Below, in pieces: positions 1 through 64,000 of a DNA stretch of 64,000 nt (positions are counted from its first letter, which is position 1; the number at the start of each line of letters is the position of its first letter). Both the position numbers and the translations under genes were made by a program. Source of the stretch: Sulfurimonas sp. HSL1-2 (GTDB lineage: Bacteria; Campylobacterota; Campylobacteria; Campylobacterales; Sulfurimonadaceae); the NCBI RefSeq assembly GCF_039645565.1, contig NZ_CP147914.1, positions 1,113,573-1,177,572 of the forward strand, given 5' to 3'. The notes below the pieces were generated by a model, which searched no databases, was not told where the DNA came from, and was given only the letters and a program-made list of their open reading frames with translations.

Positions 1-1180
1 AGACGTCTGCGGCGCGCAGGGTCGGGTCGTCGCCGGGGATCTGCTGGGCGCCGAAGAGCGGTTTGGACGCGACCTCGGCGCTGATGAAGGCGGGAATGTA
101 GCGGGCCATGTGTTCGATGGCGCGGCGGCTGCGCTTTTCGACGCAGGACCACTCCCACTCCCGGTCGATCATCTCGATGAAGCGCTCGGAGAGCGGCGGC
201 TGTGCACTCGACGGCGTGCTGCCGACGAGCCCCTCGTCAAAGAGGGTGATGTCGTTCGTCATGCCGTGCAGCTGGATCAGCCCGCAGGGGTAGGGGGTGA
301 ACTGGGCCATGCCGTTGGGGGTGCCGCGCTCGCCGTGGAAGATCACCTCGGGCCAGACGTCCGCCTCTTTCCACTGGGTGACGTAGGCCGCTTTGAACTC
401 GACCATCCGCTCGCGCTTGAACCCCAGCATGTCGTCGATCTCCCCGGTGCGGAAGCCGGCGGCATTGACGAGGTAGTCGAAGCGCTGCGTCTCGCTCTGT
501 CCGCCGGAAGCGGCGGTAATGAGAAAGCCTCTGCCGTCCCCGGTCTGCTGTACCGCCGTCACGTTTGTTTCGAGCCGGAGGTCGCAGTTGCCGAGGCCCT
601 GCAGCGACAGCGTGGCGCCCGCACCGAGGCGGAAAAGGTTGAGGCCGTACTCCTGGACCATGATGAGCGGGAATTTGACCGTGGAGAGGTCGACCTCGCG
701 GGCGACGGGGATCATCCACTCGTCGGGCGTCCGCGGCATTTCGACCGGTTCGCGTGTGCGGAGCGCTTCGACGCTTTCGCGGTCGTAGACGCGGAAGTAG
801 GTCTCCGGGTCGCCCAGGACGCGGTTGCGTCCGTCCTCGGCGATGAAGCGGCGGTATTCATCCTGGAGTCTGCGCAGCCGGGGATAGAGCGCTTCGGGTG
901 CGCCCGAGTCGGTATGGGGGACGGCGATGACGGTGGGGCGGAAGTCGACGGCGTAGGGGTAGAATCGCAGCAGGTCGATGGACTGGCGCAGCAGGGTGAC
1001 GCACTGTTCGTCGGAGATCTCGCGGTAGAGATTGCCGCCGGCGTGCAGGTGGCAAAAGGGCGGGCCGGAGACGAGGCTCTCCCCCTTCTCGAAGAGGGTG
1101 ACGTCCAGGCCGAGACGGCCGAGGGTCAGTGCCGCCGTCGCCCCGGCGATACCGCCGCCGATGATCGCGACCCTAGCCAC
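1..1180 (-). CDS. FAD-dependent oxidoreductase, 3' end outside window
   Basis: The frame opens at a GTG (1178-1180) with a GGAG ribosome site about six bases upstream, and runs off the left edge without a stop, giving about 393 codons. The first residues read VARVAIIGGGIAGATAALTL, the Rossmann GxGxxG fold that binds FAD, followed by an acidic strand end (LFEKGE). Later residues include a segment VNAAGFRTGEIDD, typical of D-amino-acid-oxidase-like and related flavin oxidoreductases. The substrate cannot be told. The start overlaps the end of the phosphatase gene by 8 bases, so the two are probably co-transcribed. It is not an obvious member of a named pathway; the missing C-terminus limits assignment. 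Confidence 0.8.
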   Translation of the reverse strand, partial: MARVAIIGGGIAGATAALTLGRLGLDVTLFEKGESLVSGPPFCHLHAGGNLYREISDEQCVTLLRQSIDLLRFYPYAVDFRPTVIAVPHTDSGAPEALYPRLRRLQDEYRRFIAEDGRNRVLGDPETYFRVYDRESVEALRTREPVEMPRTPDEWMIPVAREVDLSTVKFPLIMVQEYGLNLFRLGAGATLSLQGLGNCDLRLETNVTAVQQTGDGRGFLITAASGGQSETQRFDYLVNAAGFRTGEIDDMLGFKRERMVEFKAAYVTQWKEADVWPEVIFHGERGTPNGMAQFTPYPCGLIQLHGMTNDITLFDEGLVGSTPSSAQPPLSERFIEMIDREWEWSCVEKRSRRAIEHMARYIPAFISAEVASKPLFGAQQIPGDDPTLRAADV

Positions 1181-1859
1181 AGGAGACTCCGAACGGCATG
1201 GCGAGGGCGCAGAAGGTTTCGCAGACCAGGTCCGGGTCATAGGCGCTGATGGCTTCGTCGTAGTTGTAGCCGTAGCCGACGCCGATGCTCTGCATCCCCG
1301 CCGCTTTGGCGGCGAGGATGTCGTTTTTCGAGTCGCCGACCATGATGCAGTTGTCCGGGGCGACCCCGAGGGTTTCGCAGGCGTGCAGCAGGGGCTGGGG
1401 ATCGGGTTTCTTCTGCGGCAGCGAGTCGCCGCCGAGGGTGAGTTCGAAAAGCGTGTCCATGCCCATGCTTTGCAAGATGGGTTCTATGAACGCGTAGGGT
1501 TTGTTGGTAATGATGGCCAGGCGGTAGCCTTGCGCATGCAGCTGTCGTAGCACTTCGGGCACATGGGGGAAGGCGGCGGTATGGACAGCCAGGTTCTCGG
1601 CATAGTGCTGCATGAAAACGTCCAGTGCCGCGTCGACGGCACCAGGGGCAGGGTAATCCTGCTCGCCGTAGGCGGCATGCAGGGCACGCTCGACGAGGGT
1701 GCGTGCGCCGTTGCCGACCCAGCCGCGGACAAGTGACTCTTCAAAGGCGGGTTTTCCCAACCCGGAAAGCATGTGGTTGATCGCCGCCGCGAGATCCGGG
1801 ACACTGTCGATAAGGGTACCGTCAAAATCGAAGAGAATCAGCTCTTTAGTTCTGAACAT
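1173..1859 (-). CDS. gph: HAD-family phosphoglycolate phosphatase
   Basis: A 228-residue HAD-superfamily hydrolase. Motif I is DFDGTLIDS at residues 11-19 with nucleophile Asp11; the motif II threonine is in AIITNKPYAF, the motif III lysine in KKPDPQPLL, and the acidic motif IV is MVGDSKND. The helical cap between motif I and II and the length fit Gph, which dephosphorylates 2-phosphoglycolate arising from oxidative DNA repair or Rubisco oxygenation. Other small phosphosugar phosphatases of this subfamily look alike, so the substrate is inferred. It is divergent from polA and overlaps the following FAD oxidoreductase gene by 8 bases. Confidence 0.82.
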   Translation of the reverse strand: MFRTKELILFDFDGTLIDSVPDLAAAINHMLSGLGKPAFEESLVRGWVGNGARTLVERALHAAYGEQDYPAPGAVDAALDVFMQHYAENLAVHTAAFPHVPEVLRQLHAQGYRLAIITNKPYAFIEPILQSMGMDTLFELTLGGDSLPQKKPDPQPLLHACETLGVAPDNCIMVGDSKNDILAAKAAGMQSIGVGYGYNYDEAISAYDPDLVCETFCALAMPFGVSCG

Positions 1860-1891
1860 GGATCAATCATTACCTTATATATAATTTTTGG

Positions 1892-1921
1892 CGGGATTAT
1901 AGCGCAGCCCGATTAATCCCG
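1892..1921. repeat. Inverted repeat between gph and polA
   Basis: CGGGATTA (1892-1899) and its exact complement TAATCCCG (1914-1921) are separated by 14 bases in the divergent gph/polA intergenic region. The left arm overlaps the gph -10 box. It could be an operator or an RNA hairpin in the early gph leader or upstream region; function is unknown. Confidence 0.45.
1896..1901 (-). promoter_or_regulatory. -10 box for gph operon
   Basis: On the minus strand these bases read TATAAT, 36 bases upstream of the gph start, giving a short leader of about 30 bases. No -35 box is obvious, as is usual for sigma70 promoters of Campylobacterota. The box sits inside the left arm of an inverted repeat. Confidence 0.5.
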
Positions 1922-2010
1922 TTTTCGTTAAAATGGCTCCGTTTAAAGCTTAAGGGTACTGCTAATATCACCGTAAGTGCATTTTTAACACCAACGAAAG
2001 ATTCACCATT

Positions 2011-4728
2011 ATGTCCAAGACCATCACCGTTATCGATACCTTCGGCTTCTTCTTCCGCAGCTTCTATGCGCTGCCGCCGCTCACGAACAAAGAGGGATTC
2101 CCGACCGGGCTGCTGACCGGCTTCGTCAATTTCATCGACCGCCTGCACCAGGACCACTCCAGCGACTACATCGTTTTCGCCCTCGACGCGAAGGGGCCGA
2201 CTTTCAGGAACGAGATCGACCCCGAGTACAAGGCGCACCGTCCGCCGCCGCCCGACGAGCTCAAGGCGCAGCTCCCCATCGCCATCGAGTGGATCGAGAA
2301 GATGGGCTTCAAGACCCTGATGCAGAGCGGGTTCGAAGCCGACGACATGATCGCCTCCATCACGAAAAAGGCGGTCGAGGCGGGGATGATCGTGCGGATC
2401 GTCTCGCACGACAAGGACCTCTACCAGCTCATCGACGACGACCGCGTCGTCCTCGTCGACGCCATCAAACGCAAGGACGTCAACGAAACGGAGTGCCTGG
2501 AGAAGTACGGCATCCGACCCGAGCAGTTCACCGACTACCAGGCGCTGCTCGGCGACAGCGCCGACAACGTGCCGGGGGTCAAGGGGATCGGAAAAGTGAC
2601 GGCGCAGAAGCTGCTCAACGAGTACGAGACCCTCGAAAACGTCTATGCGAACATCGACGAGGTCAAACCGGCCGGCGTGCAGAAGAAACTGCGCGAAAAC
2701 GAAGCGAACGCCTGGATGTCCAAAAAGCTTGTCACCCTGCGCGACGACCTCTTCGAGACGGTGGAGTGGCACGAATTCGACATGGATGACCGCAACCCCT
2801 TCGTGCCGATCGTGCCGGAGCTGCTGCGCTACGAGATGCACGGGATCATCCGGAAGCTCAAGGCGAAGAAGCTGATCGGCGAGGAGGAGATCGCCGCCGA
2901 GAGCGCCGTGCAGACCGAGGAGTGCCCGCTGCCGGCCAATGCGGGTTTCACCGCGAAACTGGTCACCGACGAAGCGGAACTCGCCGCGCTCACCGGCGCG
3001 ATCACCGCAGAGACCCTTGTCGCTTTCGATACGGAGACGACGGGACTGGATTACCTCGACGATACCCTGGTCGGTTTCAGCTTCTGCCTCAATGACGAGG
3101 AGGCCTACTACGTCCCCGTCGCGCACAGCTACCTCGGCGTACCGCAGCAGGTCGGCAAAGCCGCGGCCGAAGCGGCGCTGCGGCAGATCTTTTCGGGGCG
3201 GGTTGTCGGGCATAACCTCAAATTCGACCTCCACTTCGTCAACCACTACCTGGAGGGGTTTGAACCCTCACTTTATGCCGATACGATGATCATGGCATGG
3301 CTCGCCGCCCCCGAGAGCGCGCTCTCCCTGGACAAGCTGGCGCAGTCGCACCTGAACCATACGATGATCAGCTTCAAGGAGACGGTCAAGAAGGGGGAGA
3401 ATTTTTCCGGGGTGGATCTCGCCGATGCCTGCGGGTACGCCGCGGAGGATGCCTGGGCGACCTTCAGGCTCTACGCCAAACTCTCGGAACTGCTGAAACT
3501 GCAGGGCGGCGAACACCTGCTCGAAGAGGCCGCGGAGGTGGAGTTCCCCTTCTCCCTGACGCTGACCGCGATGGAAGAGGCGGGGATCAAGGTCGATACA
3601 AAGGTGCTTGCGACCTTCCTGGAGGAGGCGAAAACGCGCCTTTCCGAGCTGACGCAGAGCATCTACGAGCTGACCGGCAGCGAGTTCAACATCAACTCCA
3701 CGAAGCAGCTCGGCGAAGTGCTCTTCGAGAAGCTGGAACTGCCGGCCGCCAAGAAGACGAAGACGGGCTATTCGACGGACGAGAAGGTGCTGAGCTCTTT
3801 GCTGGAGGCGCACCCGGTTATCGAGAAACTGCTCGAATACCGCGAACTGCACAAGCTCGTTTCCACCTACCTCGACCCGCTTTTGCAGCTGGGCGCGCAG
3901 CGTCCCGACGGGCGCATCCACACCTCCTACGTGCAGACGGGGACGGCGACGGGGCGGCTCAGCTCGAAAAACCCGAACCTGCAGAACATCCCGACCCGTA
4001 CCCCGCTGGGCGCGCGCATCCGCGAGGCCTTCGTCGCCGAACCGGGCAAAAAGCTCATCGGCATCGACTATTCGCAGATCGAGCTGCGGCTGCTGGCGCA
4101 CTTCAGCGAGGACCCGACCCTCATTGACGCTTTCAAAAATGACAGGGATATCCACCTGAGCACGGCGACGGCGCTGTTCGGTGAGGAGGAGGCGCCGAAG
4201 AAGCGCGGCATTGCCAAGACCGTCAACTTCGGGCTGCTCTACGGGATGGGGCAGAAGAAGCTCTCCGACACGCTGAAAATTCCGACGAAGGAGGCGCGCG
4301 ACATCATCACCCGCTACTTCGAGACCTTCCCGACGGTCAAATCCTACTTCGCCTCCATCGTCGAGCGCTCCAAGGAGCAGGGGTACGTCGAGACCCTGCT
4401 GGGGCGTCGCCGCTACTTCGACTACGACAAGGCGACCCCGATGCTCAAGGCCGCCTACGAGCGCGAATCGGTCAATACGGTCTTCCAGGGCTCTGCGGCC
4501 GACCTGATCAAGATGGCGATGAATCGCATCGACGATGTGATAAAAAAGGAACGCCTCCCCGCTACCATGCTGCTGCAGATTCACGACGAACTGATCTTCG
4601 AGGTGGATGCGGCGCAGGCCGATGCGCTGGGGGCACGTTTCCAGTCCATCATGGAAGAGATCTTCCCCCTCCACATCCCCCTGCGGGCGTCGCTGAACAT
4701 CGGCGCGCACTGGGGCGAACTGAAATAG
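2011..4728 (+). CDS. polA: DNA polymerase I
   Basis: A full-length 905-residue family A DNA polymerase used in Okazaki fragment processing and repair. The N-terminal 290 residues form the 5'-3' exonuclease (FALDAKGPTFR, GFEADDMIAS and the H3TH segment GVKGIGKVTAQKLL). A proofreading 3'-5' exonuclease follows, with the metal-binding Asp340 and Glu342 in FDTETTGL intact, so proofreading is probably active. The polymerase domain carries motif A GIDYSQIELRLLAHF (Asp686), motif B with NFGLLYGMG, and motif C QIHDELIFEV (His858, Asp859). There is no strong ribosome site before the ATG. The gene stands alone, divergent from gph. Confidence 0.97.
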   Translation: MSKTITVIDTFGFFFRSFYALPPLTNKEGFPTGLLTGFVNFIDRLHQDHSSDYIVFALDAKGPTFRNEIDPEYKAHRPPPPDELKAQLPIAIEWIEKMGFKTLMQSGFEADDMIASITKKAVEAGMIVRIVSHDKDLYQLIDDDRVVLVDAIKRKDVNETECLEKYGIRPEQFTDYQALLGDSADNVPGVKGIGKVTAQKLLNEYETLENVYANIDEVKPAGVQKKLRENEANAWMSKKLVTLRDDLFETVEWHEFDMDDRNPFVPIVPELLRYEMHGIIRKLKAKKLIGEEEIAAESAVQTEECPLPANAGFTAKLVTDEAELAALTGAITAETLVAFDTETTGLDYLDDTLVGFSFCLNDEEAYYVPVAHSYLGVPQQVGKAAAEAALRQIFSGRVVGHNLKFDLHFVNHYLEGFEPSLYADTMIMAWLAAPESALSLDKLAQSHLNHTMISFKETVKKGENFSGVDLADACGYAAEDAWATFRLYAKLSELLKLQGGEHLLEEAAEVEFPFSLTLTAMEEAGIKVDTKVLATFLEEAKTRLSELTQSIYELTGSEFNINSTKQLGEVLFEKLELPAAKKTKTGYSTDEKVLSSLLEAHPVIEKLLEYRELHKLVSTYLDPLLQLGAQRPDGRIHTSYVQTGTATGRLSSKNPNLQNIPTRTPLGARIREAFVAEPGKKLIGIDYSQIELRLLAHFSEDPTLIDAFKNDRDIHLSTATALFGEEEAPKKRGIAKTVNFGLLYGMGQKKLSDTLKIPTKEARDIITRYFETFPTVKSYFASIVERSKEQGYVETLLGRRRYFDYDKATPMLKAAYERESVNTVFQGSAADLIKMAMNRIDDVIKKERLPATMLLQIHDELIFEVDAAQADALGARFQSIMEEIFPLHIPLRASLNIGAHWGELK

Positions 4729-4732
4729 GTTC

Positions 4733-4753
4733 TGAATAAGCAGCACTTATTCA
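4733..4753 (+). terminator. Inverted repeat after polA, weak terminator candidate
   Basis: TGAATAAG (4733-4740) and CTTATTCA (4746-4753) pair perfectly around a 5-base loop just after the polA stop. The stem is AT-rich and no U-run follows, so termination is uncertain; it may instead be a site for a DNA-binding protein upstream of ccsBA. Confidence 0.35.
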
Positions 4754-4849
4754 GGCACTCCCTTGTCTTGAAAGCCTTCGTTAACCGAAAATGACTACAA
4801 TTACGCACTTTGGGGGCTGCGCGCTCCCGACTGCATGAAAAGGAATGAG

Positions 4850-5380
4850 ATGAAATACCTCCTCTCCATTATCGGCTCCATGAAAACCATGGCCGTGCTT
4901 ATGATGGTCTTTGCCGTCTCGGTCGGATACGCGACCTTTGTCGAAAATGATTTCGGTACACCGACGGCAAAGGCGATGATCTACAACGCCCGCTGGTTCG
5001 AGGTGCTGCTGGGCGTCCTGGCATTCAACCTCGTACTCAATATTATCCGCTTCAAGATGTGGAGGAAGGGCAAAGGGCTGGTGTTCCTGTTCCACTTCGC
5101 CTTCCTTGTCATCCTCTTCGGTGCGGCGGTCACCCGCTACGTCGGTTACGAGGGGATGATGCACATCCGTGAGGGGGAGACGGAGGACAAGATCACCAGC
5201 TCCTCAAGCTACCTCAAGATTGTCTATGACGACAACGGCAACGTCGGCGAGTACAAGCAGCGCCTCTACCTCTCCAAGCTCGGCGGCAACGACGTCGATA
5301 CGGCTTTTGACGTCGCCGGCAAGCATGTCAGCGTCAAGCTGCTCGAATACATCCCGACGACGCCGTTTACAGCGTCGTAG
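4850..5380 (+). CDS. ccsBA: Cytochrome c assembly protein CcsBA, N-terminal (ResB) fragment
   Basis: This frame encodes the first part of a system II cytochrome c synthetase, the membrane protein that carries haem across the membrane and attaches it to CXXCH motifs. It shows the ResB start: a transmembrane helix with MAVLMMVFAVSVGYATFVE, a second helix in WFEVLLGVLAFNLVLNI, and the segment FHFAFLVILFGAAVTRYVG typical of ResB. I chose the ATG at 4850 because AAGGA lies seven bases upstream; an in-frame ATG at 4835 is also possible. The frame stops at 5378-5380, but the protein clearly continues one frame back: after KLLEYIP the next frame gives DDAVYSVVEAADGKPIANM. One missing base near 5353-5356 explains the break. 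Confidence 0.85.
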   Translation: MKYLLSIIGSMKTMAVLMMVFAVSVGYATFVENDFGTPTAKAMIYNARWFEVLLGVLAFNLVLNIIRFKMWRKGKGLVFLFHFAFLVILFGAAVTRYVGYEGMMHIREGETEDKITSSSSYLKIVYDDNGNVGEYKQRLYLSKLGGNDVDTAFDVAGKHVSVKLLEYIPTTPFTAS

Positions 5381-5409
5381 AAGCCGCGGACGGCAAGCCG
5401 ATTGCCAAC

Positions 5410-8001
5410 ATGATGATCACGGGCGGCGGTGCTCCCGACCAGATCCAGCTCTCCCTGGGCGAACAGTACGAAAACGAGAAACTCATCATCGATTTCGACT
5501 CCGGCAAGCCGCTGCATGACGGCAAACCGGTGGTCCGCCTTTATATGGAAGGCGACAGCCTCAAGATGGCGAACGGTTTCCCGATGACCTACCTCAAGAT
5601 GGATGACCAGAGCAGCGGCGCGGTCGCCCCGTCCCTGGAGAACAACGCGTCGACGCGCACGCTCTATACGACGGAGAACGGCGCGAACTTCGTCGTCCGC
5701 AGCTTCCTGGCCAAAGGGAAGAAGACCGTCGTCTCCCAGGAGGCGAAAAAGAGCGGCCCGATGATGCGCAGCGCCACGCAGGACGCGATGCGCCTGCAGT
5801 TCAGCGACGGCAGCGAAACCAAAGAGGTCGTGATCATGGGTACGTCCGGCCAGGTCGGCGTCCCGGAGCCGCTGACGCTCTCGGGCATCCCGATGTCGGT
5901 CAGCTACGGCGCCGAACTGATCCGCCTGCCGTTCGCCCTGAAACTGACGGACTTCGAACTCGACCGCTACCCGGGGTCACAGTCGCCGATGTCCTATGCG
6001 AGCGAGGTCGTCCTGATCGACAAGGAGCAGAACATCGAAATGCCTTACCGCATCTTTATGAACCACGTACTTGACCACCGCAACTACCGTTTCTTCCAGT
6101 CCTCGTACGACCGCGACGAGAAGGGAACCGTCCTCTCCGTCAACCATGACCCGGGAACCCTGCCGACCTATATCGGCTACTTCCTGCTGGCCGTGGGGAT
6201 GTTCGGTGCGCTCTTTGCCAAAGGAGGGCGTTTCCGTCAGCTGGGCAAGATCGCCAAGCGTGCCGCCGAAGCGAAAGAGAAGCTTGCCGCCGCCTTCGTC
6301 GCGGCGCTGCTGATCGCGTTCGCCCCGCAAAACGCCAAGGCCGATACGAACCCGATGATCAAGGAGATCACCTCCTTTGACCGTACCCATGCCGATATGT
6401 TCGGGGCGCTGGTCGTCCAGGACAGCAACGGGCGGATGAAGCCGGTGGACACGCTCAGTACGGAGATCCTGCACAAGATCAACCGCGGCGACACCATTCT
6501 GGGCCTCAATCCCAACCAGATCCTGCTGTCGATGATGCTGATGCCCGAAGCGTGGCGCGACATCAAGATGATCCGCAGCGACAAGCTCGTCAACAAGGAG
6601 CTGGGAATCGACGCCGGTGAGAAAACGCTCGCCTTCAACCAGTTCTTCGAATACCCCGAGGAGCTGGCCGGCTACAAACTCAACAAGTACGTCGAAGAGG
6701 CGATCCGCAAGGCCCCGGGCAAACGCGACAAGTTCGACAAGGCCGTCATCAAGGTCGACGAACGCGTGAACGTCGCCTATATGGTCTATACGGGTGCGCT
6801 GCTGCGCCTCTGGCCGGATGCGGCGGACACGAACCATAAATGGGTGGCCACCATCGATGCGATCAACGGCTTCACGCCGCAGGAGAGCATGGTGGTCCGC
6901 TACCTCGCGGCGCAGTACTTCTCTGCCATCGACGACGCGGTCAAAAGCGGCGACTGGGGCAAGGCGGACGCCGCCCTGGCACAGATCACCGAGCACCAGA
7001 AAAAGGCGGGTGCGCTCGTTTACCCGGATGAGAGCAAGATGAAGCTGGAGATCTGGTACAACCACGCCAACATCTTCGAGCGCCTCTGGCCGCTCTACTT
7101 CCTCGTCGGTTTCGTGCTGCTGGTCTTCGCGTTCGCGCACATCATCAACCCGCGTGTCAAGCTGGGCCTCTTTGCCAAAGGGGCCTACGGTCTGCTGGTA
7201 CTCTTTTTCCTCGCCCATACGGTCGGCCTGGCGATCCGCTGGTACATCTCCGGGCATGCGCCGTGGTCCAACGGCTACGAGTCGATGATCTATATCGGCT
7301 GGGCGTCGGTGCTGGCGGGCTTCATCTTCTCGAAGAATTCGCCGATTACCCTTGCGGCAACCTCCATCCTGGCCGGGCTGATCCTCTTCGTCGCCCACCT
7401 CAACTGGATGGACCCGCAGGTGACGAACCTCGTCCCGGTCCTGCAGTCGTACTGGCTGAGCATCCACGTTTCCATGATTACCGGCAGCTACGGCTTCCTG
7501 GGGCTGGGGGCACTGCTGGGCTTCATTACGCTGATCCTTTTCATGTTCAACTCGGGCAAACGCTCCAAGAGCATCTCGCTCTCCATCAGGGAACTCAATG
7601 CCATCAACGAGATGAGCCTGATGGTCGGTCTGGCGACGCTGACGGTCGGGAACTTCCTCGGCGGTGTCTGGGCCAACGAGAGCTGGGGCCGCTACTGGGG
7701 CTGGGACCCGAAAGAGACCTGGGCGCTGGTGACGATCCTTGTCTACGCGGTCGTTATCCACCTGCGCTTTATCAAGAAGATCTATACGCCGTACCTCTTC
7801 AGCGTCATTTCGCTGCTTGCGTTTACATCGGTCCTGATGACCTATTTCGGCGTCAACTACTACCTGGCGGGGATGCACTCCTACGCCAAAGGCGACCCGG
7901 TGCCGATCCCGGATTTCGTTCCGGTGACCTACGCGATCGTCTTCGCGGTCATTGCACTGGCGGCCCGCCACCGCAAGCTGGCGCCGCTGGATGCGGAGTA
8001 G
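5410..8001 (+). CDS. ccsBA: Cytochrome c assembly protein CcsBA, remaining ResB part and CcsA domain
   Basis: This is the larger part of the same gene, open from 5311 to 8001 without a clear start of its own; the ATG at 5410 is only the first in frame and has no ribosome site. It holds the rest of the periplasmic ResB domain, a transmembrane helix (GYFLLAVGMFGALF), a second periplasmic region, and a C-terminal multi-helix CcsA domain. CcsA shows the haem-handling WWD-type segment WGRYWGWDPKETW and conserved histidines in LFVAHLNW, LSIHVSMITGSYG and YAVVIHLRF. With the upstream fragment the protein would be near 1,050 residues, the normal size for the fused Campylobacterota CcsBA. Confidence 0.88.
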   Translation: MMITGGGAPDQIQLSLGEQYENEKLIIDFDSGKPLHDGKPVVRLYMEGDSLKMANGFPMTYLKMDDQSSGAVAPSLENNASTRTLYTTENGANFVVRSFLAKGKKTVVSQEAKKSGPMMRSATQDAMRLQFSDGSETKEVVIMGTSGQVGVPEPLTLSGIPMSVSYGAELIRLPFALKLTDFELDRYPGSQSPMSYASEVVLIDKEQNIEMPYRIFMNHVLDHRNYRFFQSSYDRDEKGTVLSVNHDPGTLPTYIGYFLLAVGMFGALFAKGGRFRQLGKIAKRAAEAKEKLAAAFVAALLIAFAPQNAKADTNPMIKEITSFDRTHADMFGALVVQDSNGRMKPVDTLSTEILHKINRGDTILGLNPNQILLSMMLMPEAWRDIKMIRSDKLVNKELGIDAGEKTLAFNQFFEYPEELAGYKLNKYVEEAIRKAPGKRDKFDKAVIKVDERVNVAYMVYTGALLRLWPDAADTNHKWVATIDAINGFTPQESMVVRYLAAQYFSAIDDAVKSGDWGKADAALAQITEHQKKAGALVYPDESKMKLEIWYNHANIFERLWPLYFLVGFVLLVFAFAHIINPRVKLGLFAKGAYGLLVLFFLAHTVGLAIRWYISGHAPWSNGYESMIYIGWASVLAGFIFSKNSPITLAATSILAGLILFVAHLNWMDPQVTNLVPVLQSYWLSIHVSMITGSYGFLGLGALLGFITLILFMFNSGKRSKSISLSIRELNAINEMSLMVGLATLTVGNFLGGVWANESWGRYWGWDPKETWALVTILVYAVVIHLRFIKKIYTPYLFSVISLLAFTSVLMTYFGVNYYLAGMHSYAKGDPVPIPDFVPVTYAIVFAVIALAARHRKLAPLDAE

Positions 8002-8035
8002 AAAGTTCCGCTAATATTCTAGACGTTTTCCCCTT

Positions 8036-8054
8036 CCGGTGCCGTCGGCACCGG
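8036..8054 (+). terminator. Hairpin after ccsBA
   Basis: CCGGTGCC (8036-8043) and GGCACCGG (8047-8054) form a strong 8-base-pair stem with a 3-base loop, 35 bases after the ccsBA stop. There is no clean U-run downstream, so it may be a weak or factor-assisted terminator, or an RNA-stabilising stem. The rest of the 8002-8212 gap is AT-rich promoter sequence. Confidence 0.5.
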
Positions 8055-8176
8055 CACTTCCCTCCATTTATCCAGACTGTTTTTATCCCTTCCGTTCCAA
8101 AGTTGTACCGGCCCGACTAACGTCGCTATTTTTTTCCTTTCAGTCCTTGTGGTTTTATGGGATTAAATAATTTAGA

Positions 8177-8182
8177 TATAAT
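8177..8182 (+). promoter_or_regulatory. -10 box for the small cytochrome gene
   Basis: TATAAT at 8177-8182 lies in an AT-rich tract 30 bases before the ATG of the downstream cytochrome gene, followed by AGGAG at 8202-8206. No -35 box is evident. Confidence 0.6.
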
Positions 8183-8212
8183 TTTTTTCGAATTGAAAAA
8201 CAGGAGAGGCGA

Positions 8213-8644
8213 ATGCTGAAAGTAGTGATGATTGCACTGGTGGCAATGGGTATCCAGCTGATGGCGGCGGATCAGAAATTCAATCTGAAGTTCAACATGC
8301 TCAAACTCAATGCGGAAATGGGCGAAGCGCGGGAGTATATGATCCGCAACGACCGGAAAGAGGCGCTGAAAGTGTTCGCGCGTCTCAAAACCGAGGTGCA
8401 TGACCTCCTGAGCAACAAGGAGAAGATCGAATCCATGCTGCCGCCGGAGAAGAAGCAGAAATCAAACATCGCCCTGGAATCGGCCAAAATGATCGCGGAA
8501 AATATCGAGCTGATCGAGGATGCCTACGGACCCAATACGCGTGACCTGACACCGCGCAAACAGCAGATCAAAGCCCAGCGGGCCTACACTTCTATCGAGC
8601 TGGCCTGTTTCCACTGCCACAACCTGGTCCGCGACGAACTGTAG
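8213..8644 (+). CDS. Periplasmic c-type cytochrome, C-terminal haem site (cytochrome c'-like)
   Basis: A 143-residue protein with a signal peptide (residues 1 to about 19, ending GIQLMAAD) and one haem-binding motif CFHCH at residues 132-136, only seven residues from the end. The mature part is rich in charged helices. An all-helical body with the haem motif at the extreme C-terminus resembles cytochrome c' (four-helix bundle), which binds NO and other small gases; the match is by layout only. It could also be an uncharacterised monohaem electron carrier. It sits directly after the cytochrome c assembly gene that would be needed to mature it, but has its own promoter, an AGGAG ribosome site and a following intrinsic terminator. 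Confidence 0.8.
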   Translation: MLKVVMIALVAMGIQLMAADQKFNLKFNMLKLNAEMGEAREYMIRNDRKEALKVFARLKTEVHDLLSNKEKIESMLPPEKKQKSNIALESAKMIAENIELIEDAYGPNTRDLTPRKQQIKAQRAYTSIELACFHCHNLVRDEL

Positions 8645-8671
8645 CACCCAACCCTCTGCAGACGCTGCGGC

Positions 8672-8688
8672 ACCCCGAAGGGGTTTTT
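8672..8688 (+). terminator. Intrinsic terminator after the small cytochrome
   Basis: ACCCC (8672-8676), a GAA loop and GGGGT (8680-8684) are followed by a run of T, a compact rho-independent terminator 28 bases after the cytochrome stop codon. Confidence 0.7.
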
Positions 8689-8738
8689 GGGATGAAAAAA
8701 GGCACAATGAAAGGTATGATCTCAAGAGGGGAGTCCCT

Positions 8739-9779
8739 GTGATACAACCAGAGTCGTGGCCGCCGATTTACCTCTATATCGCCTTTGTGGCCGCGGCGCT
8801 TGTCGTCGGCTGGTTCGGTATCAAGATGACGACGACGGCACGCGACCTCGCCCATGAAACGGGGATGGGTGAAGCGTTGATGGGGGCACTTTTTATTGGT
8901 GCGTCCACGTCGCTTTCGGGACTGACGACCTCCGTCACCGCCGCCGCATCCGGTTTTGCGGAGCTGGCCGTCAGCAACAGCCTGGGCGGCATCGCGGCCC
9001 AGACCGTTTTTCTTGCCTTTGCCGATATCGCCTACCGGCGGGCGAACCTCGAACACGCCGCCGCTTCGGCAGAAAATCTTTTCATGACGGCCCTGCTGAT
9101 GACACTCCTGAGTATCCACATGGTGGGGATCGCCGTTCCCGATATCAGTTTCTGGTCGGTGCACCCCGTCACGCTGCTGCTGCTTGCAGCGTACCTGCTG
9201 GGTATCCAGCTGTTGGCGCGCACGCATACGATGCCGATGTGGCTGCCGCGAAAAACACGCGATACCCCGGCGGAGAAACAGCGCCCCGCCTCGCACAGGC
9301 CGAAGGGTATGACAGGGCTTTGGGTCCGTTTCCTCATCTACTCATCCGTCGTGGCTGCCGCGGGATGGTTCCTGGCGCAGCTTGCCGTTCCGATCGTGCA
9401 AAATTCGGGACTCTCCTACGGCATCGTCGGCGGGATTTTCACGGCTGTCTCGACCTCCATCCCCGAACTTGTCGTTGCCGTTACCGCCGTGCGTATGGGG
9501 GCGCTCAACCTCGCCGTCGGGGATATCATCGGCGGAAATGCGTTTGATACGCTCTTTATCGCGGCGTCGGATGTCGCTTACCGGGAGGGGCCGATCTACG
9601 CCGCCGTCTCCGGTGCGGAAGTGTTCTGGCTCGCGGACGCACTCGTCATGACGGGGGTGGTTATGATGGGGCTGCTCTACCGCCAGCGCCACGGGCCGGG
9701 AAACATCGGGCTTGAAAGCACGATGCTGCTGCTGCTCTATTTCGGGGGCGTGGCCCTTTTGGGATTCGGGGCGGTGTAG
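8739..9779 (+). CDS. CaCA-family sodium/calcium exchanger-like membrane protein
   Basis: A 346-residue inner-membrane protein with about ten hydrophobic helices and the two internal alpha repeats of cation/Ca2+ exchangers: GASTSLSGLTTSVTAAASG near residue 55 and VSTSIPELVVAVTAVRMG near residue 240, followed by GDIIGGNAFD. A hydrophilic, basic loop near residues 165-190 separates the halves. It starts with GTG at 8739 after an AAGAGGGGAG ribosome site. The first repeat has Ser where many members have Glu/Pro (TSL rather than TSIPE), so ion selectivity may differ. It would exchange Ca2+ or another cation for Na+ or H+. Its stop is 7 bases from that of the convergent gene. Confidence 0.85.
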   Translation: MIQPESWPPIYLYIAFVAAALVVGWFGIKMTTTARDLAHETGMGEALMGALFIGASTSLSGLTTSVTAAASGFAELAVSNSLGGIAAQTVFLAFADIAYRRANLEHAAASAENLFMTALLMTLLSIHMVGIAVPDISFWSVHPVTLLLLAAYLLGIQLLARTHTMPMWLPRKTRDTPAEKQRPASHRPKGMTGLWVRFLIYSSVVAAAGWFLAQLAVPIVQNSGLSYGIVGGIFTAVSTSIPELVVAVTAVRMGALNLAVGDIIGGNAFDTLFIAASDVAYREGPIYAAVSGAEVFWLADALVMTGVVMMGLLYRQRHGPGNIGLESTMLLLLYFGGVALLGFGAV

Positions 9780-9786
9780 AAGGGCG

Positions 9787-10218
9787 TCAGCGGACGACCT
9801 CCCACGTCTCCACATGCCCCTCAACTACGGTAAAGAGCGGATGGGGCTTCATACCCTGTAACGAAACGAGCGTGTTGTACCGCTCCGGGTCGCGGCGTTC
9901 CAGTTTGTTCAGCAGGTGGGTCCATTCGTAGGCAAGCTGGCCCTGGGTGACCGGCAGTGCATCGCATGCAGTGTATTTCGCAATTTTTTTCCTGTCGAAC
10001 CTGTAGCCTCTGCTGTCCGCCTCGTCCGCCACGAAACCGAGATAGCAGGCGATGGCCGCCGCGGGGTCGGCACACTGCTTGAAACGGATCAGCTGCGGAT
10101 GGTTCCTGTACCCCTTTGTCTTGCCGAGCAACACGTTCTGCGCCAGCAGCGCTTCGCGCCACAGCGCCACCAATCCTTTGGCGTCGAGGTATTTGGGGTG
10201 GAGTGACCAGAGTCTCAT
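9787..10218 (-). CDS. Pyrimidine dimer DNA glycosylase (endonuclease V-like)
   Basis: A 143-residue protein starting MRLWSLHPKYLDAKGLVAL, continuing with KGYRNHPQLIRF, a sequence typical of the small bacterial family annotated as pyrimidine dimer DNA glycosylase/endonuclease V (T4 DenV relatives). It would excise UV-damaged pyrimidine dimers. I start at the ATG at 10218, preceded by AAGGA and GAGAG purine tracts; an upstream ATG at 10242 adds eight basic residues and is less likely. Enzymatic activity is known only for distant relatives, so the function is by family. It stands alone; about 75 bases to the next gene hold nothing recognisable. Confidence 0.75.
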   Translation of the reverse strand: MRLWSLHPKYLDAKGLVALWREALLAQNVLLGKTKGYRNHPQLIRFKQCADPAAAIACYLGFVADEADSRGYRFDRKKIAKYTACDALPVTQGQLAYEWTHLLNKLERRDPERYNTLVSLQGMKPHPLFTVVEGHVETWEVVR

Positions 10219-10295
10219 CTCTCTCTTTTTCCTTGTTCCCATACGGTGAGCGGGGAAGAATGTCCCACTATACTACAGGTATACCAAAAGCGGGA

Positions 10296-10634
10296 TCACG
10301 CCTTCGTCAGGTTGATGACGCGTGCAAGGGCATCGTTTTTCGAGAGCGTAAGCCGGATGACACTATCCGTGCGGGCCTCAAGGGAGTGGGGGACATGGGC
10401 CTCAAAACAGACGATCTGTCCGCGAAGCAGGTCGGCTGTATCGCTGCCGGACGTGACGGTGACGCATCCTACAAGCACCATGACGGTGATAGGACCGGGC
10501 GCGGAGTGCTCCCTCATGATGTTCCCCTTGCCCATACAGATGCGGATCTCCTTGGAGAAAGGGCTTTCGAGTATCTTTTCGGCGATGACCCCTTCTCCGA
10601 AACGCGGCGCTTCAAGAAATGCGAACGTGCGCAT
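10296..10634 (-). CDS. Small cupin-domain protein
   Basis: A 112-residue single-domain cupin. The first conserved cupin motif is represented by MREHSAPGPITVMVLVG and the second by FEAHVPHSLEA, with candidate metal ligands His43, the histidines of HVPH, and an acidic residue between. Its substrate is unknown. It follows the hemerythrin gene with a one-base gap, so the pair is surely one transcript, read away from the Fnr-type regulator. Pairing with hemerythrin suggests a role in oxygen or NO stress, but that is context only. Confidence 0.75.
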   Translation of the reverse strand: MRTFAFLEAPRFGEGVIAEKILESPFSKEIRICMGKGNIMREHSAPGPITVMVLVGCVTVTSGSDTADLLRGQIVCFEAHVPHSLEARTDSVIRLTLSKNDALARVINLTKA

Positions 10635-10635
10635 A

Positions 10636-11043
10636 TCAGTGCGCTTTGATCATGGCGATAAAGTTTGCCGTCACCGTATCCATGGTCGCGATATGCTGCT
10701 GCAGCCATAGCGGGGTGTCGACGCAGATGTAGTTGCGGATGATTTCATCGTCTTCCCGGTTGCGCCACTCCATCATCACGAGCTGGAATTCGTTCAGCGC
10801 ACGGTCGTGTTCGGCTTTGTGCATCTCATAGGCGGGGAAGCCGACTTCGCGCATCAGCTGCTCTTCGTTGGCAAAGTGTTCACGCGTATGGAAGAAAAGC
10901 GCCTCGAGTGCGGCGGAGAGGGCCGTCTCCTGGGCGCCGGTGTCGAGCAGCGTTTCGATATGGTTGAGCTGTTCGACCTCTTCGGCATGGACGGTGTTCA
11001 TCTCCTCAAAGGCGATGCTGGGGAGTTCGGCAATGGCGATCAT
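10636..11043 (-). CDS. Bacteriohemerythrin
   Basis: A 135-residue hemerythrin. The di-iron ligands are recognisable: His19 in NTVHAEEVEQ, HTREHFANEEQLM (two His and the Glu), EMHKAEHDRAL (two His), and the final WLQQHIATMD (His and Asp). Such proteins bind O2 reversibly, or NO, and serve as stores or sensors in microaerophiles. It is the first gene of a two-gene unit with the cupin, divergent from an Fnr-type regulator, with an FNR-like box in the gap between them. Confidence 0.92.
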   Translation of the reverse strand: MIAIAELPSIAFEEMNTVHAEEVEQLNHIETLLDTGAQETALSAALEALFFHTREHFANEEQLMREVGFPAYEMHKAEHDRALNEFQLVMMEWRNREDDEIIRNYICVDTPLWLQQHIATMDTVTANFIAMIKAH

Positions 11044-11095
11044 ATGATGATTCCTTTTTTATCGCCAGTATAGGTTATGATAGGGGCTTGTGACA

Positions 11096-11109
11096 TTGAC
11101 ATAGATCAA
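11096..11109. promoter_or_regulatory. FNR/DNR-type operator
   Basis: TTGAC-ATAG-ATCAA matches the FNR/DNR consensus TTGAT-N4-ATCAA at 9 of 10 fixed positions. It lies between hemerythrin (start 11043, minus) and the Fnr-type regulator (start 11122, plus), so it could control one or both, including autoregulation. It ends 12 bases before the regulator ATG, a position more typical of repression of that gene. Confidence 0.65.
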
Positions 11110-11121
11110 GTTGGAGGAGTG

Positions 11122-11766
11122 ATGGGACTGGAACACTGCTATCTGTTCAGCCGGCTGGAAGCGGATGACCTTGCGCAGCTGCAGCAGATCACAAAGGTTA
11201 AATCGTACACCGAGGGAAGCACACTCTTTTATGCCGGGGAGCGCCCCGGGAAACTCCGCCTGATTGCGTCGGGCGTCGTGCAGGTCGTCAAGCACGATAC
11301 GGCCGGCAACGAGATCGTCCTGGCCCATTTCCGCGCCGACGACCTCGTCGCCGAGGCGGCACATTTTGAAAACATCCCCTATCCGGCCACGGCGCGCTGC
11401 GTCACGGACGTGACGCTCTACGAGATCGATTTTGAGGCTTTCAAAAGCCGCTTTCTGAACCGTCCGGAGGTGGCGCTTGGGATCATCCGCTCGCTGACAT
11501 ACAAGATCAGGCAGCTCGAAGCGGTGATCCGGCGCACTTCGGTTGATGATGCGCAGACCCGGCTGGCGCGTTTTCTGCTGGAACATGCCGACGCGCTGCC
11601 GATGCCGAGCCAGAAGCAGATCGCGTCACAGATCAGCCTGACGCCCGAAACGGTCTCACGCATCGTACGGCATTTCAAAGCGCGGGGTTGGGTCGAGGTG
11701 CGCGCACGGAAGATCGTCATCATCGATCCGGAGGGGCTGAAAAGCCTGCAGGATGAAACGGAGTAG
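11122..11766 (+). CDS. Crp/Fnr-family transcriptional regulator without Fe-S cysteines
   Basis: A 214-residue regulator with an N-terminal cyclic-nucleotide-type beta barrel (about 20-120), a long dimer helix and a C-terminal winged helix. The recognition helix carries ETVSR (Glu176, Ser179, Arg180), the FNR signature for TTGA half sites, matching the box directly upstream. Only two cysteines exist (Cys6, Cys93), so it cannot hold the FNR [4Fe-4S] cluster and fits the NO-responsive DNR/NnrR type or another heme- or ligand-binding branch better. I start at 11122 (GGAGGAG at 11113-11119); an upstream ATG at 11077 would bury the operator in the coding region. Confidence 0.88.
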   Translation: MGLEHCYLFSRLEADDLAQLQQITKVKSYTEGSTLFYAGERPGKLRLIASGVVQVVKHDTAGNEIVLAHFRADDLVAEAAHFENIPYPATARCVTDVTLYEIDFEAFKSRFLNRPEVALGIIRSLTYKIRQLEAVIRRTSVDDAQTRLARFLLEHADALPMPSQKQIASQISLTPETVSRIVRHFKARGWVEVRARKIVIIDPEGLKSLQDETE

Positions 11767-11870
11767 GGGGAAATGAATACAGGCACAGATGCATTTGCTT
11801 GTTTGGAAGCATGAACCTGTGATTCCTGCCCCAATTAGACTTTTTTCACTTTTTACTTCTGCGGAACCGT

Positions 11871-11876
11871 TATAAT
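11871..11876 (+). promoter_or_regulatory. -10 box of hrpB, leaderless arrangement
   Basis: TATAAT ends seven bases before the hrpB ATG at 11884, which would place the transcript start on or within a base or two of the ATG. No ribosome site is visible before the start. Confidence 0.55.
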
Positions 11877-11883
11877 CCCATCT

Positions 11884-14358
11884 ATGTTATCCGAACTTCC
11901 TATCCACGCCGTCCTTCCCGAAATAGGGGAGGCTCTTTCCAATTCCAATCAGCTCATACTCCAGGCCCCTCCGGGCGCGGGAAAGACGACCGTCGTACCG
12001 CTGGAACTGCTTAATGCGCCGTGGCTGGATGGCAAAAAGATCGTCATGCTGGAGCCGCGGCGGCTCGCGGCGCGGAACGCGGCGCTGCGGATGGCGGATC
12101 TGCTTGGCGAGGCGGTCGGTCAGCGGGTCGGCTACCGCATCCGTCAGGAAACGAAGGTCTCGGCTGCAACGCGGATAGAGGTCGTGACCGAGGGGATCCT
12201 GACGCGGATGCTGCAGCGCGACCCGGCGCTGGAGGAGGTCGGGCTGCTCATCTTCGACGAGTTCCACGAACGCTCCATCCATGCCGACCTGGGGCTGGCG
12301 CTGGCACTGCAGTCGCAGACGCTGCTGCGTGAAGACCTCAAACTTGTCGTGATGTCGGCGACGCTGAACGCGGAAGCGCTCAAGTGTGTGCTGCCCGACG
12401 CCGCCGTCGTGACCAGCGAAGGGCGATGCTTCCCCGTGGCTTACCGTTACCTCGATATCCGCCGCAAACAGCCCGAGGCAAAAACGGTGGCGACGGTGAC
12501 GGCGGAGACGATCACGGCCGCGCTCAAGGCAGAAACGGGCAGCATGCTCGTCTTCCTGCCCGGTGTCAGAGAGATCAATGCCGTCGAACGTGCGCTGCAG
12601 GGTGCGCTGGAGAGCGACACGCTGCTGGCGCCGCTGTACGGCGATCTCGCCAGGGCGGCGCAGCAGCACGCCATCGCCCCCGCCCCTGCGGGCAGGCGCA
12701 AGGTCGTCCTGGCAACGAATATCGCCGAAACGTCTCTGACCATAGACGGCGTGCGCATCGTTGTCGACAGCGGTCTGGAACGTTTCGTCGAGTACGACGC
12801 GGCCTCAGGAATGAACCGGATGCGCACGCGCATGATCACGCAGGACTCCGCCGTGCAGCGCGCCGGACGGGCAGGGCGGACGCAGGAGGGGGTCTGCTAC
12901 CGCCTCTGGCATGAAAACAAGCCGCTGGTGCCGCATGCGCGTCCTGAAATCCTGCAGTCAGACCTGGCCCCCCTGATGCTTGAGCTGGCCAACTGGGGCG
13001 CCATCGTCGATGAGCTCGCATGGGTCGACACGCCCCCGAAACACGCCGTAGACGAGGCGTCGTCTCTTTTGATATCACTTAATATGGTAGATGCGTCCGG
13101 CCGCATTACACCTCACGGCGAAGCGGCACTGTCGCTCGGCGTCCATCCGCGCATGGCGCATATGCTGCTGCATGCAAAAGCGCAGGGCTTGGGGTATGAA
13201 GCAGTGCTGCTCTCAACGCTGCTGCAGGAGCGTACCGGTTTCAACGGCACGGACCTGGGCGAGGGGATGGGGTGGCTGGACCGCTCCCTGCAGTCGGGGG
13301 CGTGCGGTAGCGTACTGCACCACGCCGTCAACGTCCTTAAAAAGCGCACGGGGTGCGAGCGAAGCGGAACGGTGAAGACGGACGCGGCGGGAGTGCTTAC
13401 GGCGCTGGCGTACCCGGACCGCATCGCCAAACGCCGCGCGAGAGGGTCGGAGCGCTTTTTGTTGGCCAACGGCAAGGGGGCGGTGCTTGGCGATGCCACC
13501 GCCTTTTTACACGACGACTACCTGGCCGTCGCCGAGGCCGGGGGAGCGGGGGAGGCGCTGCGCATCTTCCACGCCGCCGCATTGAGCCCGTCAGAAGTGG
13601 AGTCGTGGTTCAAACCGCACATACGGACGGATGAAGCGGTGTCGTGGAACGACGAGGCCGGCCGGGTCGAAGCCTTGCGTACGCAACGGATCGGCGCCGT
13701 TGTCCTGGCACAGTCGCGCATCGACAACCTTTCGTCGGACCTGGTGGCACGTGGCGTGCTCGACGGCATCCGCAGGGGCGGTCTCGATCTGCTGCCGTGG
13801 ACGCAAAAAAGCAGGGCCCTGCGCGAACGCGTCAATTTCGTCAACCGCCACCTGCCGGAGACGTTCGTCCCAATGGACGACGCTACCCTGCTAAAGACGC
13901 TGGAGACGTGGCTGCTTCCCTACCTGGAAGGTATCCGCGACCTCAAGGGGCTGCAGAAGCTCGATCTGTATGCGATCCTCTCCGGTCTGCTGGGCTGGGA
14001 CGCGCTGCAGCGTCTCGATGCCCTGGCACCCGAAGCGGTGACAGTGCCCAGCGGCTCGACCATTCGCATCGACTATGCCGATCCCGGCCAGCCCGTGCTC
14101 GCCGTACGCCTGCAGGAGGTGTTCGGCTGGGAACGGACGCCGACGGTATTGGAGGGGAGAATGCCGCTGATGCTCCACCTGCTTAGCCCGGCGCAGCGGC
14201 CGGTGCAGGTGACAAAGGACCTGGCGTCGTTCTGGCGGGAAGGGTATGCGGAGGTGCGCAAGGAGCTGCGGGGTAGGTATAAAAAACATTACTGGCCCGA
14301 AGATCCCTACGAGGCGGTCGCGACCGCAAAAACGAAAAAGGGGATGGCCCGGGGCTGA
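11884..14358 (+). CDS. hrpB: ATP-dependent RNA helicase HrpB
   Basis: An 824-residue DEAH-type helicase. Walker A PPGAGKTT is at about residues 29-36, the DExH box is FDEFHERS (Asp125-His128), motif III is MSATLN, and motif VI lies in QDSAVQRAGRAGRTQEG. The HA2-like and C-terminal HrpB regions follow, ending YKKHYWPEDP as in the family. HrpB is widespread but its substrate RNA is unknown; in other bacteria relatives affect cell envelope and surface attachment. The start ATG directly follows the -10 box, suggesting leaderless translation. It is a single-gene unit; 72 bases separate it from the next gene. Confidence 0.93.
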   Translation: MLSELPIHAVLPEIGEALSNSNQLILQAPPGAGKTTVVPLELLNAPWLDGKKIVMLEPRRLAARNAALRMADLLGEAVGQRVGYRIRQETKVSAATRIEVVTEGILTRMLQRDPALEEVGLLIFDEFHERSIHADLGLALALQSQTLLREDLKLVVMSATLNAEALKCVLPDAAVVTSEGRCFPVAYRYLDIRRKQPEAKTVATVTAETITAALKAETGSMLVFLPGVREINAVERALQGALESDTLLAPLYGDLARAAQQHAIAPAPAGRRKVVLATNIAETSLTIDGVRIVVDSGLERFVEYDAASGMNRMRTRMITQDSAVQRAGRAGRTQEGVCYRLWHENKPLVPHARPEILQSDLAPLMLELANWGAIVDELAWVDTPPKHAVDEASSLLISLNMVDASGRITPHGEAALSLGVHPRMAHMLLHAKAQGLGYEAVLLSTLLQERTGFNGTDLGEGMGWLDRSLQSGACGSVLHHAVNVLKKRTGCERSGTVKTDAAGVLTALAYPDRIAKRRARGSERFLLANGKGAVLGDATAFLHDDYLAVAEAGGAGEALRIFHAAALSPSEVESWFKPHIRTDEAVSWNDEAGRVEALRTQRIGAVVLAQSRIDNLSSDLVARGVLDGIRRGGLDLLPWTQKSRALRERVNFVNRHLPETFVPMDDATLLKTLETWLLPYLEGIRDLKGLQKLDLYAILSGLLGWDALQRLDALAPEAVTVPSGSTIRIDYADPGQPVLAVRLQEVFGWERTPTVLEGRMPLMLHLLSPAQRPVQVTKDLASFWREGYAEVRKELRGRYKKHYWPEDPYEAVATAKTKKGMARG

Positions 14359-14430
14359 TCAAACGTGCCGGGAAGAAGTGGGCATATTTGTGTTAGCATA
14401 GCATCAGAAAATAATAAATAGGAATATCTG

Positions 14431-17043
14431 ATGTTGACACTGCTTGCCGTTCTGATCATCTTTTTCCTTATCCTCGACCTCTACAAGAAGAATGGGGAGC
14501 TGCGCGAGCGGCTGGACGCGCTGGTAAAAGAGGACAAACACGAAAAACGCGAGAAGCCGGTCACGCCGATGGAAGCGGTGAAGGAAAAACTGCTCTCGCC
14601 TGCGCAGAAACCGGTGGTGGCCACAGATCACACTGCCGAAACGCGAACCCGGTCGGAAAAACCGGCCCATGCCGTCCCGGAAGCGCCGGAAGAGGCAAGG
14701 CCGCATGCCCCGCGGGAGGAGGCTGCGGAACCGTCGCCCTTCGCCGAAGCGCTCAACCGTTTCATCACCGGCGGCAACATGCTGGTGAAGGTCGGCGGCA
14801 TCATCTTTTTCCTGGGGCTCGTTTTCCTCGTCAAATACGCGGCCGATCACAACATGATCAGCATCGAGATGCGCCTCATCGGCATTGCGCTCGGGGCACT
14901 GGCCATTACGGGGCTGGGCTGGCGGCTGCGCGAGCGTGAAGGCTACTACGGCCTTGTTCTGCAGGCACTTGGTGTCGCCTCGTTCTACCTCGTCGTCTAC
15001 GCGTCGGCGAAGATGTACGGCCTGCTGAGCATGCCGCAGGCGTTCGTCATCATGCTGATCGTCGTTATCTGCGGCTCCCTGCTGGCCGTGGCCCAGGATG
15101 CGCTCATTTTGGCACTCTTCTCGGTTACCGGCGGTTTCCTGGTGCCGATCCTTACTTCCGACGGCAGCGGTTCGCATATAGTGCTGTTCAGCTACTACGC
15201 GATGCTCAACATCGGCATCCTGCTGATTGCCTGGTACCGCTCCTGGCGGCTGCTCAATATCGCCGGTTTCTTTTTCACCTTTGTCATCGCGACGGCCTGG
15301 GGCGTGCTCCGGTACGATCCTGCGCTCTTCGCATCGACGGAACCGTTTCTGATCTTCTTCTTTCTGCTTTACCTGGGCGTCAGTATCCTGTTTACCTCCA
15401 AGCAGCCCTTTGACGTCCGCGCGTTTATTGACGCGACGCTGGTTTTTGGGCTGCCGCTCGTCGCGTTTGCCCTGCAGGCGTCGATGATCGATCAATACGA
15501 GTACGGCGTTTTTTACAGCGCCGTGGCCGTAGGCACGCTCTACCTGGCGCTCTTCTGGCAGCTCTCGCGCCATACAAAAATGCAGATGCTGGCCGAGGCG
15601 TTCCGCGCGATCGCCGTCGTCTTTTATACCGTCGCCGTTCCCTACGCGCTCGACGACCGGATGACCGGGGCGCTCTGGGCGCTTGAAGGTGCGGCCGTCG
15701 TCTGGATCTCCTTGAAATATACCAAGCCCTATGGCGTTATTTTCGGGGTCGTACTGGAACTGGCGGCGACGCTGCTCTACCTTCTGGCGACCCTCGGCCG
15801 TCCGGCGGAGTACGCCTTTGCGAACGGGCTTTTTGCCGGGGGTGTGGTCATTGTCCTTGCGGCTTTCTTTACCGCTTTCAGGCTCTGGCGGCATAGCGAC
15901 AACGGCCGTAAAACGTCCCTGCAGACGCTCTCCTTCCTCTTCCTCGGTACCGGTTTGGCGGTGTGGCTGCTTACGGGGCTCCAGGAATCGGAGCGCAGCA
16001 GTTTCGAGCTGGGCAATGTCATGTTGATCTATACCGCGCTCAGCGCTGCCGTATTCGCCGTGGCGGCGCGCCGTCTGTCGTGGAACGCACTGGAGCAGGT
16101 CCTGCAATACTACCTACTGCTGGGGGCGGCCACCTTCGCATCGCTGTTCTACCATTACATCGATTCGCACCCTTTCGCGGGGATCGGAAGCATCGCTGTC
16201 GTCCTTTTCTTTACCGTGCACTACGGGCTGTTGTGGCGCTTCGAGTCGGGCTGGAGACTGCGGGCGCTATTGCATGTTACGGGCTTCATCATGCTCGTGC
16301 TGATCCTGTCGCGCGAGCTGCAGTACGCGGTCATGCAGTGGACGGCGGTAGAGAGTCTGGCCTTCGGTGCATTCGGCATCCTCCCGATCGCTGCGCTGCT
16401 GCTCGTGGTGCAGAAAGAGACCTTTTTCCCGCGCCTGGTCCGCGGTCAGCTGGAACATTACCGTCTGGTGGGCGGGATTACGCTCGCGACCATCCTCGGC
16501 ATCTGGGAACTCAAGGGATGCGCCTTGGACGGTGCCGTACCGTTTATGCCTTACCTGCCGCTGCTGAGCCCGCTTGATTTGCTCCAGGCGGCGGGGCTGG
16601 CGGCCTTTGTCTACTGGCTGAACCGTGTCGAAAGATTGATGAATGTACCGGAGAAGATCGCCTACAAAGCGGCCGGCATCGCGGCGTTCCTTTATGCCAC
16701 TGTCCTGCTGGGAAGGGTGGTCCATTTCTACGGGGAGGTCGCTTACACGGCCTACGCCCTCTCCGCCAGCCTTGTTTTCCAGGCGTCGCTCTCCATTTTG
16801 TGGAGCAGTATGGGGATCGCCGCCATGCTCGCCGGGAAGCTGCGGGCGGAGCGGACGGTATGGATCGCGGGGGCGGGCGTACTGGGCGTGGTCGTCCTGA
16901 AGCTCTTTGTCGTCGATCTCGCCGGCAGCGGGACGGTCGAGCGAATCGTCTCTTTCATTTCCGTGGGTGTGCTGCTGCTTCTGGTGGGCTATTTTGCGCC
17001 GATCCCGCCGGTGAGGCAGGCCGAAGCCGGGGAGGAGAAGTAG
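14431..17043 (+). CDS. DUF2339 multi-pass membrane protein
   Basis: An 870-residue protein: one N-terminal hydrophobic helix, a charged region with coiled-coil character (about 18-110), then more than twenty hydrophobic helices. The block KVGGIIFFLGLVFLVKYA, followed by GIALGALAITGLGWRLRE and VTGGFLVPILTSDGSG, marks it as DUF2339. No enzymatic motif is visible and the family has no settled function; envelope or transport roles have been suggested only by topology. The ribosome site is AGGA eight bases before the ATG. Its stop is three bases from the end of the convergent lolA. Confidence 0.88.
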   Translation: MLTLLAVLIIFFLILDLYKKNGELRERLDALVKEDKHEKREKPVTPMEAVKEKLLSPAQKPVVATDHTAETRTRSEKPAHAVPEAPEEARPHAPREEAAEPSPFAEALNRFITGGNMLVKVGGIIFFLGLVFLVKYAADHNMISIEMRLIGIALGALAITGLGWRLREREGYYGLVLQALGVASFYLVVYASAKMYGLLSMPQAFVIMLIVVICGSLLAVAQDALILALFSVTGGFLVPILTSDGSGSHIVLFSYYAMLNIGILLIAWYRSWRLLNIAGFFFTFVIATAWGVLRYDPALFASTEPFLIFFFLLYLGVSILFTSKQPFDVRAFIDATLVFGLPLVAFALQASMIDQYEYGVFYSAVAVGTLYLALFWQLSRHTKMQMLAEAFRAIAVVFYTVAVPYALDDRMTGALWALEGAAVVWISLKYTKPYGVIFGVVLELAATLLYLLATLGRPAEYAFANGLFAGGVVIVLAAFFTAFRLWRHSDNGRKTSLQTLSFLFLGTGLAVWLLTGLQESERSSFELGNVMLIYTALSAAVFAVAARRLSWNALEQVLQYYLLLGAATFASLFYHYIDSHPFAGIGSIAVVLFFTVHYGLLWRFESGWRLRALLHVTGFIMLVLILSRELQYAVMQWTAVESLAFGAFGILPIAALLLVVQKETFFPRLVRGQLEHYRLVGGITLATILGIWELKGCALDGAVPFMPYLPLLSPLDLLQAAGLAAFVYWLNRVERLMNVPEKIAYKAAGIAAFLYATVLLGRVVHFYGEVAYTAYALSASLVFQASLSILWSSMGIAAMLAGKLRAERTVWIAGAGVLGVVVLKLFVVDLAGSGTVERIVSFISVGVLLLLVGYFAPIPPVRQAEAGEEK

Positions 17044-17046
17044 GGG

Positions 17047-17562
17047 CTATTCGCTGAGGATGTCGTATCCGGTTGGGATCACCGGGAGGAAGAGGGTGTC
17101 GTCGAGGCTGCGGTTGACCTTTTGGGCCGAAAAGCGGATATGCACGTTGTTCTCGAAAGCGTCGTGGTAGGAGATCGCCAGCGGGATGTCGTTGCGGATG
17201 CGGATGAAGAACTCCTGGGATTTGTGGGTCGCCAGGTAGGTTTCGTCGTCGAGCTTGACGGCGTTGGCGAGGATCTTGAAGAGGTCGATCTCGTCGCGGA
17301 AGGTCTTGACGATGGCCTGTTCGAGTTCCGGTTCGATGATGGTGACTTTGTGGCCGATGACGAAGACGCTCTTCTCGACGGGCTTGAAGTAGTGCCAGTG
17401 GGCCTTGTCGGGGCGGGTCGCGTCGACATGCCCTTCGTAGGTAATGGTCTTATTGGTGTCGTCGACGATCTGCTGGGTGAAATCCGCACTGAACGTACGG
17501 ATGGAGTCGGTGAACCCGAAGAGGGTTGTAAGCGCGGCGAGCAGCAGAATGAGTGTTTTCAT
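17047..17562 (-). CDS. lolA: LolA-type periplasmic lipoprotein carrier
   Basis: A 171-residue protein beginning with a signal peptide (MKTLILLLAALTTLFGFT). The mature part opens with IRTFSADFTQQIVDD, the LolA family signature (FxADFTQ), and continues as alternating strands (KAHWHYFKPVEKSVFVIG). LolA shuttles lipoproteins released by LolCDE to the outer membrane. I start at 17562; an ATG 48 bases upstream would put basic residues before the signal peptide. A lolC-type permease gene is 2.7 kb away beyond secA on the other strand, so the envelope functions are near but not in one operon. Confidence 0.85.
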   Translation of the reverse strand: MKTLILLLAALTTLFGFTDSIRTFSADFTQQIVDDTNKTITYEGHVDATRPDKAHWHYFKPVEKSVFVIGHKVTIIEPELEQAIVKTFRDEIDLFKILANAVKLDDETYLATHKSQEFFIRIRNDIPLAISYHDAFENNVHIRFSAQKVNRSLDDTLFLPVIPTGYDILSE

Positions 17563-17582
17563 CGTCAACCTTTTTTTGCGCA

Positions 17583-17588
17583 ATTGTA
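17583..17588 (-). promoter_or_regulatory. -10 box for lolA
   Basis: The minus strand reads TACAAT here, 21 bases upstream of the lolA ATG, giving a leader of about 14 bases. Confidence 0.5.
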
Positions 17589-17651
17589 ACCAAAAATGGT
17601 GACCGGACACTCCTACACAATACCTTTATAGAAACGATACCTTCGCTTAGT

Positions 17652-17657
17652 TATAAT
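17652..17657 (+). promoter_or_regulatory. -10 box for secA
   Basis: TATAAT (within AGTTATAATCAG) predicts a transcript start near 17664, giving a leader of about 40 bases before the secA ATG at 17704. Confidence 0.6.
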
Positions 17658-17672
17658 CAGCGCAAAAAATGA

Positions 17673-17687
17673 GGCACCCCCGGTGCC
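17673..17687 (+). promoter_or_regulatory. Hairpin in the secA leader
   Basis: GGCACC (17673-17678), CCC loop and GGTGCC (17682-17687) form a GC-rich stem near the 5' end of the predicted secA transcript, 16 bases before the chosen start. It contains the alternative GTG at 17683. It might influence translation or stability of the mRNA. Confidence 0.5.
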
Positions 17688-17703
17688 CGAAACTAGGGAA
17701 AAG

Positions 17704-20283
17704 ATGCTGCAGACGATGATGGGCAAGGTGTTCGGCACCAAGAACGACCGGGAGCTGAAACGCTATAAACGGGCACTGAAAAAGATCAATGCGCTCGAAG
17801 CAACATACGAAGCAATGGACGATGCGGCACTGCAGGCCGCATTCGAAGAACTGAAAACGGCCGTGCGCGCCGAAGAGAAGAGCCTGGAAGAGGTTCTTCC
17901 CGACTCCTTTGCCATGACCCGCGAAGCGGCCAAACGCACCCTGGGAATGCGTCACTTCGACGTGCAGATGATCGGGGGGATGGTCCTGCACGAGGGGCGC
18001 ATCGCCGAGATGAAGACGGGGGAGGGTAAGACCCTTGTGGCCTCGCTGCCGGTCGCGCTCAACGCGATGATGGGCAAGGGCGTGCATGTCGTCACCGTCA
18101 ATGACTACCTGGCCCAGCGCGACGCCACGGAACTCTCCCCGCTCTACGAGTTCCTGGGCTACACGGTCGGTACGGTCCTCGAGGGTGAGTACGACCCGCA
18201 GGTAAAGCGTGCCCATTACGCCGCCGACATCACCTATGGGACGAACAACGAGTTCGGGTTCGACTACCTGCGCGACAACATGAGTTTTTCCCGCGAACAG
18301 ATGGTGCAGCGTGGCCACCACTTCGTCATCGTCGACGAAGTGGACTCCATCCTCATCGACGAGGCACGGACCCCGCTGATCATCTCCGGCCCGACCAACC
18401 GCACGCTCGACAACTACGTCCGCGCCGACGAGATCGCCAAGCAGTTGCGTAAAGAGACGCACTTTACCGTCGACGAGAAGGACCGTCTCGTCCTGATCAC
18501 CGAAGAGGGGATCGCCAAGGCCGAGGAACTCTTCGACGTCGACAACCTCTACAGCCTGGAAAACTCCGCGCTGTCGCATCACCTCGACCAGGCCCTTAAA
18601 GCCAATTACATCTTCGAAATCGATGTTGACTATGTCGTCAAGGACGGCGAAGTCGTCATCGTCGACGAGTTCACGGGCCGCCTCTCCGAGGGACGCCGCT
18701 ACTCCGAGGGTCTGCACCAGGCGCTCGAAGCGAAAGAGCGCGTTCAGATCAAGGAGGAGTCGCAGACGCTCGCGGACATCACTTTCCAGAACTACTTCCG
18801 CATGTACGACAAGCTGGCGGGGATGACCGGTACGGCACAGACCGAAGCGACGGAGTTCGCCCAGATCTACCGCCTCGACGTCGTCTCCATCCCGACGAAC
18901 GTCCCGGTCGTCCGCGAAGACCTCAATGACCTGATCTACAAGACCGAGCTTGAGAAGTTCCAGGCGGCCATCGAGAAGATCAAGGAGCTCAACGTCAAAG
19001 GGCAGCCGGTCCTCGTCGGAACGGCGTCCATCGAGAAGTCCGAAGTGCTGCACGAACTCCTCAAACGCGAGAAGATCGCCCATACCGTCCTCAATGCGAA
19101 GAACCACGCCCAGGAGGGTGAGATCATCAAGAGCGCCGGCGAAAAGGGCGCGGTCACGATCGCGACCAACATGGCCGGGCGCGGGGTCGACATCAAGGTC
19201 AGCGACGAGATCAAGGCGATGGGCGGTCTCTACATCATCGGGACCGAGCGCCACGAGAACCGCCGTATCGACAACCAGCTGCGCGGCCGTTCCGGTCGCC
19301 AGGGCGACCCGGGGGTCAGCCAGTTCTACCTCAGCCTCGAGGATAACCTGCTGCGCATCTTCGGCTCGGATAAGATCAAGACGATCATGGAGCGTCTCGG
19401 CGTCGAGGACGGGGAGTATATCGAGTCCAAAATGGTCACCCGCGCCGTCGAAAAGGCGCAGAAGAAGGTCGAAAACCTCCACTTCGAAGGGCGGAAGCAG
19501 ATCGTCGAGTACGATGACGTCGCCAACGAACAGCGCAAGATCGTCTACCGTTTCCGCAACCAGCTGCTTGACCCGGAGTTCGATATCGGCGTCAAGATCA
19601 ACGATATCCGCGAGGCCTACGTGGCGCGTGCGCTCGGCGAGTGCGAGATCTATCAGGGGGGAGGCCGCGAGGACTTCGACCTCGAGCGGCTGACGAAACT
19701 GCTGCTGGAGGAGCTCCACTTCACCCCGGCGGCCGACGCATTAGCAGGGCTGGATTTCGAAGCGCTCTCCGAGAAGCTTACGGCCGACATCAAAGCCGAA
19801 TACGATACGAAGATGGCCGTCGTGGATGCAACCGTCCGCCGCGACATCGAACGCGAGATCTACCTCAAGACCCTCGATACGGCGTGGCGCGAGCACCTCT
19901 ACCGCATGGATACGATGAAGACGGGTATCCGCCTGCGCGCATACAACCAGAAAGACCCGCTCGTCGAGTACAAAAAAGAGAGCTTCAACCTCTTTACGGA
20001 GCTGATCGAGACGATCAAGTACGACACGATCAAGACGCTGCAGATCATCCGCTTCCAGCTCCGTTCGCCGGAGGAGGAGGCCGAGGCCTTCGCCCGGGCG
20101 CAGGAGATCGAACGCAAGCAGAAAGAGATGCAGATGCAGCTCAACCGCGAAAGCGACGCCGCAGCCGATGTTCCTGCAGCAAAAAAGCCGGCCCGCAACG
20201 ACCCGTGTCCCTGCGGCAGCGGTAAAAAATACAAGAACTGCTGCGGGCAGAGCGGACCGAAGAAAGGGGCGTTTGCCTCTTGA
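17704..20283 (+). CDS. secA: Preprotein translocase ATPase SecA
   Basis: The cytoplasmic motor that pushes unfolded preproteins through SecYEG. Walker A MKTGEGKT has its Lys near residue 109, the DEAD-type box is [17 protein letters not shown], and the helicase-like second domain has NMAGRGVDI and [11 protein letters not shown]. The C-terminus carries the zinc-binding SEC-C motif [13 protein letters not shown], used to bind SecB or ribosomes. I start at 17704 ([22 protein letters not shown] five bases upstream), as in relatives; the GTG at 17683 lies in a hairpin. Length near 859 residues is normal. The next gene starts on a TTG overlapping the stop, so translation is coupled. Confidence 0.97.
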
Positions 20284-21488
20284 AAACACAGCGCAGCCTG
20301 ACGAACTACCTGCTGCGCCGCTTTCTGCGGTTTGACCGGGAGCAGCCCTTCATCTTCCTTTCCGCAATGCTTGCATTCCTCGGCATCATGCTCGGTGTCA
20401 TGGTCCTTATCATCGCCATGGCGCTGATGAACGGTTTCGATAACGAGTTCAAGAAGAAACTCACGATCATGAATTATCCGCTCACCATCGTACCGCGCTT
20501 TTACGGAAGCGTGAACACGTCGCTGCTGCTGGACCTCGAACACGATTTCCCCCAACTGAAATTCAGCCCCTATGTCGCCGCTTCCGTCATTGCCCGCAGC
20601 GGTTCGCAGCTCGAGGGGGGTTACCTTTTCGGCGTCGACTACCAGGCCGAAAGGGAGGTGAACCCCGTTGTGGCGAAGGCGCTTGAGACCCTGCCGGAAG
20701 GGAACTTCAAGGTCGTCGTCGGCGAAGCGCTGCTGGAGTCGTTCGCGATGACCGAAGGGGACCGGCTGATGTACATCTTCACCCAGATCGAGCCGGGGGG
20801 GCTCGCGGTGACGCCGAAGCTCAAGCGCTTCGTCATCGCCGGGGCCTTCGATTCGGGCCTGAGCGCGTATGACAAAGCCTACAGCTATACGGATCTGCAT
20901 TCCCTGCAGACGATCATGCACCTGCCCGACAACGTCTACGACGGTATCCATATCATGACCGACGACCCGCAGGCGGTGATCGAGGAGGTCCGCAAGGTCC
21001 TCCCCGCAGGGGTACGCATCAAAGGGTGGTGGGAAGACAACGTCAACTTCTTTGCCGCGCTGGAGCTGGAAAAACGTTCGCTCTTTATCGTTTTGATGCT
21101 CATCATTCTCATCGCGGCCGTCAATATCATCTCGTCGCTGCTGATGACGGTGATGAACCGCCGCAGCGAGATCGCGCTGCTGATCTCGCTCGGAGCATCG
21201 CCCGCGCAGATCAAAAAGCTCTTTTTGAAACTCGGCGTGGTCATCGGGATCGGGGGGATCGTTACCGGTGCCATCCTGGGCCTTTCGGGTGTCTGGGTGC
21301 TGCAGACTTTCGACATCATCTCGCTGCCGAAACACGTCTACCCGACGGCCCGCCTGGCCCTGGACCTCTCCTGGCAGGATTTTGTCTCCATTCTCGGGGG
21401 CGCTTTTGCCATCGTCGTGCTCTCCTCGTGGTACCCGGCCAAGAAGGCGAGCGAGGTCGACGTCCTGACCGTGCTGCGCAACGAGTAG
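20280..21488 (+). CDS. LolC/LolE-family lipoprotein-releasing permease
   Basis: A 402-residue ABC permease with the MacB/FtsX fold: a first transmembrane helix (residues about 23-50, [20 protein letters not shown]), a large periplasmic domain, then three C-terminal helices. The segment [23 protein letters not shown] is the typical coupling-helix region contacting the ATPase LolD, and the end is [16 protein letters not shown]. It would extract lipoproteins from the inner membrane and hand them to LolA. It begins with TTG overlapping the secA stop by four bases. The ATPase partner is not in this window. An intrinsic terminator follows. Confidence 0.85.
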
Positions 21489-21496
21489 TCCCTTTT

Positions 21497-21522
21497 GCAC
21501 CCCCGGGGTGCCCCGATTTTTC
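21497..21522 (+). terminator. Intrinsic terminator of the secA operon
   Basis: GCACCC (21497-21502), CCG loop, GGGTGC (21506-21511) and then CCCGATTTTTCTTT form a rho-independent terminator nine bases after the permease stop. Confidence 0.75.
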
Positions 21523-21576
21523 TTTCCACACTCCTGCAAAAAGCAACCAAATTGTCTTTTTTACAATAATATTATC

Positions 21577-21589
21577 GATAATCACTATC
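21577..21589. promoter_or_regulatory. Fur-like box 1
   Basis: GATAAT-C-ACTATC matches the Fur 6-1-6 pattern (GATAAT-n-ATTATC) with one mismatch, 86 bases before the di-haem peroxidase gene, in an AT-rich promoter region. Confidence 0.45.
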
Positions 21590-21634
21590 AAATTAAAGCT
21601 TCCTTGAAGAATATTTTTTGCATACTTTCAAAAC

Positions 21635-21647
21635 GATTATGATTATC
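21635..21647. promoter_or_regulatory. Fur-like box 2
   Basis: GATTAT-G-ATTATC also matches the 6-1-6 pattern with one mismatch, ending 15 bases before the ATG of the peroxidase gene and overlapping the likely promoter or transcript start. Two sites together suggest iron-dependent repression. Confidence 0.5.
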
Positions 21648-21662
21648 AATAATGGAGTTGAC

Positions 21663-22835
21663 ATGAAAAAAGAGTCTTTTGCAGGGCTTGGAATCCTGTT
21701 GCTGCTGCTCGGCGGCTGTAACGATACGAAAGAGGGCGGGCTCGATCCGCAGAAGGTGACGCTCGGAGAAGCGTTTTTCAATGATACGAACCTTTCCAAT
21801 ACGGGCAACCAGGCCTGTGCCTCCTGTCACGATGCGGCACACGCCTTCAGCGAGGCGCGGACGGCGACGGCCCTGAATGATTTCGGTGCCGTCTCCATCG
21901 GGGACGACAACGTTTCGCTCGGGGACCGTAACGCCCCGACGGCCATGTATGCCGCGTATTTCGCTGCGTTTCATTTCGATGACGAAGCGGGCGAGGGTGA
22001 AGGCGGCGGCGGGCTCTGGCTCGGCGGCCAGTTCCATGATGGCCGGGCGGCGGATCTCACTGCCCAGGCGAAGGGTCCCTTCCTGAACCCGGTGGAGATG
22101 CAGATGCCAGATCTCAACAGCGTCGTGGCACGGGTCAAGGCCAACCCGGCGTACGTGACGGAAATGACCGCGCTGTACGGGGCGGATGTTTTTGATGACG
22201 ATACCGTTGCCTATGATGCGGTTGCGGATGCCATTGCGGCTTTTGAGAAGAGCGACGTTTTTGCGCCGTTCGATTCCAAATACGACCGCTGGCTCAAAGG
22301 CAAAGCGGAGCTGACGGCGCTGGAGCGCAAAGGACTGGAGCTGTTCGTCCGCGAGGACAAGGGCAACTGTGCCGCGTGCCACCCCCATTTTGGTTCGGAC
22401 GGTGCGCCGGCGCTCTTTACGGACGGCACCTTTGACAACCTCGGCGTGCCCGTCAATGAAGCGGTGCGCACGAACCCGAACAACCCGCTGAGCGCAGTGG
22501 CAGACTACCGCGACCTCGGCCTGGGCCAGACGACGGGCGACAGTTCGTTGAACGGTGCATTCAAGGTGGCGACGCTGCGCAATATCGCGGTCACGGGGCC
22601 CTATATGCATAACGGGGTGTTCAAAACCCTCAAGGCGGTGGTCCACTTTTATAATACCCGTGACGTAACGGATGCCCTCAACCCGGAGACGGGAGCGCCG
22701 TGGCGGACGCCGGAAGTCCCCGAGACGATCAATGTAAATGAACTGGGCAATCTGGGGCTGAGCGATGCGGAGGAAGAGGCCATCGTCGCCTTCCTCAAAA
22801 CCCTGACGGATGCCCGTTACGAATCCCTGTTGTAA
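21663..22835 (+). CDS. Di-haem cytochrome c peroxidase/MauG-family lipoprotein
   Basis: A 390-residue lipoprotein: the signal peptide ends LLLLLGGC, a lipobox with Cys20. Two haem sites are present, CASCH (Cys52, Cys55, His56) and CAACH (Cys236, Cys239, His240), followed by the peroxidase-family segments GAFKVATLRNIAVTGPYMHN and GVFKTLKAVVHFYNTRD. The family reduces H2O2 with electrons from small cytochromes, or performs MauG-type oxidations. A glycine/glutamate-rich insertion (about residues 107-120) is unusual. Two Fur-like boxes upstream suggest iron control, so a role in iron-limited metabolism or peroxide defence is possible. The start is 21663, with GGAG upstream. Confidence 0.9.
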   Translation: MKKESFAGLGILLLLLGGCNDTKEGGLDPQKVTLGEAFFNDTNLSNTGNQACASCHDAAHAFSEARTATALNDFGAVSIGDDNVSLGDRNAPTAMYAAYFAAFHFDDEAGEGEGGGGLWLGGQFHDGRAADLTAQAKGPFLNPVEMQMPDLNSVVARVKANPAYVTEMTALYGADVFDDDTVAYDAVADAIAAFEKSDVFAPFDSKYDRWLKGKAELTALERKGLELFVREDKGNCAACHPHFGSDGAPALFTDGTFDNLGVPVNEAVRTNPNNPLSAVADYRDLGLGQTTGDSSLNGAFKVATLRNIAVTGPYMHNGVFKTLKAVVHFYNTRDVTDALNPETGAPWRTPEVPETINVNELGNLGLSDAEEEAIVAFLKTLTDARYESLL

Positions 22836-22888
22836 CGATTGATTCGGCCCCGCCATTGCGCTATACTGTTACAAAAAACGGAGGGCCG

Positions 22889-23113
22889 ATGTCCATTGAA
22901 GGGTTGATGCTGAGTGCTGCCGCGTTGCTTCTGGTAATGGCGGTGGGACTCTTCTATCTGATCGTACGCCGGATCCGGAGTGCCGAGCGCGATGACAATG
23001 CGCGGATGGAAAAACTGGGTGAATCGCTGATGGAGAAGCTGGAGTCGCAGTCACTCTCCGAGGAGCAGAAGGCGAAGATCGCCGAAGCACTCAAAGAGAT
23101 CAGGGGGCGCTAA
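22889..23113 (+). CDS. Small single-pass membrane protein, unknown
   Basis: A 74-residue protein with one N-terminal transmembrane helix (LMLSAAALLLVMAVGLFYLIV) and a charged, helical cytoplasmic tail rich in Glu, Lys and Leu (MEKLGESLMEKLESQSLSEE), probably a coiled coil. I chose the ATG at 22889 because CGGAGGG lies just before it. A TATACT box near 22862 could be its promoter. No family is recognised. It converges on the next gene with a four-base gap. Confidence 0.65.
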   Translation: MSIEGLMLSAAALLLVMAVGLFYLIVRRIRSAERDDNARMEKLGESLMEKLESQSLSEEQKAKIAEALKEIRGR

Positions 23114-23117
23114 GCGC

Positions 23118-23504
23118 TCAGAGGATTGCCCAGAGGACCAGCGGCGGGTAGACGGCGAACCCGGCGTAGGGCATCCACCTCGCCAGCGGCATGATGAGCA
23201 TCTCCTGCAGCTGGGCCGTGGCCTCCTGTTTGTCGAAGATCTGCTGCATCAGGACGATCTTCGTGGCGATATCGATCGTTTTGATAAAGAGCAGCAGCAC
23301 CGCCGGCAGCGACATCTGTGTCTCCAGGATGAGCCAGATGGCAAAGTAGTAGGTCGGGTGCAGCAGTAGGAAGTAAAAGATGCTTTTGTCGTAGCGCCGC
23401 CGGATGCGTATGAGCATCTCCAGCATCGTGGGCGCCTTTTGCCAGGCGACCTCGAAACCTTCGAGGAACAGGTAAAAAACCGTCACTGCCAACATGATCT
23501 CCAT
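23118..23504 (-). CDS. Small integral membrane protein, unknown
   Basis: A 128-residue protein with about three or four hydrophobic helices (IMLAVTVFYLFLEGFEVAW, SIFYFLLLHPTYYFAIWLIL, SLPAVLLLFIKTIDIATKIVL, and a C-terminal one). The start at 23504 follows AAGGA by five bases; an ATG at 23519 is the alternative. I do not recognise a family, and no catalytic motif is visible. It is divergent from the DUF695/RraB gene, 53 bases apart. Confidence 0.65.
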   Translation of the reverse strand: MEIMLAVTVFYLFLEGFEVAWQKAPTMLEMLIRIRRRYDKSIFYFLLLHPTYYFAIWLILETQMSLPAVLLLFIKTIDIATKIVLMQQIFDKQEATAQLQEMLIMPLARWMPYAGFAVYPPLVLWAIL

Positions 23505-23557
23505 CTGTTCCTTCCCCAATCTTTGTTAAAATACCGCCATTATACCAAGGGCAGTGC

Positions 23558-24298
23558 ATGAACGTTACCTACACGACTAAAAATGAAGAGAATACCCCGG
23601 TGACCATCGAGGCCAACCTCGATTTCGAACCCCAAAGCGACGATACGGTCTGGATGCTCTGGTGCTTCGTACCACTGAAGACGCCGGACGCGGAGGGCGC
23701 CTGCGGCGAAGCGGAACGCGCGGTGCTCGGTGCGATCAGGGACGCCCTCAGCGAACGGCTTGAACTTCGCAACGGGGCGCTGTATGCCGGGATGCGTCTG
23801 CAGGAGGGGTGGGCGGAGCTCTATTTCTATGCTGCCTGGAGCAAGGGGGCGGAGCAGCAGTTCCGCGACCTTTTCAAGCAGCATGGCTACGGGCAGCTCG
23901 AGTATGGGGCAACGCGTGATACCCATCATGCCTTTTACCACGACATGCTCGCCCCCGACCCGTTTGAGCTGCAGCAGGCGAAGAGTGCCGAAATCATTGC
24001 GGAGCTTGCGGCTGCCGGTGACGACCTCGGCGTGGCGCGCCCGGTGGAGCACTACCTCTTTTTCCAGACGCACAGTGCCATGCTGCGCGCAGCCTCGGCC
24101 CTTGCCGAAGAGGGCGTACGGATCGAAACGGACCTGGAAGAGGAGGGGCACTACCCCTACGGGATGCTTTATGAGCGGACGCACGCCTGTACTCCGGAGA
24201 CCCTGGAAGCGGTGACGCTGCCGCTGCTTGAAACCGTGCTCGAGGCCCACGGCGTCTACCTGGGGTGGAGCACGTCGCTGGCCGGAAACGAGGGGTGA
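23558..24298 (+). CDS. DUF695 and RraB-like two-domain protein
   Basis: A 246-residue soluble acidic protein. The N-terminal half (about 1-125; DDTVWMLWCFVPLKTPD, GAEQQFRDLF) looks like DUF695, and the C-terminal half (about 140-240; AAAGDDLGVARPVEHYLFF, then ASALAEEGVRIE) looks like RraB, the protein that inhibits the endoribonuclease RNase E in gamma-proteobacteria. Such fusions are known in other bacteria, but their role is not established. Campylobacterota are generally thought to degrade mRNA with RNases J and Y, so the RraB part may have another partner. It is the first gene of a unit with the acyltransferase (two-base gap) and dgkA. Confidence 0.72.
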   Translation: MNVTYTTKNEENTPVTIEANLDFEPQSDDTVWMLWCFVPLKTPDAEGACGEAERAVLGAIRDALSERLELRNGALYAGMRLQEGWAELYFYAAWSKGAEQQFRDLFKQHGYGQLEYGATRDTHHAFYHDMLAPDPFELQQAKSAEIIAELAAAGDDLGVARPVEHYLFFQTHSAMLRAASALAEEGVRIETDLEEEGHYPYGMLYERTHACTPETLEAVTLPLLETVLEAHGVYLGWSTSLAGNEG

Positions 24299-24300
24299 GC

Positions 24301-24912
24301 ATGCGCAAGTGGCTGCTGCGGCTGCTCTGGGTCGCCGCCGCGCTGCTGATCTCCCTGCGGTACCGCGTCAGGGCCGTGGGACGCGAGCATGTCCCCGCTG
24401 CCGGGGCCGTCCTGCTGCTGGGCAACCACGTCAGCTGGCTGGACTGGCTGCTTGTGCAGATAGCGCTGCGCCGCCGTCTGCTGCGCTACATGATGGAGCG
24501 TTCCATCTATGAATGGCCGGCGCTGCGCTGGATGTTCCGGCTCGGGCGGACGATTCCCGTCTCTTCGAAAGCCTCGAAGCAGGCGTTTGAGGAGGCGGCG
24601 GCGGCACTGAACGCAGGGGAGGCGGTCGGCATCTTCCCCGAAGGGGGCATCAGCCGTCGCTGCGAAATAGAAAAGTTTTACCGTGGATTTGAGATAATAG
24701 CGTCACAAAGTCACCGCGGAGAGATCGTGCCGTTTTACATCGACGGGATGTGCGGCAGCCGACTCTCCTACACCCGGAAAACCCACGGCGGCCGGCGCTG
24801 GTCGCTTCGGCGCCCGGTCACGGTCGTTTTCGGGGCCCCGATGCCCCTTGGCAGCAGCGCGGATTCGGTGCGCGGCGCCGTTATGCAGTTAAAGGATACT
24901 ATTGCTCAATAA
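24301..24912 (+). CDS. 1-acylglycerol-3-phosphate acyltransferase family (PlsC-like)
   Basis: A 203-residue membrane-associated acyltransferase. The catalytic HX4D motif is NHVSWLDW (His43, Asp48), and the substrate-binding FPEGGISRR follows near residue 115. One N-terminal hydrophobic segment anchors it. The family transfers acyl chains to lysophosphatidate or to other glycerophospholipids; the exact acceptor is not known. The ATG at 24301 lies two bases after the stop of the DUF695/RraB gene. Its 3' end overlaps dgkA by 11 bases, which supports a joint role in phospholipid metabolism. Confidence 0.87.
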   Translation: MRKWLLRLLWVAAALLISLRYRVRAVGREHVPAAGAVLLLGNHVSWLDWLLVQIALRRRLLRYMMERSIYEWPALRWMFRLGRTIPVSSKASKQAFEEAAAALNAGEAVGIFPEGGISRRCEIEKFYRGFEIIASQSHRGEIVPFYIDGMCGSRLSYTRKTHGGRRWSLRRPVTVVFGAPMPLGSSADSVRGAVMQLKDTIAQ

Positions 24913-25267
24913 ACCGGAATACACCCTCTTCAAAAACACGCGCTATGCCCTGAGCGGCCTCATCGAGGTGATCCGCAACGAGAGCTCTTTCAAACTGCAG
25001 CTGCTGCTCTTTTTCGGCATGGGCACTTTCGCATGGCTGCTGCCGATCTCGCCGCTTTACAGCGCGGTACTGAGCATCTCCCTTTTTATCCCGCTCCTGG
25101 CCGAGCTGGCCAACAGCGCCGTCGAGCGCGTCGTGGACCTCGTGACACTCGAATACCACGAACTGGCCAAACGGGCCAAAGACGCCGGGGCGGCACTGGT
25201 CTTCGTTTCGCTCGTGATGACCGGCGCGATCTGGATCAGCACGCTGCTGATCGCTTTTTACTTCTGA
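24902..25267 (+). CDS. dgkA: Diacylglycerol kinase DgkA
   Basis: A 121-residue inner-membrane kinase that recycles diacylglycerol to phosphatidate. It has the amphipathic N-terminal helix, three transmembrane helices and the family signature ELANSAVERVVDLVTLE followed by HELAKRAKDAGAALVF, which contains the catalytic Glu and ATP/Mg-binding residues. It starts with TTG, 11 bases inside the acyltransferase gene. Its last 10 bases overlap the end of the convergent cysteine-rich gene. Confidence 0.93.
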   Translation: MLNKPEYTLFKNTRYALSGLIEVIRNESSFKLQLLLFFGMGTFAWLLPISPLYSAVLSISLFIPLLAELANSAVERVVDLVTLEYHELAKRAKDAGAALVFVSLVMTGAIWISTLLIAFYF

Positions 25268-25533
25268 GCCTTTTTCGTACTCGTATTGGCATCCGCCGTC
25301 TCCGACGCATAGGTGCTGGGGGGCTCCGGGTCATACCCGTTGGCAACGTCTAGGCAGCGCCGGTAGGCGGTGTCGCAGGACTCGTAACAGGCCGAGGATG
25401 CATTCTCCATGCCGTCACATTTCGCGATACAGGCGCTGTTCCTGTCGTCGCAAACCTCCATCGGATCCTTCTCTTCGGCATGGGCTGCAAGTGCCGCAAG
25501 CAGCAGACACGTTCCCCAGACTATCTGTTTCAT
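25258..25533 (-). CDS. Secreted protein with symmetric six-cysteine (twin CX3C) motif
   Basis: A 91-residue protein with a signal peptide (MKQIVWGTCLLLAALAAHA) and six cysteines in the mature part at residues 28, 35, 39, 49, 53 and 60. Their spacing is mirror-symmetric: C-X6-C-X3-C-X9-C-X3-C-X6-C. This predicts a disulfide-tied helical hairpin in the periplasm. The tail is Thr/Ser/Pro-rich and low in complexity. I do not recognise the family. The start at 25533 is one of two (25542 also possible) after GGGAGGAG. It converges with dgkA, overlapping it by 10 bases. Confidence 0.72.
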   Translation of the reverse strand: MKQIVWGTCLLLAALAAHAEEKDPMEVCDDRNSACIAKCDGMENASSACYESCDTAYRRCLDVANGYDPEPPSTYASETADANTSTKKAQK

Positions 25534-25629
25534 AATGCGCATTCTCCTCCCGGCGGAGCGGGTGTTTCTTTGGTATAGGACAGTGAAAAAACTGACTAAA
25601 TTATAGCGCTGTTTTTGCAAAAAAAGGAG

Positions 25630-25635
25630 TATAAT
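25630..25635 (+). promoter_or_regulatory. -10 box for small acidic protein gene
   Basis: TATAAT in GGAGTATAATTTCAGG predicts a transcript start near 25642 and a leader of about 95 bases before the ATG at 25736, unusually long for this window. Confidence 0.6.
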
Positions 25636-25660
25636 TTCAGGTTTGCACTTGTTTTAGTTT

Positions 25661-25714
25661 TGGCCGCCGCCGGGCGGCCATGGCGGGCATTGCCCATGCT
25701 CGGCGCCGATGGGC
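25661..25714 (+). promoter_or_regulatory. Structured 5' leader with two GC-rich hairpins
   Basis: Hairpin 1 pairs TGGCCGCC (25661-25668) with GGCGGCCA (25673-25680) around a 4-base loop. Hairpin 2 pairs GCCCAT (25692-25697) with ATGGGC (25709-25714) and encloses the palindrome CGGCGCCG. Both lie in the predicted leader of the small acidic protein gene. The second stem ends about 20 bases before the start and could affect ribosome access. The structure does not match a riboswitch class I know. Confidence 0.5.
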
Positions 25715-25735
25715 GCTGTACTATTTGAGGTCGAA

Positions 25736-25987
25736 ATGACGATTTCTGATATCGAAATGGAAATGAAGTTGAACGGCGTGGATGAAGCGGATATCGCTTC
25801 GATCCTTGCGGTTTGTAAAACAAAGGGATACGCCCCCGAAACGCTCGACGAAGAGCTGGAAAAACGGGGTTACGAGCGTATCTTTACTTATGATTTTGAA
25901 GACGAAGCTTCCTGGGATGACGATGACGACGATGAGTTTGCACCGATCGAACGTTTCCCCCACAAGCATCGGTTTGACGACGAGTGA
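25736..25987 (+). CDS. Small acidic protein, unknown
   Basis: An 83-residue soluble protein starting MTISDIEMEMKLNGVDEADI, then a helical region with one Cys (AVCKTKGY), and a strongly acidic stretch (EDEASWDDDDDDEF) near residues 57-70, ending in a His/Phe-rich tail (FPHKHRFDDE). The first half resembles a small helical domain with a repeated Asp/Glu-Ala pattern. GAGG is seven bases before the ATG. The D-run could bind divalent metal. No family recognised. The next gene starts five bases after the stop, so the two are probably co-transcribed. Confidence 0.72.
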   Translation: MTISDIEMEMKLNGVDEADIASILAVCKTKGYAPETLDEELEKRGYERIFTYDFEDEASWDDDDDDEFAPIERFPHKHRFDDE

Positions 25988-25992
25988 GCCCC

Positions 25993-26385
25993 ATGGAACC
26001 GCGACAGCTTCTGCAACAATACTATGAGATGTGGAACGACAAGGATTTTTCCAAAGCCGATGCCCTCCTTGACCCGGATGTCCGTTTCCGCGGATCGCTG
26101 GGGATCGAAGCCAACGGCCTTGTCGGTTTCAAAGACTATGCCGATCTGTTCAGTACGGCTTTCCCGTCGCTCTACCATGCCGTCGAGATCACGGTCGTGG
26201 AGAACGATAAAGCCGCTGCCTACGTCTCTTATACGGGCAAGCATGAGGGCGAGCTTTTCGGGCATCCCGCTTCGGGCAACAGGGTCAGCTTCTCCGGAGC
26301 TTCCTTTTTCCATTTCCGTAACGGCAGGATCGCCTCGATCAATGTGCTTGGGGACCTTAATACACTGCTGTCACAGTTGTCCTAG
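25993..26385 (+). CDS. SnoaL/NTF2-like protein
   Basis: A 130-residue single-domain protein of the NTF2/ketosteroid isomerase-like fold: an N-terminal helix (LLQQYYEMWNDKDFSKADAL), the segment LLDPDVRFRGSLG, and C-terminal strands (NRVSFSGASFFHFRNGRIAS). SnoaL-like proteins range from polyketide cyclases to plain binding proteins, so no reaction can be named. I take the ATG at 25993; a GTG at 25984 overlapping the upstream stop is the alternative. Confidence 0.75.
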   Translation: MEPRQLLQQYYEMWNDKDFSKADALLDPDVRFRGSLGIEANGLVGFKDYADLFSTAFPSLYHAVEITVVENDKAAAYVSYTGKHEGELFGHPASGNRVSFSGASFFHFRNGRIASINVLGDLNTLLSQLS

Positions 26386-26399
26386 ACACTTTTCTCTGT

Positions 26400-26405
26400 T
26401 ACAAT
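26400..26405 (+). promoter_or_regulatory. -10 box for the RimK-related operon
   Basis: TACAAT in CTGTTACAATTAAG, about 47 bases before the TTG start of the zinc-protease-like gene, is the only promoter-like box before the five-gene unit ending at 31351. Confidence 0.45.
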
Positions 26406-26451
26406 TAAGTTAAAAAGACAGATTCAGTCTTCTGAAAGTGAGTAACGTATT

Positions 26452-27006
26452 TTGAAGAAACGGACCTTTCTGGCGATCCTTTGTTTTGTAGCCTTTACCG
26501 CGCTCTACGGTGCGGAAACGGCCGGACAGCAGCCCCCTGTCATTGAACCGGCCGAAATGAGCTGGAGCGACGAGGAGGCGGATGCGGGCGAGATCGGCAC
26601 GAAACAGGTCATCGGCATCGTCGAGAAGGTCTTCGTCGAACCGGGCGGGCTTCTCCTTGAAGGGCGGATCGATACCGGGGCCAATACGACGTCGATCGGC
26701 GCGGAAAACCTGCAGATCGTCAACGAAGACGGTCAGGACTGGGCGCTGTTCAACGTTAAGGGGACGCCGATCCGCGCGAAGGTCGTCCGTTTTGTCAAGA
26801 TCAAGCAGCATGGCGCCCCTTCGCAGCGCCGTGCCGTCGTCATGCTCAAGGTCACGATCAGCGACGTGACGCAGGCGATCGAGGTAACCCTGACCGACCG
26901 GAGCAATTTCAAATACAAAATCCTTATCGGCGTCAATTTCCTGCGTGACCACTTTATTGTCGATGTCAGCCGGAAGTTTGTCAAAGAACTGGTGGAAATG
27001 CCGTGA
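26452..27006 (+). CDS. RimK-associated retropepsin-like (ATP-dependent zinc protease family) protein, exported
   Basis: A 184-residue protein with a signal peptide (LAILCFVAFTALYG) and a domain of the family annotated as putative ATP-dependent zinc protease (DUF785), a retropepsin-like fold. The key aspartyl motif is GRIDTGANTTSI (Asp74-Thr-Gly). The C-terminus has the typical KILIGVNFLRDHFIVDVSR block. These proteins are always found beside RimK-type ATP-grasp ligases. It begins with a TTG, and the next gene starts on a GTG overlapping its stop. Confidence 0.82.
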   Translation: MKKRTFLAILCFVAFTALYGAETAGQQPPVIEPAEMSWSDEEADAGEIGTKQVIGIVEKVFVEPGGLLLEGRIDTGANTTSIGAENLQIVNEDGQDWALFNVKGTPIRAKVVRFVKIKQHGAPSQRRAVVMLKVTISDVTQAIEVTLTDRSNFKYKILIGVNFLRDHFIVDVSRKFVKELVEMP

Positions 27007-28541
27007 TCTCTTCACGTTTTCAGGTACTGATGATCGCCATGCTGCTGGCGATGACGGGGCTTTTTGTCGCCTGGTACAAAGTCGTCTACCTCGGGGTCCC
27101 CGTGACACCGCACGACAAGCGCTCCGTCTTTACCGTCACGGCGGAAGTCGACCTCGAAGGGACGGGGGCACCCGCATCGGTCTCGCTGCGCCTGCCGTCG
27201 ACACAGCCGGGGATGAAGATCCTCGAACGCGAGGGTGAGGCCGGCGAATTCGGTATGACGACGGCCCTAATGGACGACGGTGAACTGCTGCACTGGACAA
27301 AGCGCAGTTTTGACGCGAAAAGTAAACTCTTCTACAAGATCCGGGTGACGCCCGAACCCCTCTATGAACCCCAGGACAGTCAGGCGGTCTGGGATACGAT
27401 CCCGGCGTATGACGACACGCAGTTCTGGGATGCTTCCGAACAGGCCGCCGCAGCGGGCATTCTGAACTATGCACGGGAACATTCGGCCGACGCGATCTCA
27501 TTGGCGGCGCAGCTGATCGACATGTTCAATACTGAAATGCCGACCGATGCCGTGAAGGAGCTTCAGGCGAAGAAGAACGAGACGACCGCCTCGCTGGTCA
27601 TGGCGCTGCTGGCACGGGAAAAGATCACGTTCCGCAAGGTACGCGGGATTATGCTTGAAGACGGCCAGAAGAAACGCCGTGCGGTGACGCTGCTCGAGGT
27701 CAAGGGGGCAGACGAGTCGGGTTACTTCAGTTTCAAAACGGGGCAGATCACGCTACCGGAGAATTTCTTCGTCTGGTCGCTCGGGAACCGGGCGATGATG
27801 ACGACCAAGGGGATCGCCAAGGCACGCCTCCGTTTCTCCGTCAGCGAGGCCAAAGTGGCCGCCTCCATGCTCAGCAAGCGCGAAATGCTCAAGCAGGGGA
27901 ACGATTTCCTCAACTTTTCGCTCTACTCCCTGCCGAGCTCCCAGCAGAACGCCTTCAAGCAGCTGCTGCTGATCCCGATCGGTGCGTTGGTGGTCGTCAT
28001 TTTCCGTATTCTGATCGGTATCCGGACGATGGGGACCTTTATGCCGGTACTTTTTGCCCTGGCCTTCATCCAGACGACGCTGATCAGCGGCCTGGCGATG
28101 TTCTTCGTCATCGTCTCGAGCGGCCTCATCGTCCGCAGCTACCTCTCGCGGCTGCAGCTGCTGCTGGTGGCGAGGATCTCCGCCGTGATCATCGTCGTCA
28201 TCAGTATCATGTCGGTGATGAGTATCGTCAGTTTCAAACTCGGCATCGACGAGGTGCTCAAAATCACCTTCTTCCCGATGATCATCCTCTCCTGGACGAT
28301 CGAACGGATGTCGATCCTCTGGGAAGAGAGCGGGGCGCGCGAGGCGCTGACCCAGGTCGGCGGTTCCCTCGTCGTTGCGATTGCAGCCTTTTTCGCGATG
28401 GATAACGACTTCGTGCGCCACCTGACCTTCACCTTCCCGGAACTGCAGCTGCTCGTCCTGGCCATGGTCATCCTGGTCGGCCGTTACACCGGCTACCGCA
28501 TCACCGAACTGGTGCGCTTCGCACCGCTGGCCGGGCGATGA
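27003..28541 (+). CDS. Inactive transglutaminase fused to seven-helix membrane domain (UUP1 family)
   Basis: A 512-residue membrane protein. An N-terminal helix anchors a periplasmic domain (about 30-300) corresponding to a transglutaminase-like fold that has lost catalytic residues, and the C-terminal region has about seven helices (LLLIPIGALVVVIFRILIGI, VARISAVIIVVISIMSVMSI and others). This is the architecture known beside RimK-related ligases. The role is unknown, possibly substrate binding or transport of the ligated peptide. It overlaps the genes on both sides by four bases, so translation is tightly coupled. Confidence 0.85.
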   Translation: MISSRFQVLMIAMLLAMTGLFVAWYKVVYLGVPVTPHDKRSVFTVTAEVDLEGTGAPASVSLRLPSTQPGMKILEREGEAGEFGMTTALMDDGELLHWTKRSFDAKSKLFYKIRVTPEPLYEPQDSQAVWDTIPAYDDTQFWDASEQAAAAGILNYAREHSADAISLAAQLIDMFNTEMPTDAVKELQAKKNETTASLVMALLAREKITFRKVRGIMLEDGQKKRRAVTLLEVKGADESGYFSFKTGQITLPENFFVWSLGNRAMMTTKGIAKARLRFSVSEAKVAASMLSKREMLKQGNDFLNFSLYSLPSSQQNAFKQLLLIPIGALVVVIFRILIGIRTMGTFMPVLFALAFIQTTLISGLAMFFVIVSSGLIVRSYLSRLQLLLVARISAVIIVVISIMSVMSIVSFKLGIDEVLKITFFPMIILSWTIERMSILWEESGAREALTQVGGSLVVAIAAFFAMDNDFVRHLTFTFPELQLLVLAMVILVGRYTGYRITELVRFAPLAGR

Positions 28542-29476
28542 AATTCGTGACCTTCGGTGCGCTGCGGCGCAAAGGCATCGTCGGGATGAACTACCGCAAC
28601 GTCGAGCTGATCGGCCGCTACAACCCGCGCAGTCACTATCCGCTGGTCGATAACAAGCTCATGACGAAGGAGCTGGCGAGGAACTCCGGCGTACCGGTCA
28701 CCGAACTCTACGCGACGATCGAACGCCAGTCCCAGCTGCGTAACCTCCACGACATTCTTGCCCCCTACGGGAGCTTTGTCGTCAAACCCGATTACGGCAG
28801 CGGCGGGAAGGGGATCGTCGTCATCACGCACCGCGAAGGCGATACCTTCATCAAGGCGAGCGGCGATGCGCTCTCACTGAACGACCTGCGCAAGCACATC
28901 TCCAATATTCTCAGCGGCCTCTACTCGCTGGGCGGTCGGTACGATACGGCCATTATCGAAAAGGTCGTGGCCTTCGACCCGATGTTCGCCGATTACAGTT
29001 TCGAAGGGGTGCCGGACATCCGTATTATCGTCTACCGCGGCTACCCTGTCATGGCGATGATGCGCTGCCCGACGCGGGAGAGCGACGGCAAGGCGAACCT
29101 GCACCAGGGCGCTGTCGGCGTCGGTCTCAGCCTGAAAGACGGCTCGGCCCTCTCGGCGGTCATTCATGACCGTCCCGTCACGCACCACCCCGACACCCAC
29201 CACGATTTCGCCAAATTGAAGGTCCCGCAGTGGGAAGCGGTCCTGACGATGGCGGCGTCGTGCTACGAGATGACGGGCCTGGGATACCTGGGCGCCGATA
29301 TCGTGTTCGACAAGAACGACGGGGCGCTGATGCTCGAGCTCAATGCGCGGCCGGGGCTGGCGATCCAGATCGCCAACGGCCGGGGACTGCGCGAGCGCCT
29401 GGAGACGGTCGACCGGCAGAAGCAGCCGCGTACGGCGGCTGAGCGCGTGCTCTACAGCATGAACTATATCGAATAA
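28538..29476 (+). CDS. RimK-related ATP-grasp alpha-L-glutamate ligase-like protein
   Basis: A 312-residue ATP-grasp enzyme. It shows the nucleotide and substrate-binding segments VVKPDYGSGGKGIVVI, the middle of the ATP-grasp fold, and the C-terminal metal-binding motif MLELNARPGLAIQIAN. It belongs to the subfamily related to RimK that sits in a conserved trio with the DUF785 protein and the inactive transglutaminase, both immediately upstream here. Such enzymes join an amino acid, often glutamate, to a peptide or small acceptor. The acceptor is unknown. It overlaps the membrane gene by four bases. Confidence 0.88.
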   Translation: MKFVTFGALRRKGIVGMNYRNVELIGRYNPRSHYPLVDNKLMTKELARNSGVPVTELYATIERQSQLRNLHDILAPYGSFVVKPDYGSGGKGIVVITHREGDTFIKASGDALSLNDLRKHISNILSGLYSLGGRYDTAIIEKVVAFDPMFADYSFEGVPDIRIIVYRGYPVMAMMRCPTRESDGKANLHQGAVGVGLSLKDGSALSAVIHDRPVTHHPDTHHDFAKLKVPQWEAVLTMAASCYEMTGLGYLGADIVFDKNDGALMLELNARPGLAIQIANGRGLRERLETVDRQKQPRTAAERVLYSMNYIE

Positions 29477-29492
29477 CGGGACGGACGGTACG

Positions 29493-30308
29493 ATGAAGAC
29501 ATACGGCCTGACACCGGAGCAGCAGGATGAAGCGCTTCGCATCCACGCGGAGAACCTGGCGCTCGCACCTTACCAGGCGGAGCTGATCAAGCTTCAGCAG
29601 CATATCGAGCGTAACCGTCTGAAAATGATGGTGCTTTTCGAAGGGCGTGATGCCGCAGGCAAGGGGACGACGATCGGCAGTGTAAGCCGTTTCATGAACC
29701 CGAAGCACTACCGCATCGTCGCCCTGGGCAAGCCGACGGAGGAGGAGCGTTCCCAGTGGTATTTCCAGCGCTACATCAAACACTTCCCCCATTTCGGTGA
29801 ACTGGTGCTTTTTGACCGCAGCTGGTACAACCGGGCGATGGTCGAGCCGGTTTTCGGTTTCTGTACGCCGCGCGAACACGCGCTTTTTCTCAAGCATGTG
29901 GTCCCGTTCGAACAGGCGCTGACGGAAGAGGGGATGCTGCTGGTCAAACTCTATTTCAGCGTCAGCAAACAGAAGCAGGCCATGCGTTTCGAACAGCGTC
30001 GCAGCGATCCGTTGCGACGCTGGAAGCTCAGCGAGATCGATATGCAGGCGCAGAGCATGTGGGACCAGTTTACGCAGATGAAGTACCAGATGCTGACGGT
30101 GACGGACCATGCGGCGGCCCCCTGGCACGTCATCCGCTCCAGTGATAAGCACAAGGCGAGGCTCGAGACGATGAAGCTGCTCCTGCGGCAGGTCGAGTAT
30201 GAAGGGCGTGACGACAGCCTCGTCTTCGCGGCGGATCCGAAAGTCTGCTTCTCCGGGCGGCAGGAACTGATGCTCATGGAACAGCACGGCAAGGGGCACA
30301 GCTCATGA
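29493..30308 (+). CDS. ppk2: Polyphosphate kinase 2 family protein
   Basis: A 271-residue PPK2 kinase, which transfers phosphate between polyphosphate and nucleotides. Walker A is GRDAAGKG (residues 51-58), Walker B and lid are FDRSWYNRAMVEPVFGF, and the segment RRSDPLRRWKLSEID follows. Length and motifs fit the one-domain class. Whether it favours GDP, ADP or AMP cannot be told. It lies 16 bases after the ATP-grasp ligase gene and overlaps the peptidase start, so a link with the peptide-ligation unit, perhaps regenerating ATP from polyphosphate, is a tempting inference. Confidence 0.92.
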   Translation: MKTYGLTPEQQDEALRIHAENLALAPYQAELIKLQQHIERNRLKMMVLFEGRDAAGKGTTIGSVSRFMNPKHYRIVALGKPTEEERSQWYFQRYIKHFPHFGELVLFDRSWYNRAMVEPVFGFCTPREHALFLKHVVPFEQALTEEGMLLVKLYFSVSKQKQAMRFEQRRSDPLRRWKLSEIDMQAQSMWDQFTQMKYQMLTVTDHAAAPWHVIRSSDKHKARLETMKLLLRQVEYEGRDDSLVFAADPKVCFSGRQELMLMEQHGKGHSS

Positions 30309-31351
30309 CAGGCGTAGCGTTCGGCGAGTTCCTCGATACCCTCAAGTACCTTGTACGCCGCCCCTCCGTCGTCGGTGCGGAGCATCCGTTTTTCCTGACA
30401 CTTAAACGCGAACTGGACGAACTGGGCATCGAAACGACGCTGTATGAGGGGGTACTGTTCGCCCGCGGCCGTCGGCCTGCATCGGGAGCGCTGTCAGCGC
30501 ATATCGACCGCCACGGCCTTATCTGTACGGGGCCGAACGAGTTCCAGTATGCGGCGTTTCTGACCCAGAACCGCGCCGACCTGAGCGGCAACTCCGTGGC
30601 CGAGCAGACGATGAACACGATCTCGGAACGTTTCGCGGGGCAGGCGGTCCAGGCGTATGAACCCTGGTCGGGCACCTACCTCGGGCTGGGCAATATCGAG
30701 AAGGCCTACATCTGCCCACGGCGCAACAACCTGATCTTTGAAGTAAAGGGGCTGGAGTACCTCATGCCGGGAACGCCGGTCGCCTATGTCGATTCGCTGC
30801 GGATCAATGACGGAATGCTTTCCGCCCAGCTCGACAACGTCATCAGTGCGGCACTGATCCTGCATCTCTACCGCAGCGGGTACGAGGGAACGGCCTTCTT
30901 TACCGCACAGGAGGAGGCGGGCAAGAGCTGGCGTTTCGTGCTGGAGTGGTACCGCCGTTTCGACGGAGCGACGGACAGGCTCCTGGTGCTCGATACGAGC
31001 CCTTTCCCCGACCGTGCGGCAGCCGATGCCCAGGACCTCGTCCTGCGCTACCGGGACGCGAACGCCGCCTTCAACAAAACCTTTACGGAGGAGATCGCCG
31101 GACGCTGCGACCGGCTCGGAATCCGTTACAGTTTCAAAGACCGCTATATCGCGGCGCAGAATGCTCATCTTGCTTCGGGAGGGACGGCAACGTCACTTGG
31201 AAGCACGGAGATGGGGCGTCTGGCTGCAGAGGGAACCCTCCAGGGCACGACGCTGCAACTGCCGACGACGGGCTACCATACCGTCTCCGAAACGGTACGG
31301 ACGGAGTCGGTCAAAAAGATGCTGCATCTGCTCGCGGACCTCTATCTGTAA
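30305..31351 (+). CDS. M42/M20-like metallopeptidase
   Basis: A 348-residue enzyme of the M42/M28-type zinc aminopeptidase superfamily. Ligands are visible in order: SAHIDRHGLI (His, Asp), LDNVISAA (Asp), TAQEEAGKS (Glu-Glu), VLDTSPF (Asp) and TTGYHTVSETVR near the C-terminus (His). Its substrate is unknown. Position as the last gene of a unit with an ATP-grasp peptide ligase suggests it may process the ligated product, for example remove glutamate residues. It overlaps ppk2 by four bases. Confidence 0.8.
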   Translation: MTGVAFGEFLDTLKYLVRRPSVVGAEHPFFLTLKRELDELGIETTLYEGVLFARGRRPASGALSAHIDRHGLICTGPNEFQYAAFLTQNRADLSGNSVAEQTMNTISERFAGQAVQAYEPWSGTYLGLGNIEKAYICPRRNNLIFEVKGLEYLMPGTPVAYVDSLRINDGMLSAQLDNVISAALILHLYRSGYEGTAFFTAQEEAGKSWRFVLEWYRRFDGATDRLLVLDTSPFPDRAAADAQDLVLRYRDANAAFNKTFTEEIAGRCDRLGIRYSFKDRYIAAQNAHLASGGTATSLGSTEMGRLAAEGTLQGTTLQLPTTGYHTVSETVRTESVKKMLHLLADLYL

Positions 31352-31371
31352 AAACCTGATACGGCATCAGG
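31350..31371 (-). terminator. Intrinsic terminator for the minus-strand operon
   Basis: On the minus strand CCTGAT, a 5-base loop and ATCAGG are followed by TTTTT, a rho-independent terminator 43 bases after the stop of the aspartoacylase-like gene. On the plus strand the hairpin lies just after the peptidase stop. Confidence 0.7.
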
Positions 31372-31413
31372 CGCGTTGAGACGCCCGCATACAGCTGCCG
31401 GCCGGATAACACA

Positions 31414-32457
31414 CTAGATAAGCGGCGGGTCCTGCAGCAGGGAAGGCATCGCCTCCCCGATGCTGCTTTCGTCCAGGGCTTCGAGGGCCTCCAGGTGGGA
31501 GATGGTGTGCTCTTTCTCTTTGGTGGCGATATGGAAAATCGCATCCCCTTCGTAGACCAGCGGCGTCTCCAGCCGTCCGATGACAATCCCGTCGAATTCG
31601 GCATGGACCTCGATCACCTCCTGCTGCAGCGGCACGTCGATCTGGGCCAGAAGATCGCCCGTTTTGACAAAACTTCCCGGCCCCTTGAAACTGCGCATCA
31701 GACCGCTTTGGGGTGAGCGGAGCCATTTGCTGCTGCTGACTGTGACGGTCGGCAGTGTTTTCGGCGTATAGGTGGATTTGGGCAGCATTCCCAGATGGCG
31801 CATGACGTGGACGATCCCCTTCAAGCCGGTACGGATGGAGAACTCGTCGTAGCGCAGCGCTTCACCCCCCTCATACAGCAGAATAGGTACCCCTTTTTCC
31901 ACAGCGGCTTCGCGCAGGGAACCGTCACGCAGTGCGGAGTGCATCAGGACCGGCGCACGGAACGCTTCGGCCATCGCAAGGGTCTTTGCGTCGTCGAGAT
32001 TGGCCCGCACCTGCGGAAAGTTCGATCGGTGGACGGCCCCGGTGTGCAGGTCGATGCCCGCGTCGGCCTTTTCGACAATCTCATCCATGAAGATCTTGGC
32101 AACCCGGGAGGCGAGGCTCCCTTTCTGCATGCCGGGGAAAGAGCGGTTGAGATCGCGCCGGTCGGGCAGGTAGCGCGAGTGCTGGATCAGGCCGTAGGGA
32201 TTGACGACGGGGACGGCAATGAGGGTGCCGCGGAGTTTGGCAAGTTGGGGCAGCTGCAGCAGGCGGCGGATGATCTCGATGCCGTTGAGTTCGTCCCCGT
32301 GGACGGTCGCACTGACAAAGAGGGTCGGCCCCTTGCGTTTGCCGCGAACAACCTTGACGGGCATGTCGATCCGTTTCTCGGAGTAGAGGGAAGGCAGGGG
32401 GATCGGGATGACTTTACGCTCCCCTTTGGCAACCGGCGTGCCTGCAATCTCGAACAT
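31414..32457 (-). CDS. Succinylglutamate desuccinylase/aspartoacylase family protein
   Basis: A 347-residue zinc-dependent deacylase. The HxxE metal motif is ATVHGDELNGIE, further ligand and substrate segments are GIDLHTGAVHRSNFPQVRA and LYEGGEALRYDEFSIRTGL, and a C-terminal beta domain follows (about 260-340). Family members remove acyl groups from N-acyl amino acids. Typical partners are a RimK ligase and a DUF785 protein, both present just upstream (12-base gap from rimK), so it may act on an acylated glutamate or peptide product of the ligase. Confidence 0.88.
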   Translation of the reverse strand: MFEIAGTPVAKGERKVIPIPLPSLYSEKRIDMPVKVVRGKRKGPTLFVSATVHGDELNGIEIIRRLLQLPQLAKLRGTLIAVPVVNPYGLIQHSRYLPDRRDLNRSFPGMQKGSLASRVAKIFMDEIVEKADAGIDLHTGAVHRSNFPQVRANLDDAKTLAMAEAFRAPVLMHSALRDGSLREAAVEKGVPILLYEGGEALRYDEFSIRTGLKGIVHVMRHLGMLPKSTYTPKTLPTVTVSSSKWLRSPQSGLMRSFKGPGSFVKTGDLLAQIDVPLQQEVIEVHAEFDGIVIGRLETPLVYEGDAIFHIATKEKEHTISHLEALEALDESSIGEAMPSLLQDPPLI

Positions 32458-32469
32458 GGCGCGTCCCCT

Positions 32470-33381
32470 TTACATCGGCGAAAGCCTCGGCTTCTTGGCC
32501 CGGGGCTTGCTGCTGGCCTTTTCAAGGTGCTGGATGATAAGACCGGCGATATCTTTCCCGGACGCGGTTTCGATCCCCTTGAGGCCCGGGGAGGAGTTGA
32601 CCTCCATGATCAGCGGGCCGCGCTTGGAGCGGAGCATGTCCACCCCGCACACCTGCAGGCCCATCGCCTTGGCCGCGGCGACGGCGGTGGCCCGTTCGGC
32701 CGGCGTGATCTTGATCACCTTGGCGCTGCCGCCGCGGTGGAGGTTGGAGCGGAACTCGCCCTCGGGACCCTGGCGTTTCATCGCGGCAACGACCTTGTCG
32801 CCGATGACGAGGCAGCGGATATCCGCGCCGCCGGCCTCCTTGATGAACTCCTGGACCATAATGTTGGCATTGAGGCCCATAAACGCCTGGATGACGCTCT
32901 CGGCGGCCTTTTTCGTTTCGGCCAGGACGACGCCGATCCCCTGGGTGCCTTCAAGCAGCTTGATGACGACCGGGGCACCGCCGACCATGTCGAGAACGTC
33001 CTCGATATCATCGGGGTTGCGGGCAAAACCGGTCACGGGCATGCCGACCCCTTTGCGGGCGAGCAGCTGCATGGAGCGGAGCTTGTCCCGGGCGCGGCTG
33101 ATGGCGATGGAGTCGTTGAGCGACGTGAGTCCCATCACCTCGAACTGGCGCAGCACCGCCGTGCCGTAGAAGGTGATCGAGGCGCCGATCCGGGGAATGA
33201 CGGCGTCGAAGCCGAGCAGGTCCTCGCCTTTGTAGTGCATCGAGGGGCGTTCGGAGGTGATGTTCATATAGCAGCGCAGCGTATCGATGACTTCAACTTC
33301 GTGCCCGCGTTCCAGCGCCGCTTCGGCGAGACGTCGGGTGGAGTAGAGGTTTTTGTTACGTGACAGGATAGCGATTTTCAT
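32470..33381 (-). CDS. rimK: RimK-family ATP-grasp ligase
   Basis: A 303-residue ATP-grasp ligase with the classic RimK start [20 protein letters not shown], the hinge [19 protein letters not shown], the [17 protein letters not shown] segment and the metal-binding [17 protein letters not shown]. RimK proteins add glutamate to the C-terminus of ribosomal protein S6 or make poly-glutamate. The tail is basic and proline-rich ([12 protein letters not shown]), which may help ribosome contact. The ATG overlaps the stop of the zinc-protease-like gene (ATGA), with GGGGAG about nine bases upstream. Confidence 0.93.
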
Positions 33382-33863
33382 ACGGTGGGCTCCCCGGCAA
33401 GATAAGAGGCGTCGGGATCGACGATAAAACGGTGTGACATGGCGCGGCGTCCCAAAAGCATTCGGAACGCCATCGTGTCGCGGTTGGTCAGGGTGATCTC
33501 GGCGGCGAAGGTCTCGCGGCCGATGCATACCGTTGTCCGGATGACGTAGCGCTCTTCGCGGTGTCCGCCCGAATCGGTGACGGTGCGGACATCGAAGACC
33601 TCGGCCTCGCATTCGATGACGCTTTCCGTATCGTTTTGGTTCGGGTGCAGCCCGAAACGCACCATTTGCCTGCCGTCCGCTTCAAAGGCTTCGACGTAAA
33701 AGGCGTGCAGGGCGGATGTCTTGGCCCCGGTGTCGACTTTGCATTTGATGGCGTCGACGCCCAATGCCGGCAGCGCAACCTTTTCGCGCCACCCGATAAC
33801 CTGTTTATCCTGCTTCATCTGTTGTACTCTTTGTGAAAGATCAATCCTACCATTATAGGTCAT
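33378..33863 (-). CDS. RimK-associated ATP-dependent zinc protease family protein (DUF785)
   Basis: A 161-residue retropepsin-like protein, cytoplasmic since no signal peptide is present, with the motif [15 protein letters not shown] (Asp44-Thr-Gly) and C-terminal [19 protein letters not shown]. Its gene is coupled to rimK by ATGA overlap. The first ATG at 33863 overlaps the Na/Pi stop; an ATG at 33818 ([12 protein letters not shown]) has a better ribosome site (AAAGAG) and fits relatives, so the real start may be there. It differs from its exported paralogue at 26452 by lacking a signal peptide. Confidence 0.82.
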
Positions 33864-35512
33864 GATTGATTAAGAAGAGGCCCATGGGGCAGGGCATTGC
33901 GCAGGGACTTCGTAAAGCTCTTCGCCAGGTGCAGCGCATTGATCGTGATCGTCGTCATCTCCGAGGGGATCGCCGGATTCTTGGCAATGGATTCAATGAC
34001 ATTCATGCTGTTCTTATAGGAGTTCGCGACACGCTTGTAGGTCTCGTCAAGCACCTCCCGTTCCGCTTCGGCGCCCTGGGTGACAGCGTGATAGGTCAGA
34101 ACGCTTTTGAGGATCTGGTAGCGGAGGTCCTTGTAGAAGGACTGCTCTTCGGACGATTCGGCGTCATAGAGGCGTTCGATGTCGTAGAGCATATCCTTGA
34201 TCGACTTGGCCGCGGTAGCCAGGTAGGCGATGGTGCGCTGCAGTGTCTGGAGCTGCAGTTGCTGCTCCGGTTGGGGACAGTGGGGTGAGAGCAGGATGAT
34301 ATAGCGGTAAACCTCCCCCTCATGGAGGCGGATATTGGTGTAGAGCCTGTCGAAAGCGATGTCGAAATGCTTGACGGGCGCTTCGAGGAGCTTGTCGACC
34401 GAAAGACCTGCCTCGTAAGCTTTCGGCGGTGAGATATCGATGGCGAAGAGTGCAAACTCCTCGACCCGCTGCGACAGGGCATTCACCTCATTTTTGAGGG
34501 CATCGATCGCCACGTCCGGCACCGTCACGGGGACATTGTGTATCCATTTTGTTACCTGCAGCGGCTCTTTCTTGAAGGTACGTTTGAGCATCCGTTCGAG
34601 CAGGCCGATAAAGGGGTACCATATCACCACACCCATGAGATTGAAGAGGGTATGAAAGAGGGCGATTTTGACGACGTCGTTGAGTGTGGCGGCGACCATG
34701 GAGACCAGCCAGGTGAGCGGTTGAAGCAGGCCCAGTGCAAGCGCCCCGGCCGAGATATTGAAGATGAAGTGTGCCAGCGCGACGCGTTTTTTGTCCGGGG
34801 TCCCGCCGATGGCTCCGAGCATCGCCGTGACGGTTGTACCGGCATTGGCGCCGATGACGAAGGCCGCCGCCGCCTCAAATCCGATGATATGCGCAAAGAC
34901 CGCGCTCTGCGCGATGGCGATGGAGGCGGCACTGGCCTGGATGATGGCCGTCAGCAGCATACCGATGGCGGCGAACCAGTAGGGACTGACGGAAGCGAAG
35001 AGACTGAGGTCGACGGTGTCGGCAAAGCCGCCGAAACTCCGCTTCATCCCCTCCAGTCCAAGGAAGAGGAGCCCGAATCCGACCATGACGCCGAAATGGT
35101 TTTTCCAGCGTCCCTCCGAACTGACCAGGACGCCGCCGATCCCCCCGATGCCGATCATGAGGTAGGAGACGAGGTTGATGTCGATTTTGAAGCCGACCAG
35201 CGCGACGATCCAGACGGTGATGGTAGTGCCGATGTTGGCGCCGAAGATGACGGCGATGGCACTGCCGAGGGTGAGCAGGTGCGCGCCGACGAGGGAGAGG
35301 GCCATCAGGGTGACGACGGAGGAGCTCTGAAAGACGGCCGTCGCCCCGAGACCGGTCAAGAGGCTGCGGAAAGGGGTGCCGGTCGCCCGCTGGACGATGC
35401 TCTTGAAGGCATGCCCGGCGGACTGGCGGATCTGGCCCTCCAGGAAAAGCATGCCGAAAAGGAAAAGCCCCAGTCCCGAGAACGCTTCCACCCAGAGGAT
35501 GACAGACGGCAT
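33860..35512 (-). CDS. Na/Pi cotransporter family protein with PhoU-like domain
   Basis: A 550-residue inner-membrane protein. Two repeats, [17 protein letters not shown] near residue 60 and [14 protein letters not shown] near 185, are the QSSS-type cation and phosphate sites of NptA/YjbB-like transporters, each followed by GANIGTT or GANAGTT. The C-terminal 200 residues are helical, charged and PhoU-like. It may import or export phosphate with Na+. Start 35512 follows AAAGGAG by six bases. It heads a four-gene unit with the DUF785 protein, rimK and the deacylase. Confidence 0.9.
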
Positions 35513-35655
35513 GCCGCTCCTTTCAAGCAATTTCAAGACAGTATAGCAAGATTACGGTTCGGCGACAATCGGTGGCGCTGCGGTGGCGGATTCTGGGGGC
35601 TGCTTAAACGGAATTAGGTTACTATTTGACGTGAATTTAATGACGAGGTAGAAGT

Positions 35656-36840
35656 ATGGCTACTGTATTGATTATCGGGGCGGGCGGGGTCGGCCGCGTA
35701 GTGACGCATAAGTGTGTAATGAACAGTGAAACGTTTACGAAGATCGTACTGGCGAGCCGCAGACTGGAGAGCTGCAAAACGATTGCGGATGAGCTGCCGG
35801 CCGGCGCCGTCGAGATCGCCCAGGTCAATGCCGACAGCGTCGAAGAGACGGCGGCACTGATCAAAAAGGTCAAGGCGGATATCGTCATCAACGTGGCGCT
35901 TCCCTACCAGGACTTGGCTATTATGGACGCCTGTATCGAGACGGGCGTAGACTACCTGGATACGGCCAACTACGAACACCCGGACGAGGCGAAGTTCGAG
36001 TACAAGGAGCAGTGGGCCCGCGACGCGGCCTTCAAGCAGGCTGGCATCATGGGGCTTCTGGGCAGCGGATTCGACCCGGGCGCGACGAACGTTTTCTGCG
36101 CCTACGCCCAGAAACACTATTTCGACGAGATCCATACCATCGATATCCTCGACTGCAACGCCGGCGACCACGGCTACCCGTTTGCGACGAACTTCAACCC
36201 GGAGATCAACCTCCGCGAGGTCAGCGCGAAAGGGCGCTACTGGGAAGAAGGCAAATGGATCGAGACGGACCCGATGCAGATCCACTTCACCTGGAACTAC
36301 CCCGAAGTCGGCCCCAAAGAGAGCTATCTGCTTTACCACGAGGAGATGGAGTCGCTTGTGAAGCATATCAAAGGGCTCAAGCGCATCCGCTTCTTCATGA
36401 CCTTCGGCGAGAGCTACCTGACCCATATGAAGTGTCTGGAAAACGTCGGGATGCTGGGAATCGAACCGGTGGAGCACCAGGGGCAGAAGATCGTGCCGAT
36501 CGAGTTCCTCCGCACCCTGCTGCCGGACCCGGCGAGCCTGGGGCCGCGCACCAAGGGCAAGACGAACATCGGTATCGTCGCCGAGGGGCTTAAAGACGGC
36601 AAAAAACGCAAGATCTACATTTACCAGGTGAAAGACCACGAGGCGTGCTACGCCGAGGTGAAATCACAGGGGGTTTCCTATACGACGGGCGTTCCGGCGA
36701 TGATCGGCGCGAAGCTGATGCTGGAGAAAAAGTGGTATGCGCAGGGGGTCTGGAACATGGAACAGTTCGACCCGGATCCGTTTATGGACGAAATGAACGC
36801 GCAGGGCTTACCGTGGAAAGTCCAGGAGCTGGACGCGTAA
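35656..36840 (+). CDS. Carboxynorspermidine dehydrogenase (saccharopine dehydrogenase family)
   Basis: A 394-residue enzyme with an N-terminal NAD(P)-binding Rossmann fold (GAGGVG, residues 8-13) and a saccharopine-dehydrogenase-type C-terminal domain (DCNAGDHGYPFATNFNPE). It condenses L-aspartate semialdehyde with a diamine to form carboxy(nor)spermidine. The decarboxylase gene nspC is 950 bases downstream, completing the polyamine route; which polyamine results cannot be told. GAGG is about eight bases before the ATG. Its last 59 bases overlap the convergent glucosaminidase gene. Confidence 0.88.
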   Translation: MATVLIIGAGGVGRVVTHKCVMNSETFTKIVLASRRLESCKTIADELPAGAVEIAQVNADSVEETAALIKKVKADIVINVALPYQDLAIMDACIETGVDYLDTANYEHPDEAKFEYKEQWARDAAFKQAGIMGLLGSGFDPGATNVFCAYAQKHYFDEIHTIDILDCNAGDHGYPFATNFNPEINLREVSAKGRYWEEGKWIETDPMQIHFTWNYPEVGPKESYLLYHEEMESLVKHIKGLKRIRFFMTFGESYLTHMKCLENVGMLGIEPVEHQGQKIVPIEFLRTLLPDPASLGPRTKGKTNIGIVAEGLKDGKKRKIYIYQVKDHEACYAEVKSQGVSYTTGVPAMIGAKLMLEKKWYAQGVWNMEQFDPDPFMDEMNAQGLPWKVQELDA

Positions 36841-37762
36841 GGTTCGCCTCCACCTCCTCTTCGCAGGGAACCGGCTCTTCCTCGTCGGTTTCCACCTTGA
36901 CCTCATTAAGCGCGAACATCTGCTGCTCGGCCGCTTTCTTCTTCGCTGCTTCTTCCATTTTCTGTGCCACATACTCCGGAATAATGTCGACCAGCGCGGT
37001 CGGCGCGTAGGATGGGGTGTCGTAGTTGTAGAGCTTGTTGGCTTTGAGCACGTAGTAGAGACGGGCGACGTACTCGTCGCGCAGCTCCGAGTAGCGGCGG
37101 AGGTGGCGCAGGAGCTCAAATGGGTTGTCGGTCTGCGTGCGGGCGCGGCGCAGCCCGCTGTAGGCGTAGCCCTTCGCGATCATCTTGAAATAGCCGCGGA
37201 TCGCATCGTCGAGGGAAGCGAACTTTTTGACATAGATTGTCTTGGCACCGCGCTGCTCGGAGGCAGGAATACGGGGTTCGTTTTTGTTATACGACCAGAT
37301 GCCGAATACGTTGTTTGCTTCTTTGTAAAAGCGTGAGCTGCCCCAGCCCGTTTCCAGAGCCGCCTGGGCAATGACGAGGCTGACGGGGTGCGTATGCATG
37401 CTGCGCAGCAGACAGGGGTAACCGGCGACGTTATAGCGTTTCATCTGGCTCTGTAGCCACGCCTCCTCGTCGGCCGTGCGTGCCGGTTTGCCGATCAGCT
37501 CCCGGGCACGGGCGTATTCGCCGTCGAGTTCGGCTTTGACGGCCTGGACGGCGGGAAGGATCTGCTTGATAAAGCGGGCTTTGTTCGCACGTGCGCTCAC
37601 TTTGGGCACCGTTTTCGATTTGGGTTTTGCCGTGACCGGTTTGGTCTTCAGCGGGGCCTCTACGGATTCATTTTCGTCAGGGGAAGAGGTTATAATGTCA
37701 TAGAGTGAATAGAGGGTGAAGGCTAGCGCGATGGTCAGAACACCCAGAATGAATTTTTGCAT
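36782..37762 (-). CDS. Bax-like glucosaminidase (peptidoglycan hydrolase)
   Basis: A 326-residue membrane-anchored or secreted enzyme: N-terminal hydrophobic helix (MQKFILGVLTIALAFTLYSL), a Lys/Pro-rich linker, then a glucosaminidase domain with the catalytic Glu in QAALETGWGSSRFYKEANN and the segment FASLDDAIRGYFK, as in Bax and FlgJ-type enzymes. It would cut peptidoglycan. An acidic tail (KVETDEEEPVPCEEEVE) extends into 59 bases of overlap with the convergent dehydrogenase gene. I start at 37762, seven bases after a -10 box, so the transcript may be leaderless. Confidence 0.86.
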   Translation of the reverse strand: MQKFILGVLTIALAFTLYSLYDIITSSPDENESVEAPLKTKPVTAKPKSKTVPKVSARANKARFIKQILPAVQAVKAELDGEYARARELIGKPARTADEEAWLQSQMKRYNVAGYPCLLRSMHTHPVSLVIAQAALETGWGSSRFYKEANNVFGIWSYNKNEPRIPASEQRGAKTIYVKKFASLDDAIRGYFKMIAKGYAYSGLRRARTQTDNPFELLRHLRRYSELRDEYVARLYYVLKANKLYNYDTPSYAPTALVDIIPEYVAQKMEEAAKKKAAEQQMFALNEVKVETDEEEPVPCEEEVEANLTRPAPGLSTVSPARSFRP

Positions 37763-37769
37763 GGTTGAA

Positions 37770-37775
37770 ATTATA
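37770..37775 (-). promoter_or_regulatory. -10 box, possibly bidirectional
   Basis: The minus strand reads TATAAT, with the glucosaminidase ATG seven bases downstream. The gap to the divergent nspC start is only 28 bases, and the plus strand offers TATACC at 37772-37777, so one AT core may serve both genes. Confidence 0.5.
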
Positions 37776-37790
37776 CCGAAAAGTAACACG

Positions 37791-38927
37791 ATGAAAAAAT
37801 ATTATGACGTTGAAACCCCGGTTTATATTTGTGAAGAGGCGCGTCTCGAAGCGAACCTGAAACTGCTCGAACGCGTGCAGCGCGAGAGCGGCGCGAAGAT
37901 CATCCTGGCGCTCAAGGGCTTTGCAATGTGGTCGACCTTCGACCTCGTCGGACGCTACCTTCAGGGGTGTACGGCCAGCGGGCTGCATGAGGCGAAACTG
38001 GCACGGGAGAAGATGAACAAGGAGGTCCATACCTACTCACCGGCGTACATCGAACGCGACATCGACGAGATCGCGGCGATCTCTGATCATATCGTTTTCA
38101 ACTCCCCGGCGCAGATCGAGCGCTTTTACGACCGTGTCAAAAGCGTCAACCCCGGCATCTCCGTCTCCCTGCGCGTCAACCCGGAGTACTCCTCCTCGCC
38201 GGTCGACCTCTACAACCCATGCGGGCTTTTCAGCCGTCTGGGGACAACGGCGGCGAACTTTGACGCGGCGCAGCTCGAAAAACTCGACGGCCTCAATTTC
38301 CATGCGTTGTGCGAGCAGAACGTCGATGCCCTCGAGGGGGTCCTCGAAGCCTTCGAAGCGAAGTTCGGCGCCTACATCGACGGGCTCGAGTACGTCAATT
38401 TCGGCGGGGGGCATCACATTACCCGCGCCGATTACGACGTGGACCGCCTCATCGAGGTGATCCGCGCCTTCCGCGAGCGCCATAACGGCATTACGGTCTA
38501 CTTGGAACCCGGCGAAGCGGTCGGCTGGCAGACCGGGCCGCTGGTCGCGACCGTGCTCGACATCGTGCATAACGGGATGGATATCGCCATCCTCGACGTC
38601 TCGGCCGAAGCGCACATGCCCGATACCCTGGCCATGCCGTACCGCGCCGAGGTGCGCGGCGCCGCGGAGACGGGGGAGAAACCCCATACCTACCGTCTCG
38701 GCGGCAATACCTGCCTGGCGGGGGACATCATGGGGGATTACGCCTTCGATGCACCGCTGCAGGTCGGGGACCAGATCGTCTTCGAAGACCAGATCCACTA
38801 CACCTTCGTCAAAAATACGACCTTCAACGGCGTGCAGCTCCCCTCCCTGGCGATCCTGCGTCAAAACGGGGAGATGGAGATCGTCAAGCGGTTCGGGTAC
38901 GAGACCTACCGCGACCGCCTCTCCTGA
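37791..38927 (+). CDS. nspC: Carboxynorspermidine decarboxylase
   Basis: A 378-residue PLP enzyme of the alanine-racemase-fold decarboxylases. The PLP lysine is Lys42 in LALKGFAMWS, the phosphate-binding glycine run is FGGGHHITR, and the segment YLEPGEAVGW together with GGNTCLAGD near residue 305 (active-site Cys) are family signatures. It removes CO2 from carboxy(nor)spermidine to give norspermidine or spermidine. I start at 37791 (MKKYYDVETP); an earlier in-frame ATG lies inside the divergent gene. Confidence 0.93.
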   Translation: MKKYYDVETPVYICEEARLEANLKLLERVQRESGAKIILALKGFAMWSTFDLVGRYLQGCTASGLHEAKLAREKMNKEVHTYSPAYIERDIDEIAAISDHIVFNSPAQIERFYDRVKSVNPGISVSLRVNPEYSSSPVDLYNPCGLFSRLGTTAANFDAAQLEKLDGLNFHALCEQNVDALEGVLEAFEAKFGAYIDGLEYVNFGGGHHITRADYDVDRLIEVIRAFRERHNGITVYLEPGEAVGWQTGPLVATVLDIVHNGMDIAILDVSAEAHMPDTLAMPYRAEVRGAAETGEKPHTYRLGGNTCLAGDIMGDYAFDAPLQVGDQIVFEDQIHYTFVKNTTFNGVQLPSLAILRQNGEMEIVKRFGYETYRDRLS

Positions 38928-38942
38928 GACGACGCAGCGTGC

Positions 38943-40184
38943 CTAGAGCCTGCTGATATAGGGCTCGGCCTCTTTTTGCAGCATGCTTTCTAGCTCTTCT
39001 TCGGTCCGGTTCAGTGTCTCGCGGTAGATCTCGGGGGCGATCCGGATGAACACCGCGACGATCTCGGGGTCGAAGTGGGTGCCGGCATGGCTTTTGAGGT
39101 AGGCGAGGGACGCGTCGAGCGCCATGGGCTCTTTATAGGGGCGCCGTGAGCCCAGGGCGTCAAAGACGTCGGCCACGCTGAAGATACGCGCCTCGAGCGG
39201 GATCGCACTGCCGCGCAGCCCCTTGGGGTAACCGCTGCCGTCATACTTTTCGTGGTGGCCGGCGATGACTCTCCCGGCCTTGGAAAGCCAGGTGACATGA
39301 CGGACAATCTCCAGCCCTCTCTCCACATGGCTCTTCATGAGTTCAAACTCCTCATCGCTCAATCGGCCCGGTTTTAAAAGAATATGGTCCGGGATGCCGA
39401 TTTTGCCGATATCATGCAGATAGGCGCCGAGGATGATGTTGGCAATATGCTTTTCGCTGCAGCAGTGCAGGGCCTCGGCGAGCCTCAGGGTATAGTGCGT
39501 GACACGGTAGCTGTGGCTTGAGGTCCCGCTGTCGCGCTGGGCCACGGCACTGCCGAGCGCAGAGACGGTACCGAAATAGCTGCGGATCAATTCACGGTTT
39601 TTCCGGCGCAGCTGTCTGTAATAGAAAAGAATCATCGGGAAAAGGGCGAGGGCGAAAACCGCGCCGGTTGCAAGGACGAGCCAAAGGGCATTTGTATAAT
39701 GCTCGCGCATCCGCCGGATACTATTGCCGTCGACAGGGAAGAGTCCGCGGAAAGCCCTGGTAACAGGCTTTCCTAAAGGGTTTATGATCTCGGCCGGACC
39801 CGTGGCGAAGCGAAGATAGGGGGTGCCGCCGCGTTCGACCAGCGATAAATCCTTCTTCCCTCTCTTCGGCAGGAGCGGCATCGGTGTATCCTCTTTCAGC
39901 GCGGTCCAACTTTGGGATGCAAAAGCGTGGAGCAGACGGCCCTTCCCGTCATAGGCCTCGAGGTAGGGGATCTGCATCTGTTGCAGCACTTCGCCCATCT
40001 CTTCACTGACCGTTTCGGACTCCTCCGTCGAGAGGTGTACGCGTACCTCTGTCATGACATCTGCAAAGCGCTGATTGACATAATCTTCGAGGCGTGAATG
40101 GTGTTGCTGATAGACGGCGGCGAGCATCAAAGCGATCACGATCAGATAGGCGACAGCGATACGCAGGGCGAATGAGAGGAGCAC
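38943..40184 (-). CDS. HD-GYP cyclic di-GMP phosphodiesterase with periplasmic sensor region
   Basis: A 413-residue protein. An N-terminal transmembrane helix (IAVAYLIVIALMLAAVY), a periplasmic region (about 30-165) and a second helix (ALWLVLATGAVFALALFPMI) precede a cytoplasmic HD-GYP domain: YLHDIGKIGIPDHILLKPG and VIAGHHEKYDGSGYPKGLRG, with metal ligands intact. It should degrade c-di-GMP in response to a periplasmic signal. Starts with GTG after GGGAGG. It converges with nspC 15 bases away and lies downstream of the protease gene. Confidence 0.9.
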   Translation of the reverse strand: MLLSFALRIAVAYLIVIALMLAAVYQQHHSRLEDYVNQRFADVMTEVRVHLSTEESETVSEEMGEVLQQMQIPYLEAYDGKGRLLHAFASQSWTALKEDTPMPLLPKRGKKDLSLVERGGTPYLRFATGPAEIINPLGKPVTRAFRGLFPVDGNSIRRMREHYTNALWLVLATGAVFALALFPMILFYYRQLRRKNRELIRSYFGTVSALGSAVAQRDSGTSSHSYRVTHYTLRLAEALHCCSEKHIANIILGAYLHDIGKIGIPDHILLKPGRLSDEEFELMKSHVERGLEIVRHVTWLSKAGRVIAGHHEKYDGSGYPKGLRGSAIPLEARIFSVADVFDALGSRRPYKEPMALDASLAYLKSHAGTHFDPEIVAVFIRIAPEIYRETLNRTEEELESMLQKEAEPYISRL

Positions 40185-40214
40185 GGTTACCTCCCGGAAG
40201 GTGTTCTACCGTCT

Positions 40215-40220
40215 ATTGTA
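40215..40220 (-). promoter_or_regulatory. -10 box for HD-GYP gene
   Basis: The minus strand reads TACAAT, 30 bases upstream of the GTG start. Just before it, GGAGCCC-TCC-GGGTTCC (minus strand, about 40238-40254, with one G-U pair) could terminate transcription from the protease gene. Confidence 0.45.
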
Positions 40221-40252
40221 ACCAAATCGGCATAAGGAACCCGGAGGGCTCC

Positions 40253-41644
40253 CTAGGGAAGGGCGACGACGTAGATCTGGCCTTTGCGGTAGAGATAGAT
40301 GCGCTTGAGCTTGCCTTCGGCACTGCTGCGTGCTTTTTGCAGGGAGGTCAGATCGGTGACAGGGGTATTCTCGAGCTGGACGATGATGTCGCCGGGACGG
40401 ACCCCCTGCATCGCCGCTTCGCTGTCGGCATCCACTTCGGTGACCAAAACCCCCTCGACGTCGTCGGGAATCCGCAGGCGGTAACGCTGCTGCGGATCGA
40501 GGTTCTGCAGGCTGACCCCTTCGAAAACGGCGTCGGAGCCGTTCGCGGCCTGCTCTCCCAGGTCGGTCAGATTGACGGAGACCGTATCGGTCTTACCGTC
40601 ACGCTCATAGGTGATCTTGATGCGGCTGCCGGGGCGGTACATCCCGATCATGTTTTTGAGATCGGCGGCGTTGCTGACGGTGCGGCCGTCGACGGCAACA
40701 ATGAGGTCGCCGCGTTTCAGGCCGGCTTTCTGGGCCGGGGAGTCGACAACGATGTCGTTGAGCAGGGCGCCGTTTTCGTGCGTGTATAGAGACTGGAGCT
40801 CCTTCGTGAGGTCACCGATGCTGACGCCGAGATAGCCCCGCGTGACGCTCCCGTCCTCGATCAGCTTCTTGGCGATGCTTTTGACCATATCGACTTCGAT
40901 GGCAAAGCCGATACCGTTGTTGCCGCCGCTGCGGGTGATGATGGCGGAGTTGATCCCGATCAGCGCCCCGCGGCTGTCGATCAGCGCGCCCCCCGAGTTC
41001 CCGGGGTTGATGGAGGCATCCGTCTGGATGAAGTTCTCGTACTCGTTGATCCCGATCCCGTTTTTGTGCTGGGCGGAAACGATCCCCTGCGAGACGCTGA
41101 GACCGACACCGAAGGGGTTACCGATCGCAAAGACGATATCGCCGATTTTCAGTTCGGCGGAGCTGCCCATCCGTATCGGCGTGAGCCCCTCGGCTTCGAT
41201 ACGGATCACGGCGATGTCGGATTTGGGGTCGCTCCCGACGAGCTTGGCGCGGTACTCTTTTTGCGCACCGGGCAGTTTGACCATGATGCTGTCGGCATCT
41301 TCGACGACGTGGTTATTCGTCACGATGTAGCCGTCGCTGGTGACGATGACGCCGGAGCCCAGGCTCTGGCGGTGGGGGTTGGGATTGAACTTCCGGCCGA
41401 AAAACTGCTCAAAGAAGGGGTGCATCTGTTCCATGTATTTTTGCGACCGTATCTGTTTGGAGGAGATATAGACGATGGAGTCTTTCGCCTTGTCGATGGC
41501 CGCACTGAAAGAGAGGACCGCATTGGGGGCGTTGGGCATGACCCGTTCACTCAGTGGGGGCATTTCGTCAAAGGTGACGGCAGCCGCCTGCAGGGTCAGG
41601 AAGGCCGAAAGAATCGAACTGATAAGCATAAATCTTCTGGGCAT
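40253..41644 (-). CDS. Do/DegP-family periplasmic serine protease
   Basis: A 463-residue HtrA protein: signal peptide (residues 1 to about 23), trypsin-like protease domain with the triad His112 (TNNHVVED), Asp143 (KSDIAVIRIE) and Ser217 (NPGNSGGALID), and two PDZ domains (about 265-355 and 370-460; GYLGVSIGDL, RPGDIIVQLENTPV). It degrades or refolds misfolded periplasmic proteins. ATG 41644 has AAAGGA upstream at good spacing; a TTG three bases earlier is also in frame. Confidence 0.95.
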   Translation of the reverse strand: MPRRFMLISSILSAFLTLQAAAVTFDEMPPLSERVMPNAPNAVLSFSAAIDKAKDSIVYISSKQIRSQKYMEQMHPFFEQFFGRKFNPNPHRQSLGSGVIVTSDGYIVTNNHVVEDADSIMVKLPGAQKEYRAKLVGSDPKSDIAVIRIEAEGLTPIRMGSSAELKIGDIVFAIGNPFGVGLSVSQGIVSAQHKNGIGINEYENFIQTDASINPGNSGGALIDSRGALIGINSAIITRSGGNNGIGFAIEVDMVKSIAKKLIEDGSVTRGYLGVSIGDLTKELQSLYTHENGALLNDIVVDSPAQKAGLKRGDLIVAVDGRTVSNAADLKNMIGMYRPGSRIKITYERDGKTDTVSVNLTDLGEQAANGSDAVFEGVSLQNLDPQQRYRLRIPDDVEGVLVTEVDADSEAAMQGVRPGDIIVQLENTPVTDLTSLQKARSSAEGKLKRIYLYRKGQIYVVALP

Positions 41645-41712
41645 CAATCATCCTTTGAATATGGAATTGTCCCAGTATAAAACGTACGGTTTAATCGCGT
41701 GTAAATGGCAGA

Positions 41713-41919
41713 CTATTCGTAACGGAAGAGGTCGGACTCGCAGTAGGTGGAGTCTTCGGAGATGTAGGCCCCGGGGTGATCTTTAAGGATCTTTTTCGCT
41801 TCCTGGGGGCTCGTACATTTTCCCAGAAGCTCTTCATATTCGAAAGGCCCGCTGGAAAGCGTGACTTTTTTGCGCTGCTTGATGATATAGATATGCTGTG
41901 GGGATATTTCTGTGCCCAT
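41713..41919 (-). CDS. Small protein, unknown
   Basis: A 68-residue soluble protein (starts MGTEISPQHIYIIKQRKKVT) with two cysteines and a mixed strand/helix composition; the middle (SPQEAKKILKDHPGAYISED) could form a small domain. AGGG lies eight bases before the ATG. No family is recognised. It stands between pdxA and the protease gene on the same strand. Supported by its ribosome site and codon use only. Confidence 0.55.
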   Translation of the reverse strand: MGTEISPQHIYIIKQRKKVTLSSGPFEYEELLGKCTSPQEAKKILKDHPGAYISEDSTYCESDLFRYE

Positions 41920-41987
41920 CGGTCAACCCTGAAAAGTTTATATTATTGCATTTTATTCAGAAATTGTCAATAATATATCACAAAATA

Positions 41988-42944
41988 TTATGAATTGGAG
42001 GGGGCGTTATCCGAGAGCTGAAGGGCGGTGTCGACGGCATTCCGGTAGCTGTTCAGGCGCGCTTTTCCGCGGTAGGCGATGTCGAAGGCGGTACCGTGGT
42101 CGACGGAGGTACGGACGATGGGAAGGTTGAGCGAGATATTGACGCTCTCGTCGAAATAGAGGGCCTTCAGGGGGGCGAGACCCTGGTCGTGGTACATCGC
42201 CGCGATATGGCGGTGGGCGGCGCGAAAGGTCGGCGTAAAGGCGGCATCGGGGACAACGGGTCCGAAGAAAGGGCGTCCGTCGCATTTCAGCCCCTCGGCC
42301 TCCAGCGTATCGTTGGCGATGGTGATGGCCGCTTCGATCTCACGCTCCTCGTCCCCGAGTACCCCGTTGTCGCCGGCATGGGGGTTGAGGCCGAGCACGG
42401 CGATGTCGTCAAAACCGGTGGCACGGTAGAGGTCGAGGAGGAACCGGGCCAGGGCATTGCGTTCAATTTTTGCAGGGACCTCTTTGAGCGGAATGTGCTC
42501 GGTGTAAAGCGCCACGTAGAGCTGGTGGCATCCCAGCATCATGATCGCCTCTTTGCCGAAATGGTCCCGGAGCAGTTCGGTATGCCCCTTGTAGGCGATG
42601 CCGGCCTGCATCCACGCCTCTTTATGGATAGGGAGGGTGACAAGGGCATCCGTTTCGCCGGCTTCGGTGAGGGCGATCGCCTTCATAAAGGAAGCGTGGC
42701 TGTAGCGGCCTGCCTCCGGGGAGACGCAGCCGGGTTCGATCACAATGGGTTGCTCCAGCGCTATCATGTCGAAATCCTCGGGGATGTGCATGCCCAGCAG
42801 CGATGCGGCCTGTTCCATCACCTCGGGATCGACACAGTACAGCGGCAGGCAGTAGTCGGCGATCTGCGGGTGGGCCCGCAGGGCGATCTCGGGGCCGACA
42901 CCGTTAGGGTCGCCGATGCTGATGGCGAGGCGCGGCAGGCTCAT
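41988..42944 (-). CDS. pdxA: 4-hydroxythreonine-4-phosphate dehydrogenase
   Basis: A 318-residue NAD-dependent dehydrogenase of DXP-dependent vitamin B6 synthesis. Signatures are ISIGDPNGVGPEIALRA at the N-terminus, PIHKEAWMQAGIAYKGHTELL with a zinc-binding His, GLNPHAGDNGVLGDEE, and AMYHDQGLAPLK. Its product is the substrate of PdxJ, whose gene overlaps the pdxA start by four bases, a conserved pair in Campylobacterota. Confidence 0.95.
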   Translation of the reverse strand: MSLPRLAISIGDPNGVGPEIALRAHPQIADYCLPLYCVDPEVMEQAASLLGMHIPEDFDMIALEQPIVIEPGCVSPEAGRYSHASFMKAIALTEAGETDALVTLPIHKEAWMQAGIAYKGHTELLRDHFGKEAIMMLGCHQLYVALYTEHIPLKEVPAKIERNALARFLLDLYRATGFDDIAVLGLNPHAGDNGVLGDEEREIEAAITIANDTLEAEGLKCDGRPFFGPVVPDAAFTPTFRAAHRHIAAMYHDQGLAPLKALYFDESVNISLNLPIVRTSVDHGTAFDIAYRGKARLNSYRNAVDTALQLSDNAPSNS

Positions 42945-43744
42945 CGGACGAGCAGCGCTTTCATGTCGCGGACGGCGGCACCGAGTCCCGTGAAGACGGA
43001 GCGCGCGACGATGCTTTGACCGATGTTGAGTTCAACGATCTCCGCGATGGCGGTGATGGCATGCAGGTTATGGTAGTTCAGGCCGTGGCCTGCCGCGACT
43101 TCCAGGCCGATGGCATGGGCATGTTCCGCGCTCTGGCGGAGGGCATCGACGGCGGCTTCAAGCCGCTGCTGCAGTTCATCGCGTGGCAGTTCGAGCTCGG
43201 GGATGCTGTGGCGCGTATAGGGCAGCGCGGTGTTGAGCATCGCAAAGAGGTTGGCATAGGTACCGGTGTGCAGCTCTACCATCTCCGCTTCGAGCGCCTT
43301 GGACTGCTCCATGATATGCGCGGAGGGGTCGACGAAGAGCGAAACGGCGATGCCGGCGTCATGCAGCTGGTCGATGGCGTCGGACACGGCGGTGCTCTGC
43401 CCGATGACATCCAGACCGCCTTCGGTCGTGACCTCCTCGCGGTTCTCCGGGACGAGGGTGGCGCGGTGGGGGCGCAGTTCGCAGACGATATCGATAATGG
43501 ACTGGTTGATGGAACACTCCAGGTTGACCGGGAGCGGGGAGGAGACGATGATCTTCTGGGCATCCTCGTCATTGATATGGCGGCGGTCTTCGCGAAGGTG
43601 GATGGTGATCTGGTCCGCACCGTTCTGTGCACAGAGGGCCAGCGCCATCAGCGGATCGGGGTCGTTGATGCGGCGCGCCTCGCGCAGGACGGCGATGTGG
43701 TCTATGTTGACGCCGAGCTGAATCGGCCGGTGCTCCTGGGGCAT
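42941..43744 (-). CDS. pdxJ: Pyridoxine 5'-phosphate synthase
   Basis: A 267-residue TIM-barrel enzyme joining 1-deoxyxylulose-5-phosphate with the PdxA product to form pyridoxine 5'-phosphate. Signatures are LGVNIDHIAVLREAR, ITIHLREDRRHINDED, the catalytic Glu in VNLECSIN, and GLEVAAGHGLNYHN. I start at 43744 because AAGGAG lies five bases upstream. Its C-terminus overlaps pdxA (ATGA). It is divergent from the guanidine locus, with 373 bases between. Confidence 0.95.
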   Translation of the reverse strand: MPQEHRPIQLGVNIDHIAVLREARRINDPDPLMALALCAQNGADQITIHLREDRRHINDEDAQKIIVSSPLPVNLECSINQSIIDIVCELRPHRATLVPENREEVTTEGGLDVIGQSTAVSDAIDQLHDAGIAVSLFVDPSAHIMEQSKALEAEMVELHTGTYANLFAMLNTALPYTRHSIPELELPRDELQQRLEAAVDALRQSAEHAHAIGLEVAAGHGLNYHNLHAITAIAEIVELNIGQSIVARSVFTGLGAAVRDMKALLVR

Positions 43745-43871
43745 GAAACTCCTTCTCTCCTCTTCATACATGCATCAAATTGTACCTGAAATAACGGATA
43801 AAATCGGTTAGAGGCGAAAAGGGACGGCAGGTGACCGAATTGGGCACAAAAGCTGTTGCTGTTTTTAATAG

Positions 43872-43888
43872 TGATTACTTTTTAATCA
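43872..43888. repeat. Short palindrome upstream of the guanidine operon
   Basis: TGATTA (43872-43877) and TAATCA (43883-43888), five bases apart, in the AT-rich part of the 43745-43970 gap, about 80 bases before the likely -10 box. It could be an activator or repressor site. Nothing else in this gap is identified. Confidence 0.35.
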
Positions 43889-43946
43889 TTAAGCTGCTTG
43901 ACCGGCTTGATAAAAATGTTAAACTGACACCCAGAAAGCATGTCAC

Positions 43947-43976
43947 GAGGTTGTCAAACCTCACCACTGTCATAAT
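43947..43976 (+). promoter_or_regulatory. Promoter region with inverted repeat for the guanidine operon
   Basis: CATAAT at 43971-43976 would be the -10 box, giving a transcript starting near 43983, the first bases of the riboswitch. Just upstream, GAGGTT (43947-43952) and AACCTC (43957-43962) form an inverted repeat overlapping the -35 zone. The same hexamers recur inside the riboswitch region. Confidence 0.45.
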
Positions 43977-43980
43977 AGAC

Positions 43981-44079
43981 GGCTAGGGTTCCGGCGGGTT
44001 ACCGTGTCTGGTCCGAGAGCTGTCGACCTCTTGAGTAGAGGTTACACGGAGGGATAAAAGCCCGGGAGGTTTCAACCTC
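43981..44079 (+). ncRNA. Guanidine-I riboswitch (ykkC-yxkD leader)
   Basis: The conserved blocks of the guanidine-I aptamer occur in order: CTAGGGTTCCG (43983-43993), CTGGTCCGAGAG (44008-44019), then ACACGG-A-GGGATAAAAGCCCGGGAG (from about 44044). Variable stems fall between, such as CCTC-TTGAGTA-GAGG. This RNA binds guanidinium and turns on downstream genes. The end of the aptamer runs into GAGGT-TTCA-ACCTC, which may be part of the expression platform. The gene downstream encodes the substrate-binding protein of an importer, the usual location for this class. AGGAG (44107-44111) precedes the ATG. Confidence 0.95.
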
Positions 44080-44117
44080 TTGGCGTGTTTATTCCATAAC
44101 CTACTCAGGAGATTATT

Positions 44118-45188
44118 ATGAAATCTATTTTCAAATCTACCTCAAAACTCTTAGTTGCCGCTACACTGGTCATGGGCTTCGGAGCCTCCTCGCTGATGGC
44201 GGAAGTCAAAGATAAGTTTCAGGTCTCCTGGACGATCTATGTCGGATGGATGCCGTGGGATTATGCCCAGCAAAAAGGGATCATCGACAAGTGGGCCAAG
44301 AAATACGGCATCGAGATCGAAATGGTCCAGGTCAACGACTACATCGAATCAATCAACCAATATACTGCAGGAAAATTTGACGGCTGTCTGATGACAAACA
44401 TGGATGCCCTCACGATCCCGGCTGCGGGCGGCGTCGACTCTACGGCGGTCATCATGGGTGACTACTCCAACGGGAACGACGGTATCCTCCTCAAAAACAA
44501 GAAAAACCTGACTGACATCAAAGGCCAGACGGTCAACCTCGTCGAACTTTCCGTCTCTCACTACCTGCTGGCACGTGCACTTGAAACGGTCGGCATGAGC
44601 GAAAAAGACGTCAAGGTCCTCAACACTTCCGACGCCGACATGGTCGCGGCATGGGGGACGAAAGACGTGACTGCAATGACGACTTGGAACCCGCAGCTCA
44701 GCGAGATCATGGCCGGCAATAAAGATGCGAACCTCGTTTTTGACTCCAGCAAGACGCCGGGCGAAATCATCGACATGCTCGTCATCAACACTGAAACGCT
44801 CAAAGACAACCCGAAACTTGCCAAAGCGCTGACGGGTGCATGGTTCGAAGTTATGGCACTGATGAAGAAGGGCGATGAAGCGGCACTGACGTTCATGGCA
44901 CAGGCTTCCGGTACGGACCTCGCAGGCTACAAGAGCCAGCTTGACTCCACGATGATGTTCTACACGCCCTCTGACCTGCTTGCCTTTACGACGAGCGCGG
45001 AAATCCCGGCGACAATGAAAAAAGTCAGCGAGTTCTCCTTTGAGCACGGTATCCTCGGTGAAGGTGCCCCTGACGCCGAGTTCATCGGTATGGCGTTCCC
45101 GGGCGGCAAAACGTTCGGTGATCCGAAAAACATCAAGCTCCGCTTCGACGACACCTTTGTCAAAATGGCCGCCGAAGGGAAACTGTAA
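44118..45188 (+). CDS. ABC transporter substrate-binding protein, guanidine/urea type
   Basis: A 356-residue periplasmic protein with a signal peptide (MKSIFKSTSKLLVAATLVMG to about residue 28), of the NitT/TauT-like family annotated as putative urea ABC transporter binding protein. The ligand pocket region contains VSWTIYVGWMPWDYAQQKG with three Trp residues, apt for a planar cation. It directly follows the guanidine-I riboswitch, so guanidine or a guanidine derivative is the likely ligand. AGGAG precedes the ATG. The permease gene starts nine bases later. Confidence 0.9.
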   Translation: MKSIFKSTSKLLVAATLVMGFGASSLMAEVKDKFQVSWTIYVGWMPWDYAQQKGIIDKWAKKYGIEIEMVQVNDYIESINQYTAGKFDGCLMTNMDALTIPAAGGVDSTAVIMGDYSNGNDGILLKNKKNLTDIKGQTVNLVELSVSHYLLARALETVGMSEKDVKVLNTSDADMVAAWGTKDVTAMTTWNPQLSEIMAGNKDANLVFDSSKTPGEIIDMLVINTETLKDNPKLAKALTGAWFEVMALMKKGDEAALTFMAQASGTDLAGYKSQLDSTMMFYTPSDLLAFTTSAEIPATMKKVSEFSFEHGILGEGAPDAEFIGMAFPGGKTFGDPKNIKLRFDDTFVKMAAEGKL

Positions 45189-45197
45189 GGTCCTCTT

Positions 45198-46022
45198 ATG
45201 AAACGATTAATGAACCTCAGACCGTCGAAGCAGTCCCTCTTTTTCCTGGGACTGCTGCCGTTCGTCCTGGTCGCGCTCTTCTACCTTGGAGCGTCGGAAG
45301 TCCGCCTGGCGGCCAATCCGGACGACAAACTGCTGCCCTCCATGAGCAGCTTTGCCGAGGCGATCGACCGTATGGCACTCACACCGAGCAAACGGACCGG
45401 CGAATACCTCTTTGTCGAGGATACGGTCTCTTCGCTCGAGCGCCTGGGTCTCGGGGTACTCATCAGTGCCGTGCTTGCACTGCTGATGGGGATCCCGCTG
45501 GGGTTCATTCCCTTCGTTCGTGCAGGACTTTCGCCCTTCGTCGCGGCCTTCTCCATGGTGCCGCCAATGGCTATTTTGCCCATCTTATTCATCATATTCG
45601 GCATGGGTGAGCTGGCTAAAGTAGCACTGATCGTCATCGGGGTGACCCCGCTGATCGTCCGCGACCTGCAGCAGCGGGTCATGGAGATCCCGGTCGAGCA
45701 GCTCATCAAGGCGCAGACCCTGGGCGGAACGTCATGGAGCATCGTGCTGCGCGTCGTGCTGCCGCAGATCTTCCCGCGGCTGCTCGATGCGGTGCGCCTC
45801 ACGATGGGAACGGCGTGGATCTTCCTGATCTCCGCCGAGGCGATTTCGGCCACCGAAGGGCTGGGGTACCGGATCTTCCTGGTACGCCGCTACCTGTCGA
45901 TGGATGTGATCCTGCCGTATGTCGCCTGGATCACCTTCCTCGCCTTCTTATTTGATTACCTGCTCAAGCGGTTCACCTACAAGGTGTTCCCGTGGTATGA
46001 CGCAGGGAAGGAGCAGTCATGA
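45198..46022 (+). CDS. ABC transporter permease, guanidine/urea type
   Basis: A 274-residue permease of the NitT/TauT (SsuC/TauC-like) class with about six helices. The cytoplasmic EAA loop is seen near residues 170-190 (KAQTLGGTSWSIVLRVVLPQ). A periplasmic stretch (about 40-80) contains acidic residues. It forms the channel with the binding protein upstream and the ATPase, whose ATG overlaps its stop by four bases. Confidence 0.92.
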   Translation: MKRLMNLRPSKQSLFFLGLLPFVLVALFYLGASEVRLAANPDDKLLPSMSSFAEAIDRMALTPSKRTGEYLFVEDTVSSLERLGLGVLISAVLALLMGIPLGFIPFVRAGLSPFVAAFSMVPPMAILPILFIIFGMGELAKVALIVIGVTPLIVRDLQQRVMEIPVEQLIKAQTLGGTSWSIVLRVVLPQIFPRLLDAVRLTMGTAWIFLISAEAISATEGLGYRIFLVRRYLSMDVILPYVAWITFLAFLFDYLLKRFTYKVFPWYDAGKEQS

Positions 46023-46783
46023 GCCTCGTCACCGTCAAAAACCTCTGGAAAGAGTACGGCGACAACGTCGTACTGGAGAACATGAGCCTGAACATCGAAG
46101 CGGGCGAATTCTGTACGCTCGTCGGACCGTCGGGTTGCGGGAAAACAACCTTTCTGAAGATGCTGCTGGGACAGGAAAACCCGACGCGCGGCACCTTTCT
46201 GCTCGAGGGGAAACCCTTCCCGGAAGAGCCGGGTGTAGACCGCGGGATCGTTTTCCAGCGCTATTCAGTCTTTTCGCACCTGAGCGTGCTGAAAAACGTC
46301 ATGCTGGGGATCGAGTTTGAAAAAGCCCCGCTGATGGGCCGCCTTTTCGGCCAGGCCCGCAAGGAGGCCGAAGCCGAAGCGATGGCGATGCTCGAAGCCG
46401 TCGGCCTCGGCGACGCGGCGCACAAGTACCCCAGCGAACTCTCCGGGGGGATGCAGCAGCGCCTCTCCATTGCGCAGTCTCTGGTCAAAAAACCGAAGAT
46501 CCTACTGCTGGACGAACCGTTCGGCGCCCTCGACCCGGGGATCCGTGCCGATATGCACGCGCTGATCCTCGACCTGTGGAAGAAGAACAACCTTACCGTC
46601 GTCATGGTGACCCATGACCTGCACGAGGGGTTCTACCTCGGCACGCGTCTGCTGGTCTTCGACAAGGTCCGCCACGACCCGCAGGCCCCCAACGCCTACG
46701 GTGCGCGCATCACCTACGATATCCCCGTCGGGGATACGCGCGACTCCGTGCTCAAAGAGATCGACCAGACCTTCAAGGTCTGA
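46019..46783 (+). CDS. ABC transporter ATP-binding protein, guanidine/urea type
   Basis: A 254-residue ATPase. Walker A is GPSGCGKTT (36-44), signature LSGGMQQRLSIAQ, Walker B ILLLDEPFGALDPG and the H-loop VMVTHDL. It powers the importer. The C-terminus (about 215-250) is slightly extended and carries DIPVGDTRDSVLKEID. It is the last gene before the first guanidine-II riboswitch; 92 bases separate it from the next start. Confidence 0.95.
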   Translation: MSLVTVKNLWKEYGDNVVLENMSLNIEAGEFCTLVGPSGCGKTTFLKMLLGQENPTRGTFLLEGKPFPEEPGVDRGIVFQRYSVFSHLSVLKNVMLGIEFEKAPLMGRLFGQARKEAEAEAMAMLEAVGLGDAAHKYPSELSGGMQQRLSIAQSLVKKPKILLLDEPFGALDPGIRADMHALILDLWKKNNLTVVMVTHDLHEGFYLGTRLLVFDKVRHDPQAPNAYGARITYDIPVGDTRDSVLKEIDQTFKV

Positions 46784-46792
46784 ACCCTATTC

Positions 46793-46809
46793 GGAAGAGA
46801 TGCTCTTCC
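46793..46809 (+). promoter_or_regulatory. Hairpin just upstream of guanidine-II riboswitch 1
   Basis: GGAAGAG (46793-46799), ATG loop and CTCTTCC (46803-46809) form a perfect 7-base-pair stem ten bases after the ABC ATPase stop. No U-run follows, so it is probably not an intrinsic terminator; it may mark a processing site or insulate the riboswitch. Confidence 0.4.
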
Positions 46810-46812
46810 CGT

Positions 46813-46855
46813 GCCGCAGGACGACCTGCGGCATCGCGACGTCCGGGACGGCCCG
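46813..46855 (+). ncRNA. Guanidine-II riboswitch (mini-ykkC), copy 1
   Basis: Two stem-loops with ACGR tetraloops, the signature of the class: P1 GCCGCAGG (46813-46820), loop ACGA, CCTGCGGC (46825-46832); P2 CGGG (46844-46847), loop ACGG, CCCG (46852-46855). The linker is 11 bases. The GAAGGAG ribosome site (46864-46870) of the DUF1989 gene follows by eight bases, so control of translation is likely. Copy 2 at 50167 shares both loops. Confidence 0.92.
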
Positions 46856-46875
46856 AAAACTTTGAAGGAGATACA

Positions 46876-47613
46876 GTGATAACTGAACACGAAAACCTGA
46901 AACCAGAATCCATCATCCTCGACGAGGTGCTCCCGGGCGGTGCGCGCTGGTCGAAGATCATCAAACGCGGCGACAAGCTGCGCATCACGACCAAGGACGG
47001 GCTGGGCACGCTCAGCGCGATGTTCTACAACGCCGATAACACCGCGGAGCGTTTCAACTCCGCCGACACGGTCAAACTTCAGCACAATGCCTACTTCTGC
47101 AAAGGGCGGGTCTTCTATTCCGAGCAGGGACGCGTCCTGCTCTCCATTACGGAAGATACGACTGAAGGTCTCTTCGATGCCATCGGCGGCATCAGCAACC
47201 CGCGCATCGTCGCGAAAAACTTCGGCGAGGGTGACTTCGAGCATATCCGCAACCGTTATTACAAAAGCGACCGCGAAAACTTCCTCGTCGAACTGGGCAA
47301 ATACGGCATGGGCAAACGCGACATGATCCAGGCAATCAACTTCTTCAGACGGGTCGACGTCAAAGAGGGCAACAAGCTGGCACTTTCCGAAAGACGTCCG
47401 CAGCCTTTGAGTTACATCGAGCTGCGTGCGGAGATGAACGTCCTGCTGGTGCTCTCCAACACGCCGCATGTCATGGAAACGGGAACATACAACCCCAGCG
47501 ACGTCCAGCTGACGCTGTTTAAAGCGGCCCCGGTCACCGAAGATGATTACTGCATGAACTTCAGTATCCAGTCCAAACGTGCGTTCCAGAACAACGCACG
47601 CTATTTTGCCTGA
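46876..47613 (+). CDS. DUF1989 protein, carboxyguanidine deiminase subunit (urea carboxylase-associated protein 1)
   Basis: A 245-residue DUF1989 protein, of the type long annotated as urea carboxylase-associated and more recently shown to form a deiminase with its partner that converts carboxyguanidine to allophanate and ammonia (CgdAB). The core contains GGARWSKIIKRGDKLRITT, FYNADNTAERFNSADT and ELRAEMNVLLVLSNTPH, the DUF1989 pattern. GTG start at 46876, five bases after GAAGGAG. Directly under a guanidine-II riboswitch. Eleven bases to its partner gene. Confidence 0.9.
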   Translation: MITEHENLKPESIILDEVLPGGARWSKIIKRGDKLRITTKDGLGTLSAMFYNADNTAERFNSADTVKLQHNAYFCKGRVFYSEQGRVLLSITEDTTEGLFDAIGGISNPRIVAKNFGEGDFEHIRNRYYKSDRENFLVELGKYGMGKRDMIQAINFFRRVDVKEGNKLALSERRPQPLSYIELRAEMNVLLVLSNTPHVMETGTYNPSDVQLTLFKAAPVTEDDYCMNFSIQSKRAFQNNARYFA

Positions 47614-47623
47614 GGAGCGCGTG

Positions 47624-48244
47624 ATGAAAAGAGATATCGAAACAGCCGTTTACAACCACAAACTGCCGGCGGGCGTGCCGTGGAGCTACGTCGTGAAAAA
47701 AGGCCAGACGCTGCGTATCGTCGACCTTGAGGGGTGCCAGGCCGTCGACACGCTGTTTTACAATGCCAATGATCACGAAGAGCGCTACTCTGCCAACGAT
47801 ACGATCCGCGAACAGGGGAGCATCTTCGTTACGACGGGTACCCAGCTGATCTCCACCGACGACAACGTCATGATGACGATCACCGACGATACCTGCGGCA
47901 ACCACGATACCCTGGGCGGCCACTGCAGCGCGGAGAGCAACACCGTGCGCTACGGCCACAATACGAAGTACATGCACAGCTGCCGCGACAACTACCTGTT
48001 CGAGATCGGCGAGCGCGAGATGGACCCGCGCGACCTCACGAACAACATCAACTTCTTCATGAACGTGCCGATCGAGGAGAACGGTTTCCTGATCATCGTC
48101 GACGGGATCTCCAAACCGGGAGACTACGTCGATATGAAAGCGGAGATGGACACGCTGGTGCTGATCTCGAACTGCCCGCAGCTCAACAACCCGTGCAACG
48201 CGTTCAACCCGACGCCGATCCAGCTGATCGTCTGGGACGACTGA
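47624..48244 (+). CDS. DUF1989 protein, carboxyguanidine deiminase subunit (urea carboxylase-associated protein 2)
   Basis: A 206-residue DUF1989 protein, the partner of the one above. It keeps the probable metal site: ADTLFYNANDHEERYSAND, DDTCGNHDTLGGHCSAES with Cys and two His, and MHSCRDNYLFE; in the first subunit these Cys/His residues are absent, so this subunit is probably catalytic and the other structural. That is an inference from residues only. GAGGAG lies six bases before the ATG at 47624. Confidence 0.9.
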   Translation: MKRDIETAVYNHKLPAGVPWSYVVKKGQTLRIVDLEGCQAVDTLFYNANDHEERYSANDTIREQGSIFVTTGTQLISTDDNVMMTITDDTCGNHDTLGGHCSAESNTVRYGHNTKYMHSCRDNYLFEIGEREMDPRDLTNNINFFMNVPIEENGFLIIVDGISKPGDYVDMKAEMDTLVLISNCPQLNNPCNAFNPTPIQLIVWDD

Positions 48245-48248
48245 GACG

Positions 48249-49262
48249 ATGAAAAAGACGACACGGCTTCTGCGCTTCGAAGATGCATGGCTGCCGAACC
48301 TGGCGGCATGGGCCTATATGCTCGGCGCCTACGTGGGCGGTTTTGCCGCCATCATGGCCGACGCGCTGTGGCTCAACGCCGCCGGGGTGCTTCTGCTGGC
48401 ACACGGCATGGTCATCGCCGCGTACTTTATCCACGAGTGCGCCCACGATTCACTCTTCAGGCTGCCGATCAACAACCACCGTTTCGGAGAGGTATTGCTC
48501 TGGATCTGCGGCGCGTCGTACAGTGATTACGAGGCGATACGGATGAAGCATGTCCGCCATCACTTGGACCGTGCCGATGTCGTCTCGTTCGATTTCCGCA
48601 CCCGCCTGCCCCACTACCCGAAACTGCTCAAGACGATCCAGGTTTTGGAGTGGTTCTACATTCCCGCCCTCGAGATCATGATGCACGCCCTGGTCGTGAT
48701 TCTTCCGTTCATGAAGGAGAGCCGCCGCTATCTTCGCCGCCGCGTCGTTACGGTACTCGTGCTGCGCATCGCTTTCTTTGCCGCACTGGCGTCGATTGCG
48801 CCGAAAGTGTTGCTGCTCTACCCGTTGGCGTACATGATCTTCCTGACGGTCATGCGTTTCATGGACGTGCATCAGCACACCTATGACGTGCATGAAACGC
48901 TGGATTTTTCGCGCGAAGCGCAAGTGAAACAGTATGACCGCGCCTTCGAATCGCGCAACACCTATTCGAACCTGTTTTCTGAAAAATACCCGTGGCTGAA
49001 CCTGCTGGTTCTCAATTTCGCGTACCACAACGTTCACCACGATCAGCAGATCCAGCCGTGGTACCGGCTGCCGGGGCTGCATGCCAAGCTCTACGGCGAC
49101 GACAGGACGCAGGTCCTGATGTTCTCCGACCTGGCGCGCAGCTACCACCGCTACCGTGTCGCGCGGGTCCTCAACGGGGACCCGGCCGACCTTGACGTCA
49201 GGCACGACGGGGGCCGCACCTTTATCGGGGTGGACGGCGTCTCGTTCCTGACGGCGCACTGA
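48249..49262 (+). CDS. Membrane di-iron fatty acid desaturase-family protein
   Basis: A 337-residue membrane protein of the desaturase/hydroxylase superfamily. Its three histidine boxes are complete: HECAH (62-66), HVRHH (101-105) and HNVHH (260-264), with extra histidines in DVHQHTYDVHE (208-215). At least four hydrophobic helices surround them. Relatives desaturate acyl chains or hydroxylate alkanes and other small molecules using O2. Nothing in guanidine degradation needs it, yet it lies four bases after the deiminase gene, inside the riboswitch-controlled unit. It could oxidise a substituted guanidine to release guanidine, or modify lipid. Function unknown. Confidence 0.82.
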   Translation: MKKTTRLLRFEDAWLPNLAAWAYMLGAYVGGFAAIMADALWLNAAGVLLLAHGMVIAAYFIHECAHDSLFRLPINNHRFGEVLLWICGASYSDYEAIRMKHVRHHLDRADVVSFDFRTRLPHYPKLLKTIQVLEWFYIPALEIMMHALVVILPFMKESRRYLRRRVVTVLVLRIAFFAALASIAPKVLLLYPLAYMIFLTVMRFMDVHQHTYDVHETLDFSREAQVKQYDRAFESRNTYSNLFSEKYPWLNLLVLNFAYHNVHHDQQIQPWYRLPGLHAKLYGDDRTQVLMFSDLARSYHRYRVARVLNGDPADLDVRHDGGRTFIGVDGVSFLTAH

Positions 49263-49272
49263 AGGAGTCAAC

Positions 49273-50055
49273 ATGACCCAGGTAAAGAAGTTCTGGCCCA
49301 TTCTCACCGGCACCCACCGCTATGAAAAAACCCTTTCGACGCGGGGACATGGACAGGGAATCATCATAACTGCTCCAATTTTAAGCTATTTGATCGAAAC
49401 AGCCCACGGTCGGATACTGTATGATGTCGGCTGTGACTACTCCAAGATCGCCGACGACGTGAAACGCAAAAAGTTTTACGAGCACGAGGGGTTTCCCTTC
49501 GGGCCGCCGACGATGGAGGAGGAGCAGCGTCTTCCCAACCGCCTGGCCGAACTGGGATTGCAAGCGGAGGATATCGACGTCGTCTTCTGCGGCCACCTTC
49601 ACTTTGACCATGCGGGCGGGGTGTGTGAGTTCTGTGGTGCCGAGGTGCACGTACACGAGAAAGAGCTCGAAGCGGCCAACGCGCTGGCGGACGAAGCCTA
49701 TTTCAAAGAGGATTTCGACTGCCCGGTCAACTGGCGCGTCTATAAGGGCGATTACGACCTCGTCCCCGGTGTGCGCGCCATCGAGACCCCCGGCCATACG
49801 GCCGGGCACATGTCGATGATGATCGAACTGCCCAAAGGGCCCCCGATCCTGCTCTGCGGCGACGCGGCCGACCTGCAGGAGAATCTCGAACAGGAGATCG
49901 TCCCGGGGCTGTGTTGGCAGGATCGTGAAGACATGGCGCTTGACAGTATCAAGAAACTCAAACACCTCGCAAAGGAGACGGGGGCCGAACTGTGGCCCAA
50001 CCACGATATCAAGTTCTTCGAAAGCAAGAACCGCTTTCCGCGGTTCTTTCATTGA
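49273..50055 (+). CDS. Metallo-beta-lactamase-fold hydrolase, N-acyl-homoserine-lactonase-like
   Basis: A 260-residue MBL-fold enzyme with the zinc motif GHLHFDHAGG (His108, His110, Asp112, His113) and further ligands in TPGHTAGHMS and LCGDAADL. Overall resemblance is to AHL lactonase-like hydrolases (AttM/AiiA group), which open lactone rings. The substrate here is unknown. The gene starts 10 bases after the desaturase-family gene and is the last before an intrinsic terminator, so the two probably work together. Confidence 0.85.
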   Translation: MTQVKKFWPILTGTHRYEKTLSTRGHGQGIIITAPILSYLIETAHGRILYDVGCDYSKIADDVKRKKFYEHEGFPFGPPTMEEEQRLPNRLAELGLQAEDIDVVFCGHLHFDHAGGVCEFCGAEVHVHEKELEAANALADEAYFKEDFDCPVNWRVYKGDYDLVPGVRAIETPGHTAGHMSMMIELPKGPPILLCGDAADLQENLEQEIVPGLCWQDREDMALDSIKKLKHLAKETGAELWPNHDIKFFESKNRFPRFFH

Positions 50056-50111
50056 GAACGTGTCTTGAGCAAAGCCCAAAACACTACGCTGGCCACTAAG
50101 GCGCTAAAGCT

Positions 50112-50137
50112 TGCCCCTGTGGGGCAGAAACATTTTT
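50112..50137 (+). terminator. Intrinsic terminator between the two halves of the guanidine locus
   Basis: TGCCCC (50112-50117), TGT loop, GGGGCA (50121-50126) followed by GAAACATTTTTT. It lies 57 bases after the MBL gene stop and 30 bases before guanidine-II copy 2, so the carboxylase part likely has its own promoter or depends on read-through. No clear -10 box was seen in 50138-50166. Confidence 0.6.
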
Positions 50138-50166
50138 TACTCACGCTTTGGGGTGCGCAACCTCAT

Positions 50167-50209
50167 CTGTGCTGGACGACCTGCACAGGTATCCGAACGG
50201 GACGGCCCG
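50167..50209 (+). ncRNA. Guanidine-II riboswitch (mini-ykkC), copy 2
   Basis: P1: CTGTGC (50167-50172), a T-T mismatch, GG, loop ACGA (50176-50179), CC and GCACAG (50183-50188). P2: CGGG (50198-50201), loop ACGG, CCCG (50206-50209). The loops and the P2 stem are identical to copy 1, while P1 sequence differs but keeps pairing, as expected for a real RNA. The ribosome site GAGGAAGAG and the carboxylase ATG (50233) follow. Confidence 0.92.
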
Positions 50210-50232
50210 AAACCTGAACCTGAGGAAGAGCT

Positions 50233-53200
50233 ATGTTTAAAAAAGTTTTGATTGCCAATCGTGGTGAGATCGCCTGCCGCGTTATCCGTACTCTCAAACA
50301 GATGGGAATCGGCTCCGTCGCCGTCTATACGGGTGCCGATACCGACTCCCTCCACGTCAGCCTTGCCGACGAAGCCTACTACATCGGTCACGGCGTTGCC
50401 AGCGAGAGCTACCTCGACGCTGCCAAGATCCTTGACATTGCGAAGCAGAGCGGCGCCGAAGCGGTCCACCCCGGCTACGGTTTTCTGAGCGAAAACGCGG
50501 CGTTTGCCAGCGCCTGCGAAGCGGCGGGGATCGCCTTTATCGGTCCGCGCACGGAGCACATGGAGAAGTTCGGTCTCAAGCACACGGCCCGCGCCCTGGC
50601 CGAGGCGAACAACGTTCCCCTCCTGCCGGGCTCCTCGCTGCTGGCCGACCTGGACGAAGCGAAAAGTGAAGCGGTGCGCATCGGCTACCCGGTCATGCTT
50701 AAAAGTACCGCCGGCGGCGGCGGGATCGGGATGCAGCTCTGTTTTGACGAAGTGCAGCTGCTGAGTGCTTACGACTCCGTCAAGCGCCTCAGCGAAAACA
50801 ACTTCTCTGATGGCGGGATGTTCCTGGAAAAATACGTTGCACATGCGCGCCACATCGAAGTACAGGTCTTCGGGGACGGCGAGGGCTTCGTCGCGACGCT
50901 GGGCGACCGCGACTGTTCCGTCCAGCGCCGCAACCAGAAGGTGATCGAGGAGACCCCGGCCCCCGGGATTTCCGACGAAACGCGTCAGGCCCTCTACAAG
51001 GCAGCGCAAGAGCTGACGGCCTCCGTATCCTACCGTTCCGCCGGGACGGTCGAGTTCGTCTACGACACCGACAGCGGCGAATTTTACTTCCTCGAGGTCA
51101 ACACCCGCCTGCAGGTCGAGCACGGTATTACCGAAGAGGTCACCGGCGTTGACCTCGTCGAGTGGATGATCCGCACGGCTGCCGGCGAGAACCCGGCGCT
51201 CTATGACTACGCCCACAACCCGCAGGGCCACGCCATCCAGGTACGCGTCTACGCCGAAGACCCGATGAAGAACTTCCAGCCCAGCTCCGGCGTGCTGACG
51301 AACGTCGCCTTCGCCGATGGGATCCGCTGCGACACCTTTATCGAAACGGGGCTCGAAGTCTCCTCCTTCTACGACCCGATGATCGCCAAGCTCATCGTCA
51401 AGGGCAACGACCGCAGCGACGCGCTTGCCAAGATCGGCGCTGCCATTGGCGGCACCCGCATTGACGGCATCGAGACGAACCTCCGTTACCTCGGGGCCAT
51501 CGTCGCCTCCGAGGTCTTTGTACAGGGCAAACAGACGACGAAGTACCTCGACGGCTTCAGCTTTACCCCCAGGAGCATCGACGTCCTGCGTCCGGGAACT
51601 CAGACGACGATCCAGGACTACCCTGGCCGCAGCGGCTACTGGGACATCGGTGTCCCGCCATCGGGTCCATTTGACAGCTTCAGTTTCCGCTACGCCAACC
51701 GGCTTGTCGGCAACAGCGAAGCGGCGGCGGGCCTCGAGATCGCCATCGCCGGGCCGACACTGCGCTTCAACACCGACAGCGTCGTCGCGCTCTGCGGCGC
51801 ACAGATCGACGCATTTATCGACAACGAACCGGTCGCGATGAACGAGGCACTCCCGGTCAAAGCGGGCAGCGTGCTCAAACTGAAAAAAGTCCACAACGAA
51901 GGGTTCCGCACCTACCTGGCCGTGCGCGGCGGGTTCGACGTTCCCGAGTACCTCGGCAGCCGCTCGACCTTTACCCTGGGGCAGTTCGGCGGTCACGCGG
52001 GACGTACCCTCGTTCCGGGTGACGTCCTGCACATCGATACGATGACGGAGGGCGACGCGGCCGTAGCCCCGGCAGAGCCGCGCAACGGGCTGGCGAATAC
52101 CTGGGAGATCGGCGTGCTCTACGGACCGCACGGCGCCCCGGACTTCTTCACGGATGACGATATCGAGACCTTCTTTGCGACGGAGTGGGAGATCCACTAC
52201 AACTCCAACCGTACGGGTATCCGCCTCATCGGCCCCAAACCACAGTGGGCGCGTACAGACGGCGGCGAGGCGGGGCTGCACCCCTCCAACATCCACGACA
52301 ACGCCTACGCGATCGGCGCCGTGGACTTCACCGGCGACATGCCGGTCATCCTCGGCCCCGACGGCCCGAGCCTCGGCGGTTTCGTCTGCCCGGTGACGAT
52401 CGTCAGCGCCGAGCTCTGGAAGATGGGGCAGCTGCGCGCGGGTGACAAGGTGAAATTCGTCCCGGTCGAACATGACACGGCGATGGCGATGCTCAAAGCG
52501 CAGGAAGAGGCGATTGCAACCCTCTCAACCTACGACGAACGCCCCTTCCTAGACCCCAAACCGATCGGTTCGCCGATCCTCTTCGCCGATGAGGCGAAGG
52601 GCGACCTTCCGGCCATGGTCATCCGCCAGTCCGGCGACGCGAACCTTCTCGTCGAGTATGGCGAGATGCAGCTTGACATCGAGCTGCGCTTCCGCGCCCA
52701 TGTACTGATGGAGGCGATGAAGGAGGAGGCCTTCGAGGGCGTCACCGACATCACTCCGGGCATCCGCTCGCTGCAGGTGCATTTCGACCCGAAGGTCTGC
52801 GACCGCGCGGCGCTCATTGAACGCCTCAAAGAGATCGAGCTGACCCTGCCGTCCATCGACGACATCGAGGTGCCGGCGCGCGTCGTACACCTGCCGCTCT
52901 CCTGGGATGATGAATCGACCCGCGTCGCCATCGACAAGTATATGAAGACGGTCCGTCCCGACGCGCCGTGGTGTCCTTCGAACATCGAGTTCATCCGCCG
53001 TATCAATGGTCTGGACTCCATCGACGAGGTCAAGAAGATCGTCTTCGGCGCCAACTACCTCGTCATGGGCCTTGGTGACGTTTACCTTGGAGCCCCTGTT
53101 GCGACGCCGCTCGACCCGCGCCACCGCCTGGTTACGACCAAGTACAACCCGGCGCGGACCTGGACCCCGGAAAACGCCGTCGGTATCGGCGGGGCCTATA

Positions 53201-53835
53201 TGTGTGTCTACGGGATGGAAGGTCCCGGCGGCTACCAGTTCGTCGGCCGTACGGTACAGATGTGGAACCGCCACCGCCAGACTCAGGACTTCAAAGAGGG
53301 CAAGCCGTGGCTGCTGCGCTTCTTTGACCAGATCAAGTTCTACGAGGTGAGTGCCGAAGAGCTGCACAAGATGCGCGAGGATTTCCCGCGCGGCCGGATG
53401 AAGCTCGACGTCGAAGAGACGACCTTCAGCCTCAAGGCGTATAAAGATTTCCTCGCCGAAAACGAGACGAGCATCAAGACCTTCAAAACGACCCAGCAGG
53501 CCGCCTTCGACGAAGAGCGCGCGATGTGGGAACGCACGGGGCTGGCGAACTTTACCTCTGAAAGCGGCGAAGTGAAAGCAGAGACGATGGAAATCATTGA
53601 GCTCGGCGAACACGACGAAGCGGTCGAGTCCCCGGTGCAGGGGAGCCTCTGGAAGGTAATGGCGAAGCTCGGCGACACGGTCGAGGAGGGCGAAGTGCTT
53701 GCCATCGCCGAATCGATGAAGATGGAAGTTGACATCGAGGCCCCCGAAGCGGGCAAGATCGTCAAGGTGCTCTGCCACGAGGGCGAGAGCGTGCATGCGG
53801 GCAAGATGCTCTTCGTCATCGAACCGCAGGCGTAG
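50233..53835 (+). CDS. Biotin-dependent guanidine/urea carboxylase
   Basis: A 1,200-residue single-chain carboxylase. Order: biotin carboxylase (1 to about 445; start [21 protein letters not shown]-grasp with [12 protein letters not shown], and [13 protein letters not shown]), KipA/AHS2-like part (about 455-760; [20 protein letters not shown]), KipI/AHS1-like part (about 765-990), and a C-terminal biotin carrier domain with biotinyl Lys1163 in AESMKMEV. It carboxylates guanidine, or urea, with bicarbonate and ATP. Context (riboswitches, DUF1989 pair) favours guanidine. It lacks the allophanate hydrolase domain of fungal urea amidolyase, which is encoded separately downstream. Confidence 0.93.
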
Positions 53836-53843
53836 GAGCGGCC

Positions 53844-54695
53844 ATGAAACTGCAGCTATATAAAACCATGTGGGGATTCGAAGGGGACTTCGAGACCGCC
53901 TGCGCCGAAGCCTCTGCGGCCGGCTTTGCCGGCATCGAAGGTCCGGCACCCGAGTCCTCCTCCCAGCGTGCCTACTGGAAGAAGTGCCTGGAGCAGTACA
54001 ACCTGCACTATATCGCAGAGGCGGTCACCGGCGGCGGTTACGTGCCGCAGCGCGATCTCGGTGTCGAAGGGCACCTGGACGACCTTAACGCGATCCTCTC
54101 CCGCAGTGCCGAACTCTCCCCGCGTTTCGTGACCTGCATCGGCGGGCTGGACGCCTGGAGCGAAGCGGAGAGTCTGCGCTTTTTCACCGAGGGGATGAAA
54201 CTGGCGGAGCGGTACGGAGTGCAGATCAGTTTCGAGACCCACCGCAGCCGGAGCCTTTTCAATCCCTGGGTAACGCGGCGCATCGTCGAAGCGCTCCCGG
54301 AGATCGCGCTCACGCTCGATATCAGCCACTGGTGCGTCGTCTGCGAACGGCAGATGGACAGCGAACCCGAAGCGATCAACGCGATCGTGCCGAACGTGAT
54401 GCATATCCATGCCCGCGTCGGTTACGACCAGGGGCCGCAGGTACCGCATCCCGCGGCGCCGGAGTACGCCTATGCGCTCAAAGCGCATCAGGGGGTCTGG
54501 GAACAGGTCTGGGACAGCCAGCGCCGCCGCGGTTTCGGGTTTACAACGATGACGCCGGAGTTCGGCCCCGACGGCTACCTCCACACGCTCCCCTTTACCA
54601 AGGCGCCGGTTGCCGATCTTTGGGAGATCAACCAGTGGATGGGCGAAACGGAACGCTTCTACTTTCAGCGTCACAAAGTAAAGGCCGTGGTATGA
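53844..54695 (+). CDS. Sugar phosphate isomerase/epimerase-like TIM-barrel protein
   Basis: A 283-residue protein of the xylose isomerase-like TIM-barrel superfamily (AP endonuclease 2 fold). Acidic and histidine metal-ligand candidates occur at strand ends: GFAGIEGPAPES, ISFETHRSRSLFNP, LTLDISHWCVV and NVMHIHARVGYDQ. Members isomerise sugars, cleave or decarboxylate small molecules; the substrate cannot be told. It is in the second riboswitch-controlled unit, eight bases after the carboxylase gene, and its stop overlaps the EamA transporter start. Confidence 0.8.
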   Translation: MKLQLYKTMWGFEGDFETACAEASAAGFAGIEGPAPESSSQRAYWKKCLEQYNLHYIAEAVTGGGYVPQRDLGVEGHLDDLNAILSRSAELSPRFVTCIGGLDAWSEAESLRFFTEGMKLAERYGVQISFETHRSRSLFNPWVTRRIVEALPEIALTLDISHWCVVCERQMDSEPEAINAIVPNVMHIHARVGYDQGPQVPHPAAPEYAYALKAHQGVWEQVWDSQRRRGFGFTTMTPEFGPDGYLHTLPFTKAPVADLWEINQWMGETERFYFQRHKVKAVV

Positions 54696-55576
54696 GTTCA
54701 CATCTCCCCGTCGTCGTGCTGCTCGGCGCATCGGTCCTCTGGGGGCTTACCTGGCTGCCGCTCAAACAGATCAACGGCATGGGGATCGACGGCATCGCAC
54801 TGACGATGGGTGCCTACGGTATCCTCGCCCTTCTGCTGACGCCGCTGCTTATGGCGCAGTTCTCGCAGTGGCGCCAACACAAACGTGCTATGGCGATGAT
54901 CCTGCTCTTCGGCGGGGGCGCGAATCTTGCGTTTACCTATGCCCTCATCAACGGCGAGGTGATCCGAGTGATGGTGCTCTTCTACCTGCTGCCCGTCTGG
55001 GGCGTGCTTGGCGGGAAGTTCTTCCTGCGCGAAGGCGTCGACCTCTGGCGCTGGCTCGGTGCCGCGCTGGCGGTCACGGGCGCCTTCGTTATTCTCGGCG
55101 GGTTTGATGCCCTCGGCGGGGCCCCGTCGTGGATCGACCTGATCGCGCTGCTCTCGGGCCTGCTGTTTGCGATGAACAACCTGGTCTTCCGTGCCGCGGC
55201 AGAGGTCCCGGTCGGTTCGAAGATCACGGTGATGTTCTACGGCTGTCTGATCCTGGCAGGGGCGCTGCTCGGCCTGGGCGTGGAGCAACTCCCCTATGAT
55301 GCGGACGCCGACGCATGGCTCGCCCTGGCGGCCTACGCGGTGCTGTGGCTGCTGCTGGCCAACATCGGTTCGCAGTGGGGCGTTTCGCATATGGAAGCGG
55401 GGCGCTCCTCCATCATTATTATCATGGAGCTGATCACCGCGGTTATCTCCGCGACGCTCATTGCGGGCGAGCGGATGGACGCCATGGAGATGATCGGCGG
55501 CGTGCTGATCCTTGCTGCGGCGCTGATCGAGGCGCTGCGTACGAAAGAAGATGATCTTCCCGAGACGACGTTTTAA
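54692..55576 (+). CDS. EamA-family (DMT) transporter
   Basis: A 294-residue membrane protein with about ten helices in two EamA repeats (VVVLLGASVLWGLTWLPLK at the N-terminus; LLFAMNNLVFRAAAEVP in the second half). DMT transporters often export amino acids or amines, but the direction and substrate are unknown. ATG overlaps the stop of the TIM-barrel gene (ATGA), so the two are coupled. In this setting it could export excess guanidine or an intermediate, or import a related compound. Confidence 0.88.
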   Translation: MSSHLPVVVLLGASVLWGLTWLPLKQINGMGIDGIALTMGAYGILALLLTPLLMAQFSQWRQHKRAMAMILLFGGGANLAFTYALINGEVIRVMVLFYLLPVWGVLGGKFFLREGVDLWRWLGAALAVTGAFVILGGFDALGGAPSWIDLIALLSGLLFAMNNLVFRAAAEVPVGSKITVMFYGCLILAGALLGLGVEQLPYDADADAWLALAAYAVLWLLLANIGSQWGVSHMEAGRSSIIIIMELITAVISATLIAGERMDAMEMIGGVLILAAALIEALRTKEDDLPETTF

Positions 55577-55590
55577 GAAAGGAATACATT

Positions 55591-56922
55591 ATGACGATTT
55601 CACAACTTTTGAACGACTATAAAAGCGGTACAACGACCCCGCGCGAAGTGATGGCACAGATACGTGCGCTTATCGCGGAGCATGCGGAAAACCCTATTTT
55701 CATCCATGCGCTGAGCGAGGCGGAGACCGAACCTTACCTCGAGCGCCTTGAAAGGGTGAGTCCTGGTTCCCTGCCGCTCTACGGCGTCCCCTTTGCGATC
55801 AAGGACAACATCGACCTCGCCGGGGTCCCGACGACGGCGGCCTGTCCGGCCTACCGCTACGTTCCGGAAGCCTCCGCTTTCGTTGTCGAACGGCTGATCG
55901 AAGCGGGGGCGATCCCCGTGGGCAAAGCCAACCTCGACCAGTTTGCGACGGGGCTTGTGGGGACGCGTTCGCCTTATGGGGCCTGCCGCAACAGTATCGA
56001 TCCTTCCTATATCTCCGGAGGCTCCAGTTCCGGGAGTGCCGTCAGCGTCGCGCTGGAAATGGCGGCCTTCTCCCTGGGAACGGATACGGCGGGATCGGGC
56101 CGCGTACCGGCGGCCTTTAACAACCTCGTGGGGGTCAAGCCCTCCAAGGGGGTTCTGAGCACCTCCGGTGTCGTGCCGGCGTGCCGCAGCCTCGATTGTG
56201 TCTCAATCTTTGCCCTCAACACCGATGACGCGCAGGCTGTCTTTGATGTCGCCTGCGCCTTTGACGCCGCAGACCCTTACAGCCGTAAGATGCCGGAGAC
56301 AGCGGGTGCAGTGGAAAAAACGATGCGTTTTGCCGTGCCGCTGCCGTCCCAGCTGAAGTTCTTCGGGGACAGCGAGGCAGAAGCACTCTTCAGCGCCGCA
56401 GCGGCACGTTTCGAATCTATGGGGTATACGGCGATAGAAACCGATTTCTCGCCGATGCTCGACGCGGCAAATCTGCTCTATTCTGGTCCCTGGGTCGCGG
56501 AGCGCTATATTGCGGCCAAGCAGATCATGGACGAGCAGCCCGAAGAAGTGCTGGAGGTTACCCGTTCGATCATTGAGCAGGGTCGTGAGAAGAGCGCGGT
56601 GGACTATTTTGCCGCCGAGTACCGGCTCAAGGAGTACAAACGGCAGTCCGAGCTTGTACTCGAGGGGATGGATTTCGCGCTGACACCGACGACGGGAACC
56701 ATCTACACCATCGAAGCGGTCAATGCCGACCCGGTGCAGCTCAATACGAACCTCGGCTACTACACGAACTTCATGAACCTGCTTGATTTCTCGGCCTATG
56801 CCGTGCCGGCCGGTTTCCGCAGCAACGGATTACCGTTCGGCGTCACGCTGTTTGGTGATGCCTTTGAGGACCGCCGTCTGATGGAGATCGGCAAAGCGTA
56901 CGTGGAGGTGTCCCGTGGCTGA
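55591..56922 (+). CDS. atzF: Allophanate hydrolase, amidase part
   Basis: A 443-residue amidase-signature enzyme. The Ser-cisSer-Lys triad is visible: Lys71 in FAIKDNIDLAG, the SGGSSSGSA stretch (142-150), and nucleophile Ser169 in GTDTAGSGRVPA. In the AtzF family the substrate is allophanate, and the TAGSGR sequence and length fit. The usual fused C-terminal domain is missing and is encoded as the next gene, whose GTG start overlaps this stop by eight bases. Release of the final ammonia from allophanate completes the guanidine pathway. Confidence 0.9.
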   Translation: MTISQLLNDYKSGTTTPREVMAQIRALIAEHAENPIFIHALSEAETEPYLERLERVSPGSLPLYGVPFAIKDNIDLAGVPTTAACPAYRYVPEASAFVVERLIEAGAIPVGKANLDQFATGLVGTRSPYGACRNSIDPSYISGGSSSGSAVSVALEMAAFSLGTDTAGSGRVPAAFNNLVGVKPSKGVLSTSGVVPACRSLDCVSIFALNTDDAQAVFDVACAFDAADPYSRKMPETAGAVEKTMRFAVPLPSQLKFFGDSEAEALFSAAAARFESMGYTAIETDFSPMLDAANLLYSGPWVAERYIAAKQIMDEQPEEVLEVTRSIIEQGREKSAVDYFAAEYRLKEYKRQSELVLEGMDFALTPTTGTIYTIEAVNADPVQLNTNLGYYTNFMNLLDFSAYAVPAGFRSNGLPFGVTLFGDAFEDRRLMEIGKAYVEVSRG

Positions 56923-57313
56923 GACGATTAAGATCGCCGTCTGCGGTGCGCATATGCGCGGGCTGCCGCTCAATCACCAGCTGACTGCACTGGATGCAAC
57001 CTTTGTCACTGCGACGAAAACGGCCAAAGGGTACCGCCTTTACGACGTGCCTGATAAGGTGCCGCCGCGTCCGGGGATGGTGCGCGACAGCGCAGCGCAG
57101 AGTGCCGTGACACTCGAGGTCTGGTCGATGCCGCTGGAACACTTCGGCGCTTTTATGGTCCAGATCGCTTCGCCGCTCTGTATCGGCACCGTGCTGCTTG
57201 AAGACGGTAGTGCCGTTTACGGCTTTTTATGCGAGTCGGATGCCCTCAAGGGTGCCGCGGAGATCACCGCCTTCGGCGGCTGGCGGGAGTACCTCGCTTC
57301 AAAGCAGGGCTGA
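56915..57313 (+). CDS. Allophanate hydrolase C-terminal domain as separate protein
   Basis: A 132-residue protein matching the C-terminal domain of AtzF-type allophanate hydrolase, a gamma-glutamylcyclotransferase-like fold: IAVCGAHMRGLPLNHQL at the start and VLLEDGSAVYGFLCESDAL near the end. In the fused enzymes this domain decarboxylates N-carboxycarbamate made by the amidase. Here it starts on a GTG inside the end of the amidase gene, so the pair is coupled. The 172 bases after it hold an inverted repeat and the porin promoter. Confidence 0.88.
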   Translation: MAETIKIAVCGAHMRGLPLNHQLTALDATFVTATKTAKGYRLYDVPDKVPPRPGMVRDSAAQSAVTLEVWSMPLEHFGAFMVQIASPLCIGTVLLEDGSAVYGFLCESDALKGAAEITAFGGWREYLASKQG

Positions 57314-57410
57314 CGCCTTTTTTGGCAGAAGCTAAAACCAACTTTCTGGAGGTGGAAAAAATGAGATGAATAGAAAATATCCTATATATGATTAAAAAAT
57401 AAACAATTAG

Positions 57411-57433
57411 ACGGTTTAAAAATGTTAAACCGT
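57411..57433. repeat. Perfect 9-base inverted repeat upstream of the porin
   Basis: ACGGTTTAA (57411-57419) and TTAAACCGT (57425-57433) around a 5-base spacer in the AT-rich gap, 53 bases before the porin ATG. It could be an operator or an RNA stem in the porin leader; no U-run follows. Confidence 0.5.
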
Positions 57434-57485
57434 TGCTAAAGTACTAAAGACATAAAGCAAGTCTATCTACCGATAAGGAAACATA

Positions 57486-58700
57486 ATGAAAATGACAAAA
57501 ATGAGTTTGATGGCAGCACTGCTCCTGGGAAGCAGCGCTTTTGCATTTGAAAATACAGAAGTGGGCGGGGATGCACGTTTCTTCTATTCGACTTTTGACG
57601 GTCACGGTGCCGATCTTTTCGGTAAGGCGACAAGCACTGCTGACTTCGGTGGCCGCCTGAGCATTACGACGGATATCGATGAGATCCTCTCCGCCGGTGC
57701 GACAGGGTATGCCGTCAGTACGCTGGGCCTTGATAAAGAGATTGCCAACAACGTATGGTCCGGTGCGCATATTGACAATGCGACAGGTGATTTTTATACG
57801 ACGACCGGCTGGATCGGCGAAGCGTGGCTCTCTGCAAAACTGGGCAACACAGTCGCAAAAGCGGGCCGCATGGAACTCGATACGCCGCTGCTCTTTACGG
57901 AAACGTGGGGTATTACAGCGAACAACTTTGAAGCGGCGACGATCACCAATACGGATATCCCGGGTACGACGCTTGTCGGCGCATGGGTCGCGACAGGAAA
58001 CGGTTACTCCCAGTTCCTGCTGACAGATACGAAAGGTGAGTTCACAACCATCGGTGACCAGGGTGCGATCGCTGTCGGTGCGATCAACAACTCATTTGAA
58101 CCGCTGACGGCACAGGCGTGGTACTACGAACTGCCGGACACCGCGACGGCCTACTGGCTGCAGGCTGACCTCTCCATCGCCGGTATTGTCGCAGGTCTGC
58201 AGTATACGGACATCAACCCGAACGAGCTCATCTCCACGGCAGACGACTCCACGGCATTTGCGGCAAAACTGGGTTACGAAGGTGTCGAGAACCTCGGTAT
58301 CTATGCATCCTACTCTACCACGGATAAGGACGGTGACCAGTATATCGGGAACATCGCAACCGCACCTGGCGAAGGGTGGGGTATGCAGTCCAAGCTCTAC
58401 ACGGAAGCGTGGTGGAACTTCGGTTACGTCGGTCTGCCGGGTACGGATGCCTACAATGTCACAGCGACCTACAGCCTGCCTGAAATCGCCGATCTCGGAC
58501 TCTTCTACACGAACATCGACACCGATGGCGGAGCAGGTCTGACCTATTTTAAAAACAAGGTAAGCGAAGTCACCTTTACCGCGGCAAAATCGTTCGGCAA
58601 GCTTGATGCGCTCTTCGCGTATATCTATGCGGACGATGACGCTATCAACGACGGCGACGCCTACAACACGCTGCAGCTCTACCTCGTCTACAACTTCTAA
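57486..58700 (+). CDS. Outer-membrane porin-like beta-barrel protein
   Basis: A 404-residue protein with signal peptide (MSLMAALLLGSSAFAFE), a mature part of alternating hydrophobic strands with Gly/Asp/Thr turns, and an aromatic last residue (LQLYLVYNF), the outer-membrane barrel assembly signal. It resembles the Campylobacterota porin family (OprD-like). Substrate unknown. It lies directly downstream of the guanidine genes but across an AT-rich 172-base gap with its own promoter region, so it may belong to the locus (guanidine entry) or be a general porin. Confidence 0.82.
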   Translation: MKMTKMSLMAALLLGSSAFAFENTEVGGDARFFYSTFDGHGADLFGKATSTADFGGRLSITTDIDEILSAGATGYAVSTLGLDKEIANNVWSGAHIDNATGDFYTTTGWIGEAWLSAKLGNTVAKAGRMELDTPLLFTETWGITANNFEAATITNTDIPGTTLVGAWVATGNGYSQFLLTDTKGEFTTIGDQGAIAVGAINNSFEPLTAQAWYYELPDTATAYWLQADLSIAGIVAGLQYTDINPNELISTADDSTAFAAKLGYEGVENLGIYASYSTTDKDGDQYIGNIATAPGEGWGMQSKLYTEAWWNFGYVGLPGTDAYNVTATYSLPEIADLGLFYTNIDTDGGAGLTYFKNKVSEVTFTAAKSFGKLDALFAYIYADDDAINDGDAYNTLQLYLVYNF

Positions 58701-58741
58701 TTGAAGTGACGGACGCGCGCAGCGCGCGGCACATCTCCTTC

Positions 58742-58776
58742 ACGCCCGGGGGGCTTCATTCTCCTCCCCCGGGCGT
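58742..58776. terminator. Strong bidirectional hairpin between convergent genes
   Basis: ACGCCCGGGGG (58742-58752) pairs perfectly with CCCCCGGGCGT (58766-58776), 11 pairs with a 13-base loop; a T-run (58789-58794) follows 12 bases later. It lies between the porin and the convergent dioxygenase gene. Confidence 0.6.
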
Positions 58777-58794
58777 CCCTGCACACCTCTTTTT

Positions 58795-59604
58795 TCACGA
58801 CCAAAGAAACATCGCCGAATCGACCCCGAGGATTTCCGCCTCGAAAACGCTGTCGCAGGCGCGTGAAGTCGCCCCGTAGCAGACATGCAGCGGCAGCAGG
58901 TGCTCCGCCCTGGGGTGGCAGTACCTGGCGTAGGGGGCATGCTCCCAGTTGATCAGCCGTTCGGTGCGTTCGCTCTCGATGAGCGCAGGGTCCGAGCAGG
59001 TTTTGATGAGCCAGTGCTTGAAGGCATCGTTCTTGTCCGTACGCTCCTGCGACGGCGTAAAGAACGCCTTCATGTTGTGAAACGAGAAGCCCGAGCCTAC
59101 GACGAGGATGTTCTCGCGCGACAGCGATGCCAGCGCATTGCCCATGCGCAGATGCGCGGCAGGGTCCAGCCCTTTGACGAGCGACAGCTGTATGCAGGGG
59201 ATATCCGCATCGGGGTACATGATCTTCAGCGGGACGAAAAGCCCGTGGTCGAAACCGCGGTCGTCGTCCAGGATCGACGCGATCCCGTGCTGCTGGAGGC
59301 ACCAGTGCACCTCATCCGCCAGCGCCGGCATCCCGGGGGCGGGGTAGGCGATCTCGTAGGATTCGTCGGGAAAGCCGTAATAGTCATAGATGAGCTCGGG
59401 GGTGCTTCCGTGTGTGATCGTCGGTGTCACGGTCTCCCAGTGGGCACTGACGACGATGATGGCCGAGGGCTTCGGGATCGATGCCGCGACCCGTTTCAGG
59501 GCGACGACCATTTCGTCATGACTTTTGTCCCCCAGCAGCGGCAGCGGACCGCCGCCGTGCGACAGGTAAAGGACATGCAGGCTGCCCGAATCTTTCTTTG
59601 CCAT
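58795..59604 (-). CDS. LigB/DODA-type extradiol dioxygenase family protein
   Basis: A 269-residue protein of the class III extradiol dioxygenase family (4,5-DOPA dioxygenase-like, YgiD type). Metal ligand candidates are YLSHGGGPLPLL, VVSAHWETVTP and FDHGLFVPLK, plus a C-terminal HPRAEHLLPLHVCYG. The reaction in bacteria is usually unknown; some open catechol-type rings. The start at 59604 has GGAG six bases upstream. It converges with the porin gene and shows no tie to the guanidine locus. Confidence 0.85.
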   Translation of the reverse strand: MAKKDSGSLHVLYLSHGGGPLPLLGDKSHDEMVVALKRVAASIPKPSAIIVVSAHWETVTPTITHGSTPELIYDYYGFPDESYEIAYPAPGMPALADEVHWCLQQHGIASILDDDRGFDHGLFVPLKIMYPDADIPCIQLSLVKGLDPAAHLRMGNALASLSRENILVVGSGFSFHNMKAFFTPSQERTDKNDAFKHWLIKTCSDPALIESERTERLINWEHAPYARYCHPRAEHLLPLHVCYGATSRACDSVFEAEILGVDSAMFLWS

Positions 59605-59812
59605 AGGACGCTCCTTGCCTGGTAGCTGTGTGATTTCATTATAGCGCGGCCGGAAATACCGTTGTTTAACTGCGGAGACTAGCATTGCCCGTTCAGTCAC
59701 TGTTTAACCGCGGAGATGCATAATGAAACATTATCGTGTGAAAAGGGGGGAAACGCCGCCCGGCATTATGCCGGAAGACGCAGTATAAACAGGCAGCCGC
59801 AAAGGAGGCCGC

Positions 59813-60688
59813 ATGAAACGCATAGTAAACCAGTTCCGGCAGCACCGGCATGCGATCGAAATGTTTCTGCGCAACCGGGTGGAGGATGACAGGTTCAACT
59901 TTGAGGATGAATCGGGCATACGCGATGTTTTCAGTCATTTGCCTTTTTTGCAGATGATCTACCTGATCGGCCCCGACCTGAGGCAGACAAGTCCGAACTA
60001 CTACCGGCGGGGCATGGACGTGTCGCGCATCGGTGCGGACAAAAGCCACTACTTTACCAATATCAGCCTGGAAAATTTCAATACCTACATGACGAGTCCC
60101 TATATTCACCACATCACCGGTAACTCCAGCGTCACCCTCGTGACAGCGGACGGGGAGGGGGGATTCGTCGTCTTCGATTTCAATCTGCTCAAACTGCTCG
60201 AAGCGCTGCGTCTGATCGAGCATAACTCCCGCTTTGAGCGTTTCAAGCTCATCGTGTATGCCCTGGGCGGGGCCACCCTGGTCGCGGTGTCGCTTTTTCT
60301 GATCCTCTACGGCGCGTATACGTTCGCCTACGTCTTCTTCCACACGGCTGAAGCCATGCTGCACGAGGTCTTTAAAGCGATCATCGCCATTACGCTGGGG
60401 ATGGCCATCTTCGACCTGGCCAAAACGATCCTGGAGAACGAGGTGATGTATAAAAACGCCGGCCGGCAGCGGGAGGGGCAGTATACGCTGCTGGGCAAGT
60501 TCCTCGTCTCCATCATTATCGCCCTCTCCATCGAGTCGCTGATGGTCGTCTTCAAGATTACGCTGGGGGACTATACGGGAATGGGATACGGGTTCCTGCT
60601 GCTGCTGGGCGTGACACTGATGATCGTCGGTCTGGGGGTGTTCGACTACCTGACGACGCGCAGAGTGTCGGAGGAAGAGGAGAAGTGA
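59813..60688 (+). CDS. Membrane protein with N-terminal sensor-like domain, unknown
   Basis: A 291-residue protein. The first 135 residues form a soluble domain resembling a PDC/Cache-like fold (SHLPFLQMIYLIGPDLRQTS, YYRRGMDVSRIGADKSHYFT) but without a preceding transmembrane helix. Four hydrophobic helices follow (LIVYALGGATLVAVSLFLIL, IIAITLGMAIFDLAK, FLVSIIIALSIESLMVVF, GFLLLLGVTLMIVGLGVF). The soluble part may bind a small ligand. I do not recognise a defined family. It converges with tgt, four bases apart. Confidence 0.7.
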   Translation: MKRIVNQFRQHRHAIEMFLRNRVEDDRFNFEDESGIRDVFSHLPFLQMIYLIGPDLRQTSPNYYRRGMDVSRIGADKSHYFTNISLENFNTYMTSPYIHHITGNSSVTLVTADGEGGFVVFDFNLLKLLEALRLIEHNSRFERFKLIVYALGGATLVAVSLFLILYGAYTFAYVFFHTAEAMLHEVFKAIIAITLGMAIFDLAKTILENEVMYKNAGRQREGQYTLLGKFLVSIIIALSIESLMVVFKITLGDYTGMGYGFLLLLGVTLMIVGLGVFDYLTTRRVSEEEEK

Positions 60689-60692
60689 AAGC

Positions 60693-61859
<1,167 letters not shown>

Positions 61860-61877
61860 CTAAACACGCAGTTATGC

Positions 61878-61883
61878 TACAAT
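61878..61883 (+). promoter_or_regulatory. Extended -10 promoter for the TrkA-type gene
   Basis: TGC-TACAAT (extended -10, TG at 61875-61876) predicts a start near 61890, just before the small leader ORF. Confidence 0.5.
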
Positions 61884-61910
61884 GTCTGCCGATAATTTAA
61901 AGGGTACGCC

Positions 61911-61997
61911 ATGCTCCATTCCGGCGACGCCCTTCCACCGCTGAAGAAAGAAGGTATTCGCACGGCCCGGGCATCCGTCCCGCGCCGTGACACATGA
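61911..61997 (+). CDS. 28-codon leader ORF upstream of TrkA-type gene
   Basis: An ATG at 61911 with AAAGGG six bases upstream opens 28 codons (starting MLHSGDALPPLKKEGIRT) and stops in a TGA overlapping the ATG of the next gene (ATGA at 61994-61997). No homologue is recognised. The ribosome site and stop-start overlap suggest translational coupling rather than chance. The peptide is basic, Pro/Ala/Arg-rich. Confidence 0.45.
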   Translation: MLHSGDALPPLKKEGIRTARASVPRRDT

Positions 61998-63403
61998 CCA
62001 TGAAAAAAATTCTCATCATCACGGATTGCACGATCGGCGAACATCTCGTCGAGCGGGCCATCGAAGCGTACTCCAAAGACAATCTCTACTACGTTATCCA
62101 GATGAAGGATCGTCAGTACGAGAAGGCCGGTCCGGACCGGTTCAAGTTCTTCACCTTCGATCCGACAAGCCGCTACAAGCTCAGCAATGTGCTGAAGATG
62201 GACTTCGTGCAGATCATGCTGGTGATGAGCAGCCGTCTGGACGCCGTAAACACCCTGGAAAACATCCGGGCGGAGAAACCGTCGGTGCGTGTCATTATGC
62301 TGGACCAGTGGGACCTCAAGATCGACGACCCGAATACCCTGACCATCGACGTCAACGACCAGCTCTCCGCCCGCCTCATCGACTACCTCCCCAATGTCCC
62401 CGTGATTGCCCAGAACGTCGGCATGGGGGAGGGCGAGGTGATGGAGGTGCTGGTCCCCTTCGGCAGCGCCTACGTCTACCGCCATGTCGGGGCGATCGAG
62501 CAGTCGCAGTGGCGCATCGCCGGCATCTACCGTGACCAGCGTCTCATCCTGCCCACGGAGCGCACACTGATCCACCCCAACGACCTGCTGCTGCTCGTCG
62601 GCGAACCGGACGTCCTTATCTCCATCTACCGTTCGTTCAAACGGGAGCTCGGACACTTCCCTGCACCCTACGGCAGCACCATCTACCTCTTCTTTGACAT
62701 GGATGTCGACCGGGCCGAGGAGATCGTCCCGATGCTGCGCAAAACCATCTTTGTCCAGAAACGCCTCCGCCGCAAACTCTATATCCGCGTCACCAATCCG
62801 GGCGATCTGGATGCTCTGCGCGAGATCAAGCAGCTGCGCTCACCCGAGGTAGAGGTGATGATCGATTATGACCGCAAAGGCGAGGCCTACCTTCTCAGCA
62901 ACGACAAACGCCATTTCCATGCAGGGTTTATCGTCGTTTCACGCAAGCTCTTCGGCACCGACGCCGTCCGCAAAGTGCTCTATGATCTCAAGGTCCCGGT
63001 GCTGAAAATGGCGTCGGGACAGATGCACAACGTCAAGCGCGCGGTCATGCTGCTCTCCGAATCCGAGGATGTCGAGAAGATTACCACCACAATGTTCGAC
63101 ATGGCGTCGCAGATGGAGTGGATGATCGAGCTGTTGGAGTATCAGCAGGACGAGAATGACTTCAAGGAGCAGGTGGAGCAGTACTATCAGAACCTCTCGG
63201 CGATCTTCTCGCAGTCCGTCTCCATCCGCAAAAGCACGGACAACCCCCTGCGCATCCTGAAAAAAGAGGACCGCTTCGTGCAGTGCATCCCCTTTTCAGA
63301 GACCGTCATGCAGCGGCCGATCCTCTCCCTTTTCTCCACGGATCTGCAGGGACTCTCATTCCACCTGGACCATTTCCACCAGCTTTTCATCCCGGTCCTC
63401 TAG
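61994..63403 (+). CDS. COG3400-type protein with TrkA-C-like regulator domain
   Basis: A 469-residue cytoplasmic protein. The N-terminal ILIITDCTIGEHLVERAIE is a degenerate Rossmann (TrkA-N-like) start without a clear GxGxxG, followed by a RCK/TrkA-C-like region (about 130-210; IYRDQRLILPTERTLIHPND, LLLLVGEPDV) that commonly binds ligands in K+ transport. The C-terminal half (about 220-440) is unique to this family in Campylobacterota. A role in potassium uptake control is inferred from family similarity. An in-frame ATG at 62000 is also possible. Confidence 0.8.
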   Translation: MTMKKILIITDCTIGEHLVERAIEAYSKDNLYYVIQMKDRQYEKAGPDRFKFFTFDPTSRYKLSNVLKMDFVQIMLVMSSRLDAVNTLENIRAEKPSVRVIMLDQWDLKIDDPNTLTIDVNDQLSARLIDYLPNVPVIAQNVGMGEGEVMEVLVPFGSAYVYRHVGAIEQSQWRIAGIYRDQRLILPTERTLIHPNDLLLLVGEPDVLISIYRSFKRELGHFPAPYGSTIYLFFDMDVDRAEEIVPMLRKTIFVQKRLRRKLYIRVTNPGDLDALREIKQLRSPEVEVMIDYDRKGEAYLLSNDKRHFHAGFIVVSRKLFGTDAVRKVLYDLKVPVLKMASGQMHNVKRAVMLLSESEDVEKITTTMFDMASQMEWMIELLEYQQDENDFKEQVEQYYQNLSAIFSQSVSIRKSTDNPLRILKKEDRFVQCIPFSETVMQRPILSLFSTDLQGLSFHLDHFHQLFIPVL

Positions 63404-63477
63404 GAAGCATGCCGCTTCAAGATGGGTGTAAGCCTCATTTAAGTATTATAAGTCACTAATTTTTTTTCGGATAGAGA

Positions 63478-64000
63478 ATGACCGTAGACATCGATCTCAA
63501 AAAGACTATTGACACCTCCTACAAGATCTATATCGACGCGCTGCCTGCGCTCACCTTTGACAAAAAAGTCGCCGTCGTCACGAACCCGACGGTCTCCGGG
63601 CTGCACCTGGACTACCTGCTCGAACGCCTTAAAGCTCCGGCGGTGGAAGTGATCACGCTTCCCGACGGGGAGCAGTACAAGAACTGGGAGAGCATCGAGA
63701 CGGTACTGGGCGCGCTTTTCGAGGCACGTTTCAACCGCAGTTCCGTCCTCATCGCCTTCGGCGGCGGCGTCATCGGCGATATGACCGGGTTCGCTGCCAG
63801 CATCTTCCAGCGCGGCATCGATTTTATCCAGATCCCGACGACGCTGCTCTCCCAGGTCGATGCCAGCGTCGGCGGTAAGACAGGGATCAACAACCGCTAC
63901 GGCAAGAATCTTGTCGGTGCCTTCCACCAGCCCATCGCGGTTTACGCGGACCCGCACTTCCTCGAAACCCTCCCGCCGCGTGAATTCGCCGCGGGCGTTG
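63478..64000 (+). CDS. aroB: 3-dehydroquinate synthase, 3' end outside window
   Basis: The first 174 codons of AroB, the NAD-dependent shikimate-pathway enzyme that forms 3-dehydroquinate from DAHP. Signature segments are VVTNPTVSGLHLDYL, DGEQYKNW, FGGGVIGDMTGFAASIFQRG and IPTTLLSQVDASVGGKTGIN (NAD and metal site). Runs off the right edge. The ATG at 63478 has GGATAGAGA just upstream; an AT-rich promoter (TATTAT at 63444) lies in the 74-base gap. Confidence 0.95.
   Translation, partial: MTVDIDLKKTIDTSYKIYIDALPALTFDKKVAVVTNPTVSGLHLDYLLERLKAPAVEVITLPDGEQYKNWESIETVLGALFEARFNRSSVLIAFGGGVIGDMTGFAASIFQRGIDFIQIPTTLLSQVDASVGGKTGINNRYGKNLVGAFHQPIAVYADPHFLETLPPREFAAGV

Follow-up and report, generated by a model that had tools for sequence, protein, structure and literature searches.

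A riboswitch directly ahead of an ABC importer raises the questions of which compound the importer brings into the cell and what the genes behind it do. We addressed them for 64,000 nucleotides of Sulfurimonas sp. HSL1-2 DNA (the window), whose relevant features are collected in Table 1. The reading that we favour, at a probability of about 0.6, combines a guanidine-on switch, a guanidine-assimilation operon and a cassette of further genes that would release guanidine; the ligand response, the specificity of the importer and the chemistry of the membrane di-iron protein of the cassette (DESAT) are parts that we infer. The riboswitch itself is ordinary and, like the core operon, known biology; the cassette is the new part and makes the operon a variant.

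Table 1. Features of the guanidine locus, in window coordinates
Feature	Position	Strand	Basis
Likely sigma-70 promoter, TTGACC-16-TAAACT, extended -10	43898..43925	+	-10 region conserved in relatives
Guanidine-I riboswitch aptamer (RF00442)	43972..44070	+	91.8 bits, E 3e-15
Intrinsic terminator, CCGGGAGGTT-TC-AACCTCTTGG + CGTGTTTATT	44062..44093 (hairpin 44062-44083)	+	conserved in 14 aligned relatives
ABC importer substrate-binding protein (TIGR03427)	44118..45188	+	556 bits, cut-off 334
ABC importer permease	45198..46022	+	family searches
ABC importer ATPase	46019..46783	+	family searches
Guanidine-II (mini-ykkC) riboswitch 1, before cgdA	46813..46855	+	41.2 bits, gathering 32
Carboxyguanidine deiminase subunit A (cgdA, UAAP1, DUF1989)	46876..47613	+	TIGR03425 271 bits, cut-off 206
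Carboxyguanidine deiminase subunit B (cgdB, UAAP2, DUF1989)	47624..48244	+	TIGR03424 345 bits, cut-off 285
DESAT, membrane di-iron fatty-acid-desaturase-superfamily protein, proposed guanidino-compound hydroxylase	48249..49262	+	PF00487 E 2e-33
MBL, metallo-beta-lactamase-fold hydrolase, AiiA / 4-pyridoxolactonase group (lactonase-like)	49273..50055	+	family + similarity
Guanidine-II (mini-ykkC) riboswitch 2, before gca	50168..50209	+	35.3 bits, gathering 32
Guanidine carboxylase (gca)	50233..53835	+	D698, D949 at diagnostic positions
TIM, xylose-isomerase-like / tagatose-3-epimerase-like barrel	53844..54695	+	PF01261, fold search
EamA-family transporter	54692..55576	+	ORF; L041 orthologue matches EamA; similarity
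Allophanate hydrolase, amidase part	55591..56922	+	TIGR02713 589 bits, cut-off 511
Allophanate hydrolase C-terminal part, separate ORF	56915..57313	+	ORF + similarity

The Guanidine-I riboswitch and its leader

A cmscan search with all of Rfam 15 placed a Guanidine-I match on the plus strand at 43972-44070, at a score well above the gathering threshold of 63 bits, and in the scan of the whole window this match was significant and full length (1-107 of the 107 model positions). The covariance model thus bore out the Guanidine-I riboswitch that the initial annotation had read from the letters. Its span, 43981-44079, did fall on the aptamer, but was off by 9 bases, the real start lying upstream; its placement just before the binding-protein gene was right, the aptamer ending 48 bases before that gene. 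The 2.52-Mb genome contains this single Guanidine-I match, and 16 of 298 genomes of the same order have one. Alignment of 14 sequences showed conservation of the aptamer core, of both arms of the terminator and of the ribosome-binding site that follows. It is therefore almost certain that this element is a Guanidine-I riboswitch heading the core operon of guanidine assimilation, with a response to guanidine that is predicted from its sequence.

The intergenic region contained a single sigma-70-like site, with TG ahead of its second hexamer, and the corresponding -10 region was mostly TG.TATACT-like in relatives; transcription likely starts ~40 nt upstream of the aptamer. The -10 box that had been proposed beside the aptamer found no support, this upstream site being the only one of its kind between the genes. 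A box at the aptamer edge (43971-43976) was rejected because transcription would then begin inside helix P1, and the upstream extended -10 site was backed instead. At the other end of the leader, the terminator hairpin overlaps the aptamer, its 5' arm being the aptamer 3' end, and the predicted ligand-free fold of the leader includes the terminator (z -4.7). Aptamer and terminator are thus predicted to be mutually exclusive through their common strand, the coupling of the expression platform that is expected of Guanidine-I, and by its sequence the leader is of the usual guanidine-on, terminator-based design. When guanidine is absent, the leader RNA would fold the terminator from the aptamer 3' end; when guanidine is bound, the aptamer would retain that strand and transcription would read into the operon.

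Between promoter and aptamer lies a further hairpin (43947-43962) with GAGG/CCTC arms, whose arm sequence is identical to that of the terminator and which occurs in most of the 14 aligned relatives. Its columns were 87.8% paired with one pair changed on both sides, and since this covariation does not exceed that of shuffles, we dropped it as a conserved functional element.

The core operon and the ligand of its importer

Behind the importer genes, both DUF1989 subunits of carboxyguanidine deiminase scored above the cut-offs of UAAP1 and UAAP2. Guanidine carboxylases are told from urea carboxylases by Asp at Kluyveromyces lactis positions 1330 and 1584 (PMC11410670); in an alignment to the K. 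lactis urea amidolyase (5i8i), D698 of the carboxylase fell on N1330 and D949 on D1584, so that the gca product has Asp at both. Together with allophanate hydrolase, importer, deiminase and guanidine-type carboxylase make up the known guanidine-assimilation architecture, through which guanidine would be converted via carboxyguanidine and allophanate to ammonia and CO2. The allophanate hydrolase is encoded here by two overlapping ORFs (55591-57313; a 443 aa amidase and a 132 aa C-terminal part) and in Thiomicrorhabdus (L041) by one ORF of 606 aa. In other guanidine operons a NikR-like regulator precedes cgdA (L041:2339-2821, L048:15014-15463, L117:822-1304); in L041, the only locus in which its domains were tested, it consists of a ribbon-helix-helix and a NikR C-terminal nickel domain.

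The initial annotation was right about a riboswitch before an ABC importer, but missed two Guanidine-II riboswitches as well as the extra cassette. Both Guanidine-II copies (RF01068) have ACGR-type loops, ACGA and ACGG, and sit 20-24 nt ahead of cgdA and gca, where they probably add translational control of the two genes. Other members of the genus share this layout: in L020 both copies scored above threshold, and in L021 and L022 the second is recognisable at a score below it. Just upstream of each Guanidine-II lies another hairpin (~46792-46810 and 50111-50127), the one before gca being terminator-like.

A similar layout is known from Vreelandella boliviensis, where Guanidine-I comes first, followed by an ABC importer, cgdAB, an internal Guanidine-II before gca, and atzF; binding data are available for this operon, its Guanidine-I binding guanidine and not methylguanidine, and its Guanidine-II binding both (PMC12508155). 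Unlike that operon, which has one Guanidine-II, the window has a second copy before cgdA. In the operons of Raoultella, Klebsiella and Erwinia, and by prediction in the window, Guanidine-I controls importer and deiminase, and Guanidine-II controls carboxylase and allophanate hydrolase; no guanidine-releasing cassette is described for them, whereas the window has a cassette and two Guanidine-II elements (PMC12186494, which also reviews the layout).

The riboswitch had been taken to fix guanidine as the ligand of the importer. Guanidine is indeed the likely ligand, judged from protein family and operon context, but the claim went too far: TIGR03427 is named 'putative urea ABC transporter substrate-binding protein' in NCBIfam, and a riboswitch reports guanidine in the cytoplasm, which may also be the product of an imported precursor. 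If the importer carried mainly urea or another guanidino compound and the switch responded to guanidine produced intracellularly, the riboswitch would still be right and the ligand assignment wrong. This accords with the 'urea' label, with operons whose guanidine-releasing enzymes could act on an imported precursor, and with the statement that guanidine importers had yet to be studied directly (PMC12508155). We nevertheless regard it as unlikely, given that the same importer type accompanies cassette-free guanidine pathways (L026-L034) and that the carboxylase has guanidine-type residues; the presence of the deiminase, and of both residues in the carboxylase, favours guanidine over urea. In related genomes (L023:14237-15973, L024, L025), a second Guanidine-I lies directly before an outer-membrane porin-like gene, which is followed by the importer Guanidine-I. 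In the window, a 42% identical porin-like gene (57486-58700) immediately follows the operon, with no riboswitch of its own; such porins may let guanidine through the outer membrane.

The cassette and its distribution

Two of the cassette genes, DESAT and MBL, lie between cgdB and gca, and the other two, TIM and EamA, between gca and the allophanate hydrolase genes. DESAT belongs to the membrane fatty acid desaturase superfamily by its Pfam match, its invariant histidine motifs (H62..H66, H101..H104-H105, H260..H263-H264) and a fold search with FADS/AlkB-type entries among the best folds. Fold and histidine pattern are those of the AlkB / fatty acid desaturase superfamily; DESAT differs from it in its context of guanidine nitrogen assimilation and in an invariant C-terminal SFLTA motif. 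For TIM, the fold search returned a tagatose/allulose-3-epimerase-like fold, and sequence searches found no relative of solved structure for either protein. An earlier report of this cassette, or of a desaturase, in guanidine operons was not found in the main texts of the openly accessible papers searched.

Within the order of the window's genome, DESAT occurs in 4 of 298 genomes, all in the genus. Outside the genus, the closest relatives (54-67% identity) come from sulfur-oxidising and other Gammaproteobacteria, which suggests horizontal transfer. The DESAT-MBL-TIM-EamA neighbours are conserved in Thiomicrorhabdus, Hydrogenovibrio and others, and in Thiomicrorhabdus-type bacteria the four genes form a separate cassette, sometimes right behind its own Guanidine-II. 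A Guanidine-II lies directly before DESAT (within ~60 nt) in L040, L041, L042 and L053, that is, in only four of the ~15 cassette loci first found, and in three of these genomes (G299, G306, G307) it is the only Guanidine-II above threshold. In Gammaproteobacteria the cassettes often include a further binding protein, and several include a creatininase-family protein and a type III glutamine synthetase.

DESAT also goes with the guanidine pathway across genomes. Among 62 genomes of one order, 24 had DESAT: all 23 with cgdB and one of the 39 without it (Fisher 4e-16, a value that ignores shared ancestry). In a sample of 398 Pseudomonadota, cgdB was found in 42 genomes (11%) and DESAT in seven, each of which had both (Fisher 9e-7 without the centre genome, again ignoring shared ancestry). 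Sampled genomes are related, and the Fisher values are descriptive. There are counter-examples: MBL, TIM and EamA are kept without DESAT in g2/g5 family members, Halieaceae have DESAT-TIM pairs although they lack cgdB, and for two genomes with DESAT, G321 and the draft G307, no cgdB match was obtained.

These distributions bear on whether the cassette serves guanidine metabolism at all. It might instead degrade a compound unrelated to guanidine, such as a lactone or something sugar-like, and be present by chance or as nitrogen-scavenging luggage. A lactonase-like MBL, an epimerase-like TIM and the Halieaceae pairs, which occur without the guanidine pathway, would fit such a role; the strong co-occurrence of DESAT with cgdB in two samples and the four genomes with Guanidine-II directly before DESAT make it quite improbable. 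The cassette probably acts on a guanidino compound.

A proposed oxygenase route to guanidine

In the V. boliviensis operon the extra genes, a 2-OG dioxygenase (MgdH) and MgdL, free guanidine from methylguanidine (PMC12508155); release of guanidine by the membrane di-iron protein, MBL hydrolase, TIM barrel and EamA transporter in their place here is our proposal. MgdH-MgdL demethylation and the proposed route would have a common logic, in which an N-alkylguanidine is hydroxylated and the hemiaminal then split. DESAT is not homologous to MgdH, being a PF00487 protein and not a 2-OG/Fe(II) dioxygenase, and tblastn found no MgdH homologue in the window.

The neighbours of DESAT elsewhere would connect it to this chemistry. 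The company of DESAT in four distant clusters (L099, L100, L102, L104) includes short-chain dehydrogenases, EamA, a creatininase-family protein (which in L099 scores 374 bits for creatininase, against an NCBI cut-off of 235), an isochorismatase-family enzyme that resembles biuret hydrolase, and a protein in which a D-x-R motif is invariant. L116 carries a homologue of the D-x-R protein next to a 2-OG dioxygenase, in the interval from gca to atzF where mgdH-mgdL are published to lie. Its D and R are residues 49 and 51, precisely the numbers reported for the catalytic residues of MgdL, and gene order, partner and this numbering are our grounds for calling it an MgdL homologue. Eight sampled genomes had an MgdL homologue by sequence: five with a dioxygenase nearby, three with DESAT and none with both. 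The DESAT loci L102 and L052 are two more cases of an MgdL homologue without a dioxygenase. Because the sampled homologues have either the dioxygenase or DESAT nearby and in no case both, DESAT appears, from gene neighbourhoods, to replace MgdH as their oxygenase partner.

Methylguanidine, creatine and creatinine are the candidate substrates, proposed because creatininase and MgdL homologues neighbour DESAT. As a membrane di-iron oxygenase, DESAT would hydroxylate an N-alkylguanidine-type compound (methylguanidine, creatine or creatinine-like), and the guanidine freed afterwards would feed the carboxylase, the same job as that of the unrelated MgdH in Vreelandella. We give about even odds to DESAT being a hydroxylase that leads to guanidine, with substrate and chemistry deduced from its relatives and neighbours. 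An MgdL homologue (D49/R51) was found neither in the window by tblastn nor in its genome or Thiomicrorhabdus-type genomes by a profile search that was run without a positive control; in the window's genome, the lyase step would therefore need MBL, TIM or spontaneous decay. MBL as a plain substitute for MgdL found no support, since L102 and L104 carry both.

An alternative function for DESAT would be to modify membrane lipids against guanidine stress, with no part in catabolism, the cassette being a stress add-on. Its Pfam family is that of fatty acid desaturases, which often act on lipids, and a putative fatty acid methyltransferase of Nitrospira inopinata is upregulated on guanidine (PMC11410670). 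Lipid genes, however, are not what surrounds DESAT: its conserved neighbours comprise hydrolases, an ABC binding protein, creatininase and MgdL homologues, and beside MgdL homologues it occupies the place of MgdH; a role in lipid modification is thus distinctly improbable. If DESAT is instead the proposed hydroxylase, it could found a further class of guanidino-compound hydroxylases, unrelated to the first, that is under the control of guanidine riboswitches, turns creatinine, creatine or methylguanidine-type compounds into guanidine in one go or by way of methylguanidine, and has taken over from MgdH in several lineages, sulfur oxidisers among them; this broader claim could go either way. MgdH was the only characterised riboswitch-linked hydroxylase that we found. 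To our knowledge, few guanidine-producing reactions are known and the natural origin of guanidine is largely open, which is why the cassette matters: a di-iron enzyme that is linked to riboswitches and comes from an unrelated superfamily offers a specific candidate, open to testing, for how guanidine could be made from creatinine or methylguanidine, and such a route broadens what guanidine importers may have to carry.

One genome (G324, locus L105) has two copies of DESAT, one in the usual cassette and the other as a TIM-DESAT pair with its own ABC importer, adjoining a biuret-hydrolase-like gene and the guanidine pathway.

Follow-up and report, generated by a model that had tools for sequence, protein, structure and literature searches.

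The closest described counterpart of the system analysed here is the MgdH/MgdL pair of Vreelandella boliviensis, which lies in a guanidine-carboxylase (GCA) operon with guanidine-I and guanidine-II riboswitches and includes an O2-dependent enzyme (PMC12508155). The first step of this pair, hydroxylation of methylguanidine, is carried out by MgdH, a 2OG/Fe(II) dioxygenase of the DIOX_N/2OG-FeII_Oxy type that was obtained in soluble form on purification. N-(hydroxymethyl)guanidine is then split by MgdL, a lyase with a beta-barrel fold and the residues D49 and R51 (PMC12508155). The lyase is reported to be narrow for this compound, which is stable in water over an hour, and the guanidine-II riboswitch ahead of gca has the same affinity for guanidine as for methylguanidine (PMC12508155). 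The steps by which GCA, CgdAB and AtzF convert guanidine to ammonia and CO2 are established biochemistry (PMC12508155 and references there). Two membrane enzymes also invite comparison. GntB, an L-arginine gamma-hydroxylase, has been called a transmembrane enzyme (PMC10367076). The NCBIfam model for GntB (NF041365) matches FA_desaturase-family proteins, and by analogy GntB may serve as a precedent for members of the FA_desaturase superfamily that act on guanidino compounds. Like the protein proposed here it is a membrane enzyme hydroxylating a guanidino compound, but it acts on arginine and belongs to guanitoxin biosynthesis, and we know of no link between GntB and guanidine riboswitches. AlkB is a membrane di-iron hydroxylase, and its fold resembles the one predicted for our protein; however, it acts on alkanes with a rubredoxin partner, and no rubredoxin is encoded in the operon described below.

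The window, i.e., the whole stretch of 64,000 nucleotides of Sulfurimonas sp. HSL1-2 DNA that was analysed, contains a guanidine-carboxylase operon of 12 genes, which carries one guanidine-I riboswitch and two of the guanidine-II class, all three scoring above the Rfam gathering score. One of its genes, DESAT, encodes a membrane protein whose guanidine link is real and recurrent and which is probably an oxygenase entry into guanidine breakdown. The elements follow one another in this order:

43972..44070, + strand: guanidine-I riboswitch at the operon head (Rfam RF00442, 91.8 bits; same position in the related operons L009-L012)
44118..45188, + strand: ABC substrate-binding protein (SBP), guanidine/urea-carboxylase-associated (TIGR03427, 555.8 bits, above cutoff)
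45198..46022, + strand: ABC permease (open reading frame, syntenic across related operons)
46019..46783, + strand: ABC ATPase (open reading frame, syntenic across related operons)
46813..46855, + strand: guanidine-II riboswitch ahead of CgdA-CgdB-DESAT-MBL (Rfam RF01068, 41.2 bits)
46876..47613, + strand: CgdA, carboxyguanidine deiminase subunit (DUF1989, UAAP1; TIGR03425 above cutoff)
47624..48244, + strand: CgdB, carboxyguanidine deiminase subunit (DUF1989, UAAP2; TIGR03424 above cutoff)
48249..49262, + strand: DESAT, FA_desaturase-family membrane protein, proposed N-alkylguanidine hydroxylase (Pfam, histidine boxes, structural model)
49273..50055, + strand: MBL, AiiA-like hydrolase of the metallo-beta-lactamase fold (AiiA in the PDB at 4.7e-37; HLHFDH motif intact)
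50168..50209, + strand: guanidine-II riboswitch ahead of GCA-TIM-EamA-AtzF (Rfam RF01068, 35.3 bits)
50233..53835, + strand: GCA, guanidine carboxylase, annotated as urea carboxylase (TIGR02712, 1923.6 bits)
53844..54695, + strand: TIM, sugar-isomerase-like TIM barrel, proposed lyase for the hydroxylated guanidine (Pfam AP_endonuc_2; slot swap with MgdL; structural model)
54668..55576, + strand: EamA transporter, cassette member (Pfam EamA, 1.7e-22)
55591..56922, + strand: AtzF_A, amidase part of allophanate hydrolase (TIGR02713 above cutoff)
56915..57313, + strand: AtzF_C, C-terminal part of allophanate hydrolase in its own open reading frame (Pfam AH_C, 6.5e-50)

The core of the guanidine carboxylase pathway (gca, cgdA, cgdB, atzF) is thus complete in the operon, under guanidine riboswitches, and is what the window shares with the known pathway; DESAT, MBL, TIM and EamA are extras. 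Allophanate hydrolase is split into two overlapping reading frames (55591-57313) here and in related genomes, and is a single gene in most gammaproteobacteria seen. Just downstream of the operon lies a porin gene (57486-58700) with no riboswitch match of its own. In a relative, a second guanidine-I riboswitch (L137:16815-16914, - strand) directly precedes a similar outer-membrane porin gene that adjoins the operon, an arrangement that suggests a guanidine-inducible porin.

DESAT is an open reading frame of 337 amino acids with an ATG start, 4 nt past the CgdB stop. It matches the Pfam family FA_desaturase (PF00487) at E 2.2e-33 and 116.5 bits (gathering cutoff 29.7) and has all three histidine boxes complete: HECAH at 62-66, HVRHH at 101-105 and HNVHH at 260-264. 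The box histidines are invariant in an alignment of 30 homologues, and H52, D206 and H210 are conserved besides. The sequence-only reading had described a complete three-box desaturase/hydroxylase-family protein, placed four bases after a deiminase subunit and under the same riboswitch; both parts of that description hold, the subunit being CgdB and the riboswitch the guanidine-II element at the head of the CgdA-CgdB-DESAT-MBL unit. From these motifs DESAT is predicted to be a membrane di-iron oxygenase of the three-histidine-box type, with an iron centre that would activate O2. A search of the PDB with the sequence returned nothing at E 1, and the GntB model (equivalog cutoff 380 bits) left DESAT unmatched at E 0.001. 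The predicted structure is of high quality (pLDDT 90.8, pTM 0.90). Above background, the Foldseek/VIA search matched it only to AlkB (8sbb, 8f6t; Z about 11 over 255 residues, 12% identity) and, with Z 18, to desaturase-like proteins that are subunits of the chloroplast FtsHi motor complex; other desaturase structures, such as SCD1, were unlisted, which excludes nothing. In a tree of 60 FA_desaturase proteins, 19 of them paralogs encoded in the same genomes, DESAT and its relatives form a separate clade with 41 members (96/94). The paralogs include a beta-carotene hydroxylase above its NCBIfam cutoff as well as DesA-like and GntB-like proteins.

The association of DESAT with guanidine genes extends across phyla. 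Of 397 genomes sampled from the same phylum, 24 have GCA and 5 have DESAT, and 5/5 DESAT genomes fall within the GCA set (hypergeometric p 5e-7, with relatedness uncorrected and counts therefore non-independent); a sixth DESAT genome of the phylum comes from the first sample of relatives. Placement of the window in this phylum, Campylobacterota, agrees with the presence of nspC, a carboxynorspermidine-synthase-like gene and a porin of a type associated with the phylum, and with the set of related genomes. All 12 operon genes stand in identical order in the four related genomes examined in full, and since this order recurs the placement of DESAT is not due to chance. Two short peptide patterns, run against 84,980 species genomes, hit 31 loci, mostly from Thiomicrorhabdus, Hydrogenovibrio, Thiomicrospira, Thioalkalivibrio, Nevskiales, Curvibacter-like genomes and cyanobacteria. 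The gene order encountered most frequently is DESAT-MBL-TIM-EamA adjoining a GCA operon; cassettes of Nevskiales and Thioalkalivibrio consist of DESAT-TIM followed by an ABC set, without MBL and EamA. The genome of locus L131 has DESAT as well (L182:1868-2866). An inner DESAT clade of 25 members (support 94/95) is entirely guanidine-linked: full-length GCA is present in every genome except those of L014, L024 and L191, and in these three a guanidine riboswitch lies directly ahead of DESAT. For comparison, GCA occurs in 31/369 sampled gammaproteobacteria. The neighbourhood survey, set beforehand as the test of a recurrent guanidine link, therefore came out in its favour, with 25/25 inner-clade members having either GCA in the genome or the riboswitch directly ahead. 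Guanidine-II riboswitches directly precede DESAT in L014, L015, L016, L024, L031 and L165, guanidine-I does so in L191, and guanidine-I lies ahead of an SBP-DESAT unit in L032 and L192.

Several further features of these loci were recorded. In the L033 genome another DESAT, separate from the one that accompanies a creatininase, directly follows a TIM gene (L212; genome G439, contig C244). A NikR-like protein (RHH_1 + NikR_C) recurs in gammaproteobacterial GCA operons (L015:2339-2821, L023:15014, L028:17171 and others); we know of no nickel requirement in the guanidine carboxylase pathway. Also recurrent in GCA operons, with or without DESAT, is a pair formed by a creatininase-family protein below the creatininase cutoff and a type III glutamine synthetase (L013:13773-15947, L118, L119, L128, L132). 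This pair was considered as part of the DESAT cassette and set aside, since it also occurs in the DESAT-less GCA operons L118, L120, L128 and L132. In L041 (16508-19771), a gene of the creatininase family that lies near DESAT and MgdL has a Rieske oxygenase on either side, both similar to glycine-betaine monooxygenase. A non-exhaustive literature search found no desaturase-like protein described in a guanidine operon; the 'desaturase' of a 2007 metagenome riboswitch paper goes with a B12 riboswitch.

The second line of evidence is the company of MgdL. Synteny with a 2OG dioxygenase and matching D49/R51 positions identify the MgdH-MgdL pair in our loci at L158, where GCA is accompanied by a DIOX_N/2OG-FeII_Oxy protein and by a 225-residue protein with D49 and R51 at the published positions. 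MgdL homologues with the D-x-R motif kept occur in the DESAT clusters of L036, L038, L040, L041, L191, L192 and L193/L025, and those of the cyanobacteria L038, L040 and L041 (E 1e-11 to 2e-16) are the HRI1-like proteins beside DESAT. The Curvibacter-type cassette ends in an MgdL homologue, intact in L036 and also present in L032 and L192; the L032 copy (15930-16532) has one in-frame stop, and the L036 copy is open. Two gammaproteobacteria have the order DESAT-MBL-MgdL-EamA, in which MgdL stands where TIM stands in the window-type cassette. In L191 this order lies on a single contig; for L193/L025 we infer it by joining two contigs of one genome, each of which holds MBL sequence. MgdL is a rare gene overall, being found in 2/292 cyanobacteria (a count that includes the centre genome) and 5/274 gammaproteobacteria. 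Among 29 DESAT genomes, 16 have TIM, eight have MgdL and one has both (Fisher p 0.01, kinship uncorrected). The single genome with both is that of Drouetiella, where TIM lies near one DESAT (L039) and MgdL near a second (L040). MgdH and DESAT were found together in none of the loci examined.

A search of the window's own genome found no MgdL, so the lyase step there would rest on TIM, by analogy with the slot that the two proteins exchange. The TIM model (pLDDT 92.4) has an epimerase fold and matches ketose 3-epimerases, IolE, AsbF and C-glycoside-cleaving enzymes, with no PDB match by sequence at 0.01. Residues E131, D159, H187/H189 and E239 are placed like the metal site of the superfamily and may bind a metal. 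The other partner, MBL, resembles AiiA and retains an intact HxHxDH motif, and the cassette encodes no electron donor of the ferredoxin or rubredoxin kind. In a sister group of operons (L137-L140), CgdB directly adjoins MBL, and MBL, TIM and EamA are kept in the absence of DESAT; inspection of these loci revealed no oxygenase in its stead between CgdB and MBL. Their MBLs nest among DESAT-linked MBLs in the MBL tree, which argues that DESAT was lost. The retention of MBL and TIM, with EamA, implies another use without the oxygenase, and one might speculate that they act, e.g., on spontaneous guanidine-aldehyde adducts. In Luminiphilus/HTCC2080 relatives the partner of DESAT is a distant homologue of TIM (22%), the genome has no GCA (L034:9941-14427), and the pair faces a large gene that, by appearance only, looks like a sarcosine/dimethylglycine dehydrogenase. 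No guanidine link was found for the DESAT relatives of Gloeothece and LEGE 11386. In what may be a natural-product cluster on a Gloeothece plasmid (L008:11899-16567), the DESAT relative lies with genes for a tryptophan halogenase, an acetyltransferase and an ectoine-synthase-like protein.

Taken at somewhat better than even confidence, our reading is that DESAT hydroxylates the carbon attached to the guanidino nitrogen of a small N-alkyl guanidine, in the likeliest case the CH3 of methylguanidine, and that a lyase (MgdL where present, otherwise TIM) frees guanidine for breakdown. The substrate would be taken up by the ABC system and perhaps by EamA too. DESAT would then hydroxylate the N-CH3 group with O2 and two electrons from a donor encoded outside the cassette. 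The product would be a carbinolamine, for instance N-(hydroxymethyl)guanidine, and TIM, or MgdL in other species, would cleave it to guanidine and formaldehyde or another aldehyde. Guanidine would subsequently be carboxylated by GCA, deiminated by CgdAB and hydrolysed by AtzF to CO2 and ammonia. Because the guanidine released would feed these enzymes, the cassette would widen the nitrogen sources of the guanidine-carboxylase operon. DESAT is best read as a non-homologous counterpart of MgdH, membrane-bound and of the FA_desaturase family instead of soluble, with a TIM barrel in the window where the described system has MgdL. Tentatively, and at less than even confidence, guanidino N-dealkylation may have evolved a second time from unrelated parts, DESAT replacing MgdH and TIM replacing MgdL, with mosaic versions that take in creatinine too.

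A creatininase above the TIGR04448 cutoff (298-379 bits; CREATININASE) lies in the DESAT cluster of the cyanobacterial and Curvibacter-type loci L032, L033, L036, L038 and L041, and several of these also have isochorismatase-type amidases along with short-chain dehydrogenases (SDRs). Some lineages may therefore use a substrate larger than methylguanidine, namely creatine or creatinine, or else methylguanidine that stems from one of these two compounds. Were creatine or creatinine the substrate itself, DESAT would hydroxylate the ring or the glycine CH2 (giving 5-hydroxycreatinine, 'creatol'), and creatininase, the amidase, MBL and the SDRs would open this product and break it down into (methyl)guanidine and either glyoxylate or oxalate. 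Creatol and N-methylguanidine are reported to arise from creatinine without an enzyme (PMC3775425). However, the Campylobacterota DESAT genomes searched contain no creatininase, the Thiomicrorhabdus group has only a creatininase-family protein below cutoff that is present also without DESAT, and the reported narrow specificity of MgdL for N-(hydroxymethyl)guanidine points away from this route, which we consider unlikely. Methylguanidine is thus the favoured substrate, and a relative of creatine or creatinine a possible one. Somewhat less unlikely, though still doubtful, is a variant compatible with hydroxylation by DESAT, in which MBL instead of TIM cleaves the product and TIM takes the released aldehyde or another intermediate. 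In most cassettes MBL does lie directly 3' of DESAT, and its AiiA-type metal motif is intact, but it is kept alongside MgdL in L191, L193, L036 and L192, where TIM is absent, and hence is not the substitute of MgdL; moreover, the Nevskiales and Thioalkalivibrio cassettes have TIM and lack MBL.

Two other explanations were weighed. Adjustment of membrane lipids against guanidinium stress, which the sequence-only reading had offered beside its main proposal, is consistent with the Pfam family name and the membrane topology, but we regard it as most improbable. DESAT falls outside the clades of DesA-like proteins, CrtR and the other lipid- and carotenoid-type FA_desaturase paralogs sampled, and scores 20.8 bits against a cutoff of 500 with the fatty-acid desaturase equivalog NF052548 (DesA/DesB). 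As the sole FA_desaturase of a 2.52-Mb genome it is not part of a lipid set; it strictly follows guanidine genes with catabolic partners always present, and MgdL is not the company expected of a lipid desaturase. Detoxification or modification of a guanidino natural product, with no nitrogen feeding, would suit the distant Gloeothece relatives beside halogenase and ectoine-synthase-like genes, but is rendered quite improbable by the GCA, deiminase, allophanate hydrolase and ABC uptake genes in the same riboswitch-controlled operon. An oxygenase role in the hydroxylation or dealkylation of a substituted guanidine, as had been proposed from the DNA alone, is supported by the guanidine and MgdL links. 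The suggestion of an undescribed extension of the pathway applies to the enzyme family, which is new to this recently described step; demethylation feeding guanidine carboxylase had already been described with MgdH and MgdL (PMC12508155).

If correct, the proposal would extend the reach of membrane three-histidine-box enzymes, whose substrates are commonly taken to be lipids, to the metabolism of small polar nitrogen compounds, and to our knowledge no desaturase-like membrane protein has been given an N-demethylase-type role before. The exchange of MgdL in the TIM slot makes the question testable with the published MgdH/MgdL assays. The proposal also bears on a question of the guanidine-riboswitch field, namely which natural compounds supply guanidine, and it predicts substrates for an uncharacterised clade of proteins that spans Campylobacterota, gammaproteobacterial sulfur oxidisers, the Comamonadaceae (Curvibacter) lineage and cyanobacteria.

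Follow-up and report, generated by a model that had tools for sequence, protein, structure and literature searches.

Guanidine riboswitches in described operons

The loops of Guanidine-II riboswitches kiss on guanidinium binding, and unmasking of the Shine-Dalgarno (SD) sequence is proposed to raise translation, with the linker proposed as the SD mask in E. coli (PMC9300104, PMC7544219). The linker range given for the class is 7–40 nt (PMC7544219). The available text on Vreelandella boliviensis places a Guanidine-I riboswitch at the operon head and a Guanidine-II riboswitch between cgdB and gca; binding was measured, and the KD of the Guanidine-II element was 93 μM for guanidine and 83 μM for methylguanidine (PMC12508155). 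For Raoultella, Erwinia, and Klebsiella, importer and carboxyguanidine deaminase genes are described under Guanidine-I, and carboxylase and allophanate hydrolase genes under Guanidine-II (PMC12186494). Operons headed by Guanidine-I and with Guanidine-II in front of gca are thus already published, from Vreelandella and Enterobacteria.

The window of this study is the whole 64,000-nucleotide stretch of DNA that was analysed, positions 1113573–1177572 of the single-contig 2.52 Mb genome of Sulfurimonas sp. HSL1-2 (G000). It contains the following operon, listed in gene order:

43972–44070, + strand: Guanidine-I riboswitch aptamer, operon head (Rfam RF00442, 91.8 bits)
44118–46783, + strand: three-gene ABC importer (substrate-binding protein, permease, ATPase; Pfam, with TIGR03427 at 555.8 bits on the binding protein)
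46813–46855, + strand: other Guanidine-II riboswitch, copy 1, before cgdA (Rfam RF01068, 41.2 bits)
46879–48244, + strand: cgdA/cgdB (UAAP1, UAAP2; DUF1989), carboxyguanidine deiminase subunits (PF09347; TIGR03425, TIGR03424)
48249–49262, + strand: fatty-acid-desaturase-like membrane protein (PF00487)
49273–50055, + strand: metallo-beta-lactamase (MBL)-fold hydrolase, lactonase-like (PF00753; AiiA-like match under the curated cut-off)
50168–50209, + strand: Guanidine-II riboswitch aptamer, copy 2, before gca (RF01068 match, covariation in 20 leaders)
50233–53835, + strand: gca, guanidine carboxylase with D698 (TIGR02712, 1923.6 bits)
55591–57313, + strand: two genes that together encode allophanate hydrolase, one for the amidase and one for the C-terminal domain (TIGR02713 / NF006043 on both)

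Between gca and the allophanate hydrolase genes lie genes for a TIM-barrel protein and then for a permease that appears, by eye, to be EamA-type. The neighbours of copy 2 are guanidine metabolism genes (importer, cgdAB, gca, and allophanate hydrolase).

The Sulfurimonas operon shares with that of V. boliviensis, as far as the latter is described, Guanidine-I at the head, Guanidine-II directly before gca, the pathway genes, and extra oxidative genes (PMC12508155). Unlike V. boliviensis, it adds a second Guanidine-II before cgdA and has the desaturase-like and MBL genes between cgdB and copy 2; the extra genes encode desaturase-like, MBL, and TIM-barrel proteins here, and MgdH and MgdL there (PMC12508155). 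The division of genes between Guanidine-I and Guanidine-II is the same as in Raoultella, Erwinia, and Klebsiella, but the enterobacterial loci have one Guanidine-II by description and the Sulfurimonas operon has two (PMC12186494). Copy 2 has two ACGR-loop hairpins and a short linker in common with the E. coli sugE/gdx element, as reported; the regulated gene is a carboxylase here and an exporter there, and the linker–SD pairing proposed there is weak here, in nearly all leaders (PMC9300104, PMC7544219).

A survey of tandem riboswitches, in its available text, reports no such arrangement that involves a guanidine class (PMC9481103). Copies 1 and 2 are not tandem in the survey's sense, because each precedes a gene of its own and 3.3 kb separate them. 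A literature search, which covered few subscription papers, found no guanidine riboswitch papers on Campylobacterota, and no description of two Guanidine-II and one Guanidine-I in one operon was found in the literature examined. Copy 2 is a genuine member, conserved in evolution, of a known type of RNA switch and lies in a guanidine-degrading operon. Less ordinary is that one operon carries three guanidine switches, of which two share a class.

Identity and anatomy of the element before gca

A scan of the window against all Rfam families gave three matches above cut-off: Guanidine-I and the two Guanidine-II copies. Copy 2 matched RF01068 with 35.3 bits against a cut-off of 32, and its E-value was 2.2e-5 when the Guanidine-II model was searched against the source genome; copies 1 and 2 were the only Guanidine-II sites above the cut-off in that genome. 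A covariance model search, one check proposed by a sequence-only reading of this DNA, thus bore out its assignment of both copies. That reading had placed the element at 50167–50209; the element is there, but the Rfam match starts one base later, at 50168. The parts of the leader are as follows:

50149–50165, + strand: small hairpin (TGGGGT / ACCTCA) directly 5' of P1, predicted fold
50168–50175 / 50180–50187, + strand: P1, with loop ACGA at 50176–50179 (sequence, Rfam alignment)
50188–50197, + strand: linker, 10 nt (sequence)
50198–50201 / 50206–50209, + strand: P2, with loop ACGG at 50202–50205 (sequence, Rfam alignment)
50222–50226, + strand: GAGGA, the SD sequence of gca and presumed point of control (seen in the sequence; regulation putative)

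Both hairpins carry ACGR loops closed by G-C pairs, and the 10-nt linker is inside the range for the class. Seven of the eight core pairs of P1 form; the exception is pair 3 from the loop, where U50173 faces U50182 in a U.U mismatch that Infernal marks 'v'. P1 can be extended outward by C-G, U-G, and A-U pairs to 50165/50190. The start codon of gca, ATG at 50233, follows the end of copy 2 after 23 nt. In the place matching the 50149–50165 hairpin, copy 1 has a different hairpin.

A two-hairpin descriptor was run on both strands of 737,802 bp of gathered loci. It gave 42 matches, two of them double calls, and thus 40 elements; over 20 passes on block-shuffled loci, the average was 0.0 matches.

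A promoter of its own was sought for copy 2, among sigma-70-like promoters only, and no such site was found in 49700–50300. An 84-bp insertion at 50056–50139, between the MBL gene and copy 2, is missing in the nearest relative, G010 (L069), in which the gap is short (last base of the MBL gene at 6192, first base of the aptamer at 6220). The insertion contains a terminator-like hairpin at 50111–50127, and its core is similar to a low-copy repeat. An exact pattern for this repeat, which the copy in the window does not fit, occurred in 13 of 200 family genomes.

Specificity of the carboxylase

By its NCBIfam name, gca is a urea carboxylase. In an alignment with urea amidolyase of K. lactis (5i8i), D698 of GCA falls opposite N1330. 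A literature search linking N1330 with urea carboxylase found nothing, and it is our assumption that N1330 is the active-site position that discriminates by Asp or Asn. Asp occupied this position in 33 of 34 gca loci, a set that includes the duplicate pair L060/L095 and excludes L077 (gca cut short) and four further duplicates. Guanidine carboxylases are described as having Asp where urea carboxylases have Asn (PMC12186494). The sequence-only claim of a Guanidine-II riboswitch before a carboxylase gene therefore holds on both sides, since the score of copy 2 is above the curated cut-off and the carboxylase carries the expected aspartate. The single Asn was found in L076 (G128), although its operon has Guanidine-I and Guanidine-II.

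Covariation of the stems

The covariation set consisted of 20 distinct leaders before gca. L065, L069, and L071 were dropped as rows identical to L061, the window, and L070, respectively, and L079, L080, L081, L083, and L095 were dropped as duplicate records of the same genomes; L092, L093, L094, and L099 were kept outside the counts. P1 and P2 were aligned apart and ungapped, because a first MAFFT alignment interrupted P1 with a gap in two rows, the window and L078.

In P1, 91.0% of 200 cells were paired, compared with 71.3% under shuffling (0 of 500 shuffles as high). Two-sided changes were found at nine of the ten pairs and in 50 cells (shuffles, 15.5), and the covariation score was 0.685 (shuffles, 0.271). 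Relatedness inflates such counts; slid controls, which retain the relatedness, reached 37.0–53.1% pairing and scores of 0.103–0.201. Loss of P1 pairing in relatives, named beforehand as the outcome that would speak against a functional stem, was not what these leaders displayed. In P2, 95.3% of 64 cells (16 distinct rows) were paired, two-sided changes occurred at two of the four pairs, and the count of further pair types was 2 against 2.9 under shuffles. The two loop-nearest P2 pairs are invariant and therefore provide no test of pairing.

Inverted repeats in intergenic gaps can act as protein-binding DNA palindromes or processing sites. Such a role for these stem-loops in place of a riboswitch is hardly credible, since the ACGR loops were kept in 20 of 20 rows while the stems changed in compensating fashion, and the element matches a validated riboswitch family.

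Comparison of the two Guanidine-II copies

The loops (ACGA/ACGG) and P2 are identical in the two copies, as the sequence-only reading had noticed. It had also described P1 as different yet complementary. This stood for most of the stem: pairs 6–9 from the loop show four Watson-Crick double changes from copy 1 to copy 2 (CG>UA, CG>GC, GC>UA, and UA>CG), and pair 10 changes from GU to UG. It did not stand for pair 3, which is A-U in copy 1 and the U.U mismatch in copy 2. This broken pair and the lower score (35.3 against 41.2 bits) could mark copy 2 as a relic that no longer switches. This is very unlikely, as the loops are intact and the identical aptamer is common to G000 and G010. Moreover, G025 (L073; both copies) and G545 (L092; copy 1) have the mismatch at this very pair, with the outer stem still paired.

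Proposed mechanism and folding analysis

Copy 2 is, with high probability, a Guanidine-II riboswitch in which guanidinium-induced kissing opens the ribosome-binding site of gca. The two hairpins would bind guanidinium as a pair through loop–loop kissing, the ribosome-binding site would become more available, and efficient translation of gca would require guanidine. The Guanidine-I element that heads the operon would gate transcription of the whole unit, and copy 2 would add a local gate on the ATP-using carboxylase. Ligand binding, kissing, and the ON direction are expected by analogy with the literature on other members, and we infer from them that copy 2 itself binds guanidine and how it may free the SD site.

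The SD-freeing step was examined by ensemble folding of 25 leaders. Without ligand, P1 and P2 of copy 2 were already formed (0.99 and 0.86), and forcing them changed SD accessibility from 0.40 to 0.41. Across the leaders, P1 and P2 were mostly preformed and forcing them gave no consistent SD release. The linker as anti-SD, on the E. coli model, was rejected: its pairing was weak in nearly all leaders, with −3.3 kcal/mol here and −6.4 kcal/mol at best (copy 1 of L073). A pyrimidine-rich tract upstream of P1 (here ACCTCA against TGAGG) was also rejected. In 23 of 27 leaders it paired with the SD more strongly than the linker did, yet no better than its own shuffles (mean z −0.19, with 4 of 27 below −1). 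No conserved anti-SD masking pairing was thus predicted in the linker or the upstream tract. ViennaRNA represents neither kissing loops nor co-transcriptional folding, and the folding result therefore neither proves nor excludes masking. The aptamer is firm and the expression platform is not; the release of the SD is put forward as conjecture because folding gave no conserved anti-SD switch.

The absence of a conserved anti-SD partner in the linker or upstream, with the aptamer conserved nonetheless, would also agree with a mechanism lacking alternative SD pairing. Guanidine-induced kissing would then alter RNA compactness, ribosome standby access, or sensitivity to RNase or Rho between the MBL gene and gca. 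This is possible but rather unlikely. SD unmasking is proposed for other Guanidine-II members in the available reports (PMC9300104, PMC7544219, PMC12508155), and the kissing complex lies beyond ViennaRNA modelling.

The desaturase-like gene

The desaturase-like gene was found in 6 of 200 family genomes (E ≤ 1e-20), always within a guanidine operon, and also in G545, outside the family. It is tied to guanidine metabolism by position. The gene is present in all six genomes with two Guanidine-II copies, and G177 has it without copy 1. No solved structure similar by sequence was found for the protein. The analogy to MgdH invites the guess that the protein's substrate is an alkylguanidine; for a new enzyme that releases guanidine, the gene is a specific candidate. 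A wider scheme, doubtful as a whole, would have Guanidine-I gate transcription and the two Guanidine-II copies gate translation of cgdAB, for the second step of the pathway, and of gca, for the first, with the desaturase-like protein a membrane di-iron oxygenase freeing guanidine from an alkylguanidine, and Guanidine-II sensing both precursor and product. The alkylguanidine precursor is suggested because the V. boliviensis Guanidine-II also answers to methylguanidine, as reported (PMC12508155).

Distribution and history

The 39 gca loci, window included, represented 34 distinct genomes after removal of 5 duplicate records. The element stood before gca in 27 of the 34, in a non-random sample in which most loci had been picked for carrying a guanidine riboswitch. 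Among the 27, L078 was missed by the strict descriptor and picked up by the Rfam model at 30.9 bits, under the cut-off. The seven genomes without it were six whose title or genus (g14) points to Sulfuricurvum and one Verrucomicrobia record. In evenly drawn genomes, a Guanidine-II match (E ≤ 0.001) was found in 14 of 200 from the family and 30 of 397 from the phylum. Records close to the operon came from Sulfurimonas, Sulfurospirillum, Arcobacter/Aliarcobacter, and similar. The results add a number of Campylobacterota to the bacteria known to combine Guanidine-I and Guanidine-II in this layout.

Both copies were present in six of the 34 genomes (G000, G010, G027, G036, G025, and G545). The sequence-only reading had called the element before gca the second copy; there are two copies, but the one before gca is the widespread one and that at 46813 the restricted one. 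In the phylum draw, two matches were listed in 5 of 397 genomes, each pair about 3.3 kb apart (G025 is not among the listed matches). In the order around Marinomonas sargassi, 101 of 390 genomes had a match and 23 had two, by a search whose filters lose weak matches. The two lay on one contig in 7 of the 23, never closer than about 95 kb, and on different contigs in 16. As far as sampled, only these relatives seem to have a Guanidine-II pair inside a single operon. Operons of close relatives differ in the number of guanidine sensors, which provides a natural test of the use of sensor repetition.

Copy 1 leaders are alike across all six genomes (71–97% between genomes). Copy 2 leaders are of two kinds: those of G000, G010, and G025 (84–96% among them), and those of G027 and G036 together with G545. 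The latter are 64–72% identical to copy 1 leaders and have a similar upstream hairpin; the former are 60–65% identical to them. A leader duplication, in either direction, with later replacement or conversion would explain the two kinds; the margin in similarity is small.

G545 belongs to another family. Its operon and switches were probably gained by horizontal transfer, the simplest reading, because its GCA is 92% identical to that of the window (59–86% in the window's family outside its genus) but its Tgt is 73% identical, the lowest among ten genomes compared.

Two further arrangements were observed. In L096, L097, and L098 (family f7), Guanidine-II stands before a short gene whose start presumably resembles those of SMR-type guanidine exporters. 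In L072, L074, L075, and L080, the operon is closely preceded by a porin gene with a further Guanidine-I in front of it, which suggests guanidine-controlled outer-membrane uptake. The window's gene related to that porin lies 3' of the operon, at 57486–58700.
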